From assembly GCF_000376445.1 (NCBI RefSeq), contig NZ_AQXI01000001.1, positions 2,443,734 through 2,507,733 on the forward strand: a stretch of DNA of 64,000 nt, read 5' to 3'. Every line of letters begins with the position of its first letter. The first letter of the stretch is position 1. The notes under the pieces are model-generated. The model was not told where the DNA came from, ran no database searches, and saw only the letters and a program-made list of their open reading frames with translations. Made by a program: the position numbers and the translations under genes. The DNA is from Haladaptatus paucihalophilus DX253 (lineage in GTDB: Archaea > Halobacteriota > Halobacteria > Halobacteriales > Haladaptataceae). Shown here one piece after another: positions 1 through 64,000 of the stretch.

Positions 1-130
1 ACTTTATCGCCGACGCGCCACGCTCGGCTGTCATCGCCAACGGCACGATGAACAGCGGCAATTCGCCCGGAATCGCGTATTCAAGCGAATAGACGACGAA
101 CGTCGCGACGAAAACGCCCAGGCCGGTCAC
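1..130 (-). CDS. N-terminal fragment of a small membrane protein (runs off left edge)
   Basis: Reading leftward from a GTG at 130 gives an open frame to the window edge (starts VTGLGVFVATFVV). It contains a hydrophobic segment (residues about 3-15), a short polar turn and a second hydrophobic stretch, so a membrane protein is likely. An in-frame stop lies two codons upstream of the GTG, which fixes the start. A TTTAAA box at about 166-171 is placed sensibly for transcription in this direction. The gene is truncated and the family is not recognised; it could also be a remnant. Confidence 0.4.
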   Translation of the reverse strand, partial: MTGLGVFVATFVVYSLEYAIPGELPLFIVPLAMTAERGASAIK

Positions 131-276
131 GAATCATATGTCTTGCTCCGAGAACCACACGTAGGTTTAAATCGAAAGAAGAGACCAACCGCCGACATGC
201 CGTAGCCGATTGCCGCGAAGGGGTCGAGGCGGGTGTGCGACGCTCCCCTCGCGGTCGTTTCCACGTCGCCTGTTCG

Positions 277-1794
277 TTACTCGTCCAGTCGTTCGCGGAG
301 CATGCCGTTCACGCTTCCGGGGTCGGCGCTGCCGCCGGTCTTCTGCATAACCTGTCCGACGAGGAAGTTGATAGCGCCACCTTCCCCGGCGTGGTAATCC
401 TCCACCGTGTCCGGGTTCTCCTCGATGGCTTCCGTTACGGCCTGTTCGACTTCGCCCGAGTCGGCCTTGCCGAGTCCCTCGCGGTCGATGATGGTCTCCG
501 GGTCGTCGCCATCGTCCAGCATCTCTCGGAGAACCGTCTCTTCCGCGTTCTTGGCCGTAATCTCGTCCTCGGCCACCAGTCGAATGAGGTTCTTGAACTC
601 CCCGAGGCGTTCCTCGACGTCCGTGATCTCCATGTCGCGGTAGTTGAGTTCCCCGAGAAGGCTGTCGGCGACCCACGCCGCGGCGAGGTCGGGGTCGAAC
701 GCTTCGGCCACGTCTTCGTAGAAGTCAGCGACCTGCTTGCTCGACGTGAGCTTGCTCGCGGCCTCCTTGTTCAGGCCGTACTCCTCGCGGAACCGCTCGC
801 GGCGGGCGTCCGGCAGTTCCGGGATTTCGAGCTTTTGCTTCCAGTCGCTCACTTGGAGCGGCGGTAGATCTTCTTCGCGGAAGTAGCGGTAGTCCTTCTC
901 TGCTTCCTTCGAGCGCATCGAAACCGTGGAACCGTGCGTTTCGTTGAAGTGGCGCGTTTCCTGTTCGATGGCCTTTCCGCGGCGGATGAGGTTCTTCTGT
1001 CGGCTCTCCTCGTAGGCCAGCGCGCTTTCGGCCCCTTTGTGGCTCGAGATGTTCTTGACTTCGGTCCGGTTCGCCTCCGCGAGAACGTCCTCGGGAATCG
1101 ACCCGTCGTCCGCAACGTCCTCCTCGGGAATGATGGACAGGTTGGCGTCGATGCGCAGGCTACCGTCCCGCGTCGAGTCGAAGACGCCGAGGTATTCGAG
1201 CACTTCCTCCAACTTTTCGAGGAAGGAGACGACTTCGCCGGGTTCACGGAAGTCGGGTTCGGTGACGATCTCCATCAGCGGCGTCCCGGCGCGGTTGTAG
1301 TTGACGAGGGTGTAGTCGGCACGGTCGATACCGACGGTCCGGGTTTCGATGTCGCCCGTTCCGTCCCGAACGTGCCGGAGACTGCCGGGGTCCTCTTCGA
1401 GATGCGCGCGGTGGATGCCGACCGTTCGAGTTTCACCCTCGAAGCTGAACTCAAGTTCGCCGTCCTGACAGATGGGCGCGTCGTACTGGGTTATCTGGAA
1501 TCCCTTCGGAAGGTCGGGATAGAAGTAGTTCTTCCGGTGGAAGGTCGTCTCCTCGGGGATGTCGGCGTCGATGGCTTTGCCGACCTTGACAGCGTACTCC
1601 ACGGCCGCCTCGTTCAGTACCGGGAGCGCCCCCGGCAATCCGAGACAGACCGGACAGGTGTAGGTGTTTGGTTCGGCGTCGTCTTGGTCGGTCGAACACC
1701 CGCAGAAGATCTTCGTGTCCGTTTCCAATTGGACGTGGATTTCGAGGCCGATAACGGCCACGAGTTCGCCCTCTTGGACAGCCTGAGCAGTCAT
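277..1794 (-). CDS. gatB: Asp-tRNA(Asn)/Glu-tRNA(Gln) amidotransferase subunit B
   Basis: GatB is the kinase/tRNA-binding subunit of GatCAB, which converts mischarged Glu-tRNA(Gln) or Asp-tRNA(Asn) to the correct amide in the cytoplasm. The 505-residue product has the family length. The N-terminal cradle opens with VIGLEIHVQL, followed by the Cys pairs of the zinc site (CGCS and CPVCLGLPG, residues about 32-52) and the segment FHRKNYFYPDLPKGFQITQ. The C-terminal tail-helical/YqeY domain is complete and ends NGMLRERLDE. The ATG at 1794 directly precedes the conserved domain. No gatA or gatC lies beside it, so the subunits are dispersed here. Confidence 0.97.
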   Translation of the reverse strand: MTAQAVQEGELVAVIGLEIHVQLETDTKIFCGCSTDQDDAEPNTYTCPVCLGLPGALPVLNEAAVEYAVKVGKAIDADIPEETTFHRKNYFYPDLPKGFQITQYDAPICQDGELEFSFEGETRTVGIHRAHLEEDPGSLRHVRDGTGDIETRTVGIDRADYTLVNYNRAGTPLMEIVTEPDFREPGEVVSFLEKLEEVLEYLGVFDSTRDGSLRIDANLSIIPEEDVADDGSIPEDVLAEANRTEVKNISSHKGAESALAYEESRQKNLIRRGKAIEQETRHFNETHGSTVSMRSKEAEKDYRYFREEDLPPLQVSDWKQKLEIPELPDARRERFREEYGLNKEAASKLTSSKQVADFYEDVAEAFDPDLAAAWVADSLLGELNYRDMEITDVEERLGEFKNLIRLVAEDEITAKNAEETVLREMLDDGDDPETIIDREGLGKADSGEVEQAVTEAIEENPDTVEDYHAGEGGAINFLVGQVMQKTGGSADPGSVNGMLRERLDE

Positions 1795-2026
1795 TACAGA
1801 CTGGTTGGTCGGGTGAGTGTTAAAAGCCTACGGGACGCTTCCAACGACGCCTCTCACGAACGGAACGAGCTAATCGGTCCCGCTTCGGTTTCCGTGAGCA
1901 TTCGCCGTCGATACGTTGTCGGTGCTCGACCTACTGTCCTATTGGTTGTGACGGAGCGATTTACTTCACAGGAGTCTGCCACATGTCTGACGCACATTTA
2001 TAGGCAAACCGTCACGCATACGTTAT

Positions 2027-2293
2027 ATGACTAGCCAGCGCGACCGTATCGGCTCACTCGAATCTCGAATGGAAGAACTGGAAGCGACGATTCGTGGCCT
2101 GACGGAGGAACTCGTGGACGCGAACCAGCGAATCCGCGAACTGGAGCAGGCACAGGAAACGGCGGACGCGGACTCGAAATCGGAATCAGAATCGGAATCG
2201 GCGCAGGACGAAGAGGCTAAATCTGACGAGTCCAAGGACGACACAGAAGAAGAGGAGTCGTCCGGACTCGGCGACGACATCATCGTCGCGTAG
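2027..2293 (+). CDS. Small acidic coiled-coil protein upstream of smc
   Basis: An 88-residue protein. Residues 1-45 form a heptad-like helix (RIGSLESRMEELEATIRGL...) resembling a leucine-zipper coiled coil. Residues 46-80 are a Ser/Glu/Asp-rich disordered tail, and the end is GLGDDIIVA. The ATG at 2027 lies about 27 nt after a TATA-like CATTTATAG (1993-2001), consistent with a leaderless transcript. It sits 27 bp before smc on the same strand, so co-transcription is likely. Similar small proteins beside haloarchaeal smc have been loosely annotated as bZIP-like; a DNA-binding role is not shown here. Function unknown; the link to SMC is inferred from position. Confidence 0.8.
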   Translation: MTSQRDRIGSLESRMEELEATIRGLTEELVDANQRIRELEQAQETADADSKSESESESAQDEEAKSDESKDDTEEEESSGLGDDIIVA

Positions 2294-2320
2294 GACTTCT
2301 CCTCACCCCACGAGCAATCC

Positions 2321-5300
2321 ATGCACATCAAAACGCTCGTCCTCGACAAATTCAAGAGCTTCGGCCGGAAGACCGAAATCCCGTTTTACGAGGACTTCAC
2401 CGTCGTGACCGGCCCGAACGGCTCCGGGAAGAGTAACATCATCGATAGCGTTCTCTTCGCGCTCGGATTGGCCCGAACGCGCGGCATTCGCGCCGAGAAA
2501 CTGACCGACCTCATCTACAACCCCGGCCACGACGGTGACGAGGCGGCGGGCAACGGACCGCTCGAAGCATCCGTGGAAGTCGTTCTGGACAACAGCGATG
2601 GCACCCTCGACCGGACGCAGGTCGTCAACGCCGCCGGGACGGATAACGTCGGAGACGTGGACGAAATCACCATCAAGCGCCGGGTCAAACAGACCGAGGA
2701 CAACTACTACTCGTACTACTATCTGAACGGCCGCTCGGTCAACCTTTCGGACATACAGGACCTGCTCGCACAGGCGGGTGTGACGCCGGAAGGTTACAAC
2801 GTCGTCATGCAGGGCGACGTGACCGGTATCATCAACATGACGCCGTACGAGCGGCGCGAAATCATCGACGAAATCGCCGGTGTGGCGGAGTTCGACGCGA
2901 AGCGGGACGCCGCCTTGGAAGAACTCGAAGTGGTCAAAGACCGGGTTGAGGAGGCCGAACTGAGAATCGAGGAGAAAGAAGACCGGCTCGACCAGTTGCG
3001 GGACGAACGTGAGACGGCGCTCGAATATCAGGGTCTCCGCGACGAAAAAGAGGAGTACGAAGGTTATCTGAAGGCTGCCGAACTCGAAGAGAAACGGTCG
3101 GATTTGGACGCGACTCGAACGGATATCGACGCCAGAAAGGAGGAACTCGTCTCCCTCCAGCGCGAACTGGACGAAAAGCAGGGAAAAGTCGTCCGTCTCG
3201 AAGACCAACTGGAGGAACTCAACGCCGAAATCGAGCGCAAGGGCGAGGACGAACAGCTCGCCATCAAGAGCGAAATCGAGGAGGTCAAAGGCGAAATTTC
3301 CCGTCTCGAGGACAAAATCGAGACGGCGGAAGAGAAGATCGAGGACGCGGAAAACCGGCGACGGCAGGCGTTCGTCGAAATCGACCGTAAACAGGAGACG
3401 GTCGACGAGTTGGACGGCGACATCCGAGACATCAAAATCGAGAAGGCCTCGGTTAAGGGTGAAATCGGAACCAAGGAAGCGAAACTCGCCGAAATCGAGG
3501 ATGAGATAGATAACGTCGACACCGAGTACGACGAGGTGAAAGCCGACCTCGCCGAGAAGAAAGACGCTCTGGAAGCCGAAAAGAGCGAGAAAAACGAGCG
3601 CCAGCGGGAGAAAGACCGCCTGCTGGACGAAGCGCGGCGACGTTCGGACGCGGTGAACGAGAAGCAAAACGAACTCTCGTCGGCCCGCGAGCGGATTCCC
3701 GAACTCGAAACCGAACTCGGCGATTTGGCCGACGAACTGACGAAAGCCGAGCGAAACGCGGCGCAAATCGAGGACGTGGTGTCGGATCTGAAGGAAGAAA
3801 AGTCCGAACTTCAGTCGGACCTCGACGCGGTAGAAGGGAAGATACAGTCCAAACAGCAGGAGTACGCCAAACTGGATGCGCGGGCCAACGAGAGCGGCGA
3901 TTCGTCGTTCGGTCGCGCCGTTTCCACGATTCTGAACGGCGGGGTGGACGGCGTTCACGGCGCGGTGGCACAACTCGGAAGCGTGAACCAGCAGTACGCA
4001 ACGGCCTGCGAGACGGCTGCGGGCGGCCGACTGGCACAGGTCGTCGTGGACGACGACAGCGTCGGACAGCGCTGTATCGAGTATTTGAAACAGCGAAATG
4101 CGGGCCGGGCGACCTTCCTGCCCATCACGAAGATGCAAAAGCGCCGCCTACCGTCCCTGCCCAACACGCCGGGCGTGGTCGATTTTGCGTACAATCTCAT
4201 CGACTTCGATTCGGAGTACGCCTCGGTTTTCTCCTACGTCGTTGGCGACACGCTCGTCGTGGAGGACATGGAGACGGCCCGCGAGTTGATGGGCGACTTC
4301 CGCCTCGTGACGCTCTCGGGCGAACTCGTGGAGAAGAGCGGGGCAATGACCGGCGGTTCGACCAGCGGGTCGCGCTACTCGTTTTCTGCCTCCGGCAAGG
4401 GGAAAATCGAGCGCGTGGCGCGCCAGATCAACGAGTTGGAGGACGAACGCCAGTCGATTCGACAGTCCATCAACGGCGTCGAGGAGCGGTTGGACGACGC
4501 CCGCGACCGGCAGACCGACGCGACGGACCAAGTTCGAAGCATCGAGAACGACATCGAACGGAAGGAGTCCGAACTCGAATCCATCGAGGAGCGCATCGGG
4601 TCGCTCCAGGACGAAATCGAGGAGCTACAGGACGAACGCGAGTCGGTCACCGAGCGGATGGAGGAACTCGACGCCGAGGTGTCGGCCCACGACGAAACCA
4701 TCGCGTCCATCGAGGAGGACATCGCGGACCTCGAAAGCGAACTCGCGGATTCGAAGATTCCCGAGTTGACGAGCGAGGCTGACGAGGTGAACGAAGAAAT
4801 CGACGCGCTTTCGGACCGAATGGATTCGCTCGACGGCAAACTCAACGAACTGCAACTCGAAAAGCAGTACGCCGAGGACGCCATCGACGACCTCCACGAC
4901 GAGGTGGAGTCCGCACAGAACCGAAAAGCCGAGCAGGAAGAGCTGATTTCGGAACTCGAATCGGACATCGAGGAGCGAGAGGAAATCCTCGAAGAAAAGC
5001 GCGAGGCGGTATCGGAACTCGAAGAGGAACTGACCGAACTCAAGGACGAACGCGCCGAGTTGAAGGAGGAACTACAGGAGGCGAAGTCGAAACGCGACGC
5101 CCAGCAGTCGAAGGTCGAGGGCGTCGAGAACCGCCTCGAAAGCCTGCAGCGGAGCGCGAGTCGTCTCGAAGAGGAGGTGTCCGAACTCCGGGAGGAGGTC
5201 GGCGAGTACGACCCCGAGGACGTGCCGGACCACGATGAAGTGCAGGAAAACATCGACCGACTCACTCGACAGATGGAGGCGCTCGAACCCGTCAACATGC

Positions 5301-5899
5301 TCGCCATCGACGAATACGACGAGGTGGACGAGCAGTTGGACGACCTGAAGGACCGAAAAGCGACGTTGGTGGAAGAGCGCGACGGCATCCGCGAGCGTAT
5401 CGACTCCTACGAATCACAGAAGAAGGAGACGTTCATGGAGGCTTTCGACGCCATCGACGCGCACTTTCAGGATATCTTCACTCGCCTGTCGGCCGGGTCG
5501 GGCGAGTTGTTCCTCGAAAACGACGACGACCCCTTCGACGGCGGCCTGACGATGAAGGCGCAACCGGCGGACAAACCCGTCCAGCGTCTCGACGCCATGA
5601 GCGGGGGCGAAAAGTCGCTGACCGCGCTCGCGTTCATTTTCGCCATCCAGCGCTACAACCCCGCGCCGTTCTACGCGCTGGACGAGGTGGACGCCTTCCT
5701 CGACGCCGTGAACGCCGAACGCGTCGGTGAGATGGTGCACGAACTGGCGGGCGACGCACAGTTCGTCGTCGTCTCGCATCGCTCCGCGATGCTCGACCGT
5801 TCGGAGCGGGCCATCGGCGTGACGATGCAAGGGGACAACGTGAGCAGCGTGACTGGTATCCGGTTGGACGGGGAGCAGGAGGTGCCCGCGGATGACTGA
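2321..5899 (+). CDS. smc: Chromosome segregation protein SMC
   Basis: SMC is the ATPase of the archaeal/bacterial condensin that entraps DNA with ScpA. The 1192 residues have the full architecture: N-terminal ABC half with Walker A GPNGSGKSN (residues 31-39); a long coiled coil from about 170; a globular hinge at about 525-685 (from SSFGRAVSTILNGG to the GG-rich GAMTGGSTSG); a returning coiled coil; and a C-terminal half with signature MSGGEKS (about 1090) and Walker B FYALDEVDAF (about 1117). Its stop overlaps scpA by 8 bp, indicating translational coupling. The coiled coil is very Glu/Asp-rich, as expected for a haloarchaeon. No truncation or missing catalytic residue is visible. Confidence 0.98.
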   Translation: MHIKTLVLDKFKSFGRKTEIPFYEDFTVVTGPNGSGKSNIIDSVLFALGLARTRGIRAEKLTDLIYNPGHDGDEAAGNGPLEASVEVVLDNSDGTLDRTQVVNAAGTDNVGDVDEITIKRRVKQTEDNYYSYYYLNGRSVNLSDIQDLLAQAGVTPEGYNVVMQGDVTGIINMTPYERREIIDEIAGVAEFDAKRDAALEELEVVKDRVEEAELRIEEKEDRLDQLRDERETALEYQGLRDEKEEYEGYLKAAELEEKRSDLDATRTDIDARKEELVSLQRELDEKQGKVVRLEDQLEELNAEIERKGEDEQLAIKSEIEEVKGEISRLEDKIETAEEKIEDAENRRRQAFVEIDRKQETVDELDGDIRDIKIEKASVKGEIGTKEAKLAEIEDEIDNVDTEYDEVKADLAEKKDALEAEKSEKNERQREKDRLLDEARRRSDAVNEKQNELSSARERIPELETELGDLADELTKAERNAAQIEDVVSDLKEEKSELQSDLDAVEGKIQSKQQEYAKLDARANESGDSSFGRAVSTILNGGVDGVHGAVAQLGSVNQQYATACETAAGGRLAQVVVDDDSVGQRCIEYLKQRNAGRATFLPITKMQKRRLPSLPNTPGVVDFAYNLIDFDSEYASVFSYVVGDTLVVEDMETARELMGDFRLVTLSGELVEKSGAMTGGSTSGSRYSFSASGKGKIERVARQINELEDERQSIRQSINGVEERLDDARDRQTDATDQVRSIENDIERKESELESIEERIGSLQDEIEELQDERESVTERMEELDAEVSAHDETIASIEEDIADLESELADSKIPELTSEADEVNEEIDALSDRMDSLDGKLNELQLEKQYAEDAIDDLHDEVESAQNRKAEQEELISELESDIEEREEILEEKREAVSELEEELTELKDERAELKEELQEAKSKRDAQQSKVEGVENRLESLQRSASRLEEEVSELREEVGEYDPEDVPDHDEVQENIDRLTRQMEALEPVNMLAIDEYDEVDEQLDDLKDRKATLVEERDGIRERIDSYESQKKETFMEAFDAIDAHFQDIFTRLSAGSGELFLENDDDPFDGGLTMKAQPADKPVQRLDAMSGGEKSLTALAFIFAIQRYNPAPFYALDEVDAFLDAVNAERVGEMVHELAGDAQFVVVSHRSAMLDRSERAIGVTMQGDNVSSVTGIRLDGEQEVPADD

Positions 5900-6800
5900 G
5901 GAGTTTTCGGAGGAAAACCGAGACGACGACATACCGCTCGACATCGCCGGTCACGAAGACCGGGAGCGGGGGGAGTCGGACCTCCTCTCCGACCTGCCGA
6001 CGGAGGAGTCGGACGACGAGGTGGAACCGGTCGAACTGCTCGTGCAGCTCGCGGAGGAGGGCGAAATCGAGCCGTGGGACATCGACATCGTGGACGTGAC
6101 GGACAAGTTCCTCGACCGGTTGGACGGCACCGACCTCAGAACTTCGGGACGGGCGCTGTTTTACGCCAGCGTACTCCTTCGGATGAAGAGCGACGCGCTC
6201 CTCTCGGAGGACGAACCGGAGGAGGAAGCGGAACTCGAACCGTGGGAACCGCCGATGTCGATGGACGAGACGGACGGGTTCGATCCGGTCGCGTCGCTCG
6301 AAGACGAGATGGAGCGACGACTCGACCGGAAAAGTGCCCGTGGCAAGCCTGAGACGCTGGACGAACTCGTCCGCGAACTCCGGGAGCGCGAACGCGGGTC
6401 CTGGTGGAAGGAGTCGCGGACCTACGACACGAGCGGGTCGCCGCAGGGGTTCCAGCGCGGAACCCAGACGCTCGATTACCACTCGGGCGACGACATGCGC
6501 TTCGACGACGAACCCACGGAGTCGGAGGTGACGGGCACGACCCACGACGAGGACATCGAGACGGTCATCGACGACGTGCGGGGTGCGCTGGTCGAACAGT
6601 ACGAGGCGGGGAGAACGGAAGTGCTCTACGCCGAAATCGAAACGGTCGGTTCGACGCGGGTCATGACGTACCTCGCTCTACTGTTTCTTGCCCACAGAGG
6701 AACGCTCGTGCTCGAACAAGACGACCTGTTCGGCGACCTCTGGGTGCAGGACGCCCGCGAGACGGACGACGCGGAACCGCCGGAACTCCTCGCTGATTAA
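5892..6800 (+). CDS. scpA: Segregation and condensation protein A (kleisin ScpA)
   Basis: ScpA is the kleisin bridging the two SMC heads. The 302-residue protein has an acidic 35-residue N-terminal extension. The ScpA core follows (about 45-110), with the family-like segment EPVELLVQLAEEGEIEPWDIDIVDVTDKFLDRLDG (described by its ends EPVELL and FLDRLDG) and then LRTSGRALFYASVLLRMKS. A C-terminal winged-helix region (about 215-300) contains VMTYLALLFLAHRGTLVLEQDDLFGDL. The ATG overlaps the smc stop by 8 bp. No scpB is seen nearby. The 3' end overlaps the convergent aminotransferase by 4 bp. Confidence 0.93.
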   Translation: MTEEFSEENRDDDIPLDIAGHEDRERGESDLLSDLPTEESDDEVEPVELLVQLAEEGEIEPWDIDIVDVTDKFLDRLDGTDLRTSGRALFYASVLLRMKSDALLSEDEPEEEAELEPWEPPMSMDETDGFDPVASLEDEMERRLDRKSARGKPETLDELVRELRERERGSWWKESRTYDTSGSPQGFQRGTQTLDYHSGDDMRFDDEPTESEVTGTTHDEDIETVIDDVRGALVEQYEAGRTEVLYAEIETVGSTRVMTYLALLFLAHRGTLVLEQDDLFGDLWVQDARETDDAEPPELLAD

Positions 6801-7867
6801 TCGAGCACCGATTCGAGCGCGTCCATCGTCTTCTCGACGCGCGTTTCGTCGGCGCTGTAGCCCATGTGACCGACTCGGAGGAGGTCCGATGCCATCTCAC
6901 CGAGTCCGGTGGCGACGAGGACGTCGTGGTCTTCGTACAATCGCTCCTGTATTTCCTCCGCACGTCCCTCGATCTCGAAGGCCGTGACGGTGGGCGAGCA
7001 GAGCGACTCCGTTCCGGGGAACGGTTCGAGTCCGAGTTCCTCGCCGCGCTCCCGGCAGCGTTCGGCCGCCGTTTCGTGGCGCGCGAACACGCTCTCCCGA
7101 CCTTCGTCGAGAATTCGGTCCAGCGACGCCTCCAGGGCGTACAGGTTCGACACGAGGTGCGTGTACGGCAGGAACGAGTAGTCGGCGTCCTGCCACGGTT
7201 CCAGACTGGTGTAGAAGCCGTTCTGATCGGTTTCCTCGACCTTCTCCCACGCCGCATCGCTGACGGACATGGTGGTCAGGCCGGGCGGCGAACTGAAACA
7301 CTTCTGCGAGGCTCCGAGACACACGTCGATGTTCTCGACCGGGACCTCGGTGCCGCCGAGCGACGACACGGCGTCCACGATGGTTAGAATCCCCGCCTCC
7401 TGCAACGTCGCCAGAATCTCGTCGAACTCGTTCAGCAGACCGGTCGGCGTCTCACAGTGGACCATCGTGGCGGCGTCGAAGTCGCCCGATTCGACGCGTG
7501 CGGCTACCTCGTCCGGGTCGAACGCGTCCCTGTAGTCGGCCTCGTGGACCACCGGGGTGCCGCCCGCCATCTCCACGAAATCCGCGAAGCCGTCGCCGTA
7601 CACCCCGTTGGCGAGACAGAGCACGTCGTCGCCCGGCGCGACCAGCGAATCGACCGCAGTTTCCAGCCCGAGGATTCCCTCGCCGCCGAGGACGACCATC
7701 TCGTCGTCCGTTCCGTACACCCGCGCCAGTTTGTCGAGGAGGGTTTCGTAGTACGATTCGAACTCGGGATTCACGTCGGGGTTCATCGCCGGTTGCGCCA
7801 TCGCTTCTCGAACGTCCTCGGGGACGGCGGTCGGCCCCGGCGTCATCGTGAGCGTGTTCTCGTCCAT
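6797..7867 (-). CDS. Class V pyridoxal-phosphate aminotransferase (alanine/serine-glyoxylate type)
   Basis: A fold-type I PLP enzyme of the AGXT/SPT family; such enzymes transfer amino groups between alanine or serine and glyoxylate or pyruvate. Seen: N-terminal LTMTPGPTAVPEDVREA; a PLP-cradling VDAVSSLGG (about residue 195); and the Schiff-base lysine in CLGASQKCFSSPPG (about 215-220). The C-terminal small domain is complete. The start is set at ATG 7867 (MDENTLTMTPGPT), because upstream codons add only a non-conserved 13 residues and the motif normally lies near the N terminus. The 356-residue length fits the family. The true amino donor cannot be told from sequence. Confidence 0.88.
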   Translation of the reverse strand: MDENTLTMTPGPTAVPEDVREAMAQPAMNPDVNPEFESYYETLLDKLARVYGTDDEMVVLGGEGILGLETAVDSLVAPGDDVLCLANGVYGDGFADFVEMAGGTPVVHEADYRDAFDPDEVAARVESGDFDAATMVHCETPTGLLNEFDEILATLQEAGILTIVDAVSSLGGTEVPVENIDVCLGASQKCFSSPPGLTTMSVSDAAWEKVEETDQNGFYTSLEPWQDADYSFLPYTHLVSNLYALEASLDRILDEGRESVFARHETAAERCRERGEELGLEPFPGTESLCSPTVTAFEIEGRAEEIQERLYEDHDVLVATGLGEMASDLLRVGHMGYSADETRVEKTMDALESVLD

Positions 7868-8002
7868 AGGTCCCCTGCGTTCGCCGTCGAAGTTAAACCG
7901 TTCCACCGACCGGGGCCCTGGGGACGGTCGAAGACCGGACTGGGCCGCTGGAAAAGCTCGTCGTTTTCCTACGTCGGTTTCGTTACCGAGTTCGGCTCGG
8001 AT

Positions 8003-8851
8003 TCAGAGGTACTCGCCCGCGAGGAGATCCACTTCCTCGCGCGTCTCTTCGGGAATCGCTTCCGTCGGGGTGTTGATGGTGCCTTCGAGCGCGTGGTCAC
8101 AGTCGCACTCGCGCTCGTCGGGCATGGTTCGAATCGCGTGCTCGACGACCTCCTTGATGGCGTCCTCGTTCTTCGCCGCGTTCTCCAACACTTCCTCCAA
8201 CGTCACCTCGCTGTCCTCCTTCCACACGTCGTAGTCCGTGACGCCCGCCACCGTCGCGTAGCACATCTCGGCCTCGCGCGCGAGTTTCGCCTCCGGGATA
8301 GCAGTCATGCCGATGATTTCGAAGCCCTGTGCGCGGTAGAACTCGCTCTCCGCGCGGGTCGAGTACTGCGGGCCCTCGATACAGACGTAGGTGCCACCCG
8401 AGTGGTGGTCCGCGTCGGTCGCCTCGCCGCTGGCCTCCGAGAGGTGAGAGACCATGTGCGGGCAGTACGGGTCCGCGAAGGGCATGTGGACGACCATGCC
8501 GTCGCCGAAGAACGTCGGGGTTCGGTGTTTCGTCCGGTCGAAGATCTGGTCGGGAATCACGAGCGTCTGCGGCGGCAGTTCCTCGCGGAGGCTGCCGACC
8601 GCGTTGCTCGCTAGAATCCGCTCCACGCCGAGTTGCTTCAGCGCGTGAATGTTCGCCCGATACGGCGCTTCAGTCGGCGTCTTCTGGTGTTTCGGACCGT
8701 GGCGGGGCAGGAAGGCGACTTCCTTCCCGGCGAGTTCGCCGATGGTGACGGGCGCGCTGGGTTCGCCGAAGGGCGTCGTCACGTTCTCCTCGCGGGTGTT
8801 TTCGAGTGGCAGTGCGTCGTAGATGCCGCTTCCGCCGATGAAGCCTATCAT
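8003..8851 (-). CDS. mtnP: S-methyl-5'-thioadenosine phosphorylase
   Basis: Phosphorolysis of methylthioadenosine (a by-product of polyamine/SAM metabolism) to adenine and methylthioribose-1-phosphate. The 282-residue protein starts MIGFIGGSGIYDALPLEN, the typical N-terminal phosphate-binding strand. It continues with LPRHGPKHQKTPTEAPYRAN, ASNAVGSL, the purine-site segment CIEGPQYSTRAESEFYR, and IIGMTAIPEAKLAREAEMCYA. ATG 8851 is chosen because the upstream in-frame extension (240 codons) is Arg/Gly-rich shadow coding opposite an unrelated frame. A Cys-containing tail RECDCDHALEG precedes the end. It lies near an HD nucleotidase and a purine PRT, which suggests a purine-salvage neighbourhood. 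Confidence 0.93.
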   Translation of the reverse strand: MIGFIGGSGIYDALPLENTREENVTTPFGEPSAPVTIGELAGKEVAFLPRHGPKHQKTPTEAPYRANIHALKQLGVERILASNAVGSLREELPPQTLVIPDQIFDRTKHRTPTFFGDGMVVHMPFADPYCPHMVSHLSEASGEATDADHHSGGTYVCIEGPQYSTRAESEFYRAQGFEIIGMTAIPEAKLAREAEMCYATVAGVTDYDVWKEDSEVTLEEVLENAAKNEDAIKEVVEHAIRTMPDERECDCDHALEGTINTPTEAIPEETREEVDLLAGEYL

Positions 8852-9033
8852 GACGGGTACTCGTCCCGGTGTCCACCTAAACGACACGGGTTCGGTTCGG
8901 ACGGGGATTCGGAGCCTTTTTCGCCCGTCCGTGCCGCACGATACCGCGACATACGACCCGAAATGCGATATCGGAGACCTTCCGTATCGTCCCCGCTCTT
9001 GGCTCGGGAACGGACCTCTCGGCTGCGGACCGC

Positions 9034-9633
9034 TTATTCGTCCGTCCCGTCCCGAACGGCCTCGTAGCGCGTCTCGATTTCCTCGAACAGTTCCTTGCCG
9101 ATCGCGGTTCGGAGTCGCGGCTCCGCCGTGGCGAAGAATTCGTCCAAATCCTCGTACTCGTCGAACCGGTCGTTCTCCCGCTCGCCGTCGTACCGCGCTT
9201 CGCGCTCGTAGACGAGCGCTTGCAGGCACATGTTCACCAGGTCCATGTCCTTGACGAAGACGGACTCGGGGGTCTCGCGGGCTTCGTACTCCTCCCACAG
9301 GTTGCGGATTTCGGGGTCCAGCGCGGGCGCGAGGTCGGCCATGGCTTCTCGTTCCCGCCGGTCTTTCTCCGCCGCGGAAATCCGCTGGTCGGCGTCGTTC
9401 ACGCGCGTCGCAACGTCTCCCGTTTTCGCCTCCGCGAGGTCGTGCACGAGCGCCATGCGGAGCGCCCTGTCGGTGTCGATGTCGGCTTCGTTCCCGTACT
9501 GCAAACAGAGCAACGCGACGCCCCACGTGTGTCCAGCGACCGATTCGGGGTCCGAAACCTCCCGGAGTTGCCACCCGGTTCGGCGTTCGTCCTTCAGCGC
9601 GAACGCGTCCGCGAGTGCGTCGATGGTGTCCAC
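9034..9633 (-). CDS. HD-domain 5'-deoxynucleotidase-like hydrolase (YfbR/HDDC2 type)
   Basis: Metal-dependent HD phosphohydrolase, probably dephosphorylating (deoxy)nucleoside monophosphates. Motifs seen: ESVAGHTWGVALL (His of the HD site), MALVHDLAEAKTGDV (the HD pair), and KDMDLVNMCLQALVYE (distal Asp). GTG at 9633 gives 199 residues (VDTIDALADAF...). It is preferred because it follows the stop of the upstream phosphoribosyltransferase by only 5 bp, and the longer frame upstream is shadow of that gene. The tight spacing implies a two-gene purine-salvage operon. Exact substrate is inferred from family. Confidence 0.87.
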   Translation of the reverse strand: MDTIDALADAFALKDERRTGWQLREVSDPESVAGHTWGVALLCLQYGNEADIDTDRALRMALVHDLAEAKTGDVATRVNDADQRISAAEKDRREREAMADLAPALDPEIRNLWEEYEARETPESVFVKDMDLVNMCLQALVYEREARYDGERENDRFDEYEDLDEFFATAEPRLRTAIGKELFEEIETRYEAVRDGTDE

Positions 9634-9638
9634 GGTTT

Positions 9639-10349
9639 CTACTGCACGCCGGTCGAGTTCTCCAGCAGTCGCCAGCCGTCGTCCTCGCGGGAGAGGACGT
9701 CTCGCCGAACCATCTCTTCGAGGACTTCGCTCAGGCGGTCCGGTTGGGCGATCTCCATCTGGATTCGCTCCACGTCGTGGTACTCGTTGAGGTAGTGTCG
9801 GATGTCGTCCTTCGTGAACACCTCGTCGTCGGCTCGGTCCAGCGCGCCGCTGGTGATGTCTATCATGTCCTCGATGAAGTTCCACGGGTAGACTATCCAC
9901 GCCCACTCCTCCAGTCGCTCGCCGATGTAGTCGGGGTCGAACTCGCTCGTCTGGAGCAGTTGGAGGGTGGCGGTTCGGATTTCGCCCGCGTCGCGGTCCT
10001 CGACGTACTCCGCGGCGTGCTTGATGGACCCGCCCGTATCCGCGATGTCGTCGATGATGAGCACGTCCTTGCCCTCGACGCTCCCCTCGGGCATGGGGTA
10101 GCGGACTTCGGGTTCGCTCGACTTCTGGGCCGCCCCGACGTAGTGTTCCATCTTGAGGCTCGTCAGGTCGTCCAAGCCGAGGAAATCACAGATACATCGC
10201 CCGGCGAACCACCCGCCGCGTGCGAGCGCCACGATGACGTCCGGTTCGAATTCGGAAGTTTTCACCTGCTCGCTCACGTCGCGGCAGAGACTGTAGATGT
10301 AATCCCAGTTGGTGATGGTACATTTGAAATCGTCCGGGATATCGCTCAT
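9639..10349 (-). CDS. Purine phosphoribosyltransferase (xanthine/guanine-type)
   Basis: Transfers PRPP to a purine base in salvage. The PRPP-binding loop VLIIDDIADTGGSI (about residues 95-108) and the pyrophosphate loop VIVALARGGWFAGR (about 38-51) are both intact. A C-terminal region of about 75 residues (from DEVFTKDDIRHYLNEYHD) looks like a small winged-helix appendage and is unusual beside the minimal Gpt fold. The length of 236 residues suits the haloarchaeal Gpt-like family. The ATG at 10349 starts MSDIPDDFKCTITNWDYIYS. It leads the HD-nucleotidase gene 5 bp downstream. Base preference cannot be read from sequence. Confidence 0.87.
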   Translation of the reverse strand: MSDIPDDFKCTITNWDYIYSLCRDVSEQVKTSEFEPDVIVALARGGWFAGRCICDFLGLDDLTSLKMEHYVGAAQKSSEPEVRYPMPEGSVEGKDVLIIDDIADTGGSIKHAAEYVEDRDAGEIRTATLQLLQTSEFDPDYIGERLEEWAWIVYPWNFIEDMIDITSGALDRADDEVFTKDDIRHYLNEYHDVERIQMEIAQPDRLSEVLEEMVRRDVLSREDDGWRLLENSTGVQ

Positions 10350-10641
10350 TCTATCCGAACGTCGCGCGTCGGCACACTTAACGGTTTACAGGTGGTCGCG
10401 TACCCCCAGTTGCACGCGTCGTCGAACCCCGAGAAATGCTCACTGCGGAGTGTATTCGACGGTTTGGAGATGACGGAGGGCACGCGCCGTCGCGTAGTGG
10501 TTCCCGTCCGCTATGGTCGGTCGTTCCCCGTGGAAACGCCACCACGCCAGCGCCATCAACTATATTACGATTCGCTCCTTAATATCATCGAATCAGGCAG
10601 TGAAACTACTGGAGACGGACCTGTCCTGACGCCCCCAAACC

Positions 10642-12030
10642 ATGACGCACACACAAGAATTCGAACACCTCCTCGACTGCAAGAACGTCCTCGGCGTCGA
10701 TTACGACGAGGAAACGAACACGCTCACGGTCTTCGTCTCGCAAAAGCTCCCGGACGCGGAACTCGACGACGAGGACAACGTGAAAAAGCGCGTCTCCGGC
10801 GTTACCGTCCGCGTCGAAGACGCGGGCTACGGCGACGAACGCGACGGGTTCGACGCGCTCGCCTTTCTCGAACCCCTCCCCGATGCCGAGGCGGGCCGCC
10901 ACGACCGCCATCGACCGGTCGTCGGCGGTATCAGCGAAATCAACGCGAAATCGACGGCCGCGACCGCCGGGCCGTATCCCGCCCGCGTGACCGACACCGG
11001 CGCCGCGAACTGGGCCGAGTCGGTCTCCGAGGGCGACGTCGTTCGCCTCTCGAACAACCACGTCTACGCCCGGGTGAACGAAGGAGAGTTCGGCGAACCG
11101 GTCATCCAGCCATCGCCGAGGGACGGCGGGAGCATGCCGGACGACAAGACCGGCGAACTGCGCGGCTACGTTACCATCGACGACGGCGCGCTGGTGGACG
11201 TCGCGGCCCGCTCCGTTGACCCGGAGCGGGAATCGCCCGAGTACTACAAGTTGGACGACTCGTGGCCGACGAGCGTCCGCCGCGAGGACTACCGCTCGCT
11301 CAAGGGTCAGACGGTGACGAAGACGGGCCGCACCACCGGCGTTACGAGCGGCGACGTGAAAGCCACCGGCGCGAGCGTCCGCGTGAACTACGGCGACGCG
11401 GGCACCATCAAACTCCGCGACCAACTCATCGCGGGACCGATGTCGAAGGGCGGCGACAGCGGGTCGCCCGTCTTCCTCGATTCGACCGGCGAACTCGTCG
11501 GCCTGCTCTTCGCCGGGTCCGCGCGCCAGACCATCTTCTCCAAAATCGCGGCCGTCGAATCCGAACTCGGCGTCGAACTGCTGACCGAGGAACCCGGCGA
11601 GGGCGGGAGCGGTGGCGGTGGAAGCGGTGGCGGACGCGGCGGCGATGATGGTGGTCGTGGCGGAGACGGTGACGGCGGCCGTGGCGGTACGGGCGGAGGC
11701 GACGATGGGTCAGTTACCTACCGCGAGACGTTCGACACCACGGTCACGGTTTCGACCGACGGCCCGGAACTGTCCTTGGAGTCGTTCTCCGTGTCCGGCC
11801 CGACGGATTCTGGTAAGCAGGTGAAAGCGATCGCCGAGGTGTCCGGCACCGCCGTCGGAACCGGATGGCTCTCCGTGCAGGGGAACCGAACCACGTTCGA
11901 GTTGACCGACGACGACGCCCGCGACGGAGCCTTCGTCCGCGACGTCTCCCTGACCGTCGCAGTCCCCGACTCCTCGACGGATTCCTTCGATTTGCGCGTC
12001 ACCGGCGGCTACGTCGTTCAGTCGTCGTAA
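10642..12030 (+). CDS. Trypsin-fold serine protease, NAL1-like, with Gly-rich linker and C-terminal beta domain
   Basis: 462 residues. Residues 1-85 form an alpha/beta domain of the type that precedes NAL1-like trypsin folds (NVLGVDYDEETNTLTVFVSQK). The protease domain has His140 in LSNNHVYARV, Asp186 in GALVDVAARS and Ser273 in SKGGDSGSPVF, a plausible catalytic triad. A Gly-rich linker (about 316-353, tracts of SGGGGSGGG and GGDGDGGRGG) leads to a C-terminal 110-residue beta-strand-rich domain ending VTGGYVVQSS. No signal peptide, Tat motif or membrane anchor is seen, so it probably acts inside the cell unless exported otherwise. Substrate unknown. A decayed copy of its last 17 codons lies at 12405-12453. 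Confidence 0.78.
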   Translation: MTHTQEFEHLLDCKNVLGVDYDEETNTLTVFVSQKLPDAELDDEDNVKKRVSGVTVRVEDAGYGDERDGFDALAFLEPLPDAEAGRHDRHRPVVGGISEINAKSTAATAGPYPARVTDTGAANWAESVSEGDVVRLSNNHVYARVNEGEFGEPVIQPSPRDGGSMPDDKTGELRGYVTIDDGALVDVAARSVDPERESPEYYKLDDSWPTSVRREDYRSLKGQTVTKTGRTTGVTSGDVKATGASVRVNYGDAGTIKLRDQLIAGPMSKGGDSGSPVFLDSTGELVGLLFAGSARQTIFSKIAAVESELGVELLTEEPGEGGSGGGGSGGGRGGDDGGRGGDGDGGRGGTGGGDDGSVTYRETFDTTVTVSTDGPELSLESFSVSGPTDSGKQVKAIAEVSGTAVGTGWLSVQGNRTTFELTDDDARDGAFVRDVSLTVAVPDSSTDSFDLRVTGGYVVQSS

Positions 12031-12144
12031 CGGCGTTCGAGTCGAGTTGGATCTCATTTTCATCGTTTCAGTAGTTAGTGCTGCCAATCACCCCGAAAAT
12101 CGAGAGGACGACGTCCGAATACAACAAAAACTCGGCGTGAACGA

Positions 12145-12339
12145 TTATCCGCTCTCATACGCGATTTGCCGGAGCCACCAAATGCAGACCATGGACAACA
12201 GTGTCGAGCCGAACATAAGCACGAATTTCAAGACCGAGCCAAACCCAAACAGTTCGCTCACCCTGCTGCCGAGCAAAATACCGACTGCAAGTGAGAGTGA
12301 CCTCGTAGCTAGTCCCACATCTTTCAATGACTCATGCAT
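12145..12339 (-). CDS. Small two-TM membrane protein, unknown function
   Basis: 64 residues (MHESLKDVGLATRS...). Two hydrophobic helices (about 14-28 and 36-56, the second ending MVCIWWLRQ) are separated by a short polar loop, and the tail is IAYESG. ATG 12339 is preceded about 20-27 nt upstream by an AT-rich TATA-like box (CAAATATTTCAAA on the minus strand), consistent with a leaderless start. Base composition is lower in GC than neighbouring core genes. It lies between the protease gene and a decayed copy of that gene's 3' end, suggesting it arrived as an insertion. No family recognised. Confidence 0.55.
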   Translation of the reverse strand: MHESLKDVGLATRSLSLAVGILLGSRVSELFGFGSVLKFVLMFGSTLLSMVCIWWLRQIAYESG

Positions 12340-12404
12340 TACTCTCGATACTGATTTGAAATATTTGAACTCCTCCTATTTCCTTTTGGTCGTGCTCGTT
12401 GCCG

Positions 12405-12453
12405 GACTCGTTCGACGCACGTTACCGGAGGCTACGTCGTTGAGTCGTCGTAA
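12405..12453 (+). pseudogene. Decayed duplicate of the 3' end of the protease gene
   Basis: The 49 nt here match the last 51 nt of the protease gene (11980-12030) at most positions, including ACCGG-GGCTACGTCGTT-AGTCGTCGTAA. A 2-nt deletion breaks the frame (SFD then VTGGYVVESS and stop). This is a relic of a duplicated gene end, 374 bp downstream of the intact one. The intervening DNA carries the small membrane gene at 12145-12339. Confidence 0.6.
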
Positions 12454-12572
12454 TCGCCATCGGAACTGAATGCAAGGCGCACATCTTTCACCCCGCGCCT
12501 CCAGTTCGTTGCGTCCGTGGTGTTCTCGTAGCAGAACGAGGAGGAAAAACGGACGAGAAAACTCGACAGCAT

Positions 12573-12905
12573 TCAGACGACGGCGAAGGTCGCAACGAGG
12601 CTCCAGAGGACGATGCCGAGGAGGTAGAACGTGAGAATCGCTCGGTTGTTCGTGGGGAGCGAGGACCCGACGTGCAACTGTGATGGTGCGGCGTCCGTTT
12701 CTACGAAGTCGTTTCCTTCACCACCTTCTATCGCCATGGTCGGGGCGCTTCCGGTCCGTGCATGGAGAAAGCAGAACACGAACAGGGACGCGATCAGCAG
12801 CAGGCCGATGGCTTTGCCATAGATGTATGCGAGCGGAACGACCGTTATACCCGCTGCGAGGACGGTGTACGCGAGGAGGGCGGAAACGAGAGTGTTTCGT
12901 TCCAT
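12573..12905 (-). CDS. Small membrane protein with three predicted TM helices
   Basis: 110 residues. Hydrophobic helices at about 8-28 (LVSALLAYTVLAAGITVVPL), 32-48 (IGLLLIASLFVFCFLHA) and 88-109 (ILTFYLLGIVLWSLVATFAVV) flank a polar loop of about 38 residues rich in Gly/Glu/Asp/Ser. The ATG at 12905 is the first Met of the open frame. GC content is intermediate. No family recognised; topology predicts the polar loop on the opposite face from the short N terminus. It is isolated, with no obvious operon partner. Confidence 0.6.
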   Translation of the reverse strand: MERNTLVSALLAYTVLAAGITVVPLAYIYGKAIGLLLIASLFVFCFLHARTGSAPTMAIEGGEGNDFVETDAAPSQLHVGSSLPTNNRAILTFYLLGIVLWSLVATFAVV

Positions 12906-13243
12906 AGCTTACTGCAACGAGTTGCAGGCCTAAGTTTTGTGAAGAAATCGATGTCTATTCGATTACGGTATCGAATCCGGCTATTCCGAACTAACAGGGG
13001 AAGTGCAGTCTGATTTCTGGGATTTCATCGCGTTTCGAGATGCGTGATTGGTTCGATAACTGAAGTAGAACATGCGACGGCAGTGAGGTCGAATTTTCGA
13101 ATTTGGCCGGTTTGGACGGTTTACTTCCTGTGGGCAGTATAAGCGGTAGTGGAAAATATTCGGGATCTCGAATTGAGCTGGATACAGCACGTCATGCAAT
13201 ATAAGCGGAGATTTATTACCGCTTACACAGAATTATAGCGACA
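12906..13243. other. Gene-free AT-rich spacer with TAAGCGG half-sites
   Basis: No convincing ORF on either strand. The stretch is AT-rich relative to the window. It carries a TAAGCGG motif at 13140-13146 and, 62 bp further, an inverted pair TAAGCGG/CCGCTTA at 13202-13225 surrounding a TATA-like TTTATTA just upstream of the next gene. It probably functions as promoter and operator DNA. Confidence 0.5.
13202..13225 (+). promoter_or_regulatory. Inverted repeat straddling a TATA box (putative operator)
   Basis: TAAGCGG (13202-13208) and its exact complement CCGCTTA (13219-13225) flank the 10-nt spacer AGATTTATTA, which contains the probable TATA element. The element is centred about 29 nt before the ATG at 13244, the position expected for a leaderless archaeal promoter. 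A dimeric repressor bound here would block TBP. A third half-site lies at 13140-13146. Confidence 0.45.
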
Positions 13244-13432
13244 ATGAGTACAGAACATCGCCGCACCCGGGGCAATGTGATCGGTATCGTGTCCATCTTA
13301 CTCACTGCAATAGCGGTTCAACTCAGTGGATCACCACTCCCGGATTTCTTTGGCCTTGATACATTCGTTTGGTTCACTTTATTTGGACTCGGTGTGATTA
13401 TACTACACACGGTGGGCGTTTTCGGAAAGTAA
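13244..13432 (+). CDS. Small two-TM membrane protein
   Basis: 62 residues with a basic N terminus (MSTEHRRTRGN) and two hydrophobic helices (about 12-29, IGIVSILLTAIAVQLSG, and 38-58, VWFTLFGLGVIILHTVGVF). The ATG at 13244 is positioned for leaderless translation behind the TTTATTA box. Base composition is poorer in GC than core genes. No family recognised. The inverted repeat around its promoter suggests a dedicated repressor or autoregulated module. Confidence 0.6.
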   Translation: MSTEHRRTRGNVIGIVSILLTAIAVQLSGSPLPDFFGLDTFVWFTLFGLGVIILHTVGVFGK

Positions 13433-13464
13433 CTTCTTCAGGTAGAAGAGGTCTACTAACACAC

Positions 13465-13578
13465 ATGGATGCCCTCGGTGAGAAGATCATCCAAGCCGAT
13501 GCCCTTCTCTGGCACATCAGTAACGTTGGTGTTGGGATCGCGGTCTTCGTTGGTTGGCTCAAAACGACTATACAGTAG
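13465..13578 (+). CDS. Candidate 37-residue micro-membrane protein
   Basis: ATG at 13465 opens a 37-codon frame (MDALGEKIIQADALLWHISN... ending FVGWLKTTIQ) with one amphipathic N-terminal stretch and one hydrophobic helix (VGVGIAVFVGWL). It lies 32 bp after the previous membrane gene on the same strand and could be a second cistron. A longer in-frame reading upstream runs through the previous gene in another frame and is unlikely. The call is short and uncertain. Confidence 0.3.
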   Translation: MDALGEKIIQADALLWHISNVGVGIAVFVGWLKTTIQ

Positions 13579-13581
13579 AAA

Positions 13582-14682
13582 TCAGATAACAAACCAGTTG
13601 AAGATCGCAACGACAACGAGTAGCGGTGCAAGTACGCCGTATTTTACTAGCCGCCTCGTAAGATAGCGACGAAATTCCGTCGATTCTTGATCCGTAACCG
13701 CTAGAGGTAACGCATCAGTTCCGTAGAGTACTGGAGTTCCGTCCTCAATACGAAGGTTCCCGTATACTGTGAGTGTTGTTCCGTTCTCTATGGGCTTTGC
13801 CTGGACGTAGTACTGGCGTGCTCTGTCGCCTTTTGACTCGATCAGATCGATAACGTCTTCGATCTCATGTACGGTCTCGGTGCTCGTCAGATGGATGTAT
13901 GGCGACGACCACATACTGGGCGAGACACTGATGGTTCTTGGTATTGTTGAGATGGTTGCCTCGGATAATGGAATTGTATTATGGGTGCGGATAAGCCACG
14001 TCGGATCGATCTTTGCAGTTCCCTCGTTGGTAGTAATCGAGAATTCCCCACATTCGATTCCGGACTCGTACCCCACTTTAGCCCGAGATATCGTTCTATC
14101 TTTTAGATCGATAACATAGAGGTTATCGCTATGTGAGATCCGCCACAGATATGCTCCTACTGCTGGATTATAAGCCGGAAATAGCTGGGTAGATCCCTCT
14201 GGAGGTGAGTCGACGGTTATGTCTCCTCGTAATAGGACTGTATCTCCTGTGTCAGTAATCTGTTTTTCTGTGTATGTCCCCGAGCGAATCAGCCAAAATA
14301 TCTTGAGCGTACTGATTGCGTTGCTAAAATATGGTACCGACAATACTCCCGAAACTAGTGAGATAAAAATATTCAGTTCCATATACAGCCATCCATGCGT
14401 AAATGACGTATATATTTGCTGAATAGTCGTCTGAACCGGTCTGGATGCTCTCTTCGTAATATGAGAGAACTCATATCGGGTTTCTAGAATTCTTTGAGTT
14501 TGATACGCTTGCCAGTCTCGCTTAGTTCTGCGTAGTGCAACATGAGGCAGTGAGACAAACGGATCACAATCAATCCACTCTCCATATACCAGTGGACCAC
14601 GTTTACTCCCGTCCGAAAAGCGGAAGCAGACGTGCTTACCGCCGCTACTCGATACGAACCGAATGTAATGGGTGTTTCTCAT
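13582..14682 (-). CDS. GIDE-like membrane protein on low-GC DNA
   Basis: 366 residues. After a 90-residue N-terminal region come a hydrophobic segment (about 96-118, LYMELNIFISLVSGVLSVPYF) and a beta-rich soluble region of about 200 residues. The pattern resembles the GIDE/MULAN membrane domain of haloarchaeal proteins: GDTVLLRGDITVDSP, a central aromatic core, a late VQAKPIENGTTLTVYGNL, and GTPVLYGTDALPLAVTDQ. A C-terminal TM helix follows (about 345-364). The ATG at 14682 has a strong GGAGGAGGA just upstream. Codon use is clearly more A/T-rich than neighbours, pointing to recent acquisition. The GIDE assignment is by pattern only; eukaryotic relatives are RING ligases, but no RING is present here. 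Confidence 0.6.
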   Translation of the reverse strand: MRNTHYIRFVSSSGGKHVCFRFSDGSKRGPLVYGEWIDCDPFVSLPHVALRRTKRDWQAYQTQRILETRYEFSHITKRASRPVQTTIQQIYTSFTHGWLYMELNIFISLVSGVLSVPYFSNAISTLKIFWLIRSGTYTEKQITDTGDTVLLRGDITVDSPPEGSTQLFPAYNPAVGAYLWRISHSDNLYVIDLKDRTISRAKVGYESGIECGEFSITTNEGTAKIDPTWLIRTHNTIPLSEATISTIPRTISVSPSMWSSPYIHLTSTETVHEIEDVIDLIESKGDRARQYYVQAKPIENGTTLTVYGNLRIEDGTPVLYGTDALPLAVTDQESTEFRRYLTRRLVKYGVLAPLLVVVAIFNWFVI

Positions 14683-14868
14683 TCCTCCTCCACCGATAGT
14701 GAGAAATGTAGTGTGGCAGGAGAATCACGGAGTGATACCGAGGACGAGGGAGAACCGATTACGGACTCGGTTTGACCGTGGTTAGAATGGACAACGGGGA
14801 ATCCAATTCAACCATCCCGCGGGTATCGAGAACCGAGGCTTAAACACCCCGTCGGACCATGCCCCGGT

Positions 14869-15792
14869 ATGCAAACCTGTCGAACGCTGCTCGTGGACGC
14901 GTTCACGGACGAACCGCTGGCCGGAAACGCCGCCGGTGTGGTTCCCGACGCCGACGATTTGACGGCCGACCAGATGCAGGCCATCGCCCGCGAACTCTCG
15001 GTGAGCGAGACGGCCTTTTTTGTCGAAAGCGAGGACGCGGACCGCCGGGTCCGGTTCTTCACGCCGACGACGGAAATCGACCTCTGCGGACACGCGACGG
15101 TCGCCTCGCACGTCCACCTGCTCGAAGACGACCGCATCGAACCGGGAACGCACGCGCTCGAAACGAACGTCGGCGTGCTGGACATCGAGGTGGAAACGGA
15201 CGGCACCGTCTGGATGACCCAAGACGACCCCGACGTCGAACCCGTCGATATCGAGTACGAACGACTGGGTGCGGCGCTCGGCATCGACCCGGCGGCGCTC
15301 CGCGATGTGGGCGAGGACCTCCCGCTGGCGGTTTCCTCGACGGGACTTCCCATTCTCATCGTCCCCGTCAACTTCCTCGAACACGTCGGCGGCGCGGACC
15401 CTGACATGGAGGCCATCGAGGAAATCGGGAACGAGGTCGGCGCGCTCGGCGTCTACGCCTTCACGTTCGACGCCATCGAGGCGGGCTCGACGCTCCACGG
15501 GCGGATGTTCGCCCCCGCGGTGGGGATTCCGGAGGACCCGGTGACGGGCACGGCGAGCGGGTCGGTCGCGGCGTATCTGGACGCGTACGACGCGTTCGAC
15601 AACGAGGGCGAATCCGGGAATTTCCCGGACGAACTCCGCTTGGAGCAGGGTCACTTCGTTGACCGACCGGGATACGTGCGCGTGCGGGTCGATAATGAAA
15701 CCGGCGTGCGAGTCGGGGGTCGGGCGACGACCGCGCTGGACGGCAGTTTGGTCGCCCCCGACGCGGCGGACGACGACATCATCGAGTGCTGA
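14869..15792 (+). CDS. PhzF-family isomerase/epimerase
   Basis: The PhzF fold comprises two similar diaminopimelate-epimerase-like halves. The 307-residue product has the family length. It opens CRTLLVDAFTDEPLAGNAAGVV, with the catalytic Glu in the SVSETAFF segment (about residue 46) and the family motif RFFTPTTEIDLCGHATVAS (about 65-83). The second half carries the glycine-rich GIPEDPVTGTASGSVAAYL (about 217-235). Members isomerise phenazine precursors or unknown small acids; no phenazine genes are present, so the substrate is unknown. The ATG at 14869 precedes the first strand directly. It appears monocistronic. Confidence 0.9.
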   Translation: MQTCRTLLVDAFTDEPLAGNAAGVVPDADDLTADQMQAIARELSVSETAFFVESEDADRRVRFFTPTTEIDLCGHATVASHVHLLEDDRIEPGTHALETNVGVLDIEVETDGTVWMTQDDPDVEPVDIEYERLGAALGIDPAALRDVGEDLPLAVSSTGLPILIVPVNFLEHVGGADPDMEAIEEIGNEVGALGVYAFTFDAIEAGSTLHGRMFAPAVGIPEDPVTGTASGSVAAYLDAYDAFDNEGESGNFPDELRLEQGHFVDRPGYVRVRVDNETGVRVGGRATTALDGSLVAPDAADDDIIEC

Positions 15793-15810
15793 CGACGGAC
15801 GCGAACGACG

Positions 15811-16167
15811 TTATCGAATCCGACGATAGTCGTACGCTCCCCGGATATTTTCGTGAAAGTACGACCCGTGTGAGCGGGCGCTCAGGAGTTCCTGATACAC
15901 CGATTGGGGAACGTCGGCGTACCGATACACGCCGCCGCTGTGGAACTCGATTTCGAGCGTCTCCTCCTCCGGGTCGTAGCCGACGCTCGCCAAACTGGTC
16001 GAATCTACGGGCGTCCGGGTTCGCGTCACGGACGCCAGCATGTCGTACGGGACGTATCCGACGACGCCCGCGTGGCGTCCCCGGAGGACGATTCCCTCGT
16101 TCCCTTCCTCGAATTCGTCGCACTCGATTCGTCTCGTTCGTTCGCCGTCGCGTGTGCGCGCTTTCAT
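15811..16167 (-). CDS. KTSC-domain protein
   Basis: 118 residues from ATG 16167. The C-terminal KTSC domain (about 53-118) is recognisable from VDSTSLASVGYDPEEETLEIEF, VYRYADVPQSVYQELLSARSHGSYFHENIR and the terminal YDYRRIR. KTSC domains occur with RNA-related and phage-type proteins, but their role is poorly defined. The preceding 50 residues are charged with a short beta stretch (GIVLRGRHAGVVGYVPYDML). The longer upstream frame crosses the divergent promoter region of the next gene and is rejected. Its promoter region is shared with the HTH gene at 16348. Confidence 0.78.
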   Translation of the reverse strand: MKARTRDGERTRRIECDEFEEGNEGIVLRGRHAGVVGYVPYDMLASVTRTRTPVDSTSLASVGYDPEEETLEIEFHSGGVYRYADVPQSVYQELLSARSHGSYFHENIRGAYDYRRIR

Positions 16168-16347
16168 CGCCGAAGCCACGATTCGAACGACCCTCAACGC
16201 ATCGGCCCGCAAATCATTGCTGTAAGTTATACAGAGGCACAGAAAGTTATTTATGTATAATCGCCATCTTCTATGGTGTGCCAATCCGGACGGTTCTACA
16301 CGTCCATTTATCCAGTCCGTCGTGCTGTCCGGGTGGTCGGAGAAGCC

Positions 16348-16686
16348 ATGACTAACAGCGAGACGCCAACCGAAACCGGAATTTCTACAGCCGCACCAAG
16401 CACGCGCGACCTGTCGAACGTCTTCGACGCTTTGCAACGCCCGGAACGTCGAACTGTCCTATCGTTCCTTCACGAGTGCGACGCCGACACCATCGAGTTG
16501 GACGAACTCGGAGCGCACGTTTCGTCTCGATTGACCGGTACGGATGAAACCCTCGTCCGGTCGATGCTTCATCACCACCATCTTCCCAAGCTGGCGGACT
16601 ACGGGTTCATCGATTACGACAGAACGACCCTCGTAATCCGTCCGTGCGCCGACGTCGATGAGCTACTTCCCCTGTTCGTAGAATGA
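16348..16686 (+). CDS. Winged-helix protein of the DUF7344 type
   Basis: 112 residues. After a polar N terminus (MTNSETPTETG), residues 25-110 match the small haloarchaeal winged-helix family found in many putative regulators: DLSNVFDALQRPERRTVLSFLHE, then LDELGAHVSSRL, SMLHHHHLPKLADYGFIDYDRTTLVI. These usually act as small DNA-binding regulators. The ATG at 16348 is preferred over in-frame codons back to 16273, because the earlier codons lie in a probable 5' leader behind the box TTTATGTATAA (about 16250-16260). Target genes unknown; KTSC is divergent. Confidence 0.78.
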   Translation: MTNSETPTETGISTAAPSTRDLSNVFDALQRPERRTVLSFLHECDADTIELDELGAHVSSRLTGTDETLVRSMLHHHHLPKLADYGFIDYDRTTLVIRPCADVDELLPLFVE

Positions 16687-16805
16687 TGAAAATCGCCCCC
16701 GGCGTCCTGGTGGCGATTCCAGAGTATATTCGGTTCTGAGTTACTTTTCCACGACGAACTGGTCGGAACATTCTTTATGTACCTGCTTGTTTCCCCCCAT
16801 ACGCA

Positions 16806-19100
16806 ATGGTTGTACTCTGGCTGGACGAAATCAGTGCAAACGACCTCGAACTGGTCGGTGGCAAGGGGGCCTCGCTCGGTGAACTCACCGGTGCGAACCT
16901 CCCTGTCCCGCCGGGATTCGTCGTGACCGCCGAAACCTATCGACGGTTCATCGAAGAAACCGGTATCGCAGAAGAGCTGTTCGAGGCCGCTGACGTCGAC
17001 ACCGAGGATTCCGCGGCACTGGCGGAGGCCGAGTCGCGGGCGGAAGAGCTCATTCTCGGTACCGACATTCCTGAAGATATGCGCGAGGGTATCCTCGCCG
17101 CCTACGATAATCTAGATGACGGGAAGGCGTTCGTCGCGGTTCGCTCCTCCGCGACGGCGGAAGACCTCCCGGACGCGTCCTTCGCGGGACAACAGGAGAC
17201 GTTCCTCAACATCACGCGCGACGATCTCGTCGAGCGAGTGAAAGAGTGTTGGGCGTCGCTGTTCACCCAGCGCGCTATCTACTACCGACAGGAGAAGGAC
17301 TTCGACCACAGGAAAGTGGACATCGCCGTCGTCGTCCAGCGCATGGTGGACGCCGAAAAGAGCGGCGTCATGTTCACCAGCCACCCCTCGACCGGCGAGC
17401 CGAAGATAATCATCGAGGCCGCGTGGGGGCTCGGCGAGGCGGTCGTTTCCGGGTCCGTGTCGCCCGACAACTACGTCATCGACCGCGAAACCGGTGCGGC
17501 CGAGGACGTCACCATCGCCGACAAGAAGGTGATGCACGTGAAAGACCAGGACACCGGCGAGACGGTCGAACGAAGCGTTCCCGACGATAAACGGAACGCA
17601 CGCGTCCTCTCGGAGGCCGACATCGACCGGCTCATCGAACTCGGCGAGGAGGTCGAGAGCCACTACGAAACCCCACAGGACGTGGAGTGGGCTATCGTGG
17701 ACGGAGAGGTCTTCATGCTCCAGTCGCGTCCGATAACCACCATCAGCGACAACGGCACCATCGAGGCCGAGTCGTCCGAGGGCGTCGCCGACGGCAGCGG
17801 CGCGGCCGGAGCGGTCGGCGCGAGCGGTCACGAAATCCTCGTCGACGGACTCGGGGCCAGCCCCGGTATCGCGAGCGGCGCGGTCCGACTCGTCACGAAA
17901 CTCGACCAACTCGACAAGGTGCGCGAGGGCGACATCATCGTCACCGAGATGACGACGCCCGACATGGTGCCCGCGATGAAGCGCGCGGCGGGCATCATCA
18001 CGGACGAAGGTGGCATGACCAGCCACGCCGCCATCGTCTCGCGCGAACTCGGCGTCCCGGCCGTCGTCGGCTGTAGCAACGCCACCGATTCCCTCGAAGA
18101 CGGGCAAGTCGTCACGTTGGACGGCGACAAGGGAACCATCCGCGAGGGCAAGCCCGAGCGAGAGACGGAGCGCGAGCCCATCGAGGAGGCGCGACCGAAG
18201 ACCCCCGTCAAACCGATGACCGCGACGGAGGTCAAAGTGAACGTCTCCATCCCGGAGGCCGCGGAACGCGCCGCCGCCACGGGAGCCGACGGCGTCGGCC
18301 TGCTCCGAATGGAGCACATGATCCTCTCGACCAACAAGACGCCCGAACGCTACATCGAGGACCACGGCGTGGACGCCTACGTGGACGAAATCGTGGAGGG
18401 AATCCGCGGCGTCGCCGAGGAGTTCTACCCCCGACCCGTCCGCGTTCGCACGCTCGACGCGCCGACCGACGAGTTCCAACAGCTCCAAGGGGGCGAGAAC
18501 GAGCCGAACGAGCACAACCCGATGCTCGGCTGGCGCGGCATCCGCCGGAGCCTCGACAAGCCCGGCGTCTTCCAGCACGAACTCGACGCCTTCAGCGAGC
18601 TGTACGACATGGGCTACGACAACGTACAGATCATGTTCCCGCTCGTCAACGACGCGGAGGACGTCCTCCGCGCCCGTCGGCTGATGGCCGAATCGGGCAT
18701 CGACCCCGACAAACGCTCGTGGGGCGTGATGATAGAGACGCCCGCGAGCGCGCTCCAAATCGAGGAGATGGCACAAGCGGGCATCAAGTTCGCCAGTTTC
18801 GGCACCAACGACCTCACCCAGTACACCCTCGCGGTGGACCGCAACAACGAGAACGTCGCCAACCGGTTCGACGAACTCCACCCCGCCGTCCTCGAACTCA
18901 TCGGCCAAACCATCGACTGCTGCCGCGAACACGACATCAACACGAGCATCTGCGGGCAGGCCGGGTCGAAACCGGAGATGGTTCGCTTCCTCGTCAACCG
19001 CGGCGTGTCGTCTATCTCGGCGAACATCGACGCCGTGCGCGACGTGCAACACGAAGTCAAACGCGTCGAGCAGAAACTGATGTTGGATTCGGTGCGGTAA
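16806..19100 (+). CDS. ppsA: Phosphoenolpyruvate synthase
   Basis: Pyruvate + ATP to PEP + AMP + phosphate, the gluconeogenic counterpart of pyruvate kinase. The 764 residues hold three domains in order. The N-terminal ATP-grasp domain carries VGGKGASLGEL (about 18-28) and VRSSATAEDLPDASFAGQQE (about 113-132). The phosphohistidine swivel domain has GGMTSHAAIVSRELG with the catalytic His near residue 406. The C-terminal PEP/pyruvate TIM barrel contains FASFGTNDLTQYTLAVDRNN and SICGQAG. A Gly/Ser/Ala linker of about 25 residues (around 325-345) joins the first two domains. The gene is complete and stands alone, suggesting its own regulation. Confidence 0.97.
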   Translation: MVVLWLDEISANDLELVGGKGASLGELTGANLPVPPGFVVTAETYRRFIEETGIAEELFEAADVDTEDSAALAEAESRAEELILGTDIPEDMREGILAAYDNLDDGKAFVAVRSSATAEDLPDASFAGQQETFLNITRDDLVERVKECWASLFTQRAIYYRQEKDFDHRKVDIAVVVQRMVDAEKSGVMFTSHPSTGEPKIIIEAAWGLGEAVVSGSVSPDNYVIDRETGAAEDVTIADKKVMHVKDQDTGETVERSVPDDKRNARVLSEADIDRLIELGEEVESHYETPQDVEWAIVDGEVFMLQSRPITTISDNGTIEAESSEGVADGSGAAGAVGASGHEILVDGLGASPGIASGAVRLVTKLDQLDKVREGDIIVTEMTTPDMVPAMKRAAGIITDEGGMTSHAAIVSRELGVPAVVGCSNATDSLEDGQVVTLDGDKGTIREGKPERETEREPIEEARPKTPVKPMTATEVKVNVSIPEAAERAAATGADGVGLLRMEHMILSTNKTPERYIEDHGVDAYVDEIVEGIRGVAEEFYPRPVRVRTLDAPTDEFQQLQGGENEPNEHNPMLGWRGIRRSLDKPGVFQHELDAFSELYDMGYDNVQIMFPLVNDAEDVLRARRLMAESGIDPDKRSWGVMIETPASALQIEEMAQAGIKFASFGTNDLTQYTLAVDRNNENVANRFDELHPAVLELIGQTIDCCREHDINTSICGQAGSKPEMVRFLVNRGVSSISANIDAVRDVQHEVKRVEQKLMLDSVR

Positions 19101-19200
19101 CGAGCAATCCGATTTTTCGAACGATTTCGGAAAGCGCTCCAACACCGTATTTGCTCGCCGCTAAAGCGTGGTTCGCCGGGCGAGCAGTAGGGAGGGTAGC

Positions 19201-19716
19201 TTATTCACCGGAATAGATTGGATGTGGTCTACCAACTACTCGTTTAAACAGAAACAGTACAGCAGTATCCGACGCTACGAGGAGAACGATACTCACAACG
19301 ATAATCACGACTTGAGTCGAGGTCGAGAGTAATCCAAGGGAGACGATAAGCGTCGTTGCGCAGGCGGGAGCGTGAATCATGTCGGTTGCAATCATCGCCC
19401 AACTAGTGAGAACAATCGAGACGACTGCACTCGCAACGAGGTGAAATTCTTCAGCTGAGCGGGCGGGGGGCAGTGCTGTGATCGCTGCACCATCTCCAAG
19501 CAAATGAAACGCAACAAATCCGGCGACACCGCCGATGAGATGCCCCCCGACAATCCGATACACCTGTCGTCGGTCTCTCCGGCGCTCGAACGCCAGCATG
19601 AATGCGGATGGGCCAAGGCTCGGGAAGATAAACGGCTCACCACTCATCCATGCAACGAATCCGAGAACGGCGAACAGAAATCCCGCATAGAGACCGGTTT
19701 CAACGTGCTGTCTCAT
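19201..19716 (-). CDS. HPP-family integral membrane protein
   Basis: 171 residues with four hydrophobic helices. The HPP-family fingerprints are FIFPSLGPSAFMLAF (about 29-43) near the N terminus and HAPACATTLIVSLGLLST near the third helix. HPP proteins are inner-membrane proteins, some of which are proposed or shown to move nitrite or related anions; the substrate here is unknown. The ATG at 19716 begins a membrane-proximal segment (MRQHVETGLYAGFLFAVLGF). No CBS domain is fused, unlike some bacterial homologues. GC content is slightly lower than flanking genes. It is convergent with ppsA. Confidence 0.85.
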   Translation of the reverse strand: MRQHVETGLYAGFLFAVLGFVAWMSGEPFIFPSLGPSAFMLAFERRRDRRQVYRIVGGHLIGGVAGFVAFHLLGDGAAITALPPARSAEEFHLVASAVVSIVLTSWAMIATDMIHAPACATTLIVSLGLLSTSTQVVIIVVSIVLLVASDTAVLFLFKRVVGRPHPIYSGE

Positions 19717-19879
19717 ACCGATTTGTCAGCCCTTTTCATCGACATACCCTTTGTAGACGTATCGAAGACAACCGTTGTATGTACTTCTATTCGCTGTCGG
19801 TGCCGACCGTGAACCAGTCTTCCTATCCCGACAACTTTTCTTCAATTTTATATGTCAGACCGGGTAATTGTCGCGGGAG

Positions 19880-21001
19880 ATGAATTGGAAACCGGCCGGT
19901 ATCGCCCTCCTCACGGCGATGATTCTCGTTGCAGGTTGTCTCGGTGGTCACGCCGGGACGACGAATGTCGCATCGGATACGACCACACAGACGGCATCGT
20001 CCACGACGACAGCCACGACCACCACCGAAACGACGATTTCCCCGGCGGATGCCGACCTCCCGCCGGGTGTTACGACCGACGGGATTTCGGACGTGGACGC
20101 GCTGGTTTCGGCCCACGAATCCGCCCTGCGCGAAACCGGCTTTCAGTTCGAGGCCCGCCAAACGTCCCGCGCGGACGGCAATACCACAGTCGCCGTCCAG
20201 CACGGCCGCGCCACCGCGGGGCTGTCCACCGTGTTCACGCGGCTGAACATGACCGGTAATTTCCACTATCGGAGCACGGTGTGGAAAAACGACTCCACCG
20301 TGATTTCGCGCGGCACGAGCGAGGAGGGGACGCGGTACCGAATCCGTCCGCGAGAAGAACGCGGCGTGGCGAAATCGAACACGATTCGGTCGATACTCCA
20401 CACCGGGGAGTTCGCCATCGACCACGTAGCGAGCGTCGATGACGGAACCCGAATCACGCTTCACGCCGACCGATTCTCCGGGAACGGCGGCTTCGAGAAC
20501 GTCACCGATTACGACGCCACGCTGGTCGTGGATTCGGCCGGTCGCGTTCACCGCTTCCACCGATTCATCGAAACCGATGGGCGAACCCGGTCCATCGACT
20601 TCGAATTCCTCGCGGCGCGCTCGGACGCCATCGACCGTCCCGAGTGGACCGACGAGGCGGGGCGGGCGGTCCACGCCGACCTTCGAACCACGACCGACTC
20701 CGGCCGTCTCGAAATCGAACACCGCGGCGGCGACGCGCTTCCGGCCGGTTCGAGCATCGAACTCGGCCACAATGGAACGACGTACGCGGCGACGTTCGAG
20801 CACGCGCTCGAACCCGGCGAGACGGCGTACTTTTACTTCCCGAGCGACGGCGGCGACCCGATGCTGACCCGGACCGACCCAGGTCGTGACGCTGGCACGC
20901 GGTTCGAGGGCAGTTATTCGCTGACCATCGTCACCGCGTCCGACGTCATCGTCCAGTCGAGCGGCTTTTCCGTCGGGTACGACGAGTCGAGCGCGCCGTA
21001 G
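19880..21001 (+). CDS. Secreted haloarchaeal lipoprotein (DUF7537-type)
   Basis: 373 residues from ATG 19880 (MNWKPAGIALLTAMILVAGC). The basic-hydrophobic leader ends in the lipobox LVAGC, predicting a lipid-modified Cys at residue 20. A Thr-rich linker of about 30 residues follows (tracts of TTTATTTTETT), typical of haloarchaeal surface lipoproteins and probably O-glycosylated. A beta-rich extracellular domain continues to the end, with a motif GENxTDYDATLVVDSAGRVHRFHRF-like region near 215 that recalls outer-surface LolA-type folds; this is an impression only. Ligand and partners unknown. A TTG start 4 codons upstream is possible but less likely. Confidence 0.82.
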   Translation: MNWKPAGIALLTAMILVAGCLGGHAGTTNVASDTTTQTASSTTTATTTTETTISPADADLPPGVTTDGISDVDALVSAHESALRETGFQFEARQTSRADGNTTVAVQHGRATAGLSTVFTRLNMTGNFHYRSTVWKNDSTVISRGTSEEGTRYRIRPREERGVAKSNTIRSILHTGEFAIDHVASVDDGTRITLHADRFSGNGGFENVTDYDATLVVDSAGRVHRFHRFIETDGRTRSIDFEFLAARSDAIDRPEWTDEAGRAVHADLRTTTDSGRLEIEHRGGDALPAGSSIELGHNGTTYAATFEHALEPGETAYFYFPSDGGDPMLTRTDPGRDAGTRFEGSYSLTIVTASDVIVQSSGFSVGYDESSAP

Positions 21002-21052
21002 CGAGCCGTCGCGTAACGGAACCAATAAACGGGTTGCGTCGAATTCTGGGGT

Positions 21053-22111
21053 ATGCAGGTGGCCGCGAGCCAATCGTTCCGCCGGGTACTTTCCTCGATG
21101 TGTACCGAACCGCATCCGGCGGCGCGCGACGCCGCCGAACGATTCTTGGCGTCGAATCCGGGCGACCCGACGACGTACCCCTCCGTCTCGGCGTTGGAGG
21201 ATGAGGCCGTATCACTGCTCGGTGATATCACCGGGCTTTCGAATCCGCACGGCTACGTCGCGAGCGGCGGCACGGAGGCGAACATCCAAGCGGTTCGAGC
21301 GGCGCGTAACCTCGCGGCGACGGACGACCCCAACGTCGTCGCGCCCGAGAGCGCCCACTTCAGTTTTCAGAAGGCGGCGGACGTGCTCGGCGTCGAACTC
21401 CGACTCGCGGCGGTTGCGGACGACCGCCGCGCCGACCCGGACGCGATGGCCGAACTGGTGGACGACGACACCGTTCTCGTGGTCGGCATCGCGGGAACGA
21501 CCGAATACGGGCGCGTAGACCCGATTCCTGCCTTGGCGGACATCGCCCACGATGCGGGAGCACTGCTCCACGTCGACGCCGCGTGGGGCGGTTTCGTCCT
21601 TCCCTTCACCGACTACGAGTGGAACTTCGAGCACGCGGCCGTGGACACGATGGGTATCGACCCGCACAAGATGGGGCAGGCGGCGGTTCCGGCCGGTGGC
21701 TTTCTGACCCGCGAAAAGCGCGTCCTGGACGCGCTGGCCGTCGAAACACCGTATCTCGAATCGACATCCCAAGCAACCTTGACCGGAACGCGAAGCGGCG
21801 CGGGCGTCGCCAGCGCGTGGGCCGCGATGGACGCGCTCTGGCGTGACGGCTACCGCGAGCAGTTCGAACGCTCACAGGCGAACGCGGAGTGGATAGCGGA
21901 CGCCTTCGACTCGCGGGGCTACGATGTGGTCGACCCGGTGCTCCCGTTGGTCGCGATCGACGTCCCGCGCGAGACGGTCGAAGCCCTGCAGGAGCGCGGC
22001 TGGCGCGTCTCGCCGACCGGCTCGGGCGAACTCCGAATCGTCTGTATGCCCCACGTCACCCGCGCGATGTTGGAGGAGTTCGTCGCGGATTTGGACGCCG
22101 TTCGCGCGTAA
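21053..22111 (+). CDS. mfnA: PLP-dependent decarboxylase, MfnA family (tyrosine/aspartate decarboxylase)
   Basis: In archaea MfnA-type enzymes decarboxylate L-tyrosine (methanofuran) or L-aspartate, yielding beta-alanine for CoA. A haloarchaeon lacks methanofuran, so the aspartate role is more likely (inference). Seen: [26 protein letters not shown]-type N terminus (residues 14-40), [18 protein letters not shown] (about 66-83), [13 protein letters not shown] (about 172-184), and the PLP lysine in [11 protein letters not shown] (about 205). The substrate-binding C-terminal part is complete. The length of 352 matches the family. The ATG at 21053 leads directly into the conserved N terminus. Confidence 0.9.
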
Positions 22112-22121
22112 TCGCCGTCGG

Positions 22122-22697
22122 TTACGACTCGGCTGGTCGCTCCGACTCTTCCACCGGCGCGCCGAGCGTATTTCGTTTGACGCTCTTTATGCCATTCTTC
22201 GCGGCTTGTTTCGACGAGTAGCCCTCGCCGCCGTCGGCGATGATGTTCCCGTTTCGGTGTACGAGTCGCCAGCGCCACTCGCCGCCGTGGTCCTCGTACA
22301 CTTCGAACGTCGCCTGCGCTGGCGGGCGGAGCGCCTCCACGACGCTCCCGTCCTCCTGCGTCACCGCGACGGGCCACGAATCGGGCTCGGTGCCCGTCTC
22401 TCTCGTCGTCGATTTCCCCACGTCGCCCCTGTTCGCCAATCGGCCGACGAACCCGGCGACCGACGACCCGTACTCCTCTATCAACTCCGCGCTGAGGCGT
22501 TTCTCCAGCACCGATTCGCCGTCGCGGGTGACGGCGATTTCCCGCCCGCGGAGTTCGACCGTTCCGGCCGACTCCTCCCATTCCCCGTCGCGTCGATACT
22601 CGACCGTCGCCGTCACCGCCGAGCCGTCGTCCGTGTACGCCACCCGCATTTGCAGCGTCGGATGTACCGTGACGCGGTATTCTCTGTCCGAGTTCAC
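22122..22697 (-). CDS. YegP/DUF1508-like protein (HVO_2922 type)
   Basis: 191 residues. The C-terminal part (about 130-175) carries the DUF1508 repeat: FEVYEDHGGEWRWRLVHRNGNII followed by GEGYSSKQAAKNGIKSVKRN. This small alpha/beta fold occurs in YegP and many haloarchaeal proteins, with no firm biochemical role. The N-terminal 110 residues are a beta-rich domain starting REYRVTVHPTLQMRVAYTDDG with no clear family. The ATG at 22697 is the first Met, and the region upstream contains the divergent promoter of the DedA-like gene. It is convergent with mfnA (10-bp gap). Confidence 0.8.
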   Translation of the reverse strand: MNSDREYRVTVHPTLQMRVAYTDDGSAVTATVEYRRDGEWEESAGTVELRGREIAVTRDGESVLEKRLSAELIEEYGSSVAGFVGRLANRGDVGKSTTRETGTEPDSWPVAVTQEDGSVVEALRPPAQATFEVYEDHGGEWRWRLVHRNGNIIADGGEGYSSKQAAKNGIKSVKRNTLGAPVEESERPAES

Positions 22698-22800
22698 ACC
22701 CTCGGTTCGTCACGGGTCGGCATCAGTCTGTTTGCTATCTGGTAGCACGTTTCGGGGTCCAATCTCAACCTTTACATCGGTCGATTGCGGACCTACTCCT

Positions 22801-23367
22801 GTGCTCGATATCCTCGCTTCGGTCGTCGATGTCGCCACGAACGGCGTCGTTCTCGGATCCCTCGGGGGGTTGACGGATGCCGTCGAACACGCGACGGGTT
22901 GGTTCGGTCTCGTACTTATCGCCATCTACTCGTTCCTCATCTCGTTCCTTCTTCCCCTCCCCAGTGAGGTCGTCCTCCTCGCACCGCTCGACCTCGGGGT
23001 CGGCAAACTCGGACGAATTTCGCTCATCATCCTTCTCAGCGGTCTCGGCAAGGCCGCGGGGAGCGTCTTCGCCTTCCACATCGGTCAGGAGGCGAAACAG
23101 TCCGGTCCCGTCATCCGCGCGCTCCGCGGCTCGAAAATCGACATCGTGGAGTGGTCGGAGCGAAAGACGGTCGGTCTCGCTCAGAAGTGGGGGTACCTCG
23201 GACTGGCAGGGGCGCTGTGCGTCCCCGGCTTCCCCGATACCATCTCCATCTACGCGTTTTCGATTCTCGAAACGGATTACGTGAAGTTCGCGCTGGCGTC
23301 GTTCGCCGGGAGCGTCGGCCGACTGGTGTTGGTGACGCTCGTCGGTGCTGGCGTCCTGTCGCTCTGA
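22801..23367 (+). CDS. DedA/YqaA-family membrane protein
   Basis: 188 residues from GTG 22801 (VLDILASVVDVATNGVVLG). Four to five hydrophobic segments include LVLIAIYSFLISFLLPLPSE (the re-entrant Pro-rich motif LPLPSEV of DedA/VTT-type proteins), ISLIILLSGLGKAAGS and the conserved late GALCVPGFPDTISIYAFS. A TTTACA box about 27 nt upstream fits leaderless initiation from GTG. The longer frame upstream is shadow of the YegP-like gene. DedA-type proteins are implicated in lipid flipping and envelope homeostasis; the precise role here is unknown. Confidence 0.8.
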   Translation: MLDILASVVDVATNGVVLGSLGGLTDAVEHATGWFGLVLIAIYSFLISFLLPLPSEVVLLAPLDLGVGKLGRISLIILLSGLGKAAGSVFAFHIGQEAKQSGPVIRALRGSKIDIVEWSERKTVGLAQKWGYLGLAGALCVPGFPDTISIYAFSILETDYVKFALASFAGSVGRLVLVTLVGAGVLSL

Positions 23368-23904
23368 AGTGGACCCGACGGGTCGGCGTCGATACCGTCG
23401 TTTCTCCGACGTTCTCGTCCGCTCGCTACGAAATGAGTTTACCTGAGAGGATGCTCCGAGTGGAGCAACAGCGAAGCAGCCCTCGAAAGCCCCACCCGCT
23501 CGCGGTCGTCGGAAGACGTTCCTGCTCACTTCGTTCGCGGGCGTGCGACTTCCGTGGTCACATTCACGTCCGTTCATGTGACCGCTGTGCGGGATATTCT
23601 GGCCTTTCCGCGCCGGAAGAGCACGCTCTTCCGTGCTCTCGTTCGTTGCACTCACGAGAACTCCGTTCCGCTCATCCACCGTCAGAGCGTTGCTCTGACG
23701 AGCCATTCGTTCGTTCCGTTGTCACTCACGAAGACCTCGAACGCTTCAATGGGGCGACTCAGACGATGGCTCGCGGCGGTGCCGCTCGCTTGCGAGGTTT
23801 CTTTGAAACCTTGCTGTCTTCGTCGCCCCGCCAGCGCGCGCGGTACCGTGGATAACTCGGATTTCTGAAACCGATGGTTCTATCCTCCTTCCGGCGGGCG
23901 AGCA

Positions 23905-23912
23905 TTTATATA
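23905..23912 (+). promoter_or_regulatory. TATA box of metG transcription unit
   Basis: TTTATATA at 23905-23912 is centred about 27 nt before 23935-23936, where an archaeal transcript would begin. That position coincides with the A of the ATG of a 16-codon upstream ORF. The main metG ATG lies about 280 nt further on. Confidence 0.6.
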
Positions 23913-23935
23913 CTGTCACGGACCTATCGCACGGT

Positions 23936-23986
23936 ATGTGCCGGACGGCCCACCTCACTCGGATGCCTATGCGCGGGCAGCAGTAG
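23936..23986 (+). CDS. Candidate 16-residue Met-rich upstream ORF before metG
   Basis: ATG at 23936 opens MCRTAHLTRMPMRGQQ and stops at TAG 23984-23986. The ATG falls at the transcription start predicted from the TTTATATA box, so it could be translated leaderlessly. Three of 16 residues are Met and one is Cys, notable directly upstream of methionyl-tRNA synthetase. An overlapping GTG at 23938 is in frame with metG and would give a 93-residue extension. Functional status is unproven. Confidence 0.3.
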   Translation: MCRTAHLTRMPMRGQQ

Positions 23987-24216
23987 CGTCGGGTGAATCC
24001 TTCTGGGCCGGTCGTCGGTCGGTATCCGGGGTGAAACCCGTCCGTTTGGAATATTCGGAGAGCGACCGCTACGCGAACGACCCCACCAACCATCGAAGAC
24101 AGTACATCACGCATGACGAGACGAAATCAGGAGCGACGGACGGGACAGGAGAGACGGAAGCGACGGCAGACGGAGAAATCGGCGGTTTTTACACCCACAG
24201 AAACGGAGTCGATAGC

Positions 24217-26295
24217 ATGAGTCACGACGACTATCCCACCGAGGAACCCGCGGTGGTGACGTGCGGACTGCCCTACGCGAACGGGGAGTTGCACATCGGC
24301 CACCTCCGAACCTACGTCGGCGGCGACGTCTACTCGCGCGCGCTCGAAACGCTCGGCCAGCAGACCGCGTTCGTTTCGGGATCGGACATGCACGGCACGC
24401 CGGTCGCCGTCAACGCCGAGAAGGAGGGCGTCTCGCCCCGCGAGTTCGCGCTTCGCCACCACGACAAGTACGAAGCGACGTTCCCCAAGTTCGACATCGA
24501 GTTCGACAACTACGGTCATACCGACGACGAGACGAACACGGAACTCACCCAGGAAATCGTCCGCAAACTCGACGAAGAGGGCTACATCTACGAGAAGGAG
24601 ATCAAAGTCGCGTGGGACCCCATCGAGGACGACCCGCTTCCGGACCGCTACGTCGAGGGGACCTGCCCGTACTGCGGTGCCCACGCCCGCGGCGACGAGT
24701 GCGACGAGGGCTGTGGTCGCCACCTCGAACCCGGCGAAATCGAGGACCCGACGAGCATCCGCACCGGCAACCCGGCGGAGTACCGCGAGCGGACGCACAA
24801 GTTCTTCCGCGTCTCGGAGCTACAGGAGTACCTGCAGGGGTTCATCGACCGCCTCGAAGGGACGAGCAACGCGAAGAACCAGCCCCGCGAGTGGATAGAG
24901 GGCGAACTACAGGACTGGTGTATCTCCCGCGACATGGACTGGGGCATCGATTATCCTGGTGATGAGGGAGATGAAGCGTCCGAAGACCTCGTGCTCTACG
25001 TCTGGGTCGATGCACCTATCGAGTACATCGCCAGCACGAAGCAGTACACCGAGCGCGTGGGTGCGGACACCTACGACTGGGAGGAACCGTGGAAGGACGC
25101 GGGCGAAATCGTCCACATCATCGGCCGCGATATCATCCAGCACCACACCGTCTTCTGGCCCGCGATGCTCCACGTCGCCGAGTACAACGAACCTCGAGCC
25201 GTCATGGCGAGCGGCTTCGTCAACCTGAACGGCAAGGGCTTCTCGACGAGTCGCAACCGCGCCGTCTGGGCCGACGACTATCTGGACGAGGGCTTCGCCC
25301 CGGACCTCCTGCGCTACTATCTCGCCACCAACGGCGGCTTCCAGCAGGACGTGGACTTCTCGTGGGACCGCTTCCAGGAGCGCGTCAACGGCGAACTCGT
25401 CGGCACGGTCGGCAACTTCGTCTACCGGAGCCTGCTGTTCGCGGCGCGGAACTACGACGGAGCGCCGGACGCCGAGACGAGCGACGAGGTGCGCGAGCGA
25501 ATCGAAGACGCGATAGACGAGTTCACCGCGGCGGTCAACGACTACTCCATCAAGGACCTCGGCGACGCCGCGACCGCGCTCGCCGCGTTCGGCAACGAGT
25601 ACATCCAGCGCAACGAACCGTGGAAGCTGACCGACGAGGACCCCGAACGGGCCGAACAGGTCATCTACGACTGCGTGCAGCTGTCGAAGGCGCTCGCCGT
25701 GCTCTTCGAGCCGATTCTCCCCGGTAAAGCCGAAACCCTCTGGGCACAACTCGGAGAGGACGGCTCGGTGCACGAGACCGTCGTCGCGGACGCGCTCGCC
25801 GCGCCGCGCGGCGACTTCGGCGAACCCGACGAACTGTTCGCCCAAATCGAAGACGAGCGCGTCGAGGAATTGAACGAAACGCTCGACGAACGCATCGAAG
25901 CGGCTACGTCGGACGAGGACGAAGCCGACGACGAACACGAGGACGAAACCGTGAGTGACCACAAACCCATCTCGGACGACCGAATCAGCTTCGACGAATT
26001 CCAAGACCTCGACCTCCGCGTCGGCCGCATCGAGTCGGCGGAACCGATAGAGGGTGCCGACGCCCTCCTTCGACTCGAAGTCGATATCGGCCCCGAAACC
26101 CGGCAGATAGTCGCCGGTCTCAAACAACTCCACGACGTGGAGGACCTCGAAGGGAAGAAAATCGTCGTCGTCGCCAACCTCGAAAAGGCCGAACTGTTCG
26201 GCGTCGAGAGCAACGGCATGGTGTTGGCGGCGGGCGAGGAGGCCGACCTGTTGACGACCCACGCCGACGCCGAACCGGGCACGAAAATCAAGTAG
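24217..26295 (+). CDS. metG: Methionyl-tRNA synthetase
   Basis: Class I synthetase charging tRNA(Met). The 692 residues from ATG 24217 show CGLPYANGELHIGH (HIGH at 26-29) and the knuckle region CPYCGAHARGDECDEGCG (about 150-167) that binds zinc. The KMSKS equivalent is KGFSTSRN (about 338-345), a common MetRS variant, followed by the anticodon-binding helical domain (about 400-560). A very acidic linker (about 565-590, DEDEADDEHEDE) leads to a C-terminal Trbp111-like OB-fold tRNA-binding domain (RVGRIESAEPIEGADALLRLEVD, VVVANLEKAELFGVESNGM). An insertion GDEGDEASED near 248 replaces a shorter loop. The upstream in-frame region back to 23938 is treated as leader. Confidence 0.97.
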   Translation: MSHDDYPTEEPAVVTCGLPYANGELHIGHLRTYVGGDVYSRALETLGQQTAFVSGSDMHGTPVAVNAEKEGVSPREFALRHHDKYEATFPKFDIEFDNYGHTDDETNTELTQEIVRKLDEEGYIYEKEIKVAWDPIEDDPLPDRYVEGTCPYCGAHARGDECDEGCGRHLEPGEIEDPTSIRTGNPAEYRERTHKFFRVSELQEYLQGFIDRLEGTSNAKNQPREWIEGELQDWCISRDMDWGIDYPGDEGDEASEDLVLYVWVDAPIEYIASTKQYTERVGADTYDWEEPWKDAGEIVHIIGRDIIQHHTVFWPAMLHVAEYNEPRAVMASGFVNLNGKGFSTSRNRAVWADDYLDEGFAPDLLRYYLATNGGFQQDVDFSWDRFQERVNGELVGTVGNFVYRSLLFAARNYDGAPDAETSDEVRERIEDAIDEFTAAVNDYSIKDLGDAATALAAFGNEYIQRNEPWKLTDEDPERAEQVIYDCVQLSKALAVLFEPILPGKAETLWAQLGEDGSVHETVVADALAAPRGDFGEPDELFAQIEDERVEELNETLDERIEAATSDEDEADDEHEDETVSDHKPISDDRISFDEFQDLDLRVGRIESAEPIEGADALLRLEVDIGPETRQIVAGLKQLHDVEDLEGKKIVVVANLEKAELFGVESNGMVLAAGEEADLLTTHADAEPGTKIK

Positions 26296-26302
26296 TCGCG
26301 GT

Positions 26303-26587
26303 TCAGAGGTCGTCTACGAGCGTTGCGAAGTCCTCCATCGGAATTATTTCCATCGTCTGCATGTCGAGGCCGTAGCGTTCGATGCACAGCGACGCTTGAT
26401 ACGCGGCGTCCCGGTCCTCGGCGTCGATGACGAGGAGGAAATCGTACTCTCCGAGGATTGCGTACGTCGATTCGAGCGTCGCGCTGTGGGTTTCCAGTTC
26501 GTTTCGGACGTCCCCCCAAATCGACGCGAGTTCCTGTACGTTCTGGTAGTCCCGTTCGACGGTGACGAGCGAGGCGTACGTCGACAT
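26303..26587 (-). CDS. GYD-domain protein
   Basis: 94 residues from ATG 26587 (MSTYASLVTVERDYQNVQEL). The ferredoxin-like GYD fold shows TYAILGEYDFLLVIDAEDRDAAYQASLCIERYG split by the GEYD turn (about 47-54) and the late strand MQTMEIIPMEDF. GYD proteins are small, often dimeric, and mostly uncharacterised. An upstream Met (26611) adds only MLPPKREN and is less likely. It is convergent with metG (7-bp gap) and divergent from pyk. Function unknown. Confidence 0.85.
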   Translation of the reverse strand: MSTYASLVTVERDYQNVQELASIWGDVRNELETHSATLESTYAILGEYDFLLVIDAEDRDAAYQASLCIERYGLDMQTMEIIPMEDFATLVDDL

Positions 26588-26702
26588 ATTTTCCCGCTTT
26601 GGAGGCAACACAAATATCGGTTGTGGCCGGATGTGTCACCGTTTGAACTCGGCCGCGAGTTAACTGTAGGGTTTTTTTGGGGGCACGCACCAATCATCGC
26701 GC

Positions 26703-28451
26703 ATGAGAAACGCGAAAATCGTCTGTACCCTCGGACCCGCGTCCGATTCCAGGAGCACGGTTCGAGAACTCGCAAACGCCGGTATGACCGTCGCGCGGGT
26801 GAACGCGAGCCACGGCTCGCGCGAGGACCGAGCCGAACTCATCGACACGATTCGCCGCGTCGACGAGGCGACCGAAAACCCGCTTTCGGCCATGCTCGAC
26901 ATGCAAGGGCCGGAAATCCGAACCGCGGAAGTGGACGAGCCCATCACCCTCGAAACCGGTTCGACCGTCCGGTTCGTGGAGGGCGACGACGCGACGCCGG
27001 AGGAGGTCGGCCTCTCCGTTTCTATCTCGAACGCCGAACCCGGCGACGCCGTTCTTTTGGACGACGGTCGAATCGAGACGGAGGTCGAGGAAGTCGAGGA
27101 CGACGCCGTCGTCGCGCACGTCGTGAGCGGCGGCGAGTTGAGCAGTCGCAAGGGTGTCAACGTCCCCGGCGTCGAACTGGGTCTCAGCGTCGTCACCGAG
27201 AAGGACCGGCAGGACCTCCGTCTCGCGGCCGAGAAGGGTGCCGATTTCGTCGCCGCGAGTTTCGTCCGCGACGCCGACGACGTGTACGAGGTCAGCAAGG
27301 TACTGGAGGAGTTCGGTGCCGACATCCCCATCATCGCCAAAATCGAGCGGCGCGGCGCGGTCGATAACCTGGACGAAATCGTGGACGCGGCCTACGGCGT
27401 GATGGTCGCCCGCGGCGACCTCGGCGTCGAGTGTCCGATGGAGGACGTGCCGATGATTCAAAAGCGCATCATCAGGACGTGCCAGCAGGCCGGAGTTCCG
27501 GTTATCACCGCGACGGAGATGTTGGACTCGATGGTCCACTCCCGACGGCCGACGAGGGCGGAGGCGTCCGACGTGGCGAACGCCGTCCTCGACGGGACCG
27601 ACGCCGTGATGCTCTCCGGTGAGACGGCCATCGGCGACCATCCGGTTCGCGTCGTGGAGACGATGGACCGCATCGTCCGTGAGGTCGAGGAGAGCGATGA
27701 GTACGACGAGACGCTCGAACAGCGCGTCCCGATGAGCGACGACACGCGCACCGACGCCATCGCTCGATCGGCCCGCTACCTCGCCCGCGACATCGGCGCG
27801 AGCGCGGTGGTCGCCGCCAGCGAATCCGGGTACACCGCGCTGAAGGTGGCGAAGTTCCGCCCCGGCGTGCCGGTCGTGGCGACGACGCCGAACGACAGGG
27901 TTCGACGGAAACTCGCCCTCTCGTGGGGCGTCAACGCCCAGTACACCGACCTCGGCCACAGCGTCGAAACCATCGTGGAGGACGGCGTGCAGGCCGCGCT
28001 CGACGCCGGTGTCGCGGAAAGCGGTGACACGGTCGTCGTCCTCTCGGGTATGATGAGCGAACTGGACGGTTCGGACACGGCGAACATGTTGAAGGTGCAC
28101 GTCGCCGCGGAAACCATCGCGACGGGGCGGAGCGTGGTTCGCGGGCAAACCGTGGGACCGGCGGTGCGGTCTTCGACCGGCGACCTCTCGGAGGTTCCGT
28201 CGGGGGGCATCCTCGTCCTCGAACCGGATTTCGACGGCGAGTTCACCGGCGATACCTCACGCCTCGCCGGTATCGTGGATTCCCGTCCGGGGATGACCGG
28301 CTATCCGGCGTTGATCGCGCGCGAACTGGAGATCCCGATGATAAGCGGCGCGCCGCTCGGCCCGACCGTCAGCGACGGCGACGAGATCACCCTCGATGCG
28401 GAACGCGGCGTCGTGTACGACGGCGACGTTCGCTCGTACGACCGCTCGTAG
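26703..28451 (+). CDS. pyk: Pyruvate kinase with C-terminal PEP-utiliser-like domain
   Basis: PEP + ADP to pyruvate + ATP. The 582 residues begin MRNAKIVCTLGPASDS, with MTVARVNASHG (about 27-37), the barrel motif FVAASFVRDADDV and the catalytic IAKIERRGAVDNLDEI (about 213-228). VARGDLGVECPMEDVPMIQKRII and VITATEMLDSM follow, then the regulatory C domain. The last 110 residues (VVRGQTVGPAVRSSTGDL... ending YDGDVRSYDRS) match the phosphohistidine-swivel-like extra domain of some archaeal and Bacillus pyruvate kinases, lacking an obvious catalytic His. It opposes ppsA metabolically. The ATG at 26703 is the only sensible start. Confidence 0.97.
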   Translation: MRNAKIVCTLGPASDSRSTVRELANAGMTVARVNASHGSREDRAELIDTIRRVDEATENPLSAMLDMQGPEIRTAEVDEPITLETGSTVRFVEGDDATPEEVGLSVSISNAEPGDAVLLDDGRIETEVEEVEDDAVVAHVVSGGELSSRKGVNVPGVELGLSVVTEKDRQDLRLAAEKGADFVAASFVRDADDVYEVSKVLEEFGADIPIIAKIERRGAVDNLDEIVDAAYGVMVARGDLGVECPMEDVPMIQKRIIRTCQQAGVPVITATEMLDSMVHSRRPTRAEASDVANAVLDGTDAVMLSGETAIGDHPVRVVETMDRIVREVEESDEYDETLEQRVPMSDDTRTDAIARSARYLARDIGASAVVAASESGYTALKVAKFRPGVPVVATTPNDRVRRKLALSWGVNAQYTDLGHSVETIVEDGVQAALDAGVAESGDTVVVLSGMMSELDGSDTANMLKVHVAAETIATGRSVVRGQTVGPAVRSSTGDLSEVPSGGILVLEPDFDGEFTGDTSRLAGIVDSRPGMTGYPALIARELEIPMISGAPLGPTVSDGDEITLDAERGVVYDGDVRSYDRS

Positions 28452-28486
28452 CCAGCCTTTTGGTCACCGGACCCGTATCCTGACGT

Positions 28487-28669
28487 ATGTCCGACTGGAA
28501 GTACGACGTGGACGATGTTGGTGAGGATGCCGACGATGCATCTCCCGACGTTTTCGCCGAGAGCGAACCTCTCGAACCGGGGTCCCCTTCGGCAGAGAAC
28601 GTGCTGTTCGTGCTGCTCGGTGTTCTGACTGTCGTCTTCATGTTTCTCCACGTCACCGGCGTCGCCTAA
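28487..28669 (+). CDS. Small acidic single-TM protein (DUF7312-type)
   Basis: 60 residues with an acidic soluble N-terminal part (MSDWKYDVDDVGEDADDASPDV... ) and one C-terminal TM helix (about 39-58, NVLFVLLGVLTVVFMFLHVTG). Small tail-anchored proteins of this design next to pyk or nfeD recur in haloarchaea. It starts 35 bp after pyk on the same strand and 38 bp before the NfeD gene, so it may be co-transcribed with either. Function unknown. Confidence 0.72.
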   Translation: MSDWKYDVDDVGEDADDASPDVFAESEPLEPGSPSAENVLFVLLGVLTVVFMFLHVTGVA

Positions 28670-28707
28670 CCCACAAACCCTTAATCGTTCGACACCAAGG
28701 CCCACCC

Positions 28708-29241
28708 ATGGCATCGCCCTTCGATTCGCTTGCGCTTTTACTCGTCATCGCGGGTGCAGGGCTCGCGTTCGCGGAGGCGCTCATCCCCGGTGCACACTTT
28801 ATCGTGGTCGGTATCGCCCTCCTCCTCGCCGGATTGCTCGCCCTCCTCTTTCCGCCGCTCGCCCAGCCGTTCGTGCTCTCGTTCCTCGTTCTCGCGTTCG
28901 GCGCGCTCGCGTTCTACGGCTATCGGAACCTCGACCTGTACGGTGGCAAAGGCTCCGGTCGAACGAAGGACTCCGATTCGCTGAAAGGAACGACCGGTCA
29001 CGTCACCGAACGCGTTACGCGCTCGGGCGGACAGGTGAAACTGGAAAGCGGCGGCTTCAACCCCTACTTCGCCGCTCGGTCGATGGACGGTGAAATCCCC
29101 GAGGGGACGGAAGTGATGGTCATCGACCCCGGCGGCGGTAACGTCGTCAAGGTCGAACCCATCGATTTCATCGAGGACGCCATCGACCGCGAACTCGCAC
29201 GCGAGCGAGCCGGCAAGGAGAAGGAGACGGAAGAATTGTAA
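28708..29241 (+). CDS. NfeD-family membrane protein
   Basis: 177 residues. Three N-terminal TM helices (about 7-25, 30-50 and 52-70) are followed by a soluble OB-fold (about 95-160) with LKGTTGHVTERV and the typical turn EIPEGTEVMVIDPGGGNVVKVEP. The end is a charged helix ERAGKEKETEEL. NfeD-type proteins lie beside SPFH/stomatin genes and are thought to form a membrane microdomain or protease-linked complex; the same pairing occurs here with the SPFH gene 82 bp downstream. No serine protease domain is fused (short-form NfeD). Confidence 0.88.
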   Translation: MASPFDSLALLLVIAGAGLAFAEALIPGAHFIVVGIALLLAGLLALLFPPLAQPFVLSFLVLAFGALAFYGYRNLDLYGGKGSGRTKDSDSLKGTTGHVTERVTRSGGQVKLESGGFNPYFAARSMDGEIPEGTEVMVIDPGGGNVVKVEPIDFIEDAIDRELARERAGKEKETEEL

Positions 29242-29322
29242 TTATCGACTCCTTTCGTGTCGAATAATATGGGATAAAGTAGCAGAATACTTAACAAGTA
29301 TCTCTCCCAACATCCGAACGTA

Positions 29323-30507
29323 ATGCTGCCCACAATACCCCTGCAGAGCGCTCCCATGACTGGGGGCTTTATGATAGTCGCACTGCTGTTGTTACTGCTC
29401 GCCGTCGTCACCATCTGGCAGGCAGTCGAAATCGTTCAAGCGACGGAGAAGCGAGCGCTGACCGTCTTCGGTGAGTACCGCAAACTCCTCGAACCGGGTA
29501 TCAACTTCGTTCCGCCGTTCGTTAGCAAAACCTATCGCTTCGATATGCGGACACAGACGCTCGACGTGCCGCGCCAGGAAGCCATCACGCGCGACAACTC
29601 GCCCGTGACCGCCGACGCCGTGGTCTACATCAAGGTGATGGACGCGAAGAAGGCGTTCCTCGAAGTCGAGGATTACAAACGCGCCGTCTCGAACCTCGCC
29701 CAGACGACGCTCCGTGCCGTTCTCGGTGACATGGAACTCGACGACACGCTCAACAAGCGCCAGGAGATCAACGCGAAAATCCGCCGCGAACTCGACGAAC
29801 CCACGGACGAGTGGGGAATTCGCGTCGAGAGCGTCGAAGTCCGTGAAGTCAACCCGTCCAAGGACGTCCAGCAGGCGATGGAGCAACAGACCAGCGCCGA
29901 ACGGAAGCGCCGCGCCATGATTCTCGAAGCGCAAGGTGAACGACGGAGCGCCATCGAGAAAGCGGAGGGTGACAAGCAGTCCAACATCATCCGCGCGCAA
30001 GGTGAGAAACAGAGCCAGATCCTCGAAGCGCAGGGTGACGCAGTTTCCACCGTGCTTCGCGCGAAATCCGCCGAATCGATGGGCGAACGCGCCGTCATCG
30101 AGAAGGGGATGGAGACGCTCCAAGCCATCGGCGAGGGCGAGTCCACGACGTTCGTCCTGCCGCAGGAGCTCTCCTCGCTCGTCGGCCGCTACGGCAAGCA
30201 CCTCACCGGCAGCGACGTCGCCATCGACGGCAAGCAGGACTTGGAAAGCCTCGACTTCGATTCCGAGACCCGCGAACTACTCGGACTCGATGACATCGAC
30301 GAAATCCTCGGCCAGATAGACGAGGAAGCCGAGATGGACGTCGAAGCGATGGAAAAGGAAGCACAGGCCATCAAGGAAGGCGAAGACAAGGCGAACATCA
30401 AGAGCGCCGACGAAGTTATCTCGGAGATGGACGCCGAGATGAAGTCCGACCAAGCAGAATCGCCCGACTCGGAGTCCGAAAGCGAACTCGAAACCGAAGT
30501 CGAATAA
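29323..30507 (+). CDS. SPFH/stomatin-type (Band 7) membrane protein
   Basis: 394 residues. One N-terminal TM helix (about 16-33) precedes the SPFH domain (about 38-195), recognisable from VFGEYRKLLEPGINFVPPF, MRTQTLDVPRQEAITRDNSPVTADAVVYIKV and LRAVLGDMELDDTLNKRQEIN. A helical/coiled-coil region rich in Ala/Glu/Gln (about 195-250) contains imperfect repeats QGERRSAIEKAEG, QGEKQSQILEAQG. The acidic C-terminal tail (about 330-394) is Glu/Asp/Ser-rich. Stomatin homologues form membrane-associated oligomers and partner with NfeD, the upstream gene. The first Met at 29323 gives a short pre-helix; a Met at about residue 12 is also possible. Confidence 0.93.
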   Translation: MLPTIPLQSAPMTGGFMIVALLLLLLAVVTIWQAVEIVQATEKRALTVFGEYRKLLEPGINFVPPFVSKTYRFDMRTQTLDVPRQEAITRDNSPVTADAVVYIKVMDAKKAFLEVEDYKRAVSNLAQTTLRAVLGDMELDDTLNKRQEINAKIRRELDEPTDEWGIRVESVEVREVNPSKDVQQAMEQQTSAERKRRAMILEAQGERRSAIEKAEGDKQSNIIRAQGEKQSQILEAQGDAVSTVLRAKSAESMGERAVIEKGMETLQAIGEGESTTFVLPQELSSLVGRYGKHLTGSDVAIDGKQDLESLDFDSETRELLGLDDIDEILGQIDEEAEMDVEAMEKEAQAIKEGEDKANIKSADEVISEMDAEMKSDQAESPDSESESELETEVE

Positions 30508-30609
30508 CAGTCCTCCACCGTCCGACTCGTTTTCGGTCCGACCGTTCGGTCATTGTAACTGTCTGTCAAGCGAAGCTGTTTTACGTTCCCCAGTTGTACG
30601 GATGTGTAG

Positions 30610-31224
30610 ATGGTTCAGCCCGGGAACGTCGATGAAAATAAGCGTGCGACGCTCCGCCGTTTCGCGGTTTTGGGAGCGGCAACGCCATTGACGAAGCTCG
30701 CTGATGGGAATCACAGCGGCGAGCGAAGCGAAGCCCGCGACGCGATTGCGGGCTACGTCACGACGACACCGGGCGCACACTTTTCGAAGGTACGCGACGA
30801 CCTCCAACTCGGAACCGGCGAAACGCAACATCACTTGCGACAGCTCGTCGAACTCGGCGTCGTCGAGAGTCACCGGGACGGCGATTACAGGCGGTTTTTC
30901 CCCGCCGGAAAGTTCTCCGCGTTCGAGCAGGTCGCGTTGAGTTACCTCCGGCGCGACACCCCGCGGGGCATGCTGATAGAACTCCTCCGCACCCCCGACG
31001 CCACCGGCGGCGACCTCGCGGCCGCCCTCGACGTTTCGCGGCCCACGGTGAGCAAGTACGCCGCCGATTTGGACGAGAAGGGACTGCTCTCGCGTGAAGA
31101 CGGGTACGCCGTTCGTCACCCGGAGACGCTCATCACTTTGCTCGTTCGGTACGCTGACTCTTTCGATGCGAACGCGGAACAGTTCGCGGGCGAGGCGGCG
31201 AATCTGATCTCGTTCGACCCGTGA
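30610..31224 (+). CDS. Two-winged-helix transcriptional regulator
   Basis: 204 residues. Two winged-helix domains are visible. The first (about 38-95) reads ARDAIAGYVTTTPGAHFSKVRDDL then TGETQHHLRQLVELGVVESHRDG. The second (about 120-180) has LLRTPDATGGDLAAALDVSRPTVSKYAADLDEKGLLS. This tandem arrangement is common in haloarchaeal ArsR/MarR-like regulators. No ligand-binding domain is visible. The ATG at 30610 follows a short promoter region. Neighbouring SPFH/NfeD genes are on the same strand but 103 bp away; its targets are unknown. Confidence 0.8.
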   Translation: MVQPGNVDENKRATLRRFAVLGAATPLTKLADGNHSGERSEARDAIAGYVTTTPGAHFSKVRDDLQLGTGETQHHLRQLVELGVVESHRDGDYRRFFPAGKFSAFEQVALSYLRRDTPRGMLIELLRTPDATGGDLAAALDVSRPTVSKYAADLDEKGLLSREDGYAVRHPETLITLLVRYADSFDANAEQFAGEAANLISFDP

Positions 31225-31295
31225 AATCCGGCGTTTCCGTTCGACTCTCGAACATCTCCGTCCGTTTGATTGGTTCGAGTTGACCGGTTCGAGAC

Positions 31296-31439
31296 GTGAC
31301 GAAGAACCGGTTAGACGACCGTATCGATGCCGGTAAAATCGTGCCGATAAAAGCAGGTTCGACGAAACGGATGGATGACAGTCCCGACGATATCAGCGAT
31401 GAAACCCACTGGGGCGACGCGTTCTCGCTCAGGCGCTGA
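31296..31439 (+). CDS. Candidate short ORF of 47 residues
   Basis: GTG at 31296 opens a 47-codon frame with acidic, halophile-like composition in its second half (MDDSPDDISDETHWGDAFSLRR). No strong promoter or ribosome-binding site is evident, and the 3' end overlaps the convergent DUF7123-like gene by 11 bp. It may be spurious; listed because the 204-bp gap holds no other candidate. Confidence 0.2.
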   Translation: MTKNRLDDRIDAGKIVPIKAGSTKRMDDSPDDISDETHWGDAFSLRR

Positions 31440-31668
31440 CTTTCCACGTCGTCGAGGAGGAGTACCCCCACTTCTCGACTTCGACGTCGAAGTTTCCTTC
31501 CGCGATGGCGGTCATGTTCGTGCCGACTTCCTTCGCGGTGAGTCCGAGTTCGTCGCCGATGAGCCGCGATTTGAAGTACGTTTTTGTCGTCCCGTTTTCA
31601 CGAAGGTACCGGAGGATACGCTGTTGTTTGTCAGTAAGCGTGGTCGTGCCAGCAGTGGTGGTGCTCAT
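31429..31668 (-). CDS. Small winged-helix protein (DUF7123-type)
   Basis: 79 residues from ATG 31668 (MSTTTAGTTTLTDKQQRIL). One winged-helix domain follows: TDKQQRILRYLRENGTTKTYF, LIGDELGLTAKEVGTNMTAI, VEVEKWGYSSSTTWKVSA. This matches a conserved haloarchaeal single-domain HTH family, presumed regulators. The start is placed here because the upstream in-frame extension covers the promoter DNA of the next gene. It is divergent from aglD. Targets unknown. Confidence 0.82.
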   Translation of the reverse strand: MSTTTAGTTTLTDKQQRILRYLRENGTTKTYFKSRLIGDELGLTAKEVGTNMTAIAEGNFDVEVEKWGYSSSTTWKVSA

Positions 31669-31886
31669 ACTCCTATAGTGGGAGGATACGACCTTAGTGG
31701 GTTTGGTACGAGTGGTTAACGCAACGCCGTCTTGTGATTTCCTCTTCAATCCTTGTGAATATAATTCCTCCCGTGGGGGTGGTTGGTACGGTTGGTTAAC
31801 GCTCGGTTGTAGGCGGGTTCGCACGTGCAATCCTGACAGTCATGGCCCAGAAGCTACTTACGGTGCGAGGGTGAGACAGTTTCATA

Positions 31887-33707
31887 ATGAGCGGTGGTTC
31901 TGTAGAGGTGAGTGTCGTCCTTCCGTCGTACAACGAGGAGGCGACGATAGAGAACACCGTCGAGACGACTCTCGACACATTGGAATCGTTTCTCCCTCCA
32001 AATAGCTTCGAGGTAATCGTTGCTGAAGATGGCTGTGACGACCGGACGCCGGAAATCGCGGACCGAATGGCGGAGCAAGACGAGCGCGTCCGCCACTTTC
32101 ACAGCGACGAACGGCTAGGTCGTGGGGGAGCACTGAATCGGGCGTTCGAGTCCGCGAACGGGGAGACGCTGGTCTACTTCGATACGGACTTGGCGACGGA
32201 CATGCGACACTTGGAGGAGTTGGTCGAGAGCGTTCGCTCCGGCGAGTACGACTTCGCCACGGGGTCGCGTTGGATGCCCGAAAACGTCGCCGACCGTCCG
32301 GCGAAACGTGACATTGCGAGTCGCGGATTCAACGGTCTGACACGACTGTTCCTGCGTTCCGACCTGCGGGACCACCAGTGCGGGTTCAAAGCGTTCGACC
32401 GGACCGCCCTGCTCGACGTGCTGGCCGACGTCGAGGACAAACACTGGTTCTGGGACACGGAAGTCCTCGTTCGCGCACAGCGCAAGGGATACGAAATCAA
32501 GGAGTTCTCGGTGGACTGGACGCCGAAGGGCGACACGAAGGTGGACCTCGTTCGGGACGTGTTCGGGATGGGGAGCCAAATCGGTCGCTGCTGGTGGGAG
32601 TTCTCCGTCGAACCGCGTATCACCCGGAGCGTCTCCATGGCCGTCGGCGTCCTGTTGACCATCATCGCCGTCGTGCTGATGGGGAAATACCTCCCGCTGG
32701 GGAAAGTCCTCACCCAGATGGAGAGCGCGAACCTCGCGCTCGTCGGTGTCGCGGCCTTGATTTACGTCTTTTCGTGGCCGCTTCGCGGTGCGCGGTACAA
32801 GAACATCCTCGAAGAACTCGGCTTCACGGAAAGCGTCGGGTTCCTCACGGGCGCGATATTCATCAGCCAGACCGGGAACCTCGTGTTCCCCGCCCGACTC
32901 GGTGACGGCGTGCGCGCCTACGTGATGAAGGCCCGCCGCAACATCCCGTACCCGTCCGGCTTCGCATCGCTCGCGGTCGAACGGGTCTTCGACCTGCTGA
33001 CGATAACCGTCCTCGCCGGGGTCGTCCTCATCGGGCTGACCGTGACGGGACAGGCGGCCGACATCGTGCAGGCCGTCACCGGCGCACAGCACGCCGAGGC
33101 CGCACGAACCGCGGTCTACGTCGCGGCGGGTGTCGGCGTCGCCGCCATCGCGGCGGTCGGCATCATCGTGGCCAGCGCCCGCTCCGACAGCAACTTCGTC
33201 CGCTCGTTCGTGACGAAGATCAGTTCGGACTCCTACGCGAATCACATCGCGGGCATCGTCGAGCGGTTCACCGGAGACGTGCAGACCGTGGCGAGCGACC
33301 GGACGGCCTTCGCCCGCGTCGGCGCGAGCAGCCTCGCCATCTGGTCGCTCGACGTGCTGACGGCCATCCTCGTCCTGACGGCGTTCCCGAAGGTGTCGCT
33401 CAACCCCGTCACGTTGGTCGCCATCGGCTTCTTCGCGGTGAGCGTCGGCAACCTCGCCAAGGTGCTCCCGCTCTCGCCCGGCGGTGTCGGCCTGTACGAG
33501 GCCGCGTTCACGGTCTTCGTCGCGGGTCTGACGCCGATTTCGTGGGAAGTGGCCCTCGGTGCGGCCATCCTCGACCACGCGGTGAAGAACATCGTCACGC
33601 TCGTCGGCGGCGTCGGGTCGATGTTCTCGCTCAACGTCTCGTTGACCCAAGCGGTCGAGGAGGGGCGCGACGTGTCCGTCGAGGAACCCGCTTCACTCGA
33701 CGACTGA
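31887..33707 (+). CDS. aglD: AglD-like dolichol-linked glycosyltransferase with flippase-like C-terminal domain
   Basis: 606 residues in two parts. Residues 1-240 are a GT2 family glycosyltransferase: VSVVLPSYNEEATIENTV near the N terminus, VIVAEDGCDDRTPEIA, the metal-binding FDTDLATDMRHL (about 95-107), and CGFKAFDRT with KHWFWDTEVLVRAQ. From about 250 onward are eight or so TM helices of the lysylphosphatidylglycerol synthetase/UPF0104 type (AVERVFDLLTITVLAG, FPARLGDGVRAYVMKAR, LSPGGVGLYEAAFTVFVAG). This architecture is that of Haloferax AglD, which builds the final sugar onto dolichol phosphate for N-glycosylation of the S-layer. Assignment rests on architecture and context; the sugar is inferred. 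Confidence 0.9.
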   Translation: MSGGSVEVSVVLPSYNEEATIENTVETTLDTLESFLPPNSFEVIVAEDGCDDRTPEIADRMAEQDERVRHFHSDERLGRGGALNRAFESANGETLVYFDTDLATDMRHLEELVESVRSGEYDFATGSRWMPENVADRPAKRDIASRGFNGLTRLFLRSDLRDHQCGFKAFDRTALLDVLADVEDKHWFWDTEVLVRAQRKGYEIKEFSVDWTPKGDTKVDLVRDVFGMGSQIGRCWWEFSVEPRITRSVSMAVGVLLTIIAVVLMGKYLPLGKVLTQMESANLALVGVAALIYVFSWPLRGARYKNILEELGFTESVGFLTGAIFISQTGNLVFPARLGDGVRAYVMKARRNIPYPSGFASLAVERVFDLLTITVLAGVVLIGLTVTGQAADIVQAVTGAQHAEAARTAVYVAAGVGVAAIAAVGIIVASARSDSNFVRSFVTKISSDSYANHIAGIVERFTGDVQTVASDRTAFARVGASSLAIWSLDVLTAILVLTAFPKVSLNPVTLVAIGFFAVSVGNLAKVLPLSPGGVGLYEAAFTVFVAGLTPISWEVALGAAILDHAVKNIVTLVGGVGSMFSLNVSLTQAVEEGRDVSVEEPASLDD

Positions 33708-34229
33708 CGACGTATAGAAATCGGTGACGAACGGGGCGAGCGCCCCGGCGACCGCCTGTTCTAACGCTTCTTGCCGGTCGATGATTCCGTCCGTGAGCGC
33801 GCCCGCCGCGCCCTGCTTTTTCGCCACGTCGTCTTCCCCCAGAACGTCGTCCATCACGGGGCCGAGTTCCTCCCCGTCCCGGATTCGACGGGCGACGGGT
33901 TCCGGGAGTCGAAGTCGCGGCCCCGCGCCGCGCCCCATCGTCTCACCGTCGGTCACGGCGGCCCACATGATGAGATAGAGGCCGCCGGTTCCGGGGACCT
34001 CGGCGACGCCGCCCTCCAGTCCGACGCCCAGTTCGTATCCGTCACCCGACTCCCTGACGCGCCGAGCGCGGTTCTCCGCGCCCGCTATCGTCTCCGCTTC
34101 GCCGAACGGTTGTTCCGCGACGCCCGACTCGACGGGGACGGATTCGACCCGCGCGCCGAGTCGTCCGCCGAGGGCGGACTCCACCGCGGCTACCTTCACC
34201 GGATTTCCACTGCCAACGCCGACGTGCAT
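33693..34229 (-). CDS. yjjX: Inosine/xanthosine triphosphatase (YjjX family)
   Basis: House-cleaning NTPase that hydrolyses ITP/XTP. The 178 residues open MHVGVGSGNPVKVAAVESAL, the SGNPxK-like motif near the N terminus. They continue with PFGEAETIAGAENRARRV (about 41-58), YELGVGLEGGV (about 65-75), and GPVMDDVLGEDDVAKKQGAAGALTDG with the catalytic region RQEALEQAVAGALAPF. The stop overlaps aglD by 15 bp (convergent). The family's phosphate and metal residues (N of SGNP, E of LEGGV) are present. It lies upstream of a cobalamin-binding protein gene on the same strand (34-bp gap), so co-transcription is possible. Confidence 0.9.
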   Translation of the reverse strand: MHVGVGSGNPVKVAAVESALGGRLGARVESVPVESGVAEQPFGEAETIAGAENRARRVRESGDGYELGVGLEGGVAEVPGTGGLYLIMWAAVTDGETMGRGAGPRLRLPEPVARRIRDGEELGPVMDDVLGEDDVAKKQGAAGALTDGIIDRQEALEQAVAGALAPFVTDFYTSSVVE

Positions 34230-34263
34230 GGTGGCTTTCCTTTCCGTCCGTACTTGGACGTTG

Positions 34264-35013
34264 CTACTCCACCACGTCCGGGTGGAGCGTTCGCGCCATC
34301 GTCTCGATGCCGTCGATGAGTCGCGGACTCGGCTGATTCAACAGGGAGTCGTCGAGAACGTGGACGTCCCTCGTTTCGAGTGCGGGAACGTCCCATTCGC
34401 GGCACAGCACGGTTTCGGGGTCGCTTCGTTCGCCTCGCCCGCACACGTGGAGGAAGACGTGTTCCGGTTCCGCGTCCTCGATGGCGTCCGAATCGACTCG
34501 GTGGGAGCGCTCGCCCGACGGCACGAACGGGTACTCGCCGCCAGCGGCCCGAACCGCATCGGGAACCCAGTTTCCGGCCGCGGTCGGCGGGTCGGACCAC
34601 TCCTCGCAGTAGACGACCGGCCGTCGTTCGTCGGCGACCTGTCGGCGAACCCGCTCGATTCGATTCCGAGCGCGCCGCGCGAGGGCGCGCCCCGCGGTCG
34701 GTTTCCCGATGGCGCGTCCCACCGTGGCGAACGATTCGACGACTTCGGGGAGCGTTTCCGGTTCGACGTGGACGACGCGGTGCCCGCGGTCCCGGAGGTC
34801 GTCGCGCATGTCAGCCTGTAACGCGTCGGTCGTGAGAACGAGGTCGGGGTCGCGCGCCTCGACCGCATCGAAATCCGGATTCAGCCACCCGCCGACCGCG
34901 GGAACGTCGGATCGGCAGTGGTGGGTAACGCCGACGAGTCGGTCCGTTGCATCGAGCGCCCGACAGATTTCGGTGACGCTCGGCGCGAGGGAGACGACGC
35001 GGTTCGAAACCAT
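34264..35013 (-). CDS. Cobalamin/corrinoid-binding BtuF-like protein without signal peptide
   Basis: 249 residues from ATG 35013. The class III periplasmic-binding fold is evident: VVSLAPSVTEICRALDATDRLVGVTHHC, then VGGWLNPDFDAVEARDPDLVLTTDAL and the helical backbone RNRIERVRRQVADERRPVVYCEE. The close GNWVPDAVRAAGGEYPF-type segment (about 138-154) is characteristic of BtuF. No leader or lipobox is visible at the N terminus, so it may act in the cytoplasm or be misread at the start. No btuC/btuD lies next to it in the window. The ligand (cobalamin or a metal chelate) is inferred from the family. Confidence 0.8.
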   Translation of the reverse strand: MVSNRVVSLAPSVTEICRALDATDRLVGVTHHCRSDVPAVGGWLNPDFDAVEARDPDLVLTTDALQADMRDDLRDRGHRVVHVEPETLPEVVESFATVGRAIGKPTAGRALARRARNRIERVRRQVADERRPVVYCEEWSDPPTAAGNWVPDAVRAAGGEYPFVPSGERSHRVDSDAIEDAEPEHVFLHVCGRGERSDPETVLCREWDVPALETRDVHVLDDSLLNQPSPRLIDGIETMARTLHPDVVE

Positions 35014-35151
35014 CACCCCGCGGTTCGGTCGGGAGCGAGTAAACGTTTCGTTACCTCGTCGAAACCTATTCTTAAATATTTCGCTGGCCTGACGCTGGAC
35101 GGCTATTTCACGGCGTGTGTGAGTGTTTCACGAACTCAACTCGGTCGAAAA

Positions 35152-35267
35152 ACGAATCGTTTAAGTACCTTTCGTCCTAACGACGTGTTAAGACTAGCGG
35201 TGCCCGGGTTTTTCAGGATTCTCCTGCCCGGTAGCTGACGCGCTCTCCCACCGAGGAGGTATTGCAC
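35152..35267 (+). promoter_or_regulatory. tfb promoter and 5' leader
   Basis: The box CGTTTAAGTAC (about 35157-35167) is a plausible TATA element, giving transcription start near 35185-35190 and a leader of about 80 nt. A CTAG tetranucleotide lies at about 35192. The leader contains CCGGG...CCCGG able to pair, and an upstream TCTCCT that can pair with the strong ribosome-binding GAGGAGGT ending 8 nt before ATG 35268. Such a leader is unusual where many haloarchaeal transcripts are leaderless. Confidence 0.5.
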
Positions 35268-36230
35268 ATGCAAAACACGACTATCCGAACGAGAAGCGAA
35301 GAAACAGAAGTAGAGAAAAGCGGGCAGAAGGGACGGAGCTGCCCCGAATGTAGCGGTAAGCTCATCGCCGACTCCGGTCACGGCGAAACCATCTGCGAGG
35401 ACTGCGGTCTGGTCGTCGAAGTGGACAATGTGGACCGCGGCCCGGAATGGCGAGCCTTCGACGCGAAGGAGAAAAACGAGAAGTCCCGCGTCGGCGCGCC
35501 GACGACGAACACGATGCACGACAAGGGGCTATCGACCAACATCGACTGGCGGAACAAGGACGCCTACGGCAACTCGCTCGGTTCCCGCCAGCGCGAAAAG
35601 ATGCAGCGCCTCCGCAAGTGGAACGAGCGCTTCCGCACCCGCGACAGCAAGGAGCGGAACCTCAAGCAGGCGCTCGGCGAAATCGACCGGATGGCCAGCG
35701 CGCTCGGCCTCCCGGACAACGTGCGCGAGATGGCCAGCGTCATCTACCGCCGCGCGCTGAACGAGGACCTCCTGCCGGGGCGCTCCATCGAGGGCGTCTC
35801 GACCTCGTGTGTGTACGCCGCCGCGCGCCAGGCCGGCGTCCCGCGCAGTTTGGACGAAATCACCGAGGTCAGCCGCGTCGATAAAAGCGAAGTGGCGCGA
35901 ACCTACCGCTACGTCGTGCGCGAACTCAGCCTCGAAGTCAAACCTGCCGACCCCGAGAGCTACGTCCCGCGATTCGCGTCCGGGCTCGAACTCTCCGACG
36001 AAGCCGAACACCGCGCCCGCGAACTCCTCCGTAACGCGAAAGAACAGGGCGTCCACAGCGGCAAATCGCCCGTCGGACTCGCCGCGGCCGCCGTCTACGC
36101 CGCCGCGCTCCTGACCAACGAGAAGACGACGCAGGCCGAGGTCAGCGACGTGGCCGACATCAGCGAGGTCACGATTCGCAACCGATATCACGAACTGCTC
36201 GAAGCCGAGGAAGGAACCGTCGCGCTGTAG
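35268..36230 (+). CDS. tfb: Transcription initiation factor B (TFB)
   Basis: Archaeal TFIIB, recruited by TBP-DNA, loads RNA polymerase. The 320 residues from ATG 35268 start with a polar tail. The zinc ribbon is CPEC (25-28) and CEDC (43-46). The B-reader/linker has GPEWRAFDAKEKNEKSRVGAP and an adjacent STNIDWRNKDAYG. Two cyclin folds follow: repeat 1 around 120-200 (ALGEIDRMASALGLPDNVREMA, YAAARQAGVPRSLDEI) and repeat 2 around 215-305 (PRFASGLELSDEAEHRAREL, VGLAAAAVYAAALL, RNRYHELLE). Haloarchaea usually encode several TFBs; this one cannot be numbered. The TTG two codons earlier is rejected because GAGGAGGT fits ATG 35268. Confidence 0.97.
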   Translation: MQNTTIRTRSEETEVEKSGQKGRSCPECSGKLIADSGHGETICEDCGLVVEVDNVDRGPEWRAFDAKEKNEKSRVGAPTTNTMHDKGLSTNIDWRNKDAYGNSLGSRQREKMQRLRKWNERFRTRDSKERNLKQALGEIDRMASALGLPDNVREMASVIYRRALNEDLLPGRSIEGVSTSCVYAAARQAGVPRSLDEITEVSRVDKSEVARTYRYVVRELSLEVKPADPESYVPRFASGLELSDEAEHRARELLRNAKEQGVHSGKSPVGLAAAAVYAAALLTNEKTTQAEVSDVADISEVTIRNRYHELLEAEEGTVAL

Positions 36231-36285
36231 ACGCGTTTGAAAAGAGGTTTTTATCTTGCGCCGATAGCTTCAGAAAGCTACCGCA

Positions 36286-37314
36286 ATGGAAACCGAGCAC
36301 GAGATTCACGTCGGTGACGCGCGCGATACCTCGCTTCCCGACGATTCGATAGACCTCGTTGTCACTTCTCCCCCCTATCCGATGATAGAGATGTGGGACG
36401 ACCTCTTCGCCGACGCGAATCCCGAAATCGAGACGGCGCTTTCGGCGGGCGACGGTGATACGGCGTTCGAGTTGATGCACGACGAACTCGACGCCGTTTG
36501 GGCCGAACTCGTCCGCGTGCTGAAACCCGGCGGCATTGCGGTGATAAACGTCGGCGACGCCACCCGAAAGGTGGACGGGACGTTTCAGTCGTTTCCGAAC
36601 CACGCCCACGTTCTCCGCGACCTCCGGGAGCGCGGTCTGAAGTCCCTTCCCGACATCCTCTGGCGCAAACCCTCGAACCGCCTGACGAAGTTCATGGGGT
36701 CGGGGATGCTCCCGCCGAACGCCTACGCCGCGCTCGAACACGAATACCTCCTCGTCTTCCGGAACGGCGACACCCGCGAGTTCGAACCGGGCGTGGACCA
36801 TCGCTACGAGTCTTCGTACTTCTGGGAGGAGCGAAACGAGTGGTTTTCCGACCTCTGGACGGACGTTCGCGGCGAGGAGCAACTGCTCGACCACGGCGAC
36901 CTCCGCGAGCGCTCGGCGGCGTTTCCCTTCGAACTGCCGTATCGGCTCATTTCGATGTTCTCCGTCTACGGCGACACCGTTCTCGACCCGTTTTGGGGGA
37001 CGGGAACGACCTCGCTCGCCGCGATGGTCGCGGGTCGAAACTCGGTGGGGTACGAACTCGAACCCGATTTCGTCGAACTGTTCGCGGAGCGGGCCGAAAC
37101 CACGCCGGAACTCTCCCGAAGCGTCATCTCTCGGCGACTCGACGACCATCGGGCGTTCGTCGGCGACCACGGCGGCGACCTCAAGTACGACGCTACGTAC
37201 TACGATTTCGCCGTCAAGACGGCCCAAGAGCGCGACATCCGGTTGTACGCCGTGAGCGACGTGGAGCGGGACGAAACCGGATTCTTCGTCACTCACGAAC
37301 CCTATTCCGAGTAA
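36286..37314 (+). CDS. zim: DNA methyltransferase, probable orphan CTAG N4-cytosine methylase (Zim-like)
   Basis: Beta-class amino-methyltransferase: motif IV TSPPY (residues 27-31) lies before motif I DPFWGTGTTSLAA (about 235-247), the circular order of N4-cytosine/N6-adenine enzymes. Between them is a target-recognition region including DILWRKPSNRLTKFMGSGMLPPNAYAALEHE-type sequence (ends WRKPSN and ALEHEY). No restriction endonuclease is encoded near it, so it is an orphan methylase. Size (342 aa), context (tfb, aglD, XTPase, aroD nearby) and SPPY motif agree with the haloarchaeal CTAG methylase called Zim in Haloferax. CTAG is scarce in this window. The CTAG specificity is inferred, not read. 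Confidence 0.85.
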   Translation: METEHEIHVGDARDTSLPDDSIDLVVTSPPYPMIEMWDDLFADANPEIETALSAGDGDTAFELMHDELDAVWAELVRVLKPGGIAVINVGDATRKVDGTFQSFPNHAHVLRDLRERGLKSLPDILWRKPSNRLTKFMGSGMLPPNAYAALEHEYLLVFRNGDTREFEPGVDHRYESSYFWEERNEWFSDLWTDVRGEEQLLDHGDLRERSAAFPFELPYRLISMFSVYGDTVLDPFWGTGTTSLAAMVAGRNSVGYELEPDFVELFAERAETTPELSRSVISRRLDDHRAFVGDHGGDLKYDATYYDFAVKTAQERDIRLYAVSDVERDETGFFVTHEPYSE

Positions 37315-37344
37315 TCTTTTATTCGGCGGGTCGAAGTCGCGGAT

Positions 37345-38019
37345 ATGGACGTCGATTCCTTTTCGCTCGCTGTGAGCACGGCCGACCTCGGCGACGAACC
37401 CCGCGCCCGTGAACACGCCGATATCGTCGAGTTCCGGATGGACCTCGCGGACGACCCGCTTTCGATGCTGTCCGCCTACGACGGCGAACTGCCAGTCATC
37501 GCCACGAATCGCGCCGAGTGGGAAGGTGGCGAAGCGACCGGCGACGAGCGCCTCGATGCACTCCGCGAAGCGACCGACCACCCGGCGGTGGACGCTATCG
37601 ACCTCGAACTGGAGACGCTGTTTACGGCCCCCGGACGGGACCTCGCCGAGCACGCGCGGAACAACGACGTACTCGTGATCGCCTCGGTTCACGATTTCGA
37701 GGAAACGCCGTCGCAGCGACGGATGCGCGAACTGCTCGAAAACTGTACCGACCACGCCGACGTGGGCAAACTCGCCGTCACCGCCCAGTCCGAATCCGAC
37801 GTGCTCGACCTGTTCCGCGTCACGAACCTCCTCACGGAGCGCGGGCAAACCGTCGCGACGATAGCGATGGGCGAAGTCGGTCGTCACTCGCGGGCCGTCG
37901 TTCCGCTGTACGGGTCGAAAATCGGCTACGCGCCCCTCGAACTGGCGGATGCGACCGCCCCCGGTCAGTACGACTTGGCGACGCTCTCGCAACTCGTCGA
38001 CGAACTGCGCGGTAACTGA
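37345..38019 (+). CDS. aroD: Type I 3-dehydroquinate dehydratase
   Basis: Third step of the shikimate pathway, dehydroquinate to dehydroshikimate. The 224-residue protein has the class I TIM-barrel motifs. These are VEFRMDLADDPLSM (Glu/Arg binding), VIASVHDFEETPS with catalytic His (about residue 115) and VGKLAVTAQSESDVLD with the Schiff-base Lys (about 141). The C-terminal lid region has MGEVGRHSRAVVPLYGSKIGYAPL. The ATG at 37345 lies 30 bp after the methylase. With the DHQ synthase II at 38495-39664 it suggests a shikimate neighbourhood, though on opposite strands. Confidence 0.95.
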   Translation: MDVDSFSLAVSTADLGDEPRAREHADIVEFRMDLADDPLSMLSAYDGELPVIATNRAEWEGGEATGDERLDALREATDHPAVDAIDLELETLFTAPGRDLAEHARNNDVLVIASVHDFEETPSQRRMRELLENCTDHADVGKLAVTAQSESDVLDLFRVTNLLTERGQTVATIAMGEVGRHSRAVVPLYGSKIGYAPLELADATAPGQYDLATLSQLVDELRGN

Positions 38020-38091
38020 CTGCCTCGGCGAATTCCCGTCAAAACGCCGCATCGGAAGGGTTTAACACGCTCGACCAGCTATCAACGACTA

Positions 38092-38508
38092 GTGACACGG
38101 AACAAAAAGCGCCCGTGGCTCGCGGCCCTGTTCGCGTTCGTTTACCCCGGAGCGGGCCATCTCTATCTCCGGGAGTGGCTTCGCGCGTTCCTCTGGTTCG
38201 GGTTCGCGTTCCTCACCGCTTATCTGTTCATCCCTCCGGAGATGATACAGGCGGTCCAGAACGGCGGCTGGTCCGGCTACATGCAGGCGAGCGAAAACAT
38301 CGACATACAACAGACCCTCCCGGTCCTGTTCGTCTCGCTGTGTAACATCCTCGACGCCTACTGGTCGGCGATTCGTAACAATCGCGCCGTCCAAGAGGCT
38401 GCCGACGGGACGAGGCGCTGTCCGAACTGCGGACGAAAAGTGGACGCCGACCTCGACTTCTGTCAGTGGTGTACGTCGCCGCTCGACGCCGACGCTACTG
38501 CTCAATAA
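38092..38508 (+). CDS. Membrane protein with C-terminal zinc ribbon
   Basis: 138 residues from GTG 38092. Hydrophobic segments near the N terminus (PWLAALFAFVYPGAGHLYLREWL, about 8-31) and in the middle (LRAFLWFGFAFLTAYLFI) give 2-3 TM helices with a short luminal loop. The C-terminal ribbon is CPNCGRKVDADLDFCQWC (about 109-126). The YPGAGHLYL motif recalls TM2-domain-type proteins. Function unknown; the family is typical of haloarchaea. The 3' end overlaps the convergent DHQ synthase II gene by 14 bp. Confidence 0.78.
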   Translation: MTRNKKRPWLAALFAFVYPGAGHLYLREWLRAFLWFGFAFLTAYLFIPPEMIQAVQNGGWSGYMQASENIDIQQTLPVLFVSLCNILDAYWSAIRNNRAVQEAADGTRRCPNCGRKVDADLDFCQWCTSPLDADATAQ

Positions 38509-39664
38509 TACTCTCTTCGACGCTCTCGCCGAAGTGTCGCGCGCCTCCCTCCAGGAACAGTTTTACTTCGTCGCCGACTTCGATGTCCGTCACGGCCTTC
38601 CGTCCGTCGGGCGTGGCGACTTTGATGGTCTCCGCGTTCTGGAGCAGCGTCTCCACGCGGTCGCCGTCCGCCGTCTCGACTTCGAGGCGGAACATGGGTC
38701 GCTTCTCGATTTTTACCCGACCGACCACCGCTTCGCGGGTCTTGCCGTCGGTATCGACCACCTGCACCTCGTCGCCGCTCTGGAGTTCCGCGAGGTATTT
38801 CGTCCCGCCGCCGGGGGTGCGGACGTAGGCGTGAACCGCCCCGGCGTTCACTCGGAACGGCCGCGACGCGACGTAGGGCGACTCCGCCGTCTCGGCGTGG
38901 ACGAAAAAGAGGCCGCGCGACATCGACCCGACGAGCATGCCCTCGTCGTGTTCCATCAGCGACCCGGTATCGACGCACACGCGGTCCGCGCTGCCGGTCT
39001 GTTCGATGGTGAGAACTTCGCCCCACTCCAAGTCCAGCGTTTCGCGCTCGGCGGCGTCGCGCACTTCCACCGTCGACCGAATCTCGTCCGGGTTATCGCT
39101 GTCGAGCAGAACGGCGTCCGCGCCGAGTTCCAGCGTCTCGAACGCGGTTCGGGCCTCTTCGGCGTTCGTGACGCCCGCCACGAGGTCCGTCTCCTCGCCG
39201 ATTCGGGCGATGAGGTTTTCGAGCGGGATGATGGTCCAGTCCTCGCCGACGACGATGGTGTAGTCGGCTTCCTGGGCCGCTGCCTCGGCGAACGCTTCGT
39301 ACTCCTCGCTCAGGATTCTCACGTAGGCTCCCTCGGCTTCGTCCTCCCGGCGGAGCGTCGAGAGGTCGGCGGAGCCGGAGAAATCCGAGGGGAGGTCGAC
39401 CGTCCCGTCGCCCTCGCCGTCCTTCCCGACGATTCGAGCGTCGGCCCGGTTGCGCTCGTCGTCCTCGGCGTCGAAGACGTGCACGTCGCCCTCGGAGCGA
39501 AACGCCGCGACGTTCACTTCGCCGAGTTCTCGAACGCGCTCGACGTCGCCGTCGTCCACCAAAATCCAGTCCACACCGGCTTCCAACCCGGCCGTGATTC
39601 GTTTGCGACGGGTGTCCCAGTCGCCGACGGAGGCGTCGGCCTTCAACCATACGGAGCGTGTCAT
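38495..39664 (-). CDS. aroB': 3-dehydroquinate synthase II
   Basis: Archaeal DHQ synthase II converts the ADHS product to dehydroquinate in an NAD-dependent reaction. The 389 residues from ATG 39664 start MTRSVWLKADASVGDWDTRRKRITAGLEAG (ends MTRSVW and AGLEAG). They continue with IVVGEDWTIIPLENLIARI (about 148-166), AVLLDSDNPDEIRS, the central GMLVGSMSRGLFFVHAETAESPYVASRPFRVNAG region (about 255-290, ends GMLVGS and RVNAG), and C-terminal strands DRVETLLQNAETI. The upstream in-frame reading (80 codons) is the low-complexity repeat DNA and is rejected. It pairs with ADHS at 40626. Confidence 0.93.
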   Translation of the reverse strand: MTRSVWLKADASVGDWDTRRKRITAGLEAGVDWILVDDGDVERVRELGEVNVAAFRSEGDVHVFDAEDDERNRADARIVGKDGEGDGTVDLPSDFSGSADLSTLRREDEAEGAYVRILSEEYEAFAEAAAQEADYTIVVGEDWTIIPLENLIARIGEETDLVAGVTNAEEARTAFETLELGADAVLLDSDNPDEIRSTVEVRDAAERETLDLEWGEVLTIEQTGSADRVCVDTGSLMEHDEGMLVGSMSRGLFFVHAETAESPYVASRPFRVNAGAVHAYVRTPGGGTKYLAELQSGDEVQVVDTDGKTREAVVGRVKIEKRPMFRLEVETADGDRVETLLQNAETIKVATPDGRKAVTDIEVGDEVKLFLEGGARHFGESVEESIIEQ

Positions 39665-39799
39665 GCTGAATCGCTCGTAGCCCCACGGCTTGAACGTGGC
39701 GGAATCCGCAACTTCTCTGCTCCCCGCTATCGAATTTGCCGTTGACGACGACCACAGTTGGACCGTCCGAATCGACGGCCATCGGCGGGAACCCATCGT

Positions 39800-39916
39800 T
39801 CGTCCCACTCCATCATTCGTCACTCCATCACTCGGCGCTCCATCATTCGTTACTCCCCCGTTCGTCACCCTCTCACTCGTTTCTCCATCGCTCGTCTCCC
39901 CCATCGCTCACCACTC
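39800..39916. repeat. Degenerate tandem repeat, about 15-nt unit
   Basis: The stretch consists of imperfect copies of a roughly 15-nt unit whose plus-strand form is like CCATCATTCGTCACT, CACTCGGCG and CCCGTTCGTCACC. At least seven units drift in sequence (CTCCATCATTCG, TCACTCCATCAC, TCGTTACTCC and so on). It lies in the 289-bp gap between the divergent aroB' and HAD genes, probably a minisatellite or decayed element. The boundary is approximate. Confidence 0.55.
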
Positions 39917-39953
39917 GACATCTTTTTATCACACTATCGAACACCACTAACGA

Positions 39954-40625
39954 ATGACTGCTCTCGATGCCGTTCTCTTCGACCTCGATTCGACGCTGTG
40001 TGTCTCCGAGCAAGACGAGGAGGCGGTCCTCACGGACGCGTTCGACCGCGCGTCCGTCGAACAGTACTGTACGGTCGCCGACATCATCGAGGCGGTGGAC
40101 GACATCCCGACCGCGGAAACGTCGCACGAGTTCTACGAACTCTGTTTCGCCGCCGCGGCCCGCGAGGTGGGCGTCGAGGACCATCACGCGTCGGCGCTCG
40201 CCACGGCGTACGAGGAGTGTGTCGATCACTCGGCGGTTTCGTTCCGACCCGGTGCCGAGGACGCGTTGGCGGCCGCCAGCGAGACGAACGTCGGACTCGT
40301 GACGAACGGGGACGAGGCGACACAGACCGTCAAACTGGACGCGCTCGGCATCGCCGACGCGTTCGATACGCTCGTCTTCGTGGACCCGCGAAACGGCGTC
40401 CCGCCGAAACCCGACGCGGCCCCGTTCGAGAAGGCGCTGACCGACCTCGGCGTGGCACCGGACGACGCGCTCCACGTGGGCGACTCGTTGCGGGCGGACG
40501 TCGCCGGTGCGAACGCGCTCGGCATCGACTCCGTGTGGGTTCCCCACGAAAACCGACGGATAGAATCTGCCCACGAACCGACGCACACGCTCACGTCGCT
40601 CGCGGAGTTTCCCGAACTGCTATAA
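39954..40625 (+). CDS. HAD-superfamily hydrolase
   Basis: 223 residues. Motif I is FDLDSTL (about 9-15) with the nucleophile Asp; motif II GLVTNGDEATQTVK (about 121-134); motif III KPDAAPFEKAL; motif IV HVGDSLRADVAGANALGI (about 175-192). The cap domain between motifs I and II (about 25-90) is of the C1 helical type, as in phosphoglycolate-like or haloacid-like phosphatases. The ATG at 39954 begins MTALDAVLFDLDST. Substrate not identifiable from sequence. It is convergent with the ADHS gene, ending 1 bp before it. Confidence 0.88.
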   Translation: MTALDAVLFDLDSTLCVSEQDEEAVLTDAFDRASVEQYCTVADIIEAVDDIPTAETSHEFYELCFAAAAREVGVEDHHASALATAYEECVDHSAVSFRPGAEDALAAASETNVGLVTNGDEATQTVKLDALGIADAFDTLVFVDPRNGVPPKPDAAPFEKALTDLGVAPDDALHVGDSLRADVAGANALGIDSVWVPHENRRIESAHEPTHTLTSLAEFPELL

Positions 40626-41420
40626 TCAGGCTTCGACCGACAGCCCCGCCTCGTCCAGCGCGTCCTCGGCGGACAGGTCGTCGTGAACGACGCTGGTCAC
40701 TGCGCGTGCGATGGCCTCCGGGTCGTCGTGCTGGAAGACCGACCGGCCGATGGAGACGCCCGCACCGCCAGCGTCCATCGCGCCGCGGACCGCTTCGAGG
40801 GTCGCCTTGTCGCCCTCGGGTGCACCGCCCGCGATGACGACGGGGAGGCGCGTCGATTCGACCACGTGCTCGAAGCTCTCGGCGTCGCCGCTGTAGGCCG
40901 TCTTCACCACGTCGGCACCGAGTTCCTCCGCCAACCGCACCGCGTGGCCGAGGCTTTCCGCGTCGTGTTCGTCGATTCCCGGGCCGCGTGCATAGGACAT
41001 GGCGAGGACGGGAATTCCGAACTTGCTCGCCGTGTCGCAGACTTCCGCGAGGTCCGTGATCTGTTTGGGTTCGTAGTTGCTGCCGACGTTGAGATGGAGC
41101 GAAACGGCGTCGGCCCCCGCCGCGATAGCCTCCTGTACCGTCCCGGTCATTCGTTTATCGTTCGAGTCCGGGCCGATGGTCGTGGAGGCGTTCAGGTGGA
41201 CGATGTAGCCCGCGTCGTTCTTGTTCGGATGGACGCGCGGTGCGATTCCCTTCTGCGTGAGAACGGCGTCGGCACCCCCTCGCGTTACCGCGTCGATTGT
41301 CGATTCGATGTCCTTCAGACCCCGTACCGCGCCGAGTGTGATTCCGTGGTCCATCGGGACGATGACGTAGCGTCCGTCACGCCCGATTCGGTCGAGGCGC
41401 GCTGTGATTCCTGTATCCAT
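40626..41420 (-). CDS. aroA': 2-amino-3,7-dideoxy-D-threo-hept-6-ulosonate synthase (ADHS; archaeal aldolase family)
   Basis: Class I aldolase-type enzyme making the archaeal precursor for dehydroquinate. The 264 residues open TARLDRIGRDGRYVIVPMDHGITLG with the proximal Asp/His, then NKNDAGYIVHLNASTTIG, and VKTAYSGDAESFEHVV carrying the catalytic Lys (about residue 179-184). The end ARAVTSVVHDDLSAEDA matches haloarchaeal ADHS. FBP-aldolase activity is an alternative for this family, but the position beside DHQ synthase II and trp genes favours ADHS. The ATG is preceded by a 21-bp gap from trpA; a CAAACTAG motif there matches one upstream of trpC. Confidence 0.88.
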   Translation of the reverse strand: MDTGITARLDRIGRDGRYVIVPMDHGITLGAVRGLKDIESTIDAVTRGGADAVLTQKGIAPRVHPNKNDAGYIVHLNASTTIGPDSNDKRMTGTVQEAIAAGADAVSLHLNVGSNYEPKQITDLAEVCDTASKFGIPVLAMSYARGPGIDEHDAESLGHAVRLAEELGADVVKTAYSGDAESFEHVVESTRLPVVIAGGAPEGDKATLEAVRGAMDAGGAGVSIGRSVFQHDDPEAIARAVTSVVHDDLSAEDALDEAGLSVEA

Positions 41421-41441
41421 TGTATGTGACTCTGTAGCAAG

Positions 41442-42311
41442 CTAGTTTGAAGTTCGTTCCGGTTCCGGTATCTCTTGTTCCCCTTCGCGTGCCCCGGATT
41501 TGAGTTCCGCGGCTTTGGATTCGAGTCGTTCCGCGACGTTCTCGCCGGACGCGACGATATCGACGAGCGCGCTGCCGACGACGACGCCGTCCGCTCCCGC
41601 CGAGACGATTTCGCGGGCGTGTTCGCCCGCGCTCACGCCGAAGCCGACCGCTTTCGGCAGGTCGCTTTCGGCCAGTCGTGCGAGGCTGTCGTGGGTGTCG
41701 CCGCTCACGTCCGCCTGTGCGCCCGTCGTTCCCATTCGGGCCTGCACGTAGACGAATCCGGAGGCCTGCTCGGTGATGCGCCGCTTGCGCCTGTCCGTCG
41801 TCGTCGGCGCGATGATGAACACCAAATCGAGTCCGTACTCGTCGCACGCCAAGCGGAGCGGACCGCTCTCCTCGACGGGAAGGTCGGGGACGATGAGTCC
41901 CGACACCCCGGCGTCGGCGGCGGCGGAGACGAACGCTTCGACGCCTTCCTCGTCTCGCGGTGTGCCACCGCTCGACCGTTCCGAGGCGCGTTGCGCCTCG
42001 CGGCCCCCATACTGGTAGATGAGATTGTAGTAGGTCATGCAGACGACGGGCACGTCCACGTCCAACCCCGAGACGAGTTCGAGGTAGTCGTCCGGCGTCA
42101 TCCCGCCGGAAAGCGCGCGCTGGATGGCGTTCTGAATCGTCGGCCCGTCCGCGATGGGTTCCGAGAACGGCAGGCCGAGTTCGATGACGTCCGCGCCGCC
42201 GCGGACCAGCGCCCGGACGTACTCCTTCGTCTCTTCGATACCCGGGTCGCCAGCGACGACGTACGGAATCAGGGCCGGTTCGTCCGCAAAGGCGGCTTCG
42301 AGTTCGCTCAT
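41442..42311 (-). CDS. trpA: Tryptophan synthase alpha chain, with a 16-residue insertion
   Basis: Indole-3-glycerol phosphate to indole + G3P. The 289 residues contain the TIM-barrel motifs [36 protein letters not shown] (Glu/Asp site), [48 protein letters not shown] and [27 protein letters not shown]. Residues 105-120 (sequence [16 protein letters not shown]) are an extra loop between the YNLIYQYGG strand and [12 protein letters not shown], encoded by a 48-bp palindromic element (41952-41999) also present twice in trpB. The start ATG overlaps the trpB stop by ATGA, so translation is coupled. Confidence 0.95.
41952..41999 (-). repeat. 48-bp in-frame palindromic element, copy in trpA
   Basis: On the plus strand the order is GTCTCGC, 10 nt, CGCTCGACC, 5 nt, then stem GAGGCGC, loop GTT, stem GCGCCTC. 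The stem is 7 bp and perfect. It starts exactly on a codon boundary in trpA (codons 105-120). Two copies with the same spacing lie in trpB. Confidence 0.75.
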
Positions 42312-43669
42312 TCAAACACCTCCATACTCGGTGCCGCATCGATACCACGCTTCGCGCTCTCCTCGATGACCGTATCGAGGTCCTTGTCGCCGCGTCCGGA
42401 GACGTTGACGATTACGAGATCGCCCAACTCGTCCGCCTCGTCTCGCTGGTCATGCCCGCTCGACCCATCCGCGGCGCGTTGGGCCGCGCGTTCCAGGTAG
42501 GCAACCGCGTGACTCGACTCCAGCGCGGGGATGATTCCCTCCAGTTTCGAGAGTCGGTGGAAGGCTTCGAGGGCCGCGTCGTCGCCGACGTTGACGGGCG
42601 TCACCCGCCCCGTTTCGACGAGGTGGGCGAGTTCCGGCCCGACGCCGGAGTAGTCGAGTCCCGCGCTCACGCTGTGGGATTCGAGGATTTGACCGTCCCC
42701 GCTCTGGAGCAGTTTCGTTCGGGCACCGTGGAGCACGCCGTCCTGTCCGGAGGAGAGGGACGCCGAGTGCGGTGCGACGCCCTCGTCCTCGTCGATAGTC
42801 AGGCCCGAACCGCCCGCTTCGACGGCGAACAGGGAGACGCTCTCGTCGTCTCGCGGGCCGTGCCCGCTCGACCTGTTCGCGGAACGTGGTTCCGCGTCAT
42901 CGACGAAATTGTGAAACGCACCCATGGTGTTCGACCCGCCGCCCGCGCAGGCGACCACGCTATCCGGGAGTCGCCCGGCCTTCTTGCGAATCTGCTCGCG
43001 GGCTTCCTCGCTGATGACCGACTGGAAGTCGCGGACCATCTTCGGGAACGGGTGGGGGCCGACGACGCTCCCGATGACGTAGTGGGTGTCCTCGACGTTC
43101 GTCGCCCAGTCGCGCATGGTCTCGTTGATGGCCTCCTTCAGCGTTCCCGACCCCACGTCAACGGGGTTGACCTCGGCGTCGTGGGTTCGCATCCGGAAGA
43201 CGTTCGGCCGCTGGCGGTTGATGTCGGTGCGGCCCATGAACACCTCGCAGTCGATGTCGAGGTACGAGGCGGCCATCGCGGTTGCGGTGCCGTGCTGTCC
43301 CGCGCCCGTCTCGGCGACGATGCGCTCTTTGCCCATGTACTTCGCCAGCAGCACCTGTCCGAGCGCGTTGTTCAGTTTGTGCGCCCCGCCGTGAAGCAAG
43401 TCCTCGCGTTTCAGGTAGACTTCGCGGTCGTATCGCTCGCTCAGCGCGTCGGCGCGCTGGAGCGGCGTCGGTCGGCCGCCGAAATCGCGGAGGTGGCGGC
43501 GAAACTCGTCCATGAAGCCGTCCTCGTTCTCCAGCACGTAGCGCTCGTAGGCCGACTGGAGTTCCTCGATTGCGGGCATCAGCACTTCGGGGACGTACTG
43601 GCCGCCGTACTCTCCGAACTTCGTCTCGTTCATTCCGCTCGCTCCGTTCATGTCGTTCGTATCGCTCAT
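42308..43669 (-). CDS. trpB: Tryptophan synthase beta chain, with two palindromic insertions
   Basis: 453 residues from ATG 43669. The PLP enzyme joins indole and serine. Motifs: [36 protein letters not shown] with the PLP Lys (about residue 98), and [50 protein letters not shown] and [12 protein letters not shown] follow. Residues 259-274 ([16 protein letters not shown]) and 395-410 ([16 protein letters not shown]) are extra loops encoded by a shared 48-bp element. The ATG overlaps trpC's stop (ATGA). Met residues further on ([10 protein letters not shown]) are alternative starts. Confidence 0.95.
42440..42487 (-). repeat. 48-bp in-frame palindromic element, second copy in trpB
   Basis: Plus strand: GTCTCGC, 10 nt, CGCTCGACC, 5 nt, stem GCGGCGC, loop GTT, stem GGGCCGC (one mismatch in 7). 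It encodes codons 395-410 in the same phase as the trpA copy and sits before the terminal [15 protein letters not shown] strand. Confidence 0.7.
42848..42895 (-). repeat. 48-bp in-frame palindromic element, first copy in trpB
   Basis: Plus strand: GTCTCGC, 10 nt, CGCTCGACC, 5 nt, stem GCGGAAC, loop GTG, stem GTTCCGC (perfect 7 bp). It encodes codons 259-274 in the same phase, in the loop after MGAFHNF. Stem sequence differs from the other copies while keeping pairing. Confidence 0.75.
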
Positions 43670-44424
43670 GCGTTCACCAACCTCCGCGTGTTCTCGCCGA
43701 CGTCGCCGTCCATGATGGCGCTCCCGACGAGCAGGGCGTCCGCCCCGGCGTCGCACATTCGTTCGACGTCCGCCGTCGTCGTGATACCGCTTTCGGCGAC
43801 GAGCGTCGTGTCCTCGGGAACCACGGGTGCGACCGATTCGAACGTTCCCAAATCGACCTCCAATCGCGCGAGGTCGCGGTTGTTCACGCCGATGATGGTC
43901 GCTCCCGCATCGAGCGCCTCTCGGAGTTCCTCCTCGTCGTGGACTTCGACGAGGACCTGAAAGCCGCGCTCTTCGGCCGCCGAAAGCAGTCCCTCCAGGT
44001 CGTCCACGAAGCGGACGATGAGGAGCACGAGGTCCGCGGCCACCGCGTCCAGTTGTTCCTCTCTGACGATGAAGTCCTTGCGGAGTACCGGGACGTCCAC
44101 GGCTTCGCGGATTCGACGGAGGTTCTCGGTACTGCCGCCGAAGTGCTCCGGTTCCGTGAGAACCGACAGGGCCGTCGCCCCGTTCTCGACCATCGTTTCG
44201 GCCAGTTCGACCGGATCGTCGGTTCGTTCACCGTTCGTCGTCGGACTCGTCGGCTTTACCTCCGCTATCAGCGGCACCCGTCCGTTTTCCTCCGCGTCCG
44301 CGAGCGCGTCCGAAAACGAACGCGCGTCCACGGAGATCCGCTCTGCGTCCTCGCCGGGTGTCCGTTCCCGAGCGGTCCGGAGGATGGATTCGACCGCGGG
44401 TGCGAGCGCACCATCTACGTTCAT
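43666..44424 (-). CDS. trpC: Indole-3-glycerol phosphate synthase
   Basis: Converts CdRP to indole-3-glycerol phosphate. The 252-residue TIM barrel has [15 protein letters not shown] with the catalytic Lys (about residue 56), [17 protein letters not shown] (about 83-99), [42 protein letters not shown] and [16 protein letters not shown]. Gene order trpC-trpB-trpA on one strand, with ATGA overlaps at both junctions, is the usual haloarchaeal trpCBA unit. The promoter region shares CAAACTAG with the leader of the adjacent ADHS gene. Other trp genes (trpD, E, F, G) are not in the window. Confidence 0.96.
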
Positions 44425-44488
44425 TGTAGTACATCAACGGACTAGTTTGTACATAAGGTTTGCGTCCGCGGGACGAATCTTGAAGGTC
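44425..44488 (-). promoter_or_regulatory. Divergent promoter region of trpC and the MGMT-like gene
   Basis: Within 64 bp the minus strand reads TTATGTACAAACTAGTCC then GATGTACTACA directly before the trpC ATG. Repeated GTAC (two copies) and the CAAACTAG motif are candidates for TATA/operator elements. The plus-strand side GTACATAAGG could serve the MGMT-like gene. One CTAG lies here. Confidence 0.4.
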
Positions 44489-44971
44489 ATGAGGTTCGTT
44501 GCCGTCGCTATGGACGAGACTGCCGGAATCTATGCGCAGCACTCCCCGTATTTGGAGCGAGCAGTGCAGGTCGGCGTCGCCAGCGGACGCGTCTTGCGCG
44601 TGACGTTTCCGCACGACCCCGACGACGACGCACTGGAAGACCACGCCGTCCTCGACCGTATCATGGCGTATCTGGAAGGCGTCGAGGACGACTTTTCTGA
44701 CGTACAGGTCGCGCTCACCCTCCCGACGGACCAACGAAGCGTGCTCGAGTCGGTGCGCAACGTTCCCTACGGCGAGCAGGTGAACGTCGAAACCGTCGCC
44801 CGGATGACCTCCGGTATCGACCACACCGAGGACGCGGACTTGGAACTGGTCAGGACCGCGCTCGACGAGAACCCCGCCCCGATTCTCGTCCCCGACCACC
44901 GCGTCCGCGACGGGCCGAGCGCCGCGCCGCCGGACGTCGAGCAGAAACTACGCTCGCTGGAAGGGCTGTGA
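44489..44971 (+). CDS. MGMT/alkyltransferase-like protein lacking the acceptor cysteine
   Basis: 160 residues (153 if ATG 44510 is used). The C-terminal part shows the methyltransferase DNA-binding wing: VRNVPYGEQVNVETVARMTSG (about 96-116) and NPAPILVPDHRVRDG (about 135-149). In true O6-alkylguanine transferases the motif is PCHR; here it reads PDHR with Asp at the nucleophile position, so direct dealkylation is unlikely. It may work like an alkyltransferase-like (ATL) damage-recognition protein, though ATLs usually carry Trp. The N-terminal domain is short and acidic. It is divergent from trpC. Confidence 0.8.
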   Translation: MRFVAVAMDETAGIYAQHSPYLERAVQVGVASGRVLRVTFPHDPDDDALEDHAVLDRIMAYLEGVEDDFSDVQVALTLPTDQRSVLESVRNVPYGEQVNVETVARMTSGIDHTEDADLELVRTALDENPAPILVPDHRVRDGPSAAPPDVEQKLRSLEGL

Positions 44972-45217
44972 AGGGCTGATCCGAATCTGGAGGACGTACA
45001 GCAAGGCACCCGCGACCAGCAGGGGAACCGTGAGAATGGTGAGTCGCGTCGTCCCATGCTGGCGAAACGCCACGAGACCAAACACAACCCAGAGCAGGGC
45101 AAACGCGAGATGCCCGCCGAATTCGGCGATTCCGCTGTTCGTAACCGCGCTGTAGGCTTCGAGCGCTATCTGTATCGCTACCACTGATAGCATGAGAACT
45201 ATTCCCCACTGATTCAT
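44948..45217 (-). CDS. Small three-TM membrane protein
   Basis: 89 residues from ATG 45217 (MNQWGIVLMLSVVAIQIALEAYS). Hydrophobic helices lie at about 5-23, 37-54 (LAFALLWVVFGLVAF) and 62-79 (LTILTVPLLVAGALLYVLQI), with a short polar tail. The upstream Met 45235 adds only MRGSKV. It overlaps the convergent MGMT-like gene's end by 24 bp. No family identified. Confidence 0.62.
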   Translation of the reverse strand: MNQWGIVLMLSVVAIQIALEAYSAVTNSGIAEFGGHLAFALLWVVFGLVAFRQHGTTRLTILTVPLLVAGALLYVLQIRISPSQPFQRA

Positions 45218-45317
45218 GACCTTCGACCCACGCATCGGACGGTCGTTGTTTCTCGGCTAGCCACTTCAACGTCCATCCACGGATGACTTTTTGACGCTTG
45301 CGAACGTATCTCCCGAC

Positions 45318-45917
45318 ATGTACGTCCGGGATGCTAAAAACCGCGAGGAGGTCTGGTTGCTCGATAACATCGAAGCGATGGGGCTCGACGAAACCGCCTT
45401 TCGTTCCCGGGATTACGTCGTCGTCGTGGACGAAACGTCGGGCGAAAAGGCCGGATTCGGGCGGATTCGAATCCACAAGCCGGACGATGCCCCCGAAATC
45501 TGTGAGCTGACGAGCATCGGCGTCGTCGAATCGTGGCGCGGGCAGGGCGTCGGCGCGCACGTCATCGAACGCCTCATCGACAAGGCGAGCGACGACGACT
45601 TCGAGGAGGTGTACGCCCTCGTCGGCGTGCCCGATTACCTCGCCCAGTTCGGTTTCGAACCCCTCGACGTCGGGGACCTCCCGTCGAAACTCCGCGACCG
45701 CCTCGATTCGAAACGGGACGACATCGAACCCGACGCCATCCCGATGGTGCTCGCCGTCGATTCCTTCGAGATGCCCGACCGTCTCCGCGAACGGTTCAAG
45801 GACGCCCGGCCGCACGAGGGAGAGCCTTCGAGCGACGAGGACGCGGAGGAGATGGCCGAGGAGTTCGGCATCGACCCCGACGACGCGACCTACAAGTACG
45901 ACACCGGCAGGCACTGA
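45318..45917 (+). CDS. GNAT-family N-acetyltransferase
   Basis: 199 residues. The N-terminal two-thirds hold the acetyl-CoA fold: VVVVDETSGEKAGFGRIRIHK, ELTSIGVVESWRGQGVGAHVIERLI with the RGQGVG pyrophosphate loop (about residues 75-80), VYALVGVPDYLAQFGFEPLD. The C-terminal acidic tail (about 160-199, EGEPSSDEDAEEMAEEFGIDPDD) looks disordered. Substrate unknown. The ATG at 45318 begins MYVRDAKNREEVWLLDN. It is a single gene, convergent with trmI. Confidence 0.88.
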   Translation: MYVRDAKNREEVWLLDNIEAMGLDETAFRSRDYVVVVDETSGEKAGFGRIRIHKPDDAPEICELTSIGVVESWRGQGVGAHVIERLIDKASDDDFEEVYALVGVPDYLAQFGFEPLDVGDLPSKLRDRLDSKRDDIEPDAIPMVLAVDSFEMPDRLRERFKDARPHEGEPSSDEDAEEMAEEFGIDPDDATYKYDTGRH

Positions 45918-45962
45918 CGACCGACCGTCTTTCACCCACCGCTCCGAGCAGTCCCGAATACC

Positions 45963-45994
45963 CCCCGCTACCGCGGGGCGCGTCGAAAGAAAAA
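45963..45994. terminator. Hairpin between convergent GNAT and trmI genes
   Basis: CCCCGC-TACC-GCGGGG (45963-45978) is a perfect 6-bp GC stem followed by CGCGTCGAAAGAAAAA. For minus-strand transcription the run reads as a U-tract. It lies in the 102-bp convergent gap, so it may terminate one or both genes. Confidence 0.4.
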
Positions 45995-46019
45995 TGATAT
46001 CGAGAACCGCCGTCTCGCG

Positions 46020-46742
46020 CTACGTCTTCCGCGCGAAGGTGAGATACCCGGTGTGGCCGACGGGACTCGTGGACGGGCGCGTTCCGCGCTCGTCGAAGTC
46101 CATCTCGCGCTGGATGGTCTCCATCGTGCGAACGTCGTCGAGATTCGATTCCCGAGCGGCCGTTTCGACGTCACGGGCGCTCTCCACGAACGGCGCGTAG
46201 ACGCCGAGCGAGCCGCCGTCCGCCAACAGGTCCGGCGCGCGTGCGACGACCTCCGCCGCGTCCGGCGTATCGAGGGTGAGGACGTCGAACTCGCCGAGTT
46301 CGTCGAGGTTTTCGGTGACGTCTCCCGTTCGAACCTCGACCGCATCGGCCACGTCCGCCATCTCGATGTTGTCGCGGGCGACCTCGGCGAAATCTTCCTT
46401 CCGCTCGAAGGTGACGACCTCCGCGCCGATTCGCCCGAGATACGCGGCGAGGACGCCGGTTCCGGTTCCCGCGTCGAGCACCCGGTCGCCAGCCGCGACG
46501 CCTGTTTCGCCGACGACGAGGCCGATGTCCCGCGGGAGCATCGGCGCGCCCGTTCGCTCGAAGTGGTGGAACAGGTCCGGGCCGCGGAGCCGTCGCACCG
46601 TGAACTCCTCGTCCAAGTGGGTGGCGAGGACGTCGCCGGGTTGCACGTCCTCGGGAACGGTGAGGACGCCGAGGTCGGTCTGTAGCTCCTCGCCGGGATT
46701 TCGCAGGTACTCCCGGTCGCCGTGAACGAGTAGGACCGTCAC
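46020..46742 (-). CDS. trmI: tRNA (adenine-57/58-N1)-methyltransferase TrmI
   Basis: SAM-dependent methylation of A57/A58 in the tRNA T-loop. The 240 residues have an N-terminal beta domain ([25 protein letters not shown]), then [23 protein letters not shown] (about 59-82), the SAM loop [21 protein letters not shown] (about 90-110), [30 protein letters not shown] and a terminal [13 protein letters not shown] 46742 overlaps NAC's stop by GTGA, indicating coupling in a PUA-NAC-TrmI cluster. Confidence 0.92.
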
Positions 46743-47131
46743 TCCAGTCGCTCTATCGCCGCCGCAAGGTCGCCGTTCTCCGCGTCGAGCGCCTCTCGGG
46801 CTTCGTCTTCGCTCACGCCCGCGCGCTGGGCGACGATTTCGACGTCGGCATCGGGAATCGCGCCCGCGGATTCCTCCGTGGACTCCTCGGAGCTTCCCGC
46901 GTCGGAACTACCGGACGCTTCGCGCGTCTCGGCGTCGCCGACGACCTGGTAGGTGTGCTGGCCGCGTGCGTCCATTCGGGTGACGTCCGGGTCGCTGAAG
47001 ACGAGTTCCTCGCCGTCGGTCGTGCGAATGACGACCTCTTCGGCTTCGATGTCGTCCACTTCGATACCCATCTGCTTCATCATCTGCTGCATCTTGCGTG
47101 GGTCGAGCCCACCGCCGCCTCCTCCAAACAT
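46739..47131 (-). CDS. nac: Nascent polypeptide-associated complex protein (NAC)
   Basis: Archaeal NAC homodimer, a ribosome-associated chaperone. The 130 residues start [22 protein letters not shown], then [23 protein letters not shown] and the NAC barrel ending [11 protein letters not shown]. An acidic Ser/Glu linker (about 72-90) leads to a C-terminal UBA domain (about 93-130, [36 protein letters not shown] with ends DADVEIV and AAAIERL). It is the middle gene of a three-gene translation cluster on the minus strand. Confidence 0.95.
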
Positions 47132-47192
47132 ACCCGAATCGTCGGAACGGAGGGGGAAAAACGTGACGCAAATGCGTCGGAAACCCGTCGGT

Positions 47193-47663
47193 TTACTTTT
47201 CTGCGCCGTCGCGCACCTTCACGGCCATTCCGGTGTCGAAATCGAACATGGCGTCTGCGTCGAGTTCGGCGCGACCGACGGCGAGCAGGTCGCCGTTCTC
47301 GTGGGTCACGAGCACCTCGTCTCCGGCGCGGACGTCGGGGTCCACGTCGGCGACGAACTTGGCGAAGACGTTCTTGCCGTCCCTAACGAACGGCTCGCTC
47401 TCGTCGCCGACGATGACGCGACCCGCGGGCGATTCGAGGGCGTCGGCGATGCGATTGCCCCCCGCGAGGCCGAGCGTGAATCGGCCGTCGGTGGCGTAGG
47501 TGACGAGTCGGCTCCCGTCGGCGTGCACCTGCTGGGGTCGCCCGGAGGACGAATGGCGAACTTCCAGGTCCTCCTCGGGAGGGAACAGCGCGGCACCGGC
47601 CCCCGCGCCGAACTGGTAATCCGCGGTCGTACGCAGTGCGGGCAAATCCTCGTCTTCAGTCAT
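47193..47663 (-). CDS. PUA-domain RNA-binding protein
   Basis: 156 residues from ATG 47663 ([19 protein letters not shown]). The C-terminal PUA domain (about 75-150) is evident from [44 protein letters not shown] and the terminal [10 protein letters not shown]. The N-terminal half resembles the TGT/archaeosine-associated lead domain ([22 protein letters not shown]). It is likely an RNA-binding accessory of tRNA or rRNA modification. It sits upstream of nac and trmI on the same strand (61-bp gap to nac), supporting a translation-linked operon. Confidence 0.85.
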
Positions 47664-47805
47664 TGGGCCGGATTTAGCGTGTGAGGGTGAAAGCCCTTCG
47701 ACATCGGACTGTTTGGTGCATGTTACCATTTCTCTGTCACGGTGTACCATGGCGCTGGCTATCGATTTGAGAGCGATTTATTAGGCGGGAGTCCGAAGAC
47801 GACGT

Positions 47806-47982
47806 ATGAACACGAAAGAACTGCTGGGAATCGCGCTTCTCATCGTCGGGAGCGTCCTGATATTTGGCGTCATCTCCATGATCGGTACCTTCACGGGGAA
47901 CGCCCTCGCCGGTCTCGCCACTGTCGCGCTCGCCGCTGGCGCACTGATGTTCGGCACGGGCGAAGGCGGTCGCCCGGTCTAA
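47806..47982 (+). CDS. Small two-TM membrane protein (58 aa)
   Basis: 58 residues beginning MNTKELLGIALLIVGS. Two hydrophobic helices (about 6-25 and 30-50) are joined by a short turn (MIGTFTGNAL), ending GTGEGGRPV. A TTTATTAGG box about 30 nt upstream fits a leaderless or short-leader promoter. The stop overlaps the end of the convergent NYN gene by 4 bp. No family recognised. Confidence 0.6.
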   Translation: MNTKELLGIALLIVGSVLIFGVISMIGTFTGNALAGLATVALAAGALMFGTGEGGRPV

Positions 47983-48476
47983 AGGAGAAACGTTTCGGTC
48001 CGTTCGCTGAGATCGATGAAACTGTCGGCGGCGGCGATGAGTTCTTCGGCGGTCGATTCTTGGAACCCCATCACTTCCACGCGCACCCCCTCGTGTCGAA
48101 GGTGCGTCGCGAGCTGTGCGAAATCGCCGTCGCCGGTACAGAGCACGACCGTATCGACTTTCGGTGCGAGCGTGATGGCGTCGAGACAGATGCCGACGTC
48201 CCAGTCCGCCTTCTTCGACCCGTCGCCGAACGTCTTTATCGCCTTTATTTTCGCCTCGAATCCGATGTCGGTCAACGCGTCGAAAAAGCGGTCCTCGTCG
48301 GGGCTATCGGCCTGAATGACGTAGGCGATGGCGCGCGTCAACTCTCGATCCTGTGCCGCCTTCGAGAGAAGAGATGAGTAGTCGATATTCCGACTATAGA
48401 CGCTTTGAGCAGTGTGATAGAGGTTTTGCGCGTCGGCTAATACCGTGACGCGCTGACCTGGATGAATATCCGTCAT
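47979..48476 (-). CDS. NYN/LabA-type PIN-fold nuclease
   Basis: 165 residues. The PIN-like metal-site acids are in VLADAQNLYHT (about 12-22), DSPDEDRFFDAL, KADWDVGICLDAITLA (about 89-104) and VVLCTGDGDFAQLATHL (about 110-126). An extra segment KAIKTFGDGSKKADWD links two of them. NYN-domain proteins are RNA-processing or decay nucleases; the target is unknown. The ATG at 48476 is the first in frame. It is isolated from obvious partners. Confidence 0.87.
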   Translation of the reverse strand: MTDIHPGQRVTVLADAQNLYHTAQSVYSRNIDYSSLLSKAAQDRELTRAIAYVIQADSPDEDRFFDALTDIGFEAKIKAIKTFGDGSKKADWDVGICLDAITLAPKVDTVVLCTGDGDFAQLATHLRHEGVRVEVMGFQESTAEELIAAADSFIDLSERTETFLL

Positions 48477-48525
48477 ACGTTAGTGTGATAACTACTGGCA
48501 TAAAGAAGTTGCTTGTCCGGTACTG

Positions 48526-49167
48526 TCACGATGTCGGCGTTTTATGCCACGTGAGCGTGAGCGACTCGGGGTCGAGGATGTAATATCGCTCCCATGTCGG
48601 TGCCACGCTGACGACCTGCGTCTCGCCGATGGTCGTCTCGGCGTGCTGGTGGTGGTGCCCGATGAGACAGAGGTCCGGCGAGAGCGCGGAGATGAGGTCG
48701 TCGATGTGCGAACACCCGACGTCGTAATCCTCGGCGACGGGCAGACCGTGGGGTGCCTCGTGGGTCATCAATACGTCCACGGAGTCGAGTTCCATCGCCT
48801 TCTCCACGTCTTCGTGAGTGAAGTGACGGCGGCGGTCGCCGACGAGGTTAGCGCGCGGGCGGTCGTACTGCGTCGGCGCGAAGTTCCCCGACAGACCGGC
48901 GATTCGAAGGCCGTCGAGTTCGACGGCGGTGCTGGCGATGAGGTGGGCGTTTCTGACCTGCGAGTTCGAAACCAGTCCGTTCCGCAGTGCTTCGATGGTG
49001 TCGAAATCCTCGTTGTTGCCGCCGATAAACCACGTGGGTGCGGGCAAGTCGTAGAACATCAAGTCTCCCAACTGCAGAGTGACGTCTGGGTTCGCCTCGC
49101 GGTACGCCGCAAAGAGTGCGCGCCGGTTGTCGCGGTCGTCGGCGTGGGCGTCTCCGAGGACGAGCAT
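48526..49167 (-). CDS. Metallophosphoesterase (calcineurin-like)
   Basis: 213 residues from ATG 49167. Motifs: VLGDAHAD (GDxH), TLQLGDLMFYD (GDxx), WFIGGNNEDFDT (GNxD/E), VDVLMTHEAPHG (GHxx-type His) and CLIGHHHQHAETTIG (GHTH-like). It is a YfcE/small-phosphoesterase-like enzyme with an open active site, dimetal-dependent. Substrate unknown. The upstream 35 in-frame codons overlap the next gene's tail and are rejected. Confidence 0.88.
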   Translation of the reverse strand: MLVLGDAHADDRDNRRALFAAYREANPDVTLQLGDLMFYDLPAPTWFIGGNNEDFDTIEALRNGLVSNSQVRNAHLIASTAVELDGLRIAGLSGNFAPTQYDRPRANLVGDRRRHFTHEDVEKAMELDSVDVLMTHEAPHGLPVAEDYDVGCSHIDDLISALSPDLCLIGHHHQHAETTIGETQVVSVAPTWERYYILDPESLTLTWHKTPTS

Positions 49168-49240
49168 TTTTCGAGCGTATGTCTGGAGGTATGATAAGAC
49201 CGCCGGATTGTCCTGCGCGGCAACGGCACACAGGCCTCTC

Positions 49241-49573
49241 CTACCCGACCAGTACGAGCGCCGCCATGCCACAGACGAGGAGGCCGATGCCGTAAAAGAG
49301 CACCTTGACGTCGCTCTGCAACTGGGTCGCTTGGAGGTCCGCTGGGTCCACGATGGTACTCTCTAAACCCATCGAATCCGCGTTCGCCATTGCTGTTCCC
49401 ATTCGGACGGTTCCAGTTCCACCGAGCGCAAACAGGAGAACGGCGAGTCCAAGCCCGAACAGGGTGAGGAGCGCGAGTTCCGATTTTGTGAGAGCGAACA
49501 CGGCACCCACCGTGAGTCCCGCGTAGACGAGCGAGTATCGGAGGCTACACCGTGCGATGAGGGACCAGTTCAT
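49241..49573 (-). CDS. Small three-TM membrane protein
   Basis: 110 residues from ATG 49573 (MNWSLIARCSLRYSLVYAG). Helices at about 13-30, 37-52 (LALLTLFGLGLAVLLFALGG) and 90-108 (VLFYGIGLLVCGMAALVLVG) surround a polar loop of about 35 residues. Three copies of ACCGGTT at 49614-49673 lie just upstream of its promoter. Its CATTTATCG TATA-like box (about 49592-49601 on the minus strand) fits the ATG. Function unknown. Confidence 0.62.
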   Translation of the reverse strand: MNWSLIARCSLRYSLVYAGLTVGAVFALTKSELALLTLFGLGLAVLLFALGGTGTVRMGTAMANADSMGLESTIVDPADLQATQLQSDVKVLFYGIGLLVCGMAALVLVG

Positions 49574-49929
49574 ACTGAACATCCTTCATGTCTCGATAAA
49601 TGTTTTCTGACCAACCGGTTGATTTTCGGCAAACGACCACTTTCGACCGGTTTCCTCGCGACTCCGACCGGTTTTTGACGACGAATCCACCGAAATCCGA
49701 CCCCGACGGCAGAGTCTGTCGTCGGCGTAAGGCATAAGTCACCACGAAACACCCAATGGAATATGCCTCGTGCTGTGGCGCCCGCCGCGTTCGCGTATCG
49801 GCGAGCCAGCGACAGCACAGTCGGAAAACGGACAAAACGTGCGGCGTGAGGTTCGCGGCGGGCATGGCACCCCCGTTTCGAGCCATTCTCGTTTTGCACC
49901 GCGCGATAACCGATTTCCGACACAGACCG
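49574..49929. other. 356-bp divergent regulatory region between the small TM gene and dapA
   Basis: No credible ORF in this stretch. It contains three ACCGGTT repeats (49614-49620, 49646-49652, 49667-49673; spacings 32 and 21 bp), TATA-like boxes for both directions, and a long leader in front of dapA ATG 49930. In-frame codons upstream of 49930 (to 49756) are not conserved-looking. Confidence 0.5.
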
Positions 49930-50820
49930 ATGACAGATACAGACACACCGTTTCGCGGGGTCTATCCCGCGATGACAACGCCCTTTGCGGGCGACAGCAT
50001 AGACCACGAACTCCTCCGTAGCGACGCCCAGCGCCTCGAACGCGCCGGGGTCGACGGCCTCGTTCCGGTCGGCTCGACCGGCGAGAGCGCGACCCTGAGC
50101 CACGACGAACACGTCGAAGTCGTGGAAACCGTCGTGGACGCCGTCGACATCCCCGTCATCGCCGGCGCGGGGAGCAACGCGACCCACGAAGCCCTCGACC
50201 TCGCACGACGGTCCGCGGACGCCGGGGCCGACGGCCTCCTTCTCATCTCTCCGTACTACAACAAGCCCGAACCGGCGGGGATGGAAGCCCACTACCGCAC
50301 CATCGCGGACGGCGTTGACCTGCCTCAAATCGTCTACAACGTCCCCTCTCGAACCGGGCGAAACATCGACGTGGAGACGACCGTCTCGCTGGCCGAACAC
50401 GACAACATCGTCGGCTACAAGGCCGCGAGCGGCGACTTCGGGCAGATAAGCGAGATAATCGAACGAACCCGAGACGAGGCGTTCGCGGTGCTATCGGGCG
50501 ACGACGCGCTGACGCTCCCGATGCTTTCCATCGGCGCGGCGGGGACTATCAGCGTCTCTGCAAACGTCGAACCGGAACGGACCTGTGAACTGGTCGAATC
50601 GGCCCTTTCGGGCGACTACGGCCGGGCGCGGGAACTCCAGTTCGAACTCGGACCGCTGTTCCGCGCGCTGTTCGCGGAGACGAACCCGATTCCGGTGAAG
50701 GCGGCGATGGAACACCGCGGCTACGGACCGGACGGCCTCCGACTGCCCTTGTCCGAACTGTCCGACGAGAACCGCGAGGAACTCGCGGCGGTACTCGACG
50801 AACTGGAGGGGGGCGCGTGA
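49930..50820 (+). CDS. dapA: 4-hydroxy-tetrahydrodipicolinate synthase
   Basis: First committed step of DAP/lysine synthesis (pyruvate + aspartate semialdehyde). The 296 residues show FRGVYPAMTTPF, VPVGSTGESATLSHDEHVEVVE (about 46-67), GADGLLLISPYYNKPE, QIVYNVPSRTGRN with the catalytic Tyr, and VGYKAASGDFGQI with the Schiff-base Lys164. The ATG at 49930 is chosen because the preceding 58 codons lack conservation. The stop overlaps dapB by GTGA. It is the first gene of a six-gene lysine operon. Confidence 0.96.
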   Translation: MTDTDTPFRGVYPAMTTPFAGDSIDHELLRSDAQRLERAGVDGLVPVGSTGESATLSHDEHVEVVETVVDAVDIPVIAGAGSNATHEALDLARRSADAGADGLLLISPYYNKPEPAGMEAHYRTIADGVDLPQIVYNVPSRTGRNIDVETTVSLAEHDNIVGYKAASGDFGQISEIIERTRDEAFAVLSGDDALTLPMLSIGAAGTISVSANVEPERTCELVESALSGDYGRARELQFELGPLFRALFAETNPIPVKAAMEHRGYGPDGLRLPLSELSDENREELAAVLDELEGGA

Positions 50821-51575
50821 CGCGGGTGCTCGTCGGCGGCGTCACGGGGCGGATGGGCCGCGCCGTCATCGCGGCGGCGAGCGACCGGGACGACGTGAAT
50901 ATCGTCGCTGGCGTGAGCCGCGACCCGCCGGGAGAAATCGACGGCGTTCCGACCGAATCCGCGGCGGACCTCGAAGCGGCCCTCTCGGAGTACGACCCGG
51001 ACGTTCTCGTGGACTTTTCGACCCCCGACGCCAGCCGAACGTTGGTCGCGGCGTGTGCGGACGCGGACGTCGCGTGCGTCGTCGGCACGACCGGGTTCGA
51101 CGACGACGAATCCGTCTTCCGCGAGGCGAGCGAATCGGTCCCCGTCCTCGTGGCGAGCAACTTCTCCCGCGGGGTGCAGGCTCTCCTCCGAGCGGTCGAA
51201 GGTGCCGTCTCCGACCTGCCCGGCTACGACGTGGAACTGACCGAAACGCACCACAACGGCAAGCGAGACGCGCCGAGCGGGACCGCGAAGACGCTCCTCG
51301 ACCGAATCGCGGCGGCGGGCGGTCCCGACGAGCGCGTTCACGGACGCGAAGGCGATGCGCCGCGACAACCCGACGAAATCGGCGTTCACGCTCGCCGTGC
51401 GGGGGGTATCGCGGGCGAACACGAAGTCCTCATAGCGAACGACCACGAGGAGCTTCGACTCTCCCATCGGGCGGCCGACAGGGGCGTGTTCGCCGACGGC
51501 GCGCTCGACGCGGCGGCGTGGGTGACCGGACGACATCCGGGGCGGTACGAGTTTAGCGAGGTAATCAGCGAATGA
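50817..51575 (+). CDS. dapB: 4-hydroxy-tetrahydrodipicolinate reductase
   Basis: NAD(P)H reduction of dihydrodipicolinate. The 252 residues from GTG 50817 start TRVLVGGVTGRMGRAVIAAAS (Rossmann glycine loop). They include VLVDFSTPDASRTLVAACADADV, VVGTTGFDDDESVF, SNFSRGVQALLRAVEG, TETHHNGKRDAPSGTAKTLL (substrate site) and a terminal GRHPGRYEFSEVI. Size is slightly below the bacterial form. It is coupled to dapA (GTGA) and to dapD (ATGA). Confidence 0.95.
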   Translation: MTRVLVGGVTGRMGRAVIAAASDRDDVNIVAGVSRDPPGEIDGVPTESAADLEAALSEYDPDVLVDFSTPDASRTLVAACADADVACVVGTTGFDDDESVFREASESVPVLVASNFSRGVQALLRAVEGAVSDLPGYDVELTETHHNGKRDAPSGTAKTLLDRIAAAGGPDERVHGREGDAPRQPDEIGVHARRAGGIAGEHEVLIANDHEELRLSHRAADRGVFADGALDAAAWVTGRHPGRYEFSEVISE

Positions 51576-52414
51576 GACGTGAAAGCGACATACGAAGCGA
51601 CGTACGTGAACTGTGGCAACGATACGATTCCGGCGAGGTAAACGCGGACAGCGCCGGACCGAACGAACACGAACTCCTCGAAACCTTCCTCGACGCGTTG
51701 GAGGCGGGCGAGGTTCGCGCCGCCGAAAAGCGCGACGGGAGTTGGGAAGCGAACGAATGGGTGAAACAGGGTATTTTACTGAACTTCGGCCTTCGCCACA
51801 TCGAGGGCCACGAATACGGCGGCGTCACCTACTACGACGTCCTTCCGCTCCGCGAGACGGACGATTTCCCCGGTCGGGGTACCCGCAACACGCCCGACGG
51901 AACCGTCGTCCGCCGCGGCGCACACGTCGGGTCGAACTGCATCCTGATGAGTCCGAGCTTCGTCAACATCGGCGTCTCCATCGGCGACGGGACGCTCGTG
52001 GACTCCTGTGATACCGTCGGCTCGTGCGCGCAAATCGGGGAGAACGTCAAGCTCGGTGCGAACGCGCTCATCGGGGGCGTCCTCGAACCCGTCGAGGGGA
52101 CGCCCGTCATCGTCGAAGACGACGTGACCCTCGGCGCTGGCTGTCGCGTCACGTCCGGGTTCGTCGTCGGTGAGGGAAGCATCGTCGCCGAGAACACGCT
52201 TCTCACGCCGCGAATCCCCGTCTACGACCTCGTGGACGAGGAGATTCTGTACGGCCATCTTCCGCCGAACCGACGCGCGTTCACCAGATTCGTTGAATCG
52301 AGCCTCGGCGACCACGACCTGTTCGACGGCGGGGCGTACAAGCCCGCCGTCGTGGCGCTCGACGTTGAAGACGACACGCTCGCTCAGGTCGAGCGCGAGG
52401 AGGCCCTGCGATGA
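51572..52414 (+). CDS. dapD: 2,3,4,5-tetrahydropyridine-2,6-dicarboxylate N-succinyltransferase
   Basis: Succinylase branch of DAP synthesis. The 280 residues open with a helical domain (SDIRSDVRELWQRYDSGEVNA). A left-handed beta helix of hexapeptide repeats follows (about 95-215), including TRNTPDGTVVRRGAHVGSNCILM, SIGDGTLVDSCDTVGSCAQIG and VTLGAGCRVTSGFVVGEGS. It marks use of the succinylase (not acetylase or aminotransferase) route, consistent with dapE at the operon end. The start overlaps the dapB stop. Confidence 0.94.
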   Translation: MRRESDIRSDVRELWQRYDSGEVNADSAGPNEHELLETFLDALEAGEVRAAEKRDGSWEANEWVKQGILLNFGLRHIEGHEYGGVTYYDVLPLRETDDFPGRGTRNTPDGTVVRRGAHVGSNCILMSPSFVNIGVSIGDGTLVDSCDTVGSCAQIGENVKLGANALIGGVLEPVEGTPVIVEDDVTLGAGCRVTSGFVVGEGSIVAENTLLTPRIPVYDLVDEEILYGHLPPNRRAFTRFVESSLGDHDLFDGGAYKPAVVALDVEDDTLAQVEREEALR

Positions 52415-53658
52415 GCGCGACCGTTTCGGCCGACAACCCGCCGGTACGACGGCTGTCGGACTGGTCCGACGCCCGGCTCGACGACCTCGCCGACGAATAC
52501 GACACGCCGCTGTACGTCATCGACCTCGAACGCGTCCGCGAGAACTACGCCAGACTCGCAGCGGCGTTTCCTGACGCCGACGTCCACTTCGCCGCGAAGG
52601 CGAACACGTCCCGCGCGGTCCTCGAAACCCTCGAAGCCGAGGGCGCGAGCATCGAATGCGCTTCGGCGGGCGAGACGGAGCGCGCCTTCGCCGCCGGATT
52701 CGAGGGCGAGCGTGTCCACTACACGGCCGTCAACCCGCCCGGAATCGACCTCGACAGGGCGGTCGAACTCGCCGCGGACCACCCCGGTCTGACGGTTACG
52801 GTCGGTGCCGCGGACACCATCGACCGATTGGCCGAGCGCGGCTACGACGGACGGCTCTGTCTCCGCGTCAATCCCGGCGTGGGCGCGGGCCATCACGAGA
52901 AGGTGCGAACGGGTGCGGACGCGAAGTTCGGCGTCCCTTACGACCGCGCCGCGTCCCTGCTCGAATCGGCCGCTGACGACTTCGACGTCGTAGGAATCCA
53001 CGCCCACGCGGGAAGCGGCATCTCGGGCGACGACCTCGGCAACCACCGCGAACTCGTCTCCCGGATGGGTGAGTTGGCTCGCACCATCGACCCCGACCTC
53101 GAATTCGTGGACGTCGGTGGTGGGTTCGGCGTGCCGTATCACCCCGATGACCCGCCTCTCGACCTCGAATCGGTCGCGGACGCGACGCGGGACGCGCTCG
53201 GCGACCTCGACGCCACGCTCGTCGTGGAACCGGGTCGGTACCTCGTCGCCGACGCCGGTGTCCTCCTGACCCGCGTGAACACGGTCAAGGAGGCACCGGA
53301 GACGACCGTGGTCGGAGTCGATGCCGGAATGACGGCGCTCGTTCGACCCGCGCTCTACGATTCGTACCATCACATCAGGAGCGTGGGAGCGGACGGTCAA
53401 GCGGTCGAAACGACGGTCGCCGGACCGATTTGCGAGAGTTCGGACACCTTCGGAACCCACCTGCTCGCCGACCCGACGCGCGGCGACCTACTCGCCGTCG
53501 GCAACGCGGGCGCGTACGGCTACGAGATGGCGAGCCAGTACAACTCGCGGCCGCGTCCGGCCGTCGTCGTCGTGGACGGCGACCGAACCGGGGTCGCACA
53601 CCGACGCGAAACCCACGCGGACGTCATCGCGACCGAAACGGAGGTGACGTGGGAATGA
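52411..53658 (+). CDS. lysA: Diaminopimelate decarboxylase
   Basis: meso-DAP to lysine + CO2. The 415 residues are a fold-type III PLP barrel: DTPLYVIDLERVRENYARL, VHFAAKANTSRAVLETLE with PLP Lys63, LRVNPGVGAGHHEKVRTG, GIHAHAGSGISGDDLGNHREL, FVDVGGGFGVPYHPDD, VVEPGRYLVADAGVLLTRVN and AGPICESSDTFGTHL with the substrate Cys/Glu. It couples to dapD and dapF by ATGA overlaps. The C-terminal beta domain is complete. Confidence 0.96.
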   Translation: MSATVSADNPPVRRLSDWSDARLDDLADEYDTPLYVIDLERVRENYARLAAAFPDADVHFAAKANTSRAVLETLEAEGASIECASAGETERAFAAGFEGERVHYTAVNPPGIDLDRAVELAADHPGLTVTVGAADTIDRLAERGYDGRLCLRVNPGVGAGHHEKVRTGADAKFGVPYDRAASLLESAADDFDVVGIHAHAGSGISGDDLGNHRELVSRMGELARTIDPDLEFVDVGGGFGVPYHPDDPPLDLESVADATRDALGDLDATLVVEPGRYLVADAGVLLTRVNTVKEAPETTVVGVDAGMTALVRPALYDSYHHIRSVGADGQAVETTVAGPICESSDTFGTHLLADPTRGDLLAVGNAGAYGYEMASQYNSRPRPAVVVVDGDRTGVAHRRETHADVIATETEVTWE

Positions 53659-54491
53659 ACCTCTCGTTCGAGAAGTACCACGGCACCGGGAACGATTTCG
53701 TCATCGTGAACCCGGACGCATGCGTTCCTCACCGCTCACGGTTCGCCCGCAGGGTCTGTGACAGGACCGACGGAATCGGTGCGGACGGCGTGCTCTTTCT
53801 GGCACTCGAACCCGAATTCCGCCCGCCGCGCGTCATCATGACGCTGGTGCAACCGGACGGGAGCACGGCCGAGATGTGCGGAAACGGTGCGCGCTGTGCC
53901 GCGGTCTGGGCCGCCGAGCGCGCGAACGCGGACGAGGTGATGATAGACACGCTCGCCGGAACCCGCCACGCGAAAATCCACGACGGCGGCGCGACCATCG
54001 AGATGGGTGCCCCCGAATTCGGGCCGAACGACGTCCCGGTCGCGGGGGACGAACCCCTCATCGAGACCCGCGTCGGCGATTACGACGTAACGGCGGTGAA
54101 CACGGGCGTTCCGCACGCGGTCGCGTTCGTGGACGACGTGACGGCGGTGAACCTCGAACGGGACGCACCGCCGATTCGCCACGCTGACGTCTTCCCGGAG
54201 GGCGCGAACGTCACCTTCGCCTCGCCGTGCGACGGCGGGTTCGACCAGCGGACCTTCGAGCGCGGCGTCGAGGGCGAAACCCAGTCGTGTGGCACCGGCG
54301 CGGTCGCCATCGCGGCCGCCGCGCGCCGACTCGGACTCACGGACGGCGAGAACGTATCGGTGTCGCCGCCCGGCGGCGACCTCGAAGTCACGGTTGACGA
54401 CCGAAACGCGACGCTCACCGGACCCGTCGAACGCGAGTTCGGCGGCGACCTCCGCGTCTCGAACGCCGGACGACTCGATTTAGAGGCGTGA
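53655..54491 (+). CDS. dapF: Diaminopimelate epimerase
   Basis: Interconverts LL- and meso-DAP by a two-cysteine mechanism. The 278 residues from ATG 53655 open FEKYHGTGNDFVIVNPD and have GSTAEMCGNGARCAAVW with Cys75 and ETQSCGTGAVAIAAAARRLG with Cys212. Gly/Asn turns of both halves (VNTGVPHAVAFVDD, PEGANVTFASPC) are intact. The ATG overlaps lysA's TGA. Its presence next to lysA confirms the meso-DAP route to lysine (archaea have no peptidoglycan here). Confidence 0.96.
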   Translation: MNLSFEKYHGTGNDFVIVNPDACVPHRSRFARRVCDRTDGIGADGVLFLALEPEFRPPRVIMTLVQPDGSTAEMCGNGARCAAVWAAERANADEVMIDTLAGTRHAKIHDGGATIEMGAPEFGPNDVPVAGDEPLIETRVGDYDVTAVNTGVPHAVAFVDDVTAVNLERDAPPIRHADVFPEGANVTFASPCDGGFDQRTFERGVEGETQSCGTGAVAIAAAARRLGLTDGENVSVSPPGGDLEVTVDDRNATLTGPVEREFGGDLRVSNAGRLDLEA

Positions 54492-54495
54492 TTCC

Positions 54496-55611
54496 GTGAC
54501 GGACTTCGACCCGATTTCGTTCCTCGAAACCGCCGTTCGGACGCCATCACACGAATCGGTCGATGCGATGCGAACCCTGCTCGTCGAAACCCTCGAATCG
54601 GCGGGCGTCGAGACGACCATCGACGCCGCGGGGAACGTCCTCGCGGAGCGCGTCGGCGACGAAAACGGCCCGCACGTCGTCCTGAACACCCACATCGACA
54701 CCGTGCCGCCCCACGTTCCGTTTTCCCGCGATAGCGTCGGAGACGGTGACGACGACCGGATTCGTGGCCGCGGCTCCTGTGACGCGAAGGGACCGCTCGC
54801 GGCGCTCCTCGATGCGTTTTTCGCGTTCGAACCGAAGCGAGGGCGGGTAACGCTCGCCGTGACGCCGGACGAGGAAACCGACTCGACGGGTGCGGCCGCC
54901 CTCGACTTCCTCGCTCGGGACGAGGAGGACGGGACCGAACTCCATCCCGACGCCGTAATCGTCGGCGAACCGACCGACCTCGACGTGTGCAACGCCGCGC
55001 GAGGGCGTTTTCAGGGAACGGTAACCGTTCGGGGGGAGAACGCACACGCCGCGCACCCCGAAGCGGGCGTCAACGCGATACGCGGGTTGGTCCCCGTCCT
55101 GTCGGCGCTCTCCACGTTCGATTCGGACAGGGAACATCCCGAACTGGGCGCGCCGACGCTCACGCCGACGACGGTCGAGGGGGGAACCGCCACGAACCAG
55201 ATTCCCGCCGACTGCTCGTTCGTCATCGACCGGCGGAGCGTTCCGCCGGAAGGTGCCGAGGAGTTCCGCCGCTCCCTCGAAGCCCATCTCCGGGACGCCG
55301 TGGATGCGGTCGAGGTGGACGTTTCCCTCGCTGAACGCGACACGCCGTTTCTCGAAGCCTTCGAGACGCCCGCCGACTCGGAACTGGTGCGAACGCTCTC
55401 CGACGAGAGCGGCGGCGAGGTACGTCCGTTCGGCGCGGCGACCGAGGCGTCCTATTTCGCACGCGTCGCTCCGACCGTCGTGTTCGGGCCGGGCGTGCTG
55501 TCCGACGACGAGGGCGCGGTGGCACACGGGCCGCGGGAGTACGTCGATGTCGCCGACGTCCGAGCGGCCGCGGATGCGGTACGGGGAACTCTTCTGGCGC
55601 TCGTTGAATGA
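54496..55611 (+). CDS. dapE: Succinyl-diaminopimelate desuccinylase
   Basis: M20-family metallopeptidase removing succinate from N-succinyl-LL-DAP. The 371 residues from GTG 54496 show HVVLNTHIDTVPPHVPF (metal His/Asp near 55), GRGSCDAKGPLAALLDAF (bridging Asp), TLAVTPDEETDSTGAAALDFL (catalytic Glu pair, about 120), PDAVIVGEPTDLDVCNAARGRF and the dimerisation lid GENAHAAHPEAGVNAIRGL. A C-terminal VAHGPREYVDVADV carries the last metal His. GTG is 5 bp after dapF's stop. It completes the operon. Confidence 0.94.
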   Translation: MTDFDPISFLETAVRTPSHESVDAMRTLLVETLESAGVETTIDAAGNVLAERVGDENGPHVVLNTHIDTVPPHVPFSRDSVGDGDDDRIRGRGSCDAKGPLAALLDAFFAFEPKRGRVTLAVTPDEETDSTGAAALDFLARDEEDGTELHPDAVIVGEPTDLDVCNAARGRFQGTVTVRGENAHAAHPEAGVNAIRGLVPVLSALSTFDSDREHPELGAPTLTPTTVEGGTATNQIPADCSFVIDRRSVPPEGAEEFRRSLEAHLRDAVDAVEVDVSLAERDTPFLEAFETPADSELVRTLSDESGGEVRPFGAATEASYFARVAPTVVFGPGVLSDDEGAVAHGPREYVDVADVRAAADAVRGTLLALVE

Positions 55612-55904
55612 CCGGGACACTGTTGGCACTCTCGGTCCGATAGGTTGCGAACATCGCTTTCGGACGGGTCGCGCTCGGGCGGTGGTCGGTCGAGAACGAG
55701 TATTCGCGGTCGGTGTTGCTGTCGTCGCTGGCGTGGTTGTTGTCGTTGTCGTCGCAGTTGCTGTTGTGATTGCTGTCGTTGCGTGACGACCGCAAGCGAT
55801 GAAATCGCGGGAAGTAGCGCCGAAGAGCGTCGTCGCTCACCACCGGGAACCAATGGCGCGAGCGCGGCGAGGACGACCAGCGCTGCGATTCGTTCGGCGG
55901 TCAC
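55452..55904 (-). CDS. Candidate signal-peptide protein, possibly frameshifted
   Basis: GTG 55904 opens VTAERIAALVVLAALAPLVPGG, a signal-like hydrophobic start, and TTTTTATACC (about 55925-55934) lies about 27 nt upstream, so a leaderless promoter is likely. After residue 40 the DNA becomes GTT/GTC-rich repeat. In this frame it encodes Gln/Arg-rich sequence, but in another frame it gives a Thr-rich linker (TAITTATATTTTTTP), typical of haloarchaeal secreted proteins. A frameshift or pseudogene is therefore possible. The 3' half overlaps convergent dapE. Confidence 0.35.
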   Translation of the reverse strand: MTAERIAALVVLAALAPLVPGGERRRSSALLPAISSLAVVTQRQQSQQQLRRQRQQPRQRRQQHRPRILVLDRPPPERDPSESDVRNLSDRECQQCPGHSTSARRVPRTASAAARTSATSTYSRGPCATAPSSSDSTPGPNTTVGATRAK

Positions 55905-55962
55905 GCCGCGAGGTGGCTTCGTGTCGGTATAAAAAGTTCAGGTGAGGAGGGCGATTCGTTGT

Positions 55963-56304
55963 TCAGAACTCGTCGGCGAGATACGCGCCGAGGTACCCAC
56001 CCAGCGCGCTCAGTCCGACCGTGTAGAGCATGGCGAACATGCCCAAGAGAAAGAGGAGCGCCACGAATCCGCCGGGCATGTACCCGAAGGAGATGATGCT
56101 CATGACGAACAGCCCCACGACCGCCATGGGAATTGCGGCGATGGCACCGGAGATGGCACCGACTCGAAGTCCCTCGTTGGGCGTCGTCCGCCCCAGATAG
56201 GCGGCGACGCCCCCGCCGAGGACGGGCGAAAACGGGATGAAGGACACGACGAGAGTTACGACGGCGCCGATGAGCGCGTGGATGAGGTTATTATTGTCTG
56301 TCAT
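55963..56304 (-). CDS. DUF5518-type membrane protein
   Basis: 113 residues, nearly all membrane-embedded: four hydrophobic segments (about 8-24 IHALIGAVVTLVVSFIPF, 25-36 PVLGGGVAAYL, 48-78 GAISGAIAAIPMAVVGLFVMS, 83-107). Gly-rich turns match haloarchaeal DUF5518 proteins. A single-gene unit on the minus strand with ATG 56304. Function unknown. Confidence 0.75.
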   Translation of the reverse strand: MTDNNNLIHALIGAVVTLVVSFIPFSPVLGGGVAAYLGRTTPNEGLRVGAISGAIAAIPMAVVGLFVMSIISFGYMPGGFVALLFLLGMFAMLYTVGLSALGGYLGAYLADEF

Positions 56305-56343
56305 ATGTTGTAGTAGTTAGCGACAACGGCGGTCGGTGGCGAT

Positions 56344-56562
56344 TCAACCCAAGAAGACGTCCACGATGTCGCTGCCGCGGTTGCGGACGTCTTTGTACAG
56401 TTCGGAGTAACCGCAGTTGGAGCAGGAGACCACGGTGAAGCTCTTCGTTTGGATGTCGAACATCTTGCTGAGTCCGCCGCCGGTGGTCGAGATGGAGTCC
56501 GTGGTTACTTCCGTGTGACCGCATTTCGGGCAGCCGGAGGTATCGCGTGTATCGGGGTCCAT
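56344..56562 (-). CDS. Zinc-ribbon nucleic-acid-binding protein (72 aa)
   Basis: 72 residues. Two Cys pairs form a compact zinc ribbon: SGCPKCGHTEV (about 10-20) and VSCSNCGYSELYKD (about 46-59), separated by strands containing MFDIQTKSFTVV. It resembles the small YpzJ-like ribbon family predicted to bind nucleic acid. The ATG at 56562 is preceded by a compact promoter region shared with a divergent membrane gene. Partner unknown. Confidence 0.82.
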   Translation of the reverse strand: MDPDTRDTSGCPKCGHTEVTTDSISTTGGGLSKMFDIQTKSFTVVSCSNCGYSELYKDVRNRGSDIVDVFLG

Positions 56563-56649
56563 ACAGCGACGTGTCTATTTCGTGGGAATAAATACTTCGT
56601 GGTCGATACGTCAACGAAGCTTATTACGATTCGCTTTCTATCGAACAGT

Positions 56650-57021
56650 ATGGCTACAAACCGTTCCGCATACGGACGGAAATCCCAGTCCGCCCCGCTC
56701 GGTATCAAGATAATCTGCGTCCTCGGTGCGCTCGGTGCGCTCGGAAGCTTCCTTCGCGGTCTCGGGGTGCTGTTTTCGTCCCCCATCGGCCTCATCGTCG
56801 GTGCCATCGTCATCGTCTTCGCAGTCGCCAAACTCGCCGTCGTCTGGGGTCTGTGGACGCTCAAGTCGTGGGCCTGGACGCTCACGATAATCGTGTACGG
56901 GTTGAGCCTGCTGATGGACGTGTTCCGATTCTTCACGGGGCATCTCGCCGCCTTCTTCGGCATCGTCGTCGGCGGGTTACTGTTGGCCTACGTCTACAGC
57001 AAGCGCGATTATTACAAATAA
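56650..57021 (+). CDS. Four-TM membrane protein (DUF2127-like)
   Basis: 123 residues from ATG 56650 (MATNRSAYGRKSQSAPLGIK). Helices at about 20-38 (IICVLGALGALGSFLRGLGVL), 46-66 (IGLIVGAIVIVFAVAKLAVVW), 73-92 (SWAWTLTIIVYGLSLLMDV) and 98-117. The WGLWTLKSWAWTLTI arrangement recalls DUF2127-type proteins. Polar N and C termini (SKRDYYK) predict a cytoplasmic orientation. Function unknown. Confidence 0.72.
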   Translation: MATNRSAYGRKSQSAPLGIKIICVLGALGALGSFLRGLGVLFSSPIGLIVGAIVIVFAVAKLAVVWGLWTLKSWAWTLTIIVYGLSLLMDVFRFFTGHLAAFFGIVVGGLLLAYVYSKRDYYK

Positions 57022-57031
57022 TTCGTTAAAG

Positions 57032-57712
57032 TCACGCCCTATTCACGTTTTTCCGCGTCCCGTATTTCGACGATTCGGCGCGCTCTTTCACTCCGAGTAG
57101 CATCTTGCGCTCCATGACGAAGTGGGCGGGTTCCCAGAACAGGACGTCGGCCGCTCTCCCGGCGATGTCTTGTTTTCCGTGCGAGCGCATTCGAGCGACG
57201 AACCGCGTCGTCTCGTCGTCGAGCGGACGGAGGACGAACGCCCACGTCCACCGCGGTGATTCCCCCGGCGGTTGGAGCACTATCGCCCGCTCGGGGTCGA
57301 GCACCGCGACTTCGGGGGCGGACTCGGGCGTCTGCACCGAGTAGTCCTCGGGCGCGAGGTGGACGGTATCCCCGACTTCGAGGTCCTGATGTGCCGGGAG
57401 GATTCGGTCGGCGTTGTGGATGTCCGCGCCGACGAGGTTTTCCAGCCAGTCGTAACTGTAGAACCCGCCGCGCCCCTGTCCGATTTGGACGAGCCACGGC
57501 CACACCTCCTCGACGGGGGCGTCGATGGTGACGGCGTGAGTGACCTCGGACTCGGGGTCCCGAAGCAAACCGTCACCGGGGAGGGAACCGTTCGATTCCT
57601 CGTCGGTCGCACCCCAGCGGAGGTGCCACGGTCGGACGGCGAACCAGTAGATCAGCGCGGCGATTGCGATGAGCGGTGCCACCAGTCGGCGTCGCTCGTA
57701 CGTCGATGACAT
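57032..57712 (-). CDS. SRPBCC-family protein with N-terminal TM anchor
   Basis: 226 residues. A TM helix (about 9-26, LVAPLIAIAALIYWFAVRPW) anchors a soluble domain. A START/SRPBCC-like fold runs about 50-205: VTHAVTIDAPVEEVWPWLVQIGQGRGGFYSYDWLENLVG (described by ends VTHAVT and WLENLVG), VLQPPGESPRWTWAFVLRPLDDETTRFVARMRS, ending with KMLLGVKERA. These bind hydrophobic ligands or lipids; a ligand cannot be named. The ATG at 57712 starts MSSTYERRRL. It is convergent with the membrane gene at 56650-57021 (11-bp gap). Confidence 0.82.
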   Translation of the reverse strand: MSSTYERRRLVAPLIAIAALIYWFAVRPWHLRWGATDEESNGSLPGDGLLRDPESEVTHAVTIDAPVEEVWPWLVQIGQGRGGFYSYDWLENLVGADIHNADRILPAHQDLEVGDTVHLAPEDYSVQTPESAPEVAVLDPERAIVLQPPGESPRWTWAFVLRPLDDETTRFVARMRSHGKQDIAGRAADVLFWEPAHFVMERKMLLGVKERAESSKYGTRKNVNRA

Positions 57713-57770
57713 GACACCGGTGACGACGGAGAGGAGTGTAACGGTTTGGGCTGGCTGGGCTGGTGAGCGC

Positions 57771-59147
57771 TCAGTCGAGGTCGTCCGCGAGGTCGGCGGC
57801 GATGCCCGTGTAGCCGGTGGGCGTCAGTGCGTGCAGTTCCTCGCGCACGTCCTCGTCCACGTCGAGTTCGTCGAAGAGGTCGCGGAAGTCGTCGAGCGTG
57901 ACGCGTTTCCCGCGGGTGAGCGCTTTGACGCGCTCGTAGGCGTCGCCGTGGCCTTCGCGCCGGAGGATGGTTTGGACCGCTTCGCCGATGATTTCGGGCG
58001 TGGATTCGAGTTCCTCGCGCATGACCTCCTCGTTGGGAACGACCTTCCCGAGGCCGTCCTGCGCTTTGGTGTAGCCGAGCAGGCAGTAGGCGAACGCCGA
58101 CCCGATGTTCCGCTTGACGGTCGAATCGGAGAGGTCGCGCTGGAGTCGGGAGGTGGTGATGTAGTCGCCGAGGAACGTGAGGTCGGAGTTGGCCTTCGAG
58201 AGGTTGCCCTCCGAGTTCTCGAAGTCGATGGGGTTGACCTTGTGGGGCATGGTGGAACTGCCGGTTTCGCTCTCGGTGGTGAGTTGCCCGAGGTAGCGGT
58301 CGCTGACGTAGAGCCAGATGTCCCGGTCCATGTCGAGGAGAATCGTGTTGGCCCGACGGAGCGCGTCGAACAGTTCCGCGAGGTCGTCACACGGGTTGAC
58401 CTGCGTGGCGAGGGCGGTGTGGGAGAGACCGAGGTCCGTCACGAACTCGCGGGAAAAGGCCCGCCAGTCCACGTCGGGATACGCCGCGACGTGGGCCGCG
58501 TAGGTGCCGCTCGCGCCCGCGAGTTTGCCCGAGAGCGATTCGGCGGCGCGTTCGATTTCGCCGACCGCTCGTCCGAGGCGGGCGGCGTAGACGGCCGTCT
58601 CCTTGCCGAACGTCGTCGGCGTGGCCGGTTGACCGTGGGTTCGGGCGAGCATCGGCACGTCGCGGTACTCGTGGGCCATATCGGCCAACTCGTCGCGGAC
58701 GGCGGCGAGTTCGGGGAGCAGAACCTCCTCGACGGCGGGTTTGGCGAGCAGGCGGTGGGCGAGGTTGTTCACGTCCTCGCTCGTCAGCGCGAAGTGAATC
58801 CACGACCCGAGGTCCAAATCGTCGGGGAGCGAGCGGCGGACGAAGTATTCGACCGCCTTCACGTCGTGGTTCGTCGCGGGGTAGTCCTCGTAGCCCTCGG
58901 TTTCGAGGGCCTTGACGATTTCAGCGTCCTCCGCGTCGAACTCCTCGTAGACGGCACGGAGTTCGTCGCGGTCGTCCGCCGCGATGTCGAAGGGCGTCAC
59001 GTCGAGGTCGGACAGCGCGATGAGATACTCTATCTCGACTCGCACGCGAGCACGCATGAGCGCGGCCTCGCTCGCGTAGTCGCGGAGCGGCGCGGTTCGA
59101 CCGGCGTAGCGTCCGTCTATCGGCGAGACGGCGTAAAGGGAATCCAT
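57771..59147 (-). CDS. purB: Adenylosuccinate lyase
   Basis: Catalyses SAICAR cleavage and adenylosuccinate to AMP in purine synthesis. The 458 residues from ATG 59147 show SPIDGRYAGRTAPLRDYASE, FALTSEDVNNLAHRLL, ARTHGQPATPTTFGKE, and the signature loop GSSTMPHKVNPIDFENSEG (about residues 284-302). The length suits the fumarase/ASL superfamily. It is divergent from purH, so a shared promoter region probably coordinates purine synthesis. Confidence 0.95.
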   Translation of the reverse strand: MDSLYAVSPIDGRYAGRTAPLRDYASEAALMRARVRVEIEYLIALSDLDVTPFDIAADDRDELRAVYEEFDAEDAEIVKALETEGYEDYPATNHDVKAVEYFVRRSLPDDLDLGSWIHFALTSEDVNNLAHRLLAKPAVEEVLLPELAAVRDELADMAHEYRDVPMLARTHGQPATPTTFGKETAVYAARLGRAVGEIERAAESLSGKLAGASGTYAAHVAAYPDVDWRAFSREFVTDLGLSHTALATQVNPCDDLAELFDALRRANTILLDMDRDIWLYVSDRYLGQLTTESETGSSTMPHKVNPIDFENSEGNLSKANSDLTFLGDYITTSRLQRDLSDSTVKRNIGSAFAYCLLGYTKAQDGLGKVVPNEEVMREELESTPEIIGEAVQTILRREGHGDAYERVKALTRGKRVTLDDFRDLFDELDVDEDVREELHALTPTGYTGIAADLADDLD

Positions 59148-59314
59148 ACCTGTGCCTGCCGTTCGGTTCGGCAAAAGCGTGTCGGTCCGATGACGCACAA
59201 GTATGCATACAAAACGGAAAAATAACCGTGCGACTCCGAAATATATCCACGAAGTTGTATAGAATTCGCCGCTCGACCGCAACTACTTTGGCCCCGCCGG
59301 TCGGTCTCTCTCGT
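59148..59314. promoter_or_regulatory. Divergent purB/purH promoter region
   Basis: The 167-bp gap holds TATA-like segments on both strands (AAGTATGCATACAAAAC near 59201 with palindromic GTATGCATAC, and GTTGTATAGAATTC near 59254). The GTATGCATAC palindrome (59202-59211) is a candidate operator for a purine regulator. Confidence 0.4.
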
Positions 59315-60931
59315 ATGACAGGGATTGCGGGTATGGCCGGGAACCGTGGTCGAAACCTCATGCACATCGCGGACCTCGCGCCGGGCGGGGCGGAACTGGC
59401 GGTCGTCCTCACCAACAGCGCGGATGCGCCGGTGCTGGACGAAGCCGAAAAGCGCGGGATTCCCACGGAAGTCGTCGAACAGGGCGACGACGAATTGCGG
59501 CAGGACCACGAGCGCCGCGTCCTCGACGCGCTCGCGGACTACGAGTTCGACCTCGTGTGCCTCGACGGCTACATGCGAATCCTCACGGACGAGTTTTTGG
59601 ACGACGCGCCGACGACGCTCAACGTCCACCCGTCCTTGCTCCCGTCGTTCCCCGGCATGGACGCGTGGGGCGACGCGCTGGACGCGGGAGTGAGCACGAC
59701 CGGATGCACGGTTCACGTCGTCACCGACGCGACGGACGACGCGGGCGAGGTTGACCACTCCAAGGTCGATTCCGGTCCCATCGTCACGCAGGAACCGGTT
59801 CCGGTGTACGACGGCGACGACGAGGAGTCGCTGAAGGAGCGCGTCCTTTATCAAGGCGAGTTCAAGGCGTACCCCCGCGCGGTCCGCTGGTTCGCCGAGG
59901 GAGACGCCGAGGTCGATTTCGACGCGAACGCGGTCCGCGTCGAGGCGGACGCGGACGACGCGCTTCCCGCCCGGAAGGTCGAAACGTTCGACCGCGCCGC
60001 CAGCCTCCGATACGGGGAGAACCCGCATCAGGACGCCGCGCTCTACGCCGACGCGACGTGCGAGGAGGCCAGCGTGGTCCACGCGGAGCAGTTGAACGAG
60101 GGCGCGAAGGCGCTGTCGTACAACAACTACAACGACGCCGACGGCGCGCTGAACCTCATCAAGGAGTTCGACCGCCCCGCCGCCGCGGTCATCAAGCACA
60201 CTAATCCCGCTGGCTGTGCCGTCGCCGACTCGCTCGCCGAGGCCTACGAGCGCGCCCTCTCGACGGACGCGAAGAGCGCGTTCGGCGGCATCGTCGCCCT
60301 CAACCGCGAGTGCGACGACGCCACCGCGACCCAAATCGTGGACTCGTTCAAGGAAGTCGTCGTCGCGCCGGGCTACACCGACGACGCGCTCCAAACCCTC
60401 TGCGAGAAGAAGAACCTCCGCGTGCTCGACGTCTCCGACCTCGGCGAAATCACGGAAACTCACACCGAGAAGGACCTCGTGGGCGGCCGACTCGTCCAGG
60501 AGCGCGACATGCAGGACCCGACCCGCGAGGACCTCGACGTCGTGACCGAGCGCGAACCGACCGACGAGCAACTCGACTCCCTGCTCTTCGCGTGGCAGAC
60601 CATCAAACACGTCAAGTCCAACGCCATCCTGTTCGCCACGGGCACCGAGACGGTCGGCGTCGGCGCGGGACAGGTCAGCCGCGTGGACGCGGTGCAGATT
60701 GCAAAGATGAAGGCCGACCGCGATGCTGAAGGCAAGGACGCCGACGGCGCGGTCATGGCGAGCGACGCCTTCTTCCCGTTCCCGGACGCCATCGAGGAGG
60801 CCGCCGAAGCGGGTATCGAGGCCGTCATCCAACCCGGCGGGTCGGTGAACGACGACGACGTTATCGAGGCCGCGAACGAGCACGACATGGCGATGGTGTT
60901 CACCGGGAGTCGGTGCTTCCGGCACGATTGA
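59315..60931 (+). CDS. purH: PurN-type GART domain fused to AICAR transformylase (haloarchaeal PurH)
   Basis: 538 residues from ATG 59315. Residues 1-170 are a glycinamide ribonucleotide formyltransferase fold (TGIAGMAGNRGRNLMHIADLAPGG, LDGYMRILTDEFL, NVHPSLLPSFPG with the catalytic Asn/His near 103-105). From about 215 comes the AICARFT domain (LRYGENPHQDAALY about 231-240, YNNYNDADGALNLI, IKHTNPAGCAVADSL about 292-306, WQTIKHVKSNAI, PGGSVNDDDVIEAANEH). The IMP-cyclohydrolase domain of bacterial PurH is absent; archaea use PurO for that step. Such PurN-PurH fusions are known in haloarchaea. It is divergent from purB. Confidence 0.93.
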   Translation: MTGIAGMAGNRGRNLMHIADLAPGGAELAVVLTNSADAPVLDEAEKRGIPTEVVEQGDDELRQDHERRVLDALADYEFDLVCLDGYMRILTDEFLDDAPTTLNVHPSLLPSFPGMDAWGDALDAGVSTTGCTVHVVTDATDDAGEVDHSKVDSGPIVTQEPVPVYDGDDEESLKERVLYQGEFKAYPRAVRWFAEGDAEVDFDANAVRVEADADDALPARKVETFDRAASLRYGENPHQDAALYADATCEEASVVHAEQLNEGAKALSYNNYNDADGALNLIKEFDRPAAAVIKHTNPAGCAVADSLAEAYERALSTDAKSAFGGIVALNRECDDATATQIVDSFKEVVVAPGYTDDALQTLCEKKNLRVLDVSDLGEITETHTEKDLVGGRLVQERDMQDPTREDLDVVTEREPTDEQLDSLLFAWQTIKHVKSNAILFATGTETVGVGAGQVSRVDAVQIAKMKADRDAEGKDADGAVMASDAFFPFPDAIEEAAEAGIEAVIQPGGSVNDDDVIEAANEHDMAMVFTGSRCFRHD

Positions 60932-60945
60932 GCGAAGCGAATCGA

Positions 60946-61551
60946 CTACCGGTTCCCGTTCTTTTCGAGCCACGTGCGAACCCGTTGAGCGATCGTATCG
61001 GGGTCAGCGGTGGTGGTGTTGATGACTTCGATATTCCGGTCAGCCCCCCGTTCTCGGTACCAACGGTTGACGTCGAGCATGAAATCGATGCCCTCCTGTG
61101 CCATCGACCGTTCGCGTAACCGTTCTTCGAGGTCGGCGTCGTCACAGACGAGCGCACAGCGTTCGATACCCGAGAAATAGCGCGTCTCGGGGCTGTCGGT
61201 GAGGTCGTGGGGGTGGACGCCGCCGACGAAGAGCGCCTGCTTTCCGGTCGCGTGGAGCGTCATGCAGATGCGGAAATCGAGGTCGCAGATGGCCTCCCAC
61301 GACAGGTTTCCGTTCGTCAAATCGATGTGTAGGTCGCCCTCGTAAATCGACGGGGAGATTTCTCCGTCCAGAAAACCCGCGGTCGTGGATTTTCCGACGC
61401 CCGGCGCTCCTTCCAACGTATACAAGGGGAAATATTGGAACCGAAAGCGCTCGCCACACTCCGGACACTCGGCGGTCGCGTACCCGTTCGCTGAATCGAG
61501 AACCGGCTTCTCGACGTCGGCGTTCCTGCACCGTGGACAGAAGTGCAACAT
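60946..61551 (-). CDS. Zinc-ribbon P-loop NTPase (nucleotide-kinase-like)
   Basis: 201 residues from ATG 61551. An N-terminal zinc ribbon MLHFCPRCRN...CPECGERF (CPRC at about 5-8, CPEC at about 28-31) precedes a P-loop GAPGVGKSTTA (about 47-57). A kinase-like core follows (IYEGDLHIDLTN, DLDFRICMTLHATGKQALFVGGV, and IERCALVCDDADLEERLRER near the lid). The end VINTTTADPDTIAQRVRTWLEKNG is helical. Substrate unknown; the ribbon suggests nucleic acid or protein contact. The longer upstream frame adds MRFCIERTFEER and is less likely. Confidence 0.8.
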   Translation of the reverse strand: MLHFCPRCRNADVEKPVLDSANGYATAECPECGERFRFQYFPLYTLEGAPGVGKSTTAGFLDGEISPSIYEGDLHIDLTNGNLSWEAICDLDFRICMTLHATGKQALFVGGVHPHDLTDSPETRYFSGIERCALVCDDADLEERLRERSMAQEGIDFMLDVNRWYRERGADRNIEVINTTTADPDTIAQRVRTWLEKNGNR

Positions 61552-61656
61552 TCGTTCTTCAAATGTTCGTTCGATACAAAAACGCACGGTGACTATGTCA
61601 ACGCATGCCGGACGTACTGAGAGAAAACTTATGCCCGCTCTCCTTGACCATCATCT

Positions 61657-61920
61657 ATGAATTTCCGAGCGGAACACGGCGTCTACCTCGCGCTCGCAGT
61701 CGTCGTCGGAGCCTTCTTCGTCCTGTTCGCGTTCATGGGTCCCGTCGGGTGGATTCTCGACGTTCTCCTCGTCCTCGCCGTCCTCAAACTGGCCGGGTGG
61801 AGTGGCCTGTTCGACGCGACGCCGGCGGAGCGGAAACGCAACTGTCCGGAGTGCGGCGCACGGAACACCGTGAACGATGCGTTCTGTGGATACTGTGGTA
61901 GGTCGATGGCTGACGGGTAA
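61657..61920 (+). CDS. Small membrane protein with C-terminal zinc ribbon
   Basis: 87 residues. Two hydrophobic helices (about 9-30 and 32-49, FVLFAFMGPVGWILDVLLVLA) are followed by CPECGARNTVNDAFCGYCGRSMADG with two Cys pairs (CPEC at about 63-66, CGYC at about 76-79). The ATG at 61657 is the only Met upstream. It lies between the P-loop gene and the alpha/beta hydrolase. Function unknown. Confidence 0.8.
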   Translation: MNFRAEHGVYLALAVVVGAFFVLFAFMGPVGWILDVLLVLAVLKLAGWSGLFDATPAERKRNCPECGARNTVNDAFCGYCGRSMADG

Positions 61921-61951
61921 AAATCGATAAAAACGCGAATCCGCGCCGTCC

Positions 61952-62752
61952 TCACAGGGATTCAACGAACTCCCGGAGTCGGCGGTTGAACCGCTCGGGT
62001 TCCTCCACCGTAATGCAGTGGCCGCTCTCCTCGAACAGTTCGAACTCGGCGTTCGGGAGGCGGTCCGCGACGTCCCGGACGGCCGCGACGGTTCGCCACT
62101 TTTCGTCGGCACCGGCGCAGACGAGCGTCGGGGTCTCGATGTCGGGGAGAACGTCGCGGTAGTCGCGCATCGTGTAATCGAACAGAATCGCGCTCTTGAT
62201 GGGCGGCGGCGTGCGCGATACCTCGTCGAAGACCAGCGCCCTCGTTTCGGGGCACGGCGGCTCCGCGAACGCCGCTTCGACGAGTCCCTCGATGAACGCG
62301 GCGTGGTCGGTTTGGACGAATCCGAGCGTCTCTGTGAGCCGTGCCGAGTCGCTTCTCCCGTGGTCGTAGTAGTCCCACTGGAACGCCGACGCGGACATGT
62401 CCACGTCCACGAAGCCCCGAACTCGGTCGGTCCCGAACTGGCCGACGTACTCCCACGCGACCAGCGCGCCCATCGACCACCCGACGAGAACCGCGTCGTC
62501 GAGGTCCCGCCGGTCGAGGAAGGCGTCCAGGTCGCTGGCGTACTGGCCCACCGTGTGCCCGGTTTCCGTCTTCTCGGAGCGGCCGTGCCCCCGGTAATCG
62601 AGCGCGACGGTCCGGTAGTCGTCCGAGAGGTTCCCCAGTTGGTGCGTAAAGAACCGAACACCGGTCATCACGCCGGGGAGGAAGACGAGCGGGGTTCCCG
62701 AGCCCTCGTCTTCGAAATACAGGTCGGCTCCGTTGCACTGTTCGTACGGCAT
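61952..62752 (-). CDS. Alpha/beta-hydrolase family enzyme
   Basis: 266 residues from ATG 62752 (MPYEQCNGADLYFEDEGSG). The fold motifs are VFLPGVMTGVRFF, VALDYRGHGRSEKTETGHTVGQ, and the nucleophile elbow VLVGWSMGALVAWEY (Ser about residue 95). LVCAGADEKWRTVAAVRD carries the acid and FEESGHCITVEEPERFNR has His near 244 of a Ser-Asp-His triad. Substrate not predictable (esterase or lactonase-like). The upstream 41 in-frame codons run into the divergent promoter and are rejected. Confidence 0.88.
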   Translation of the reverse strand: MPYEQCNGADLYFEDEGSGTPLVFLPGVMTGVRFFTHQLGNLSDDYRTVALDYRGHGRSEKTETGHTVGQYASDLDAFLDRRDLDDAVLVGWSMGALVAWEYVGQFGTDRVRGFVDVDMSASAFQWDYYDHGRSDSARLTETLGFVQTDHAAFIEGLVEAAFAEPPCPETRALVFDEVSRTPPPIKSAILFDYTMRDYRDVLPDIETPTLVCAGADEKWRTVAAVRDVADRLPNAEFELFEESGHCITVEEPERFNRRLREFVESL

Positions 62753-62878
62753 GGCGGGTGGAGTACGCCGCGAACGGGCAAAAACGCCGCCGTCGAACTC
62801 GTCGCGGCGGACCCTCGCCACCCCGCTCGTGGGCGGCGGAAGGTGAGTTAAAGTGGTCCCCGAACGAAGCTTCACGCG

Positions 62879-63406
62879 ATGAGCGCGCTCTCCAGCACGA
62901 AGGTCAAGACGCTGTTCGCGGGGTTCGTGTTCTCGCTCGTCCTCCTCGTCGGAATCGCCGTCGTCGGCGTGTTCGGCACCCTCGCCGCCCTCGGGGGGTC
63001 GGCGTACGCGAACACGCCGCTCGTCTTCGCGGTGTTCAACGCCGCGTTCCCGTACGTCGTGGCGTTCCTGCTGGACGCCATACTCGCCACCGTGCTGTTC
63101 GTCTGGATGGTTTCGAGCGCGGTACGGCAGGCTTCGATGCCGCGAAGCGAACGGCTCGCCGGACTCGCTCGAATCGCCGAACGACTGTCCCCGGAGGCCC
63201 GCGACGTCGGACTCTCGGAACGCCTCGGACCGACGAAAGAGGACCGGATGGACGAGCTGAAAGAGCGATACGTCGCGGACGAAATCGACGAGGACGAGTT
63301 CGAACGTCGGATGATGCGGCTGATGGCCGAGAACGAGGACGGGGGTCGCGCTTCGGCCCGACGGAGCTACGAGCGGACGAAGCGCGAGTTCGAACGCGAG
63401 TTCTGA
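62879..63406 (+). CDS. Membrane protein with C-terminal SHOCT domain
   Basis: 175 residues. Two TM helices near the N terminus (about 11-33 and 55-77) are followed by a basic-acidic helical linker and a short SHOCT domain (about 118-145, DRMDELKERYVADEIDEDEFERRMMRLM). SHOCT domains are oligomerising tail modules common in haloarchaeal membrane proteins. The ATG at 62879 is the only sensible start. Function unknown; it precedes a folC-like gene by 75 bp. Confidence 0.85.
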   Translation: MSALSSTKVKTLFAGFVFSLVLLVGIAVVGVFGTLAALGGSAYANTPLVFAVFNAAFPYVVAFLLDAILATVLFVWMVSSAVRQASMPRSERLAGLARIAERLSPEARDVGLSERLGPTKEDRMDELKERYVADEIDEDEFERRMMRLMAENEDGGRASARRSYERTKREFEREF

Positions 63407-63481
63407 CCGGTCGGCGCGCCGACGGGTTCGACGCCCTCCGACTCCGACAATCTAAAGCGCACGGCTTCTGTCCTCACAGAC

Positions 63482-64000
63482 ATGGACTACCACGAGGCGG
63501 CGAACTTTCTTTTCGACTTGCGGCGGTTCCGTCCGAAGCCGGGGACGGACTCCACCGCGGACCTCCTCGCGCACCTCGACGACCCGCACGACGGGGTTCG
63601 ATTCGTGCAGGTCGCGGGGTCGAACGGCAAGGGCAGCACGGCTCGGATGACGGAGCAAGTCCTCCGCGAAGCGGGACTGTCGGTCGGCCTGTACACGTCG
63701 CCGCACTTCGACGACGTTCGTGAGCGAATCACCGTCGATGGGCGTAAAATCACCGAGGCGGCGATGGTCGAGTACGTCGAAGCCGTCTCGGAGTACGTGA
63801 CCGAACGGGCGACTCACGGCAACTCGCCGACGTTCTTCGAGGGGATGACCGCGCTGGCGCTCTGGTACTTCGGGCGCGAGGACGTGGACGTCGCCGTCCT
63901 CGAAGTCGGCATCGGCGGGCGGTACGACGCGACGAGCGTCGTGGACCCCGTCGCCTCGGCGGTCACCAGCGTCACGCTCGAACACACGGGCATCATCGGC
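63482..64000 (+). CDS. folC: Folylpolyglutamate synthase-type ligase (FolC N-terminal part), truncated by window end
   Basis: The 173 residues visible open MDYHEAANFLFDLRRFRPKPG, then the ATP loop VAGSNGKGSTARM (about 46-58), GLYTSPHFDDVRERITVDG (about 71-89) and LEVGIGGRYDATSV (about 142-155). These match the Mur-ligase/FolC family that ligates glutamate to folate or dihydropteroate. In haloarchaea such genes can be fused to a dihydropteroate synthase; the fusion cannot be judged because the frame continues past 64000. The ATG at 63482 is clear. Confidence 0.87.
   Translation, partial: MDYHEAANFLFDLRRFRPKPGTDSTADLLAHLDDPHDGVRFVQVAGSNGKGSTARMTEQVLREAGLSVGLYTSPHFDDVRERITVDGRKITEAAMVEYVEAVSEYVTERATHGNSPTFFEGMTALALWYFGREDVDVAVLEVGIGGRYDATSVVDPVASAVTSVTLEHTGIIG

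Follow-up and report, generated by a model that had tools for sequence, protein, structure and literature searches.

The low-GC stretch between a protease-like gene and phzF in Haladaptatus paucihalophilus DX253 is a patchwork, not one module. It lies at positions 12031-14868 of the window, the 64,000-nucleotide stretch of DNA that was analysed. Its pieces are an insert found only in this genome, in which the 3' end of the protease gene is repeated, a gene for a 110-aa protein shared with the closest relative (G161), a dispersed repeat, a conserved 62-aa gene, a fragment of a 99-aa gene, a GIDE-like gene and a second dispersed repeat. Comparison with the other Haladaptatus genomes makes a mosaic origin very probable. 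In the proposed course of events, an intergenic chromosomal site between the protease gene and phzF would have taken up foreign low-GC DNA stepwise, with the joints of the incoming DNA at dispersed Haladaptatus repeats and at one short microhomology, and the chief cargo would be one intact gene, encoding a GIDE/BAM-domain type of protein with two membrane segments. The features are as follows.

10642..12030, plus strand: protease-like gene, left flank, 462 aa.
11994..12039: protease gene 3' end, forming the first copy of a 46-nt direct repeat whose two copies are 83% identical.
12075..12462: insert without counterpart in G161 or seven other congeners.
12145..12339, minus strand: 64-aa ORF of doubtful coding status, with a single hydrophobic segment.
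12573..12905, minus strand: 110-aa membrane protein with three hydrophobic segments, conserved, in the same place in G161.
12961..13155, plus strand: dispersed repeat L, 66 matches in 9/9 Haladaptatus genomes (own copy counted).
13202..13225, plus strand: palindrome TAAGCGG-N10-CCGCTTA upstream of the 62-aa gene, one match against 0.05 expected with up to two mismatches allowed.
13244..13432, plus strand: 62-aa gene, two-segment membrane protein, conserved in four other Haladaptatus genomes.
13451..13552, plus strand: piece from the interior of a 99-aa gene, its DNA 94% identical to contig C7 of G161 (G161:C7).
13582..14382, minus strand: GIDE-like membrane protein of 266 aa, with residues 5-23 and 248-266 as its hydrophobic segments (hydropathy).
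14383..14682, minus strand: upstream DNA wrongly counted in a 366-aa ORF, stop codons in the homologous DNA.
14497..14607, plus strand: dispersed repeat R, a mosaic, 41 matches in 8/9 Haladaptatus genomes (own copy counted).
14869..15792, plus strand: PhzF-family gene, right flank (PF02567, E 2.8e-66).

The preliminary description had reported a drop in base composition here, and this was borne out. The GC content of 12031-14868 was 0.496 compared to 0.630 for the whole window, in which windows of 2838 bp had a mean of 0.630 (sd 0.031) and the lowest value among 1110 equal-length positions without overlap with the stretch was 0.58. At third codon positions, GC was 0.476 (about 0.48) in the GIDE-like and 62-aa genes compared to 0.836-0.846 (about 0.84) in three flanking genes, namely the protease, PhzF and the next large gene.

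The stretch is accessory DNA. Both flanking genes were present in all nine Haladaptatus genomes, the protease-like gene having only weak Pfam matches (Nal1_C and Peptidase_S46, both under the cut-off). The gap between them was 2841 bp in the window and 3151 bp in G161, and only 194-745 bp in six of the eight congeners, from which the accessory status follows. It had likewise been suspected that these genes are not syntenic core, and the stretch was indeed absent or replaced in close relatives; equal composition together with conserved synteny did not occur. One further congener (G152) has a gap of 33480 bp, which looks like a rearrangement because it contains SMC, ScpA and topoisomerase genes, and it was rejected as evidence of an insertion hot spot. 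Nineteen plasmid records matched the low-GC stretch, all of them from Haladaptatus.

The joints were located by alignment with G161. Window positions 10545-12060, 12515-13153 and 14528-16800 have their matches at the corresponding place in that genome. The counterparts of 13451-13552 and 13547-14575 lie on G161:C7, an accessory contig with a GC content of 0.511, at two sites separated by about 9 kb. The joint between the 99-aa-gene fragment and the GIDE segment lies at 13547-13552, where about 6 nt are shared. The equivalent slot in G161 holds different DNA, including a polysaccharide-deacetylase-like gene. On the left side, the insert 12075-12462 has as its last part copy 2 of the protease 3' end, in degenerate form (12417-12462), and its sole matches elsewhere in the nine Haladaptatus genomes were protease 3' ends. 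The GIDE segment and the PhzF flank meet in repeat R, with a shared stretch at 14528-14575. The copies of R have their core in common and differ in the arms to its left and right. The last bases common to several L and R copies resemble TATAAGCGGMAGTGGA, as judged by eye.

The length of 366 aa first assigned to the GIDE-like protein did not hold, and the gene encodes 266 aa. The longer ORF is excessive since the closest homologous DNA holds stop codons, a dispersed repeat lies within its first 100 codons, and these codons are missing from the relatives. The homologue on G161:C7 has 266 aa and the same starting methionine, the stop codons lying in the DNA upstream of it, and the strongest relatives in the order, G161 apart, align only from about residue 103 of the longer ORF. 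With a dN/dS of 0.23 against G161, the 266-aa protein is maintained by purifying selection.

The resemblance to GIDE proteins holds through relatives only. The window protein itself matched no Pfam (0 families at E 1), NCBIfam or PADLOC model, and Pfam GIDE (PF12483) was matched by 6/26 members of alignment A1, the best with an E of 5.4e-06. This alignment comprises the window protein and 25 relatives, taken from 29 loci after leaving out L011, L015 and L024 (wrong automatic ORF pick) and L014 (partial), and the relatives align along the 266-aa protein. Of 400 genomes sampled evenly from a larger group of the order, 392 were covered, and 41 of these had matches to the GIDE region; this count leaves out G166, whose match is the repeat and not GIDE, and the match in G147 is a short fragment. 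Seven plasmid records also carried the family. The AlphaFold2 model had a pLDDT of 31 with six sequences as input, and PDB sequence searches, phage records and viral contigs gave no lead.

Among the neighbours of the GIDE relatives, a secreted protein stood out. At 5/26 loci, the gene immediately upstream of GIDE on the same strand encodes a protein of about 270 aa that carries a twin-arginine signal and, in its C-terminal region, six invariant cysteines; ABC transporter genes apart, it was the most frequent direct neighbour. ABC transporter ATPases, found in 8/26 neighbourhoods, were not counted as significant because such genes are common. The pairs occur in Haloferax mediterranei (WP_004060528.1, secreted, beside WP_004060527.1, GIDE-like) and four other genomes, and G192:C9 was added as a sixth pair by a search whose seeds did not include it. 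The spacing within the pairs was about 126-203 bp, and the window protein shares 34% and 31% identity in A1 with the paired relatives L006 and L007. The secreted protein may be similar to halocin C8; it matched no known halocin or bacteriocin family.

A profile built from the five seed Cys-rich proteins, and thus biased towards GIDE-adjacent loci, found the secreted family in 14/392 genomes of the order. When 18 of its loci were followed downstream, five had GIDE next on the same strand (four seeds and G192:C9), and the 14 non-seed loci had GIDE once, a DUF6498 protein three times and neither in 10 cases. DUF6498 (PF20108) is a separate family with several membrane segments, and at L181, L183 and L192 its members, above the Pfam cut-off, take the same slot behind the secreted protein as the GIDE relatives do elsewhere. 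No secreted Cys-rich gene was found near the GIDE-like copies of the window or G161:C7, or in any of the nine Haladaptatus genomes. A 33-row tree placed the window protein and that of G161 in a supported group of nine rows (99/97) that holds three of the six paired proteins (G184, G066 and G192:C1). The paired label required five changes on this tree, and 127/500 shuffles were as low, indicating that pairing is not clustered.

Two readings of the function have to be weighed on this evidence, both with the same mosaic. The first takes the stretch as an ordinary, plasmid-like accessory remnant whose GIDE-like protein serves membrane housekeeping, such as quality control or envelope stress, the adjacency to the secreted protein being a side association. 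It is a plausible reading and slightly more probable than the second: the partner is missing at 21/26 GIDE loci, the family is scattered over genomes and plasmids as counted above, and no defence or toxin family was matched. However, chance would hardly explain why members of a rare secreted family lie close to GIDE on the same strand in six places, or why DUF6498 stands in for GIDE in this slot.

The second reading, the best specific mechanism and a tentative one, is that the GIDE-like protein could be an orphan immunity-type membrane protein, an idea based on the direct pairing of its relatives with the secreted Cys-rich protein elsewhere. The protein would sit in the cytoplasmic membrane with a soluble domain between its two membrane segments, and would block or bind the Tat-exported Cys-rich protein from other haloarchaea. 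The secreted partner would then be an antimicrobial from which the GIDE-like protein gives protection, and the orphan would retain this role. For orphan immunity speak the position of the window protein in one supported group with three paired proteins and the presence of DUF6498 in the same slot at 3/14 non-seed loci; against it stand the missing partner in the window, the unpaired majority of GIDE loci, the seeding bias, the unclustered pairing on the tree, the spacing within the pairs, which leaves co-transcription only conceivable, the low identity to L006 and L007 and the lack of a halocin or bacteriocin match. A conflict-related role has indirect support from the secreted protein beside some relatives. 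PADLOC models, applied to four window proteins, matched none of them.

Comparison with known systems bears on orphan immunity as well. Archaeal antimicrobial peptides and polymorphic toxins were reportedly covered by Makarova et al. in mBio in 2019. Some GIDE relatives have Tat-exported haloarchaeal proteins as neighbours, one of them in Haloferax mediterranei, and these are in this respect like the protease-activated HmHapP precursors of that strain (excerpts of PMC12893001) and the Tat-exported halocins. The protein of the excerpted paper is HFX_0892, and the likeness drawn here is one of export and strain. The paired protein differs from HmHapP and the halocins in its C-terminal region with six cysteines, and its activity is a putative one. 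In titles and opening lines of abstracts in the open literature on GIDE in archaea, on halocins and immunity and on DUF6498, no link of GIDE to archaeocins was found.

As to origin, the patch could instead be one integrated mobile element, complete with ends and an integrase of its own. Two dispersed repeats of the same orientation bracket the part with the 62-aa and GIDE-like genes, the 46-nt direct repeat lies on either side of the 64-aa ORF, and in Haladaptatus pallidirubidus L and R lie about 1 kb apart on either side of two other small genes. This origin is nevertheless unlikely, as no integrase or transposase was recognised among the ORFs between protease and PhzF (ORF list and Pfam scan), parts of the patch match different places in G161, and the boundaries vary between repeat copies. 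Repeat L was also considered as a structured RNA and rejected on both strands: the RNAalifold energy was 0.0 on the forward strand, with shuffles lower on average, and -1.14 on the reverse strand (z -1.23). No Rfam family was matched by repeat L.

The preliminary description had counted four small membrane proteins and suggested that they form a functional module with the GIDE-like protein. Two of the four stand. The 110-aa gene is under purifying selection (dN/dS 0.17), and its family was found in 34/392 genomes of the order, occurring apart from GIDE. The 62-aa gene (dN/dS 0.15-0.29 against three Haladaptatus homologues, again purifying selection) has homologues in 9/392 genomes of the order, own included, and in the other Haladaptatus genomes these sit at unlinked loci. 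The other two do not stand. The 64-aa ORF has no close relative among 28 family genomes, with its own and two weak matches only, and is doubtful as a real gene; the smallest ORF (13465-13578, 37 aa) covers the 99-aa-gene fragment, which was identified by DNA alignments and is broken at both ends. The operator-like palindrome is real in the window, but was not kept upstream of three homologues of the 62-aa gene; repeat-like sequence precedes this gene in 3/4 aligned loci, the window's included.

That these proteins constitute one membrane-acting defence or stress module with the GIDE-like protein is therefore very improbable. They are adjacent in the window and all hydrophobic, and small ORFs also lie beside the GIDE-like gene on G161:C7. 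However, the co-occurrence check proposed for the small genes, run as an all-against-all ORF comparison around the 26 GIDE loci, revealed no small membrane neighbour in common with the window; the 62-aa and 110-aa genes have their homologues at places unlinked to GIDE, one supposed member is a broken fragment, and the PADLOC match is absent.

The weakest alternative follows the name GIDE and the Pfam label 'E3 Ubiquitin ligase' and makes the protein a ubiquitin-like E3 ligase. It can be dismissed, since the second membrane segment ends the protein and nothing follows it that could be a RING domain, and the prokaryotic sequences in the excerpted study PMC4457424 had no RING domain either. The window protein shares with the GIDE/BAM-domain proteins (PF12483; MAPL/MUL1 in eukaryotes) a domain between two membrane segments, and differs from them in having neither a RING domain nor a PF12483 match of its own. 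According to the same excerpts (PMC4457424), the question of what conserved function the BAM/GIDE domain has is still open.

The patch itself is of interest chiefly as a worked case in which a seeming module was split by comparison into pieces, including one over-called gene and one broken gene. A wider proposal, more doubtful than orphan immunity of the window protein itself, is that haloarchaeal GIDE-domain proteins may provide immunity against Tat-exported six-cysteine antimicrobials, be swappable with DUF6498 in the slot behind them and spread on accessory DNA as protective orphans. In Haloferax mediterranei, protease-activated antagonistic precursors have been shown and further ones are said to remain (excerpts of PMC12893001), which makes the pair in this strain a good test case. 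If the proposal is true, the GIDE/BAM domain would gain a function in microbial antagonism. With a rare secreted partner right beside prokaryotic GIDE genes, one answer to the question of the domain's function can be put to the test in the genetically tractable Haloferax mediterranei.

Next to the low-GC patchwork, the 3' end of the protease-like gene occurs twice as a direct repeat (11994-12039 and 12417-12462, 83% identity). The insert between the two copies was present in the window genome only; it may reflect integration at the gene end or be the remnant of a second protease copy. Two dispersed repeat families were found in the intergenic DNA of Haladaptatus, with 66 matches (window copy at 12961-13155) and 41 matches (window copy at 14497-14607) across nine genomes; the arms of both repeats are mosaic, and the 3' end is common to the two families. 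In H. pallidirubidus (L115:3001-4057), the same two families enclose two other small genes. These repeats may be recombination sites or leftovers of transposon ends.

For the GIDE-like genes, a Tat-exported six-cysteine protein is encoded on plasmid pHME132 of Haloferax mediterranei (L150:4910-5731), with a GIDE-like gene directly downstream (L150:5860-6675). This host is genetically tractable. At loci L181, L183 and L192, the slot behind members of the secreted six-cysteine family is taken by DUF6498 multi-segment membrane proteins. Haloferax sp. Q22, a halocin producer according to PMC6759562, carries a GIDE-like gene (L201) from a clade where pairing was not observed.

In the congener G152 (contig C21; L065 and L066), a 33-kb segment that carries genes for SMC, ScpA and topoisomerase separates the protease gene from PhzF. 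This looks like the breakpoint of a chromosomal rearrangement, in the position that the patch occupies in the window.
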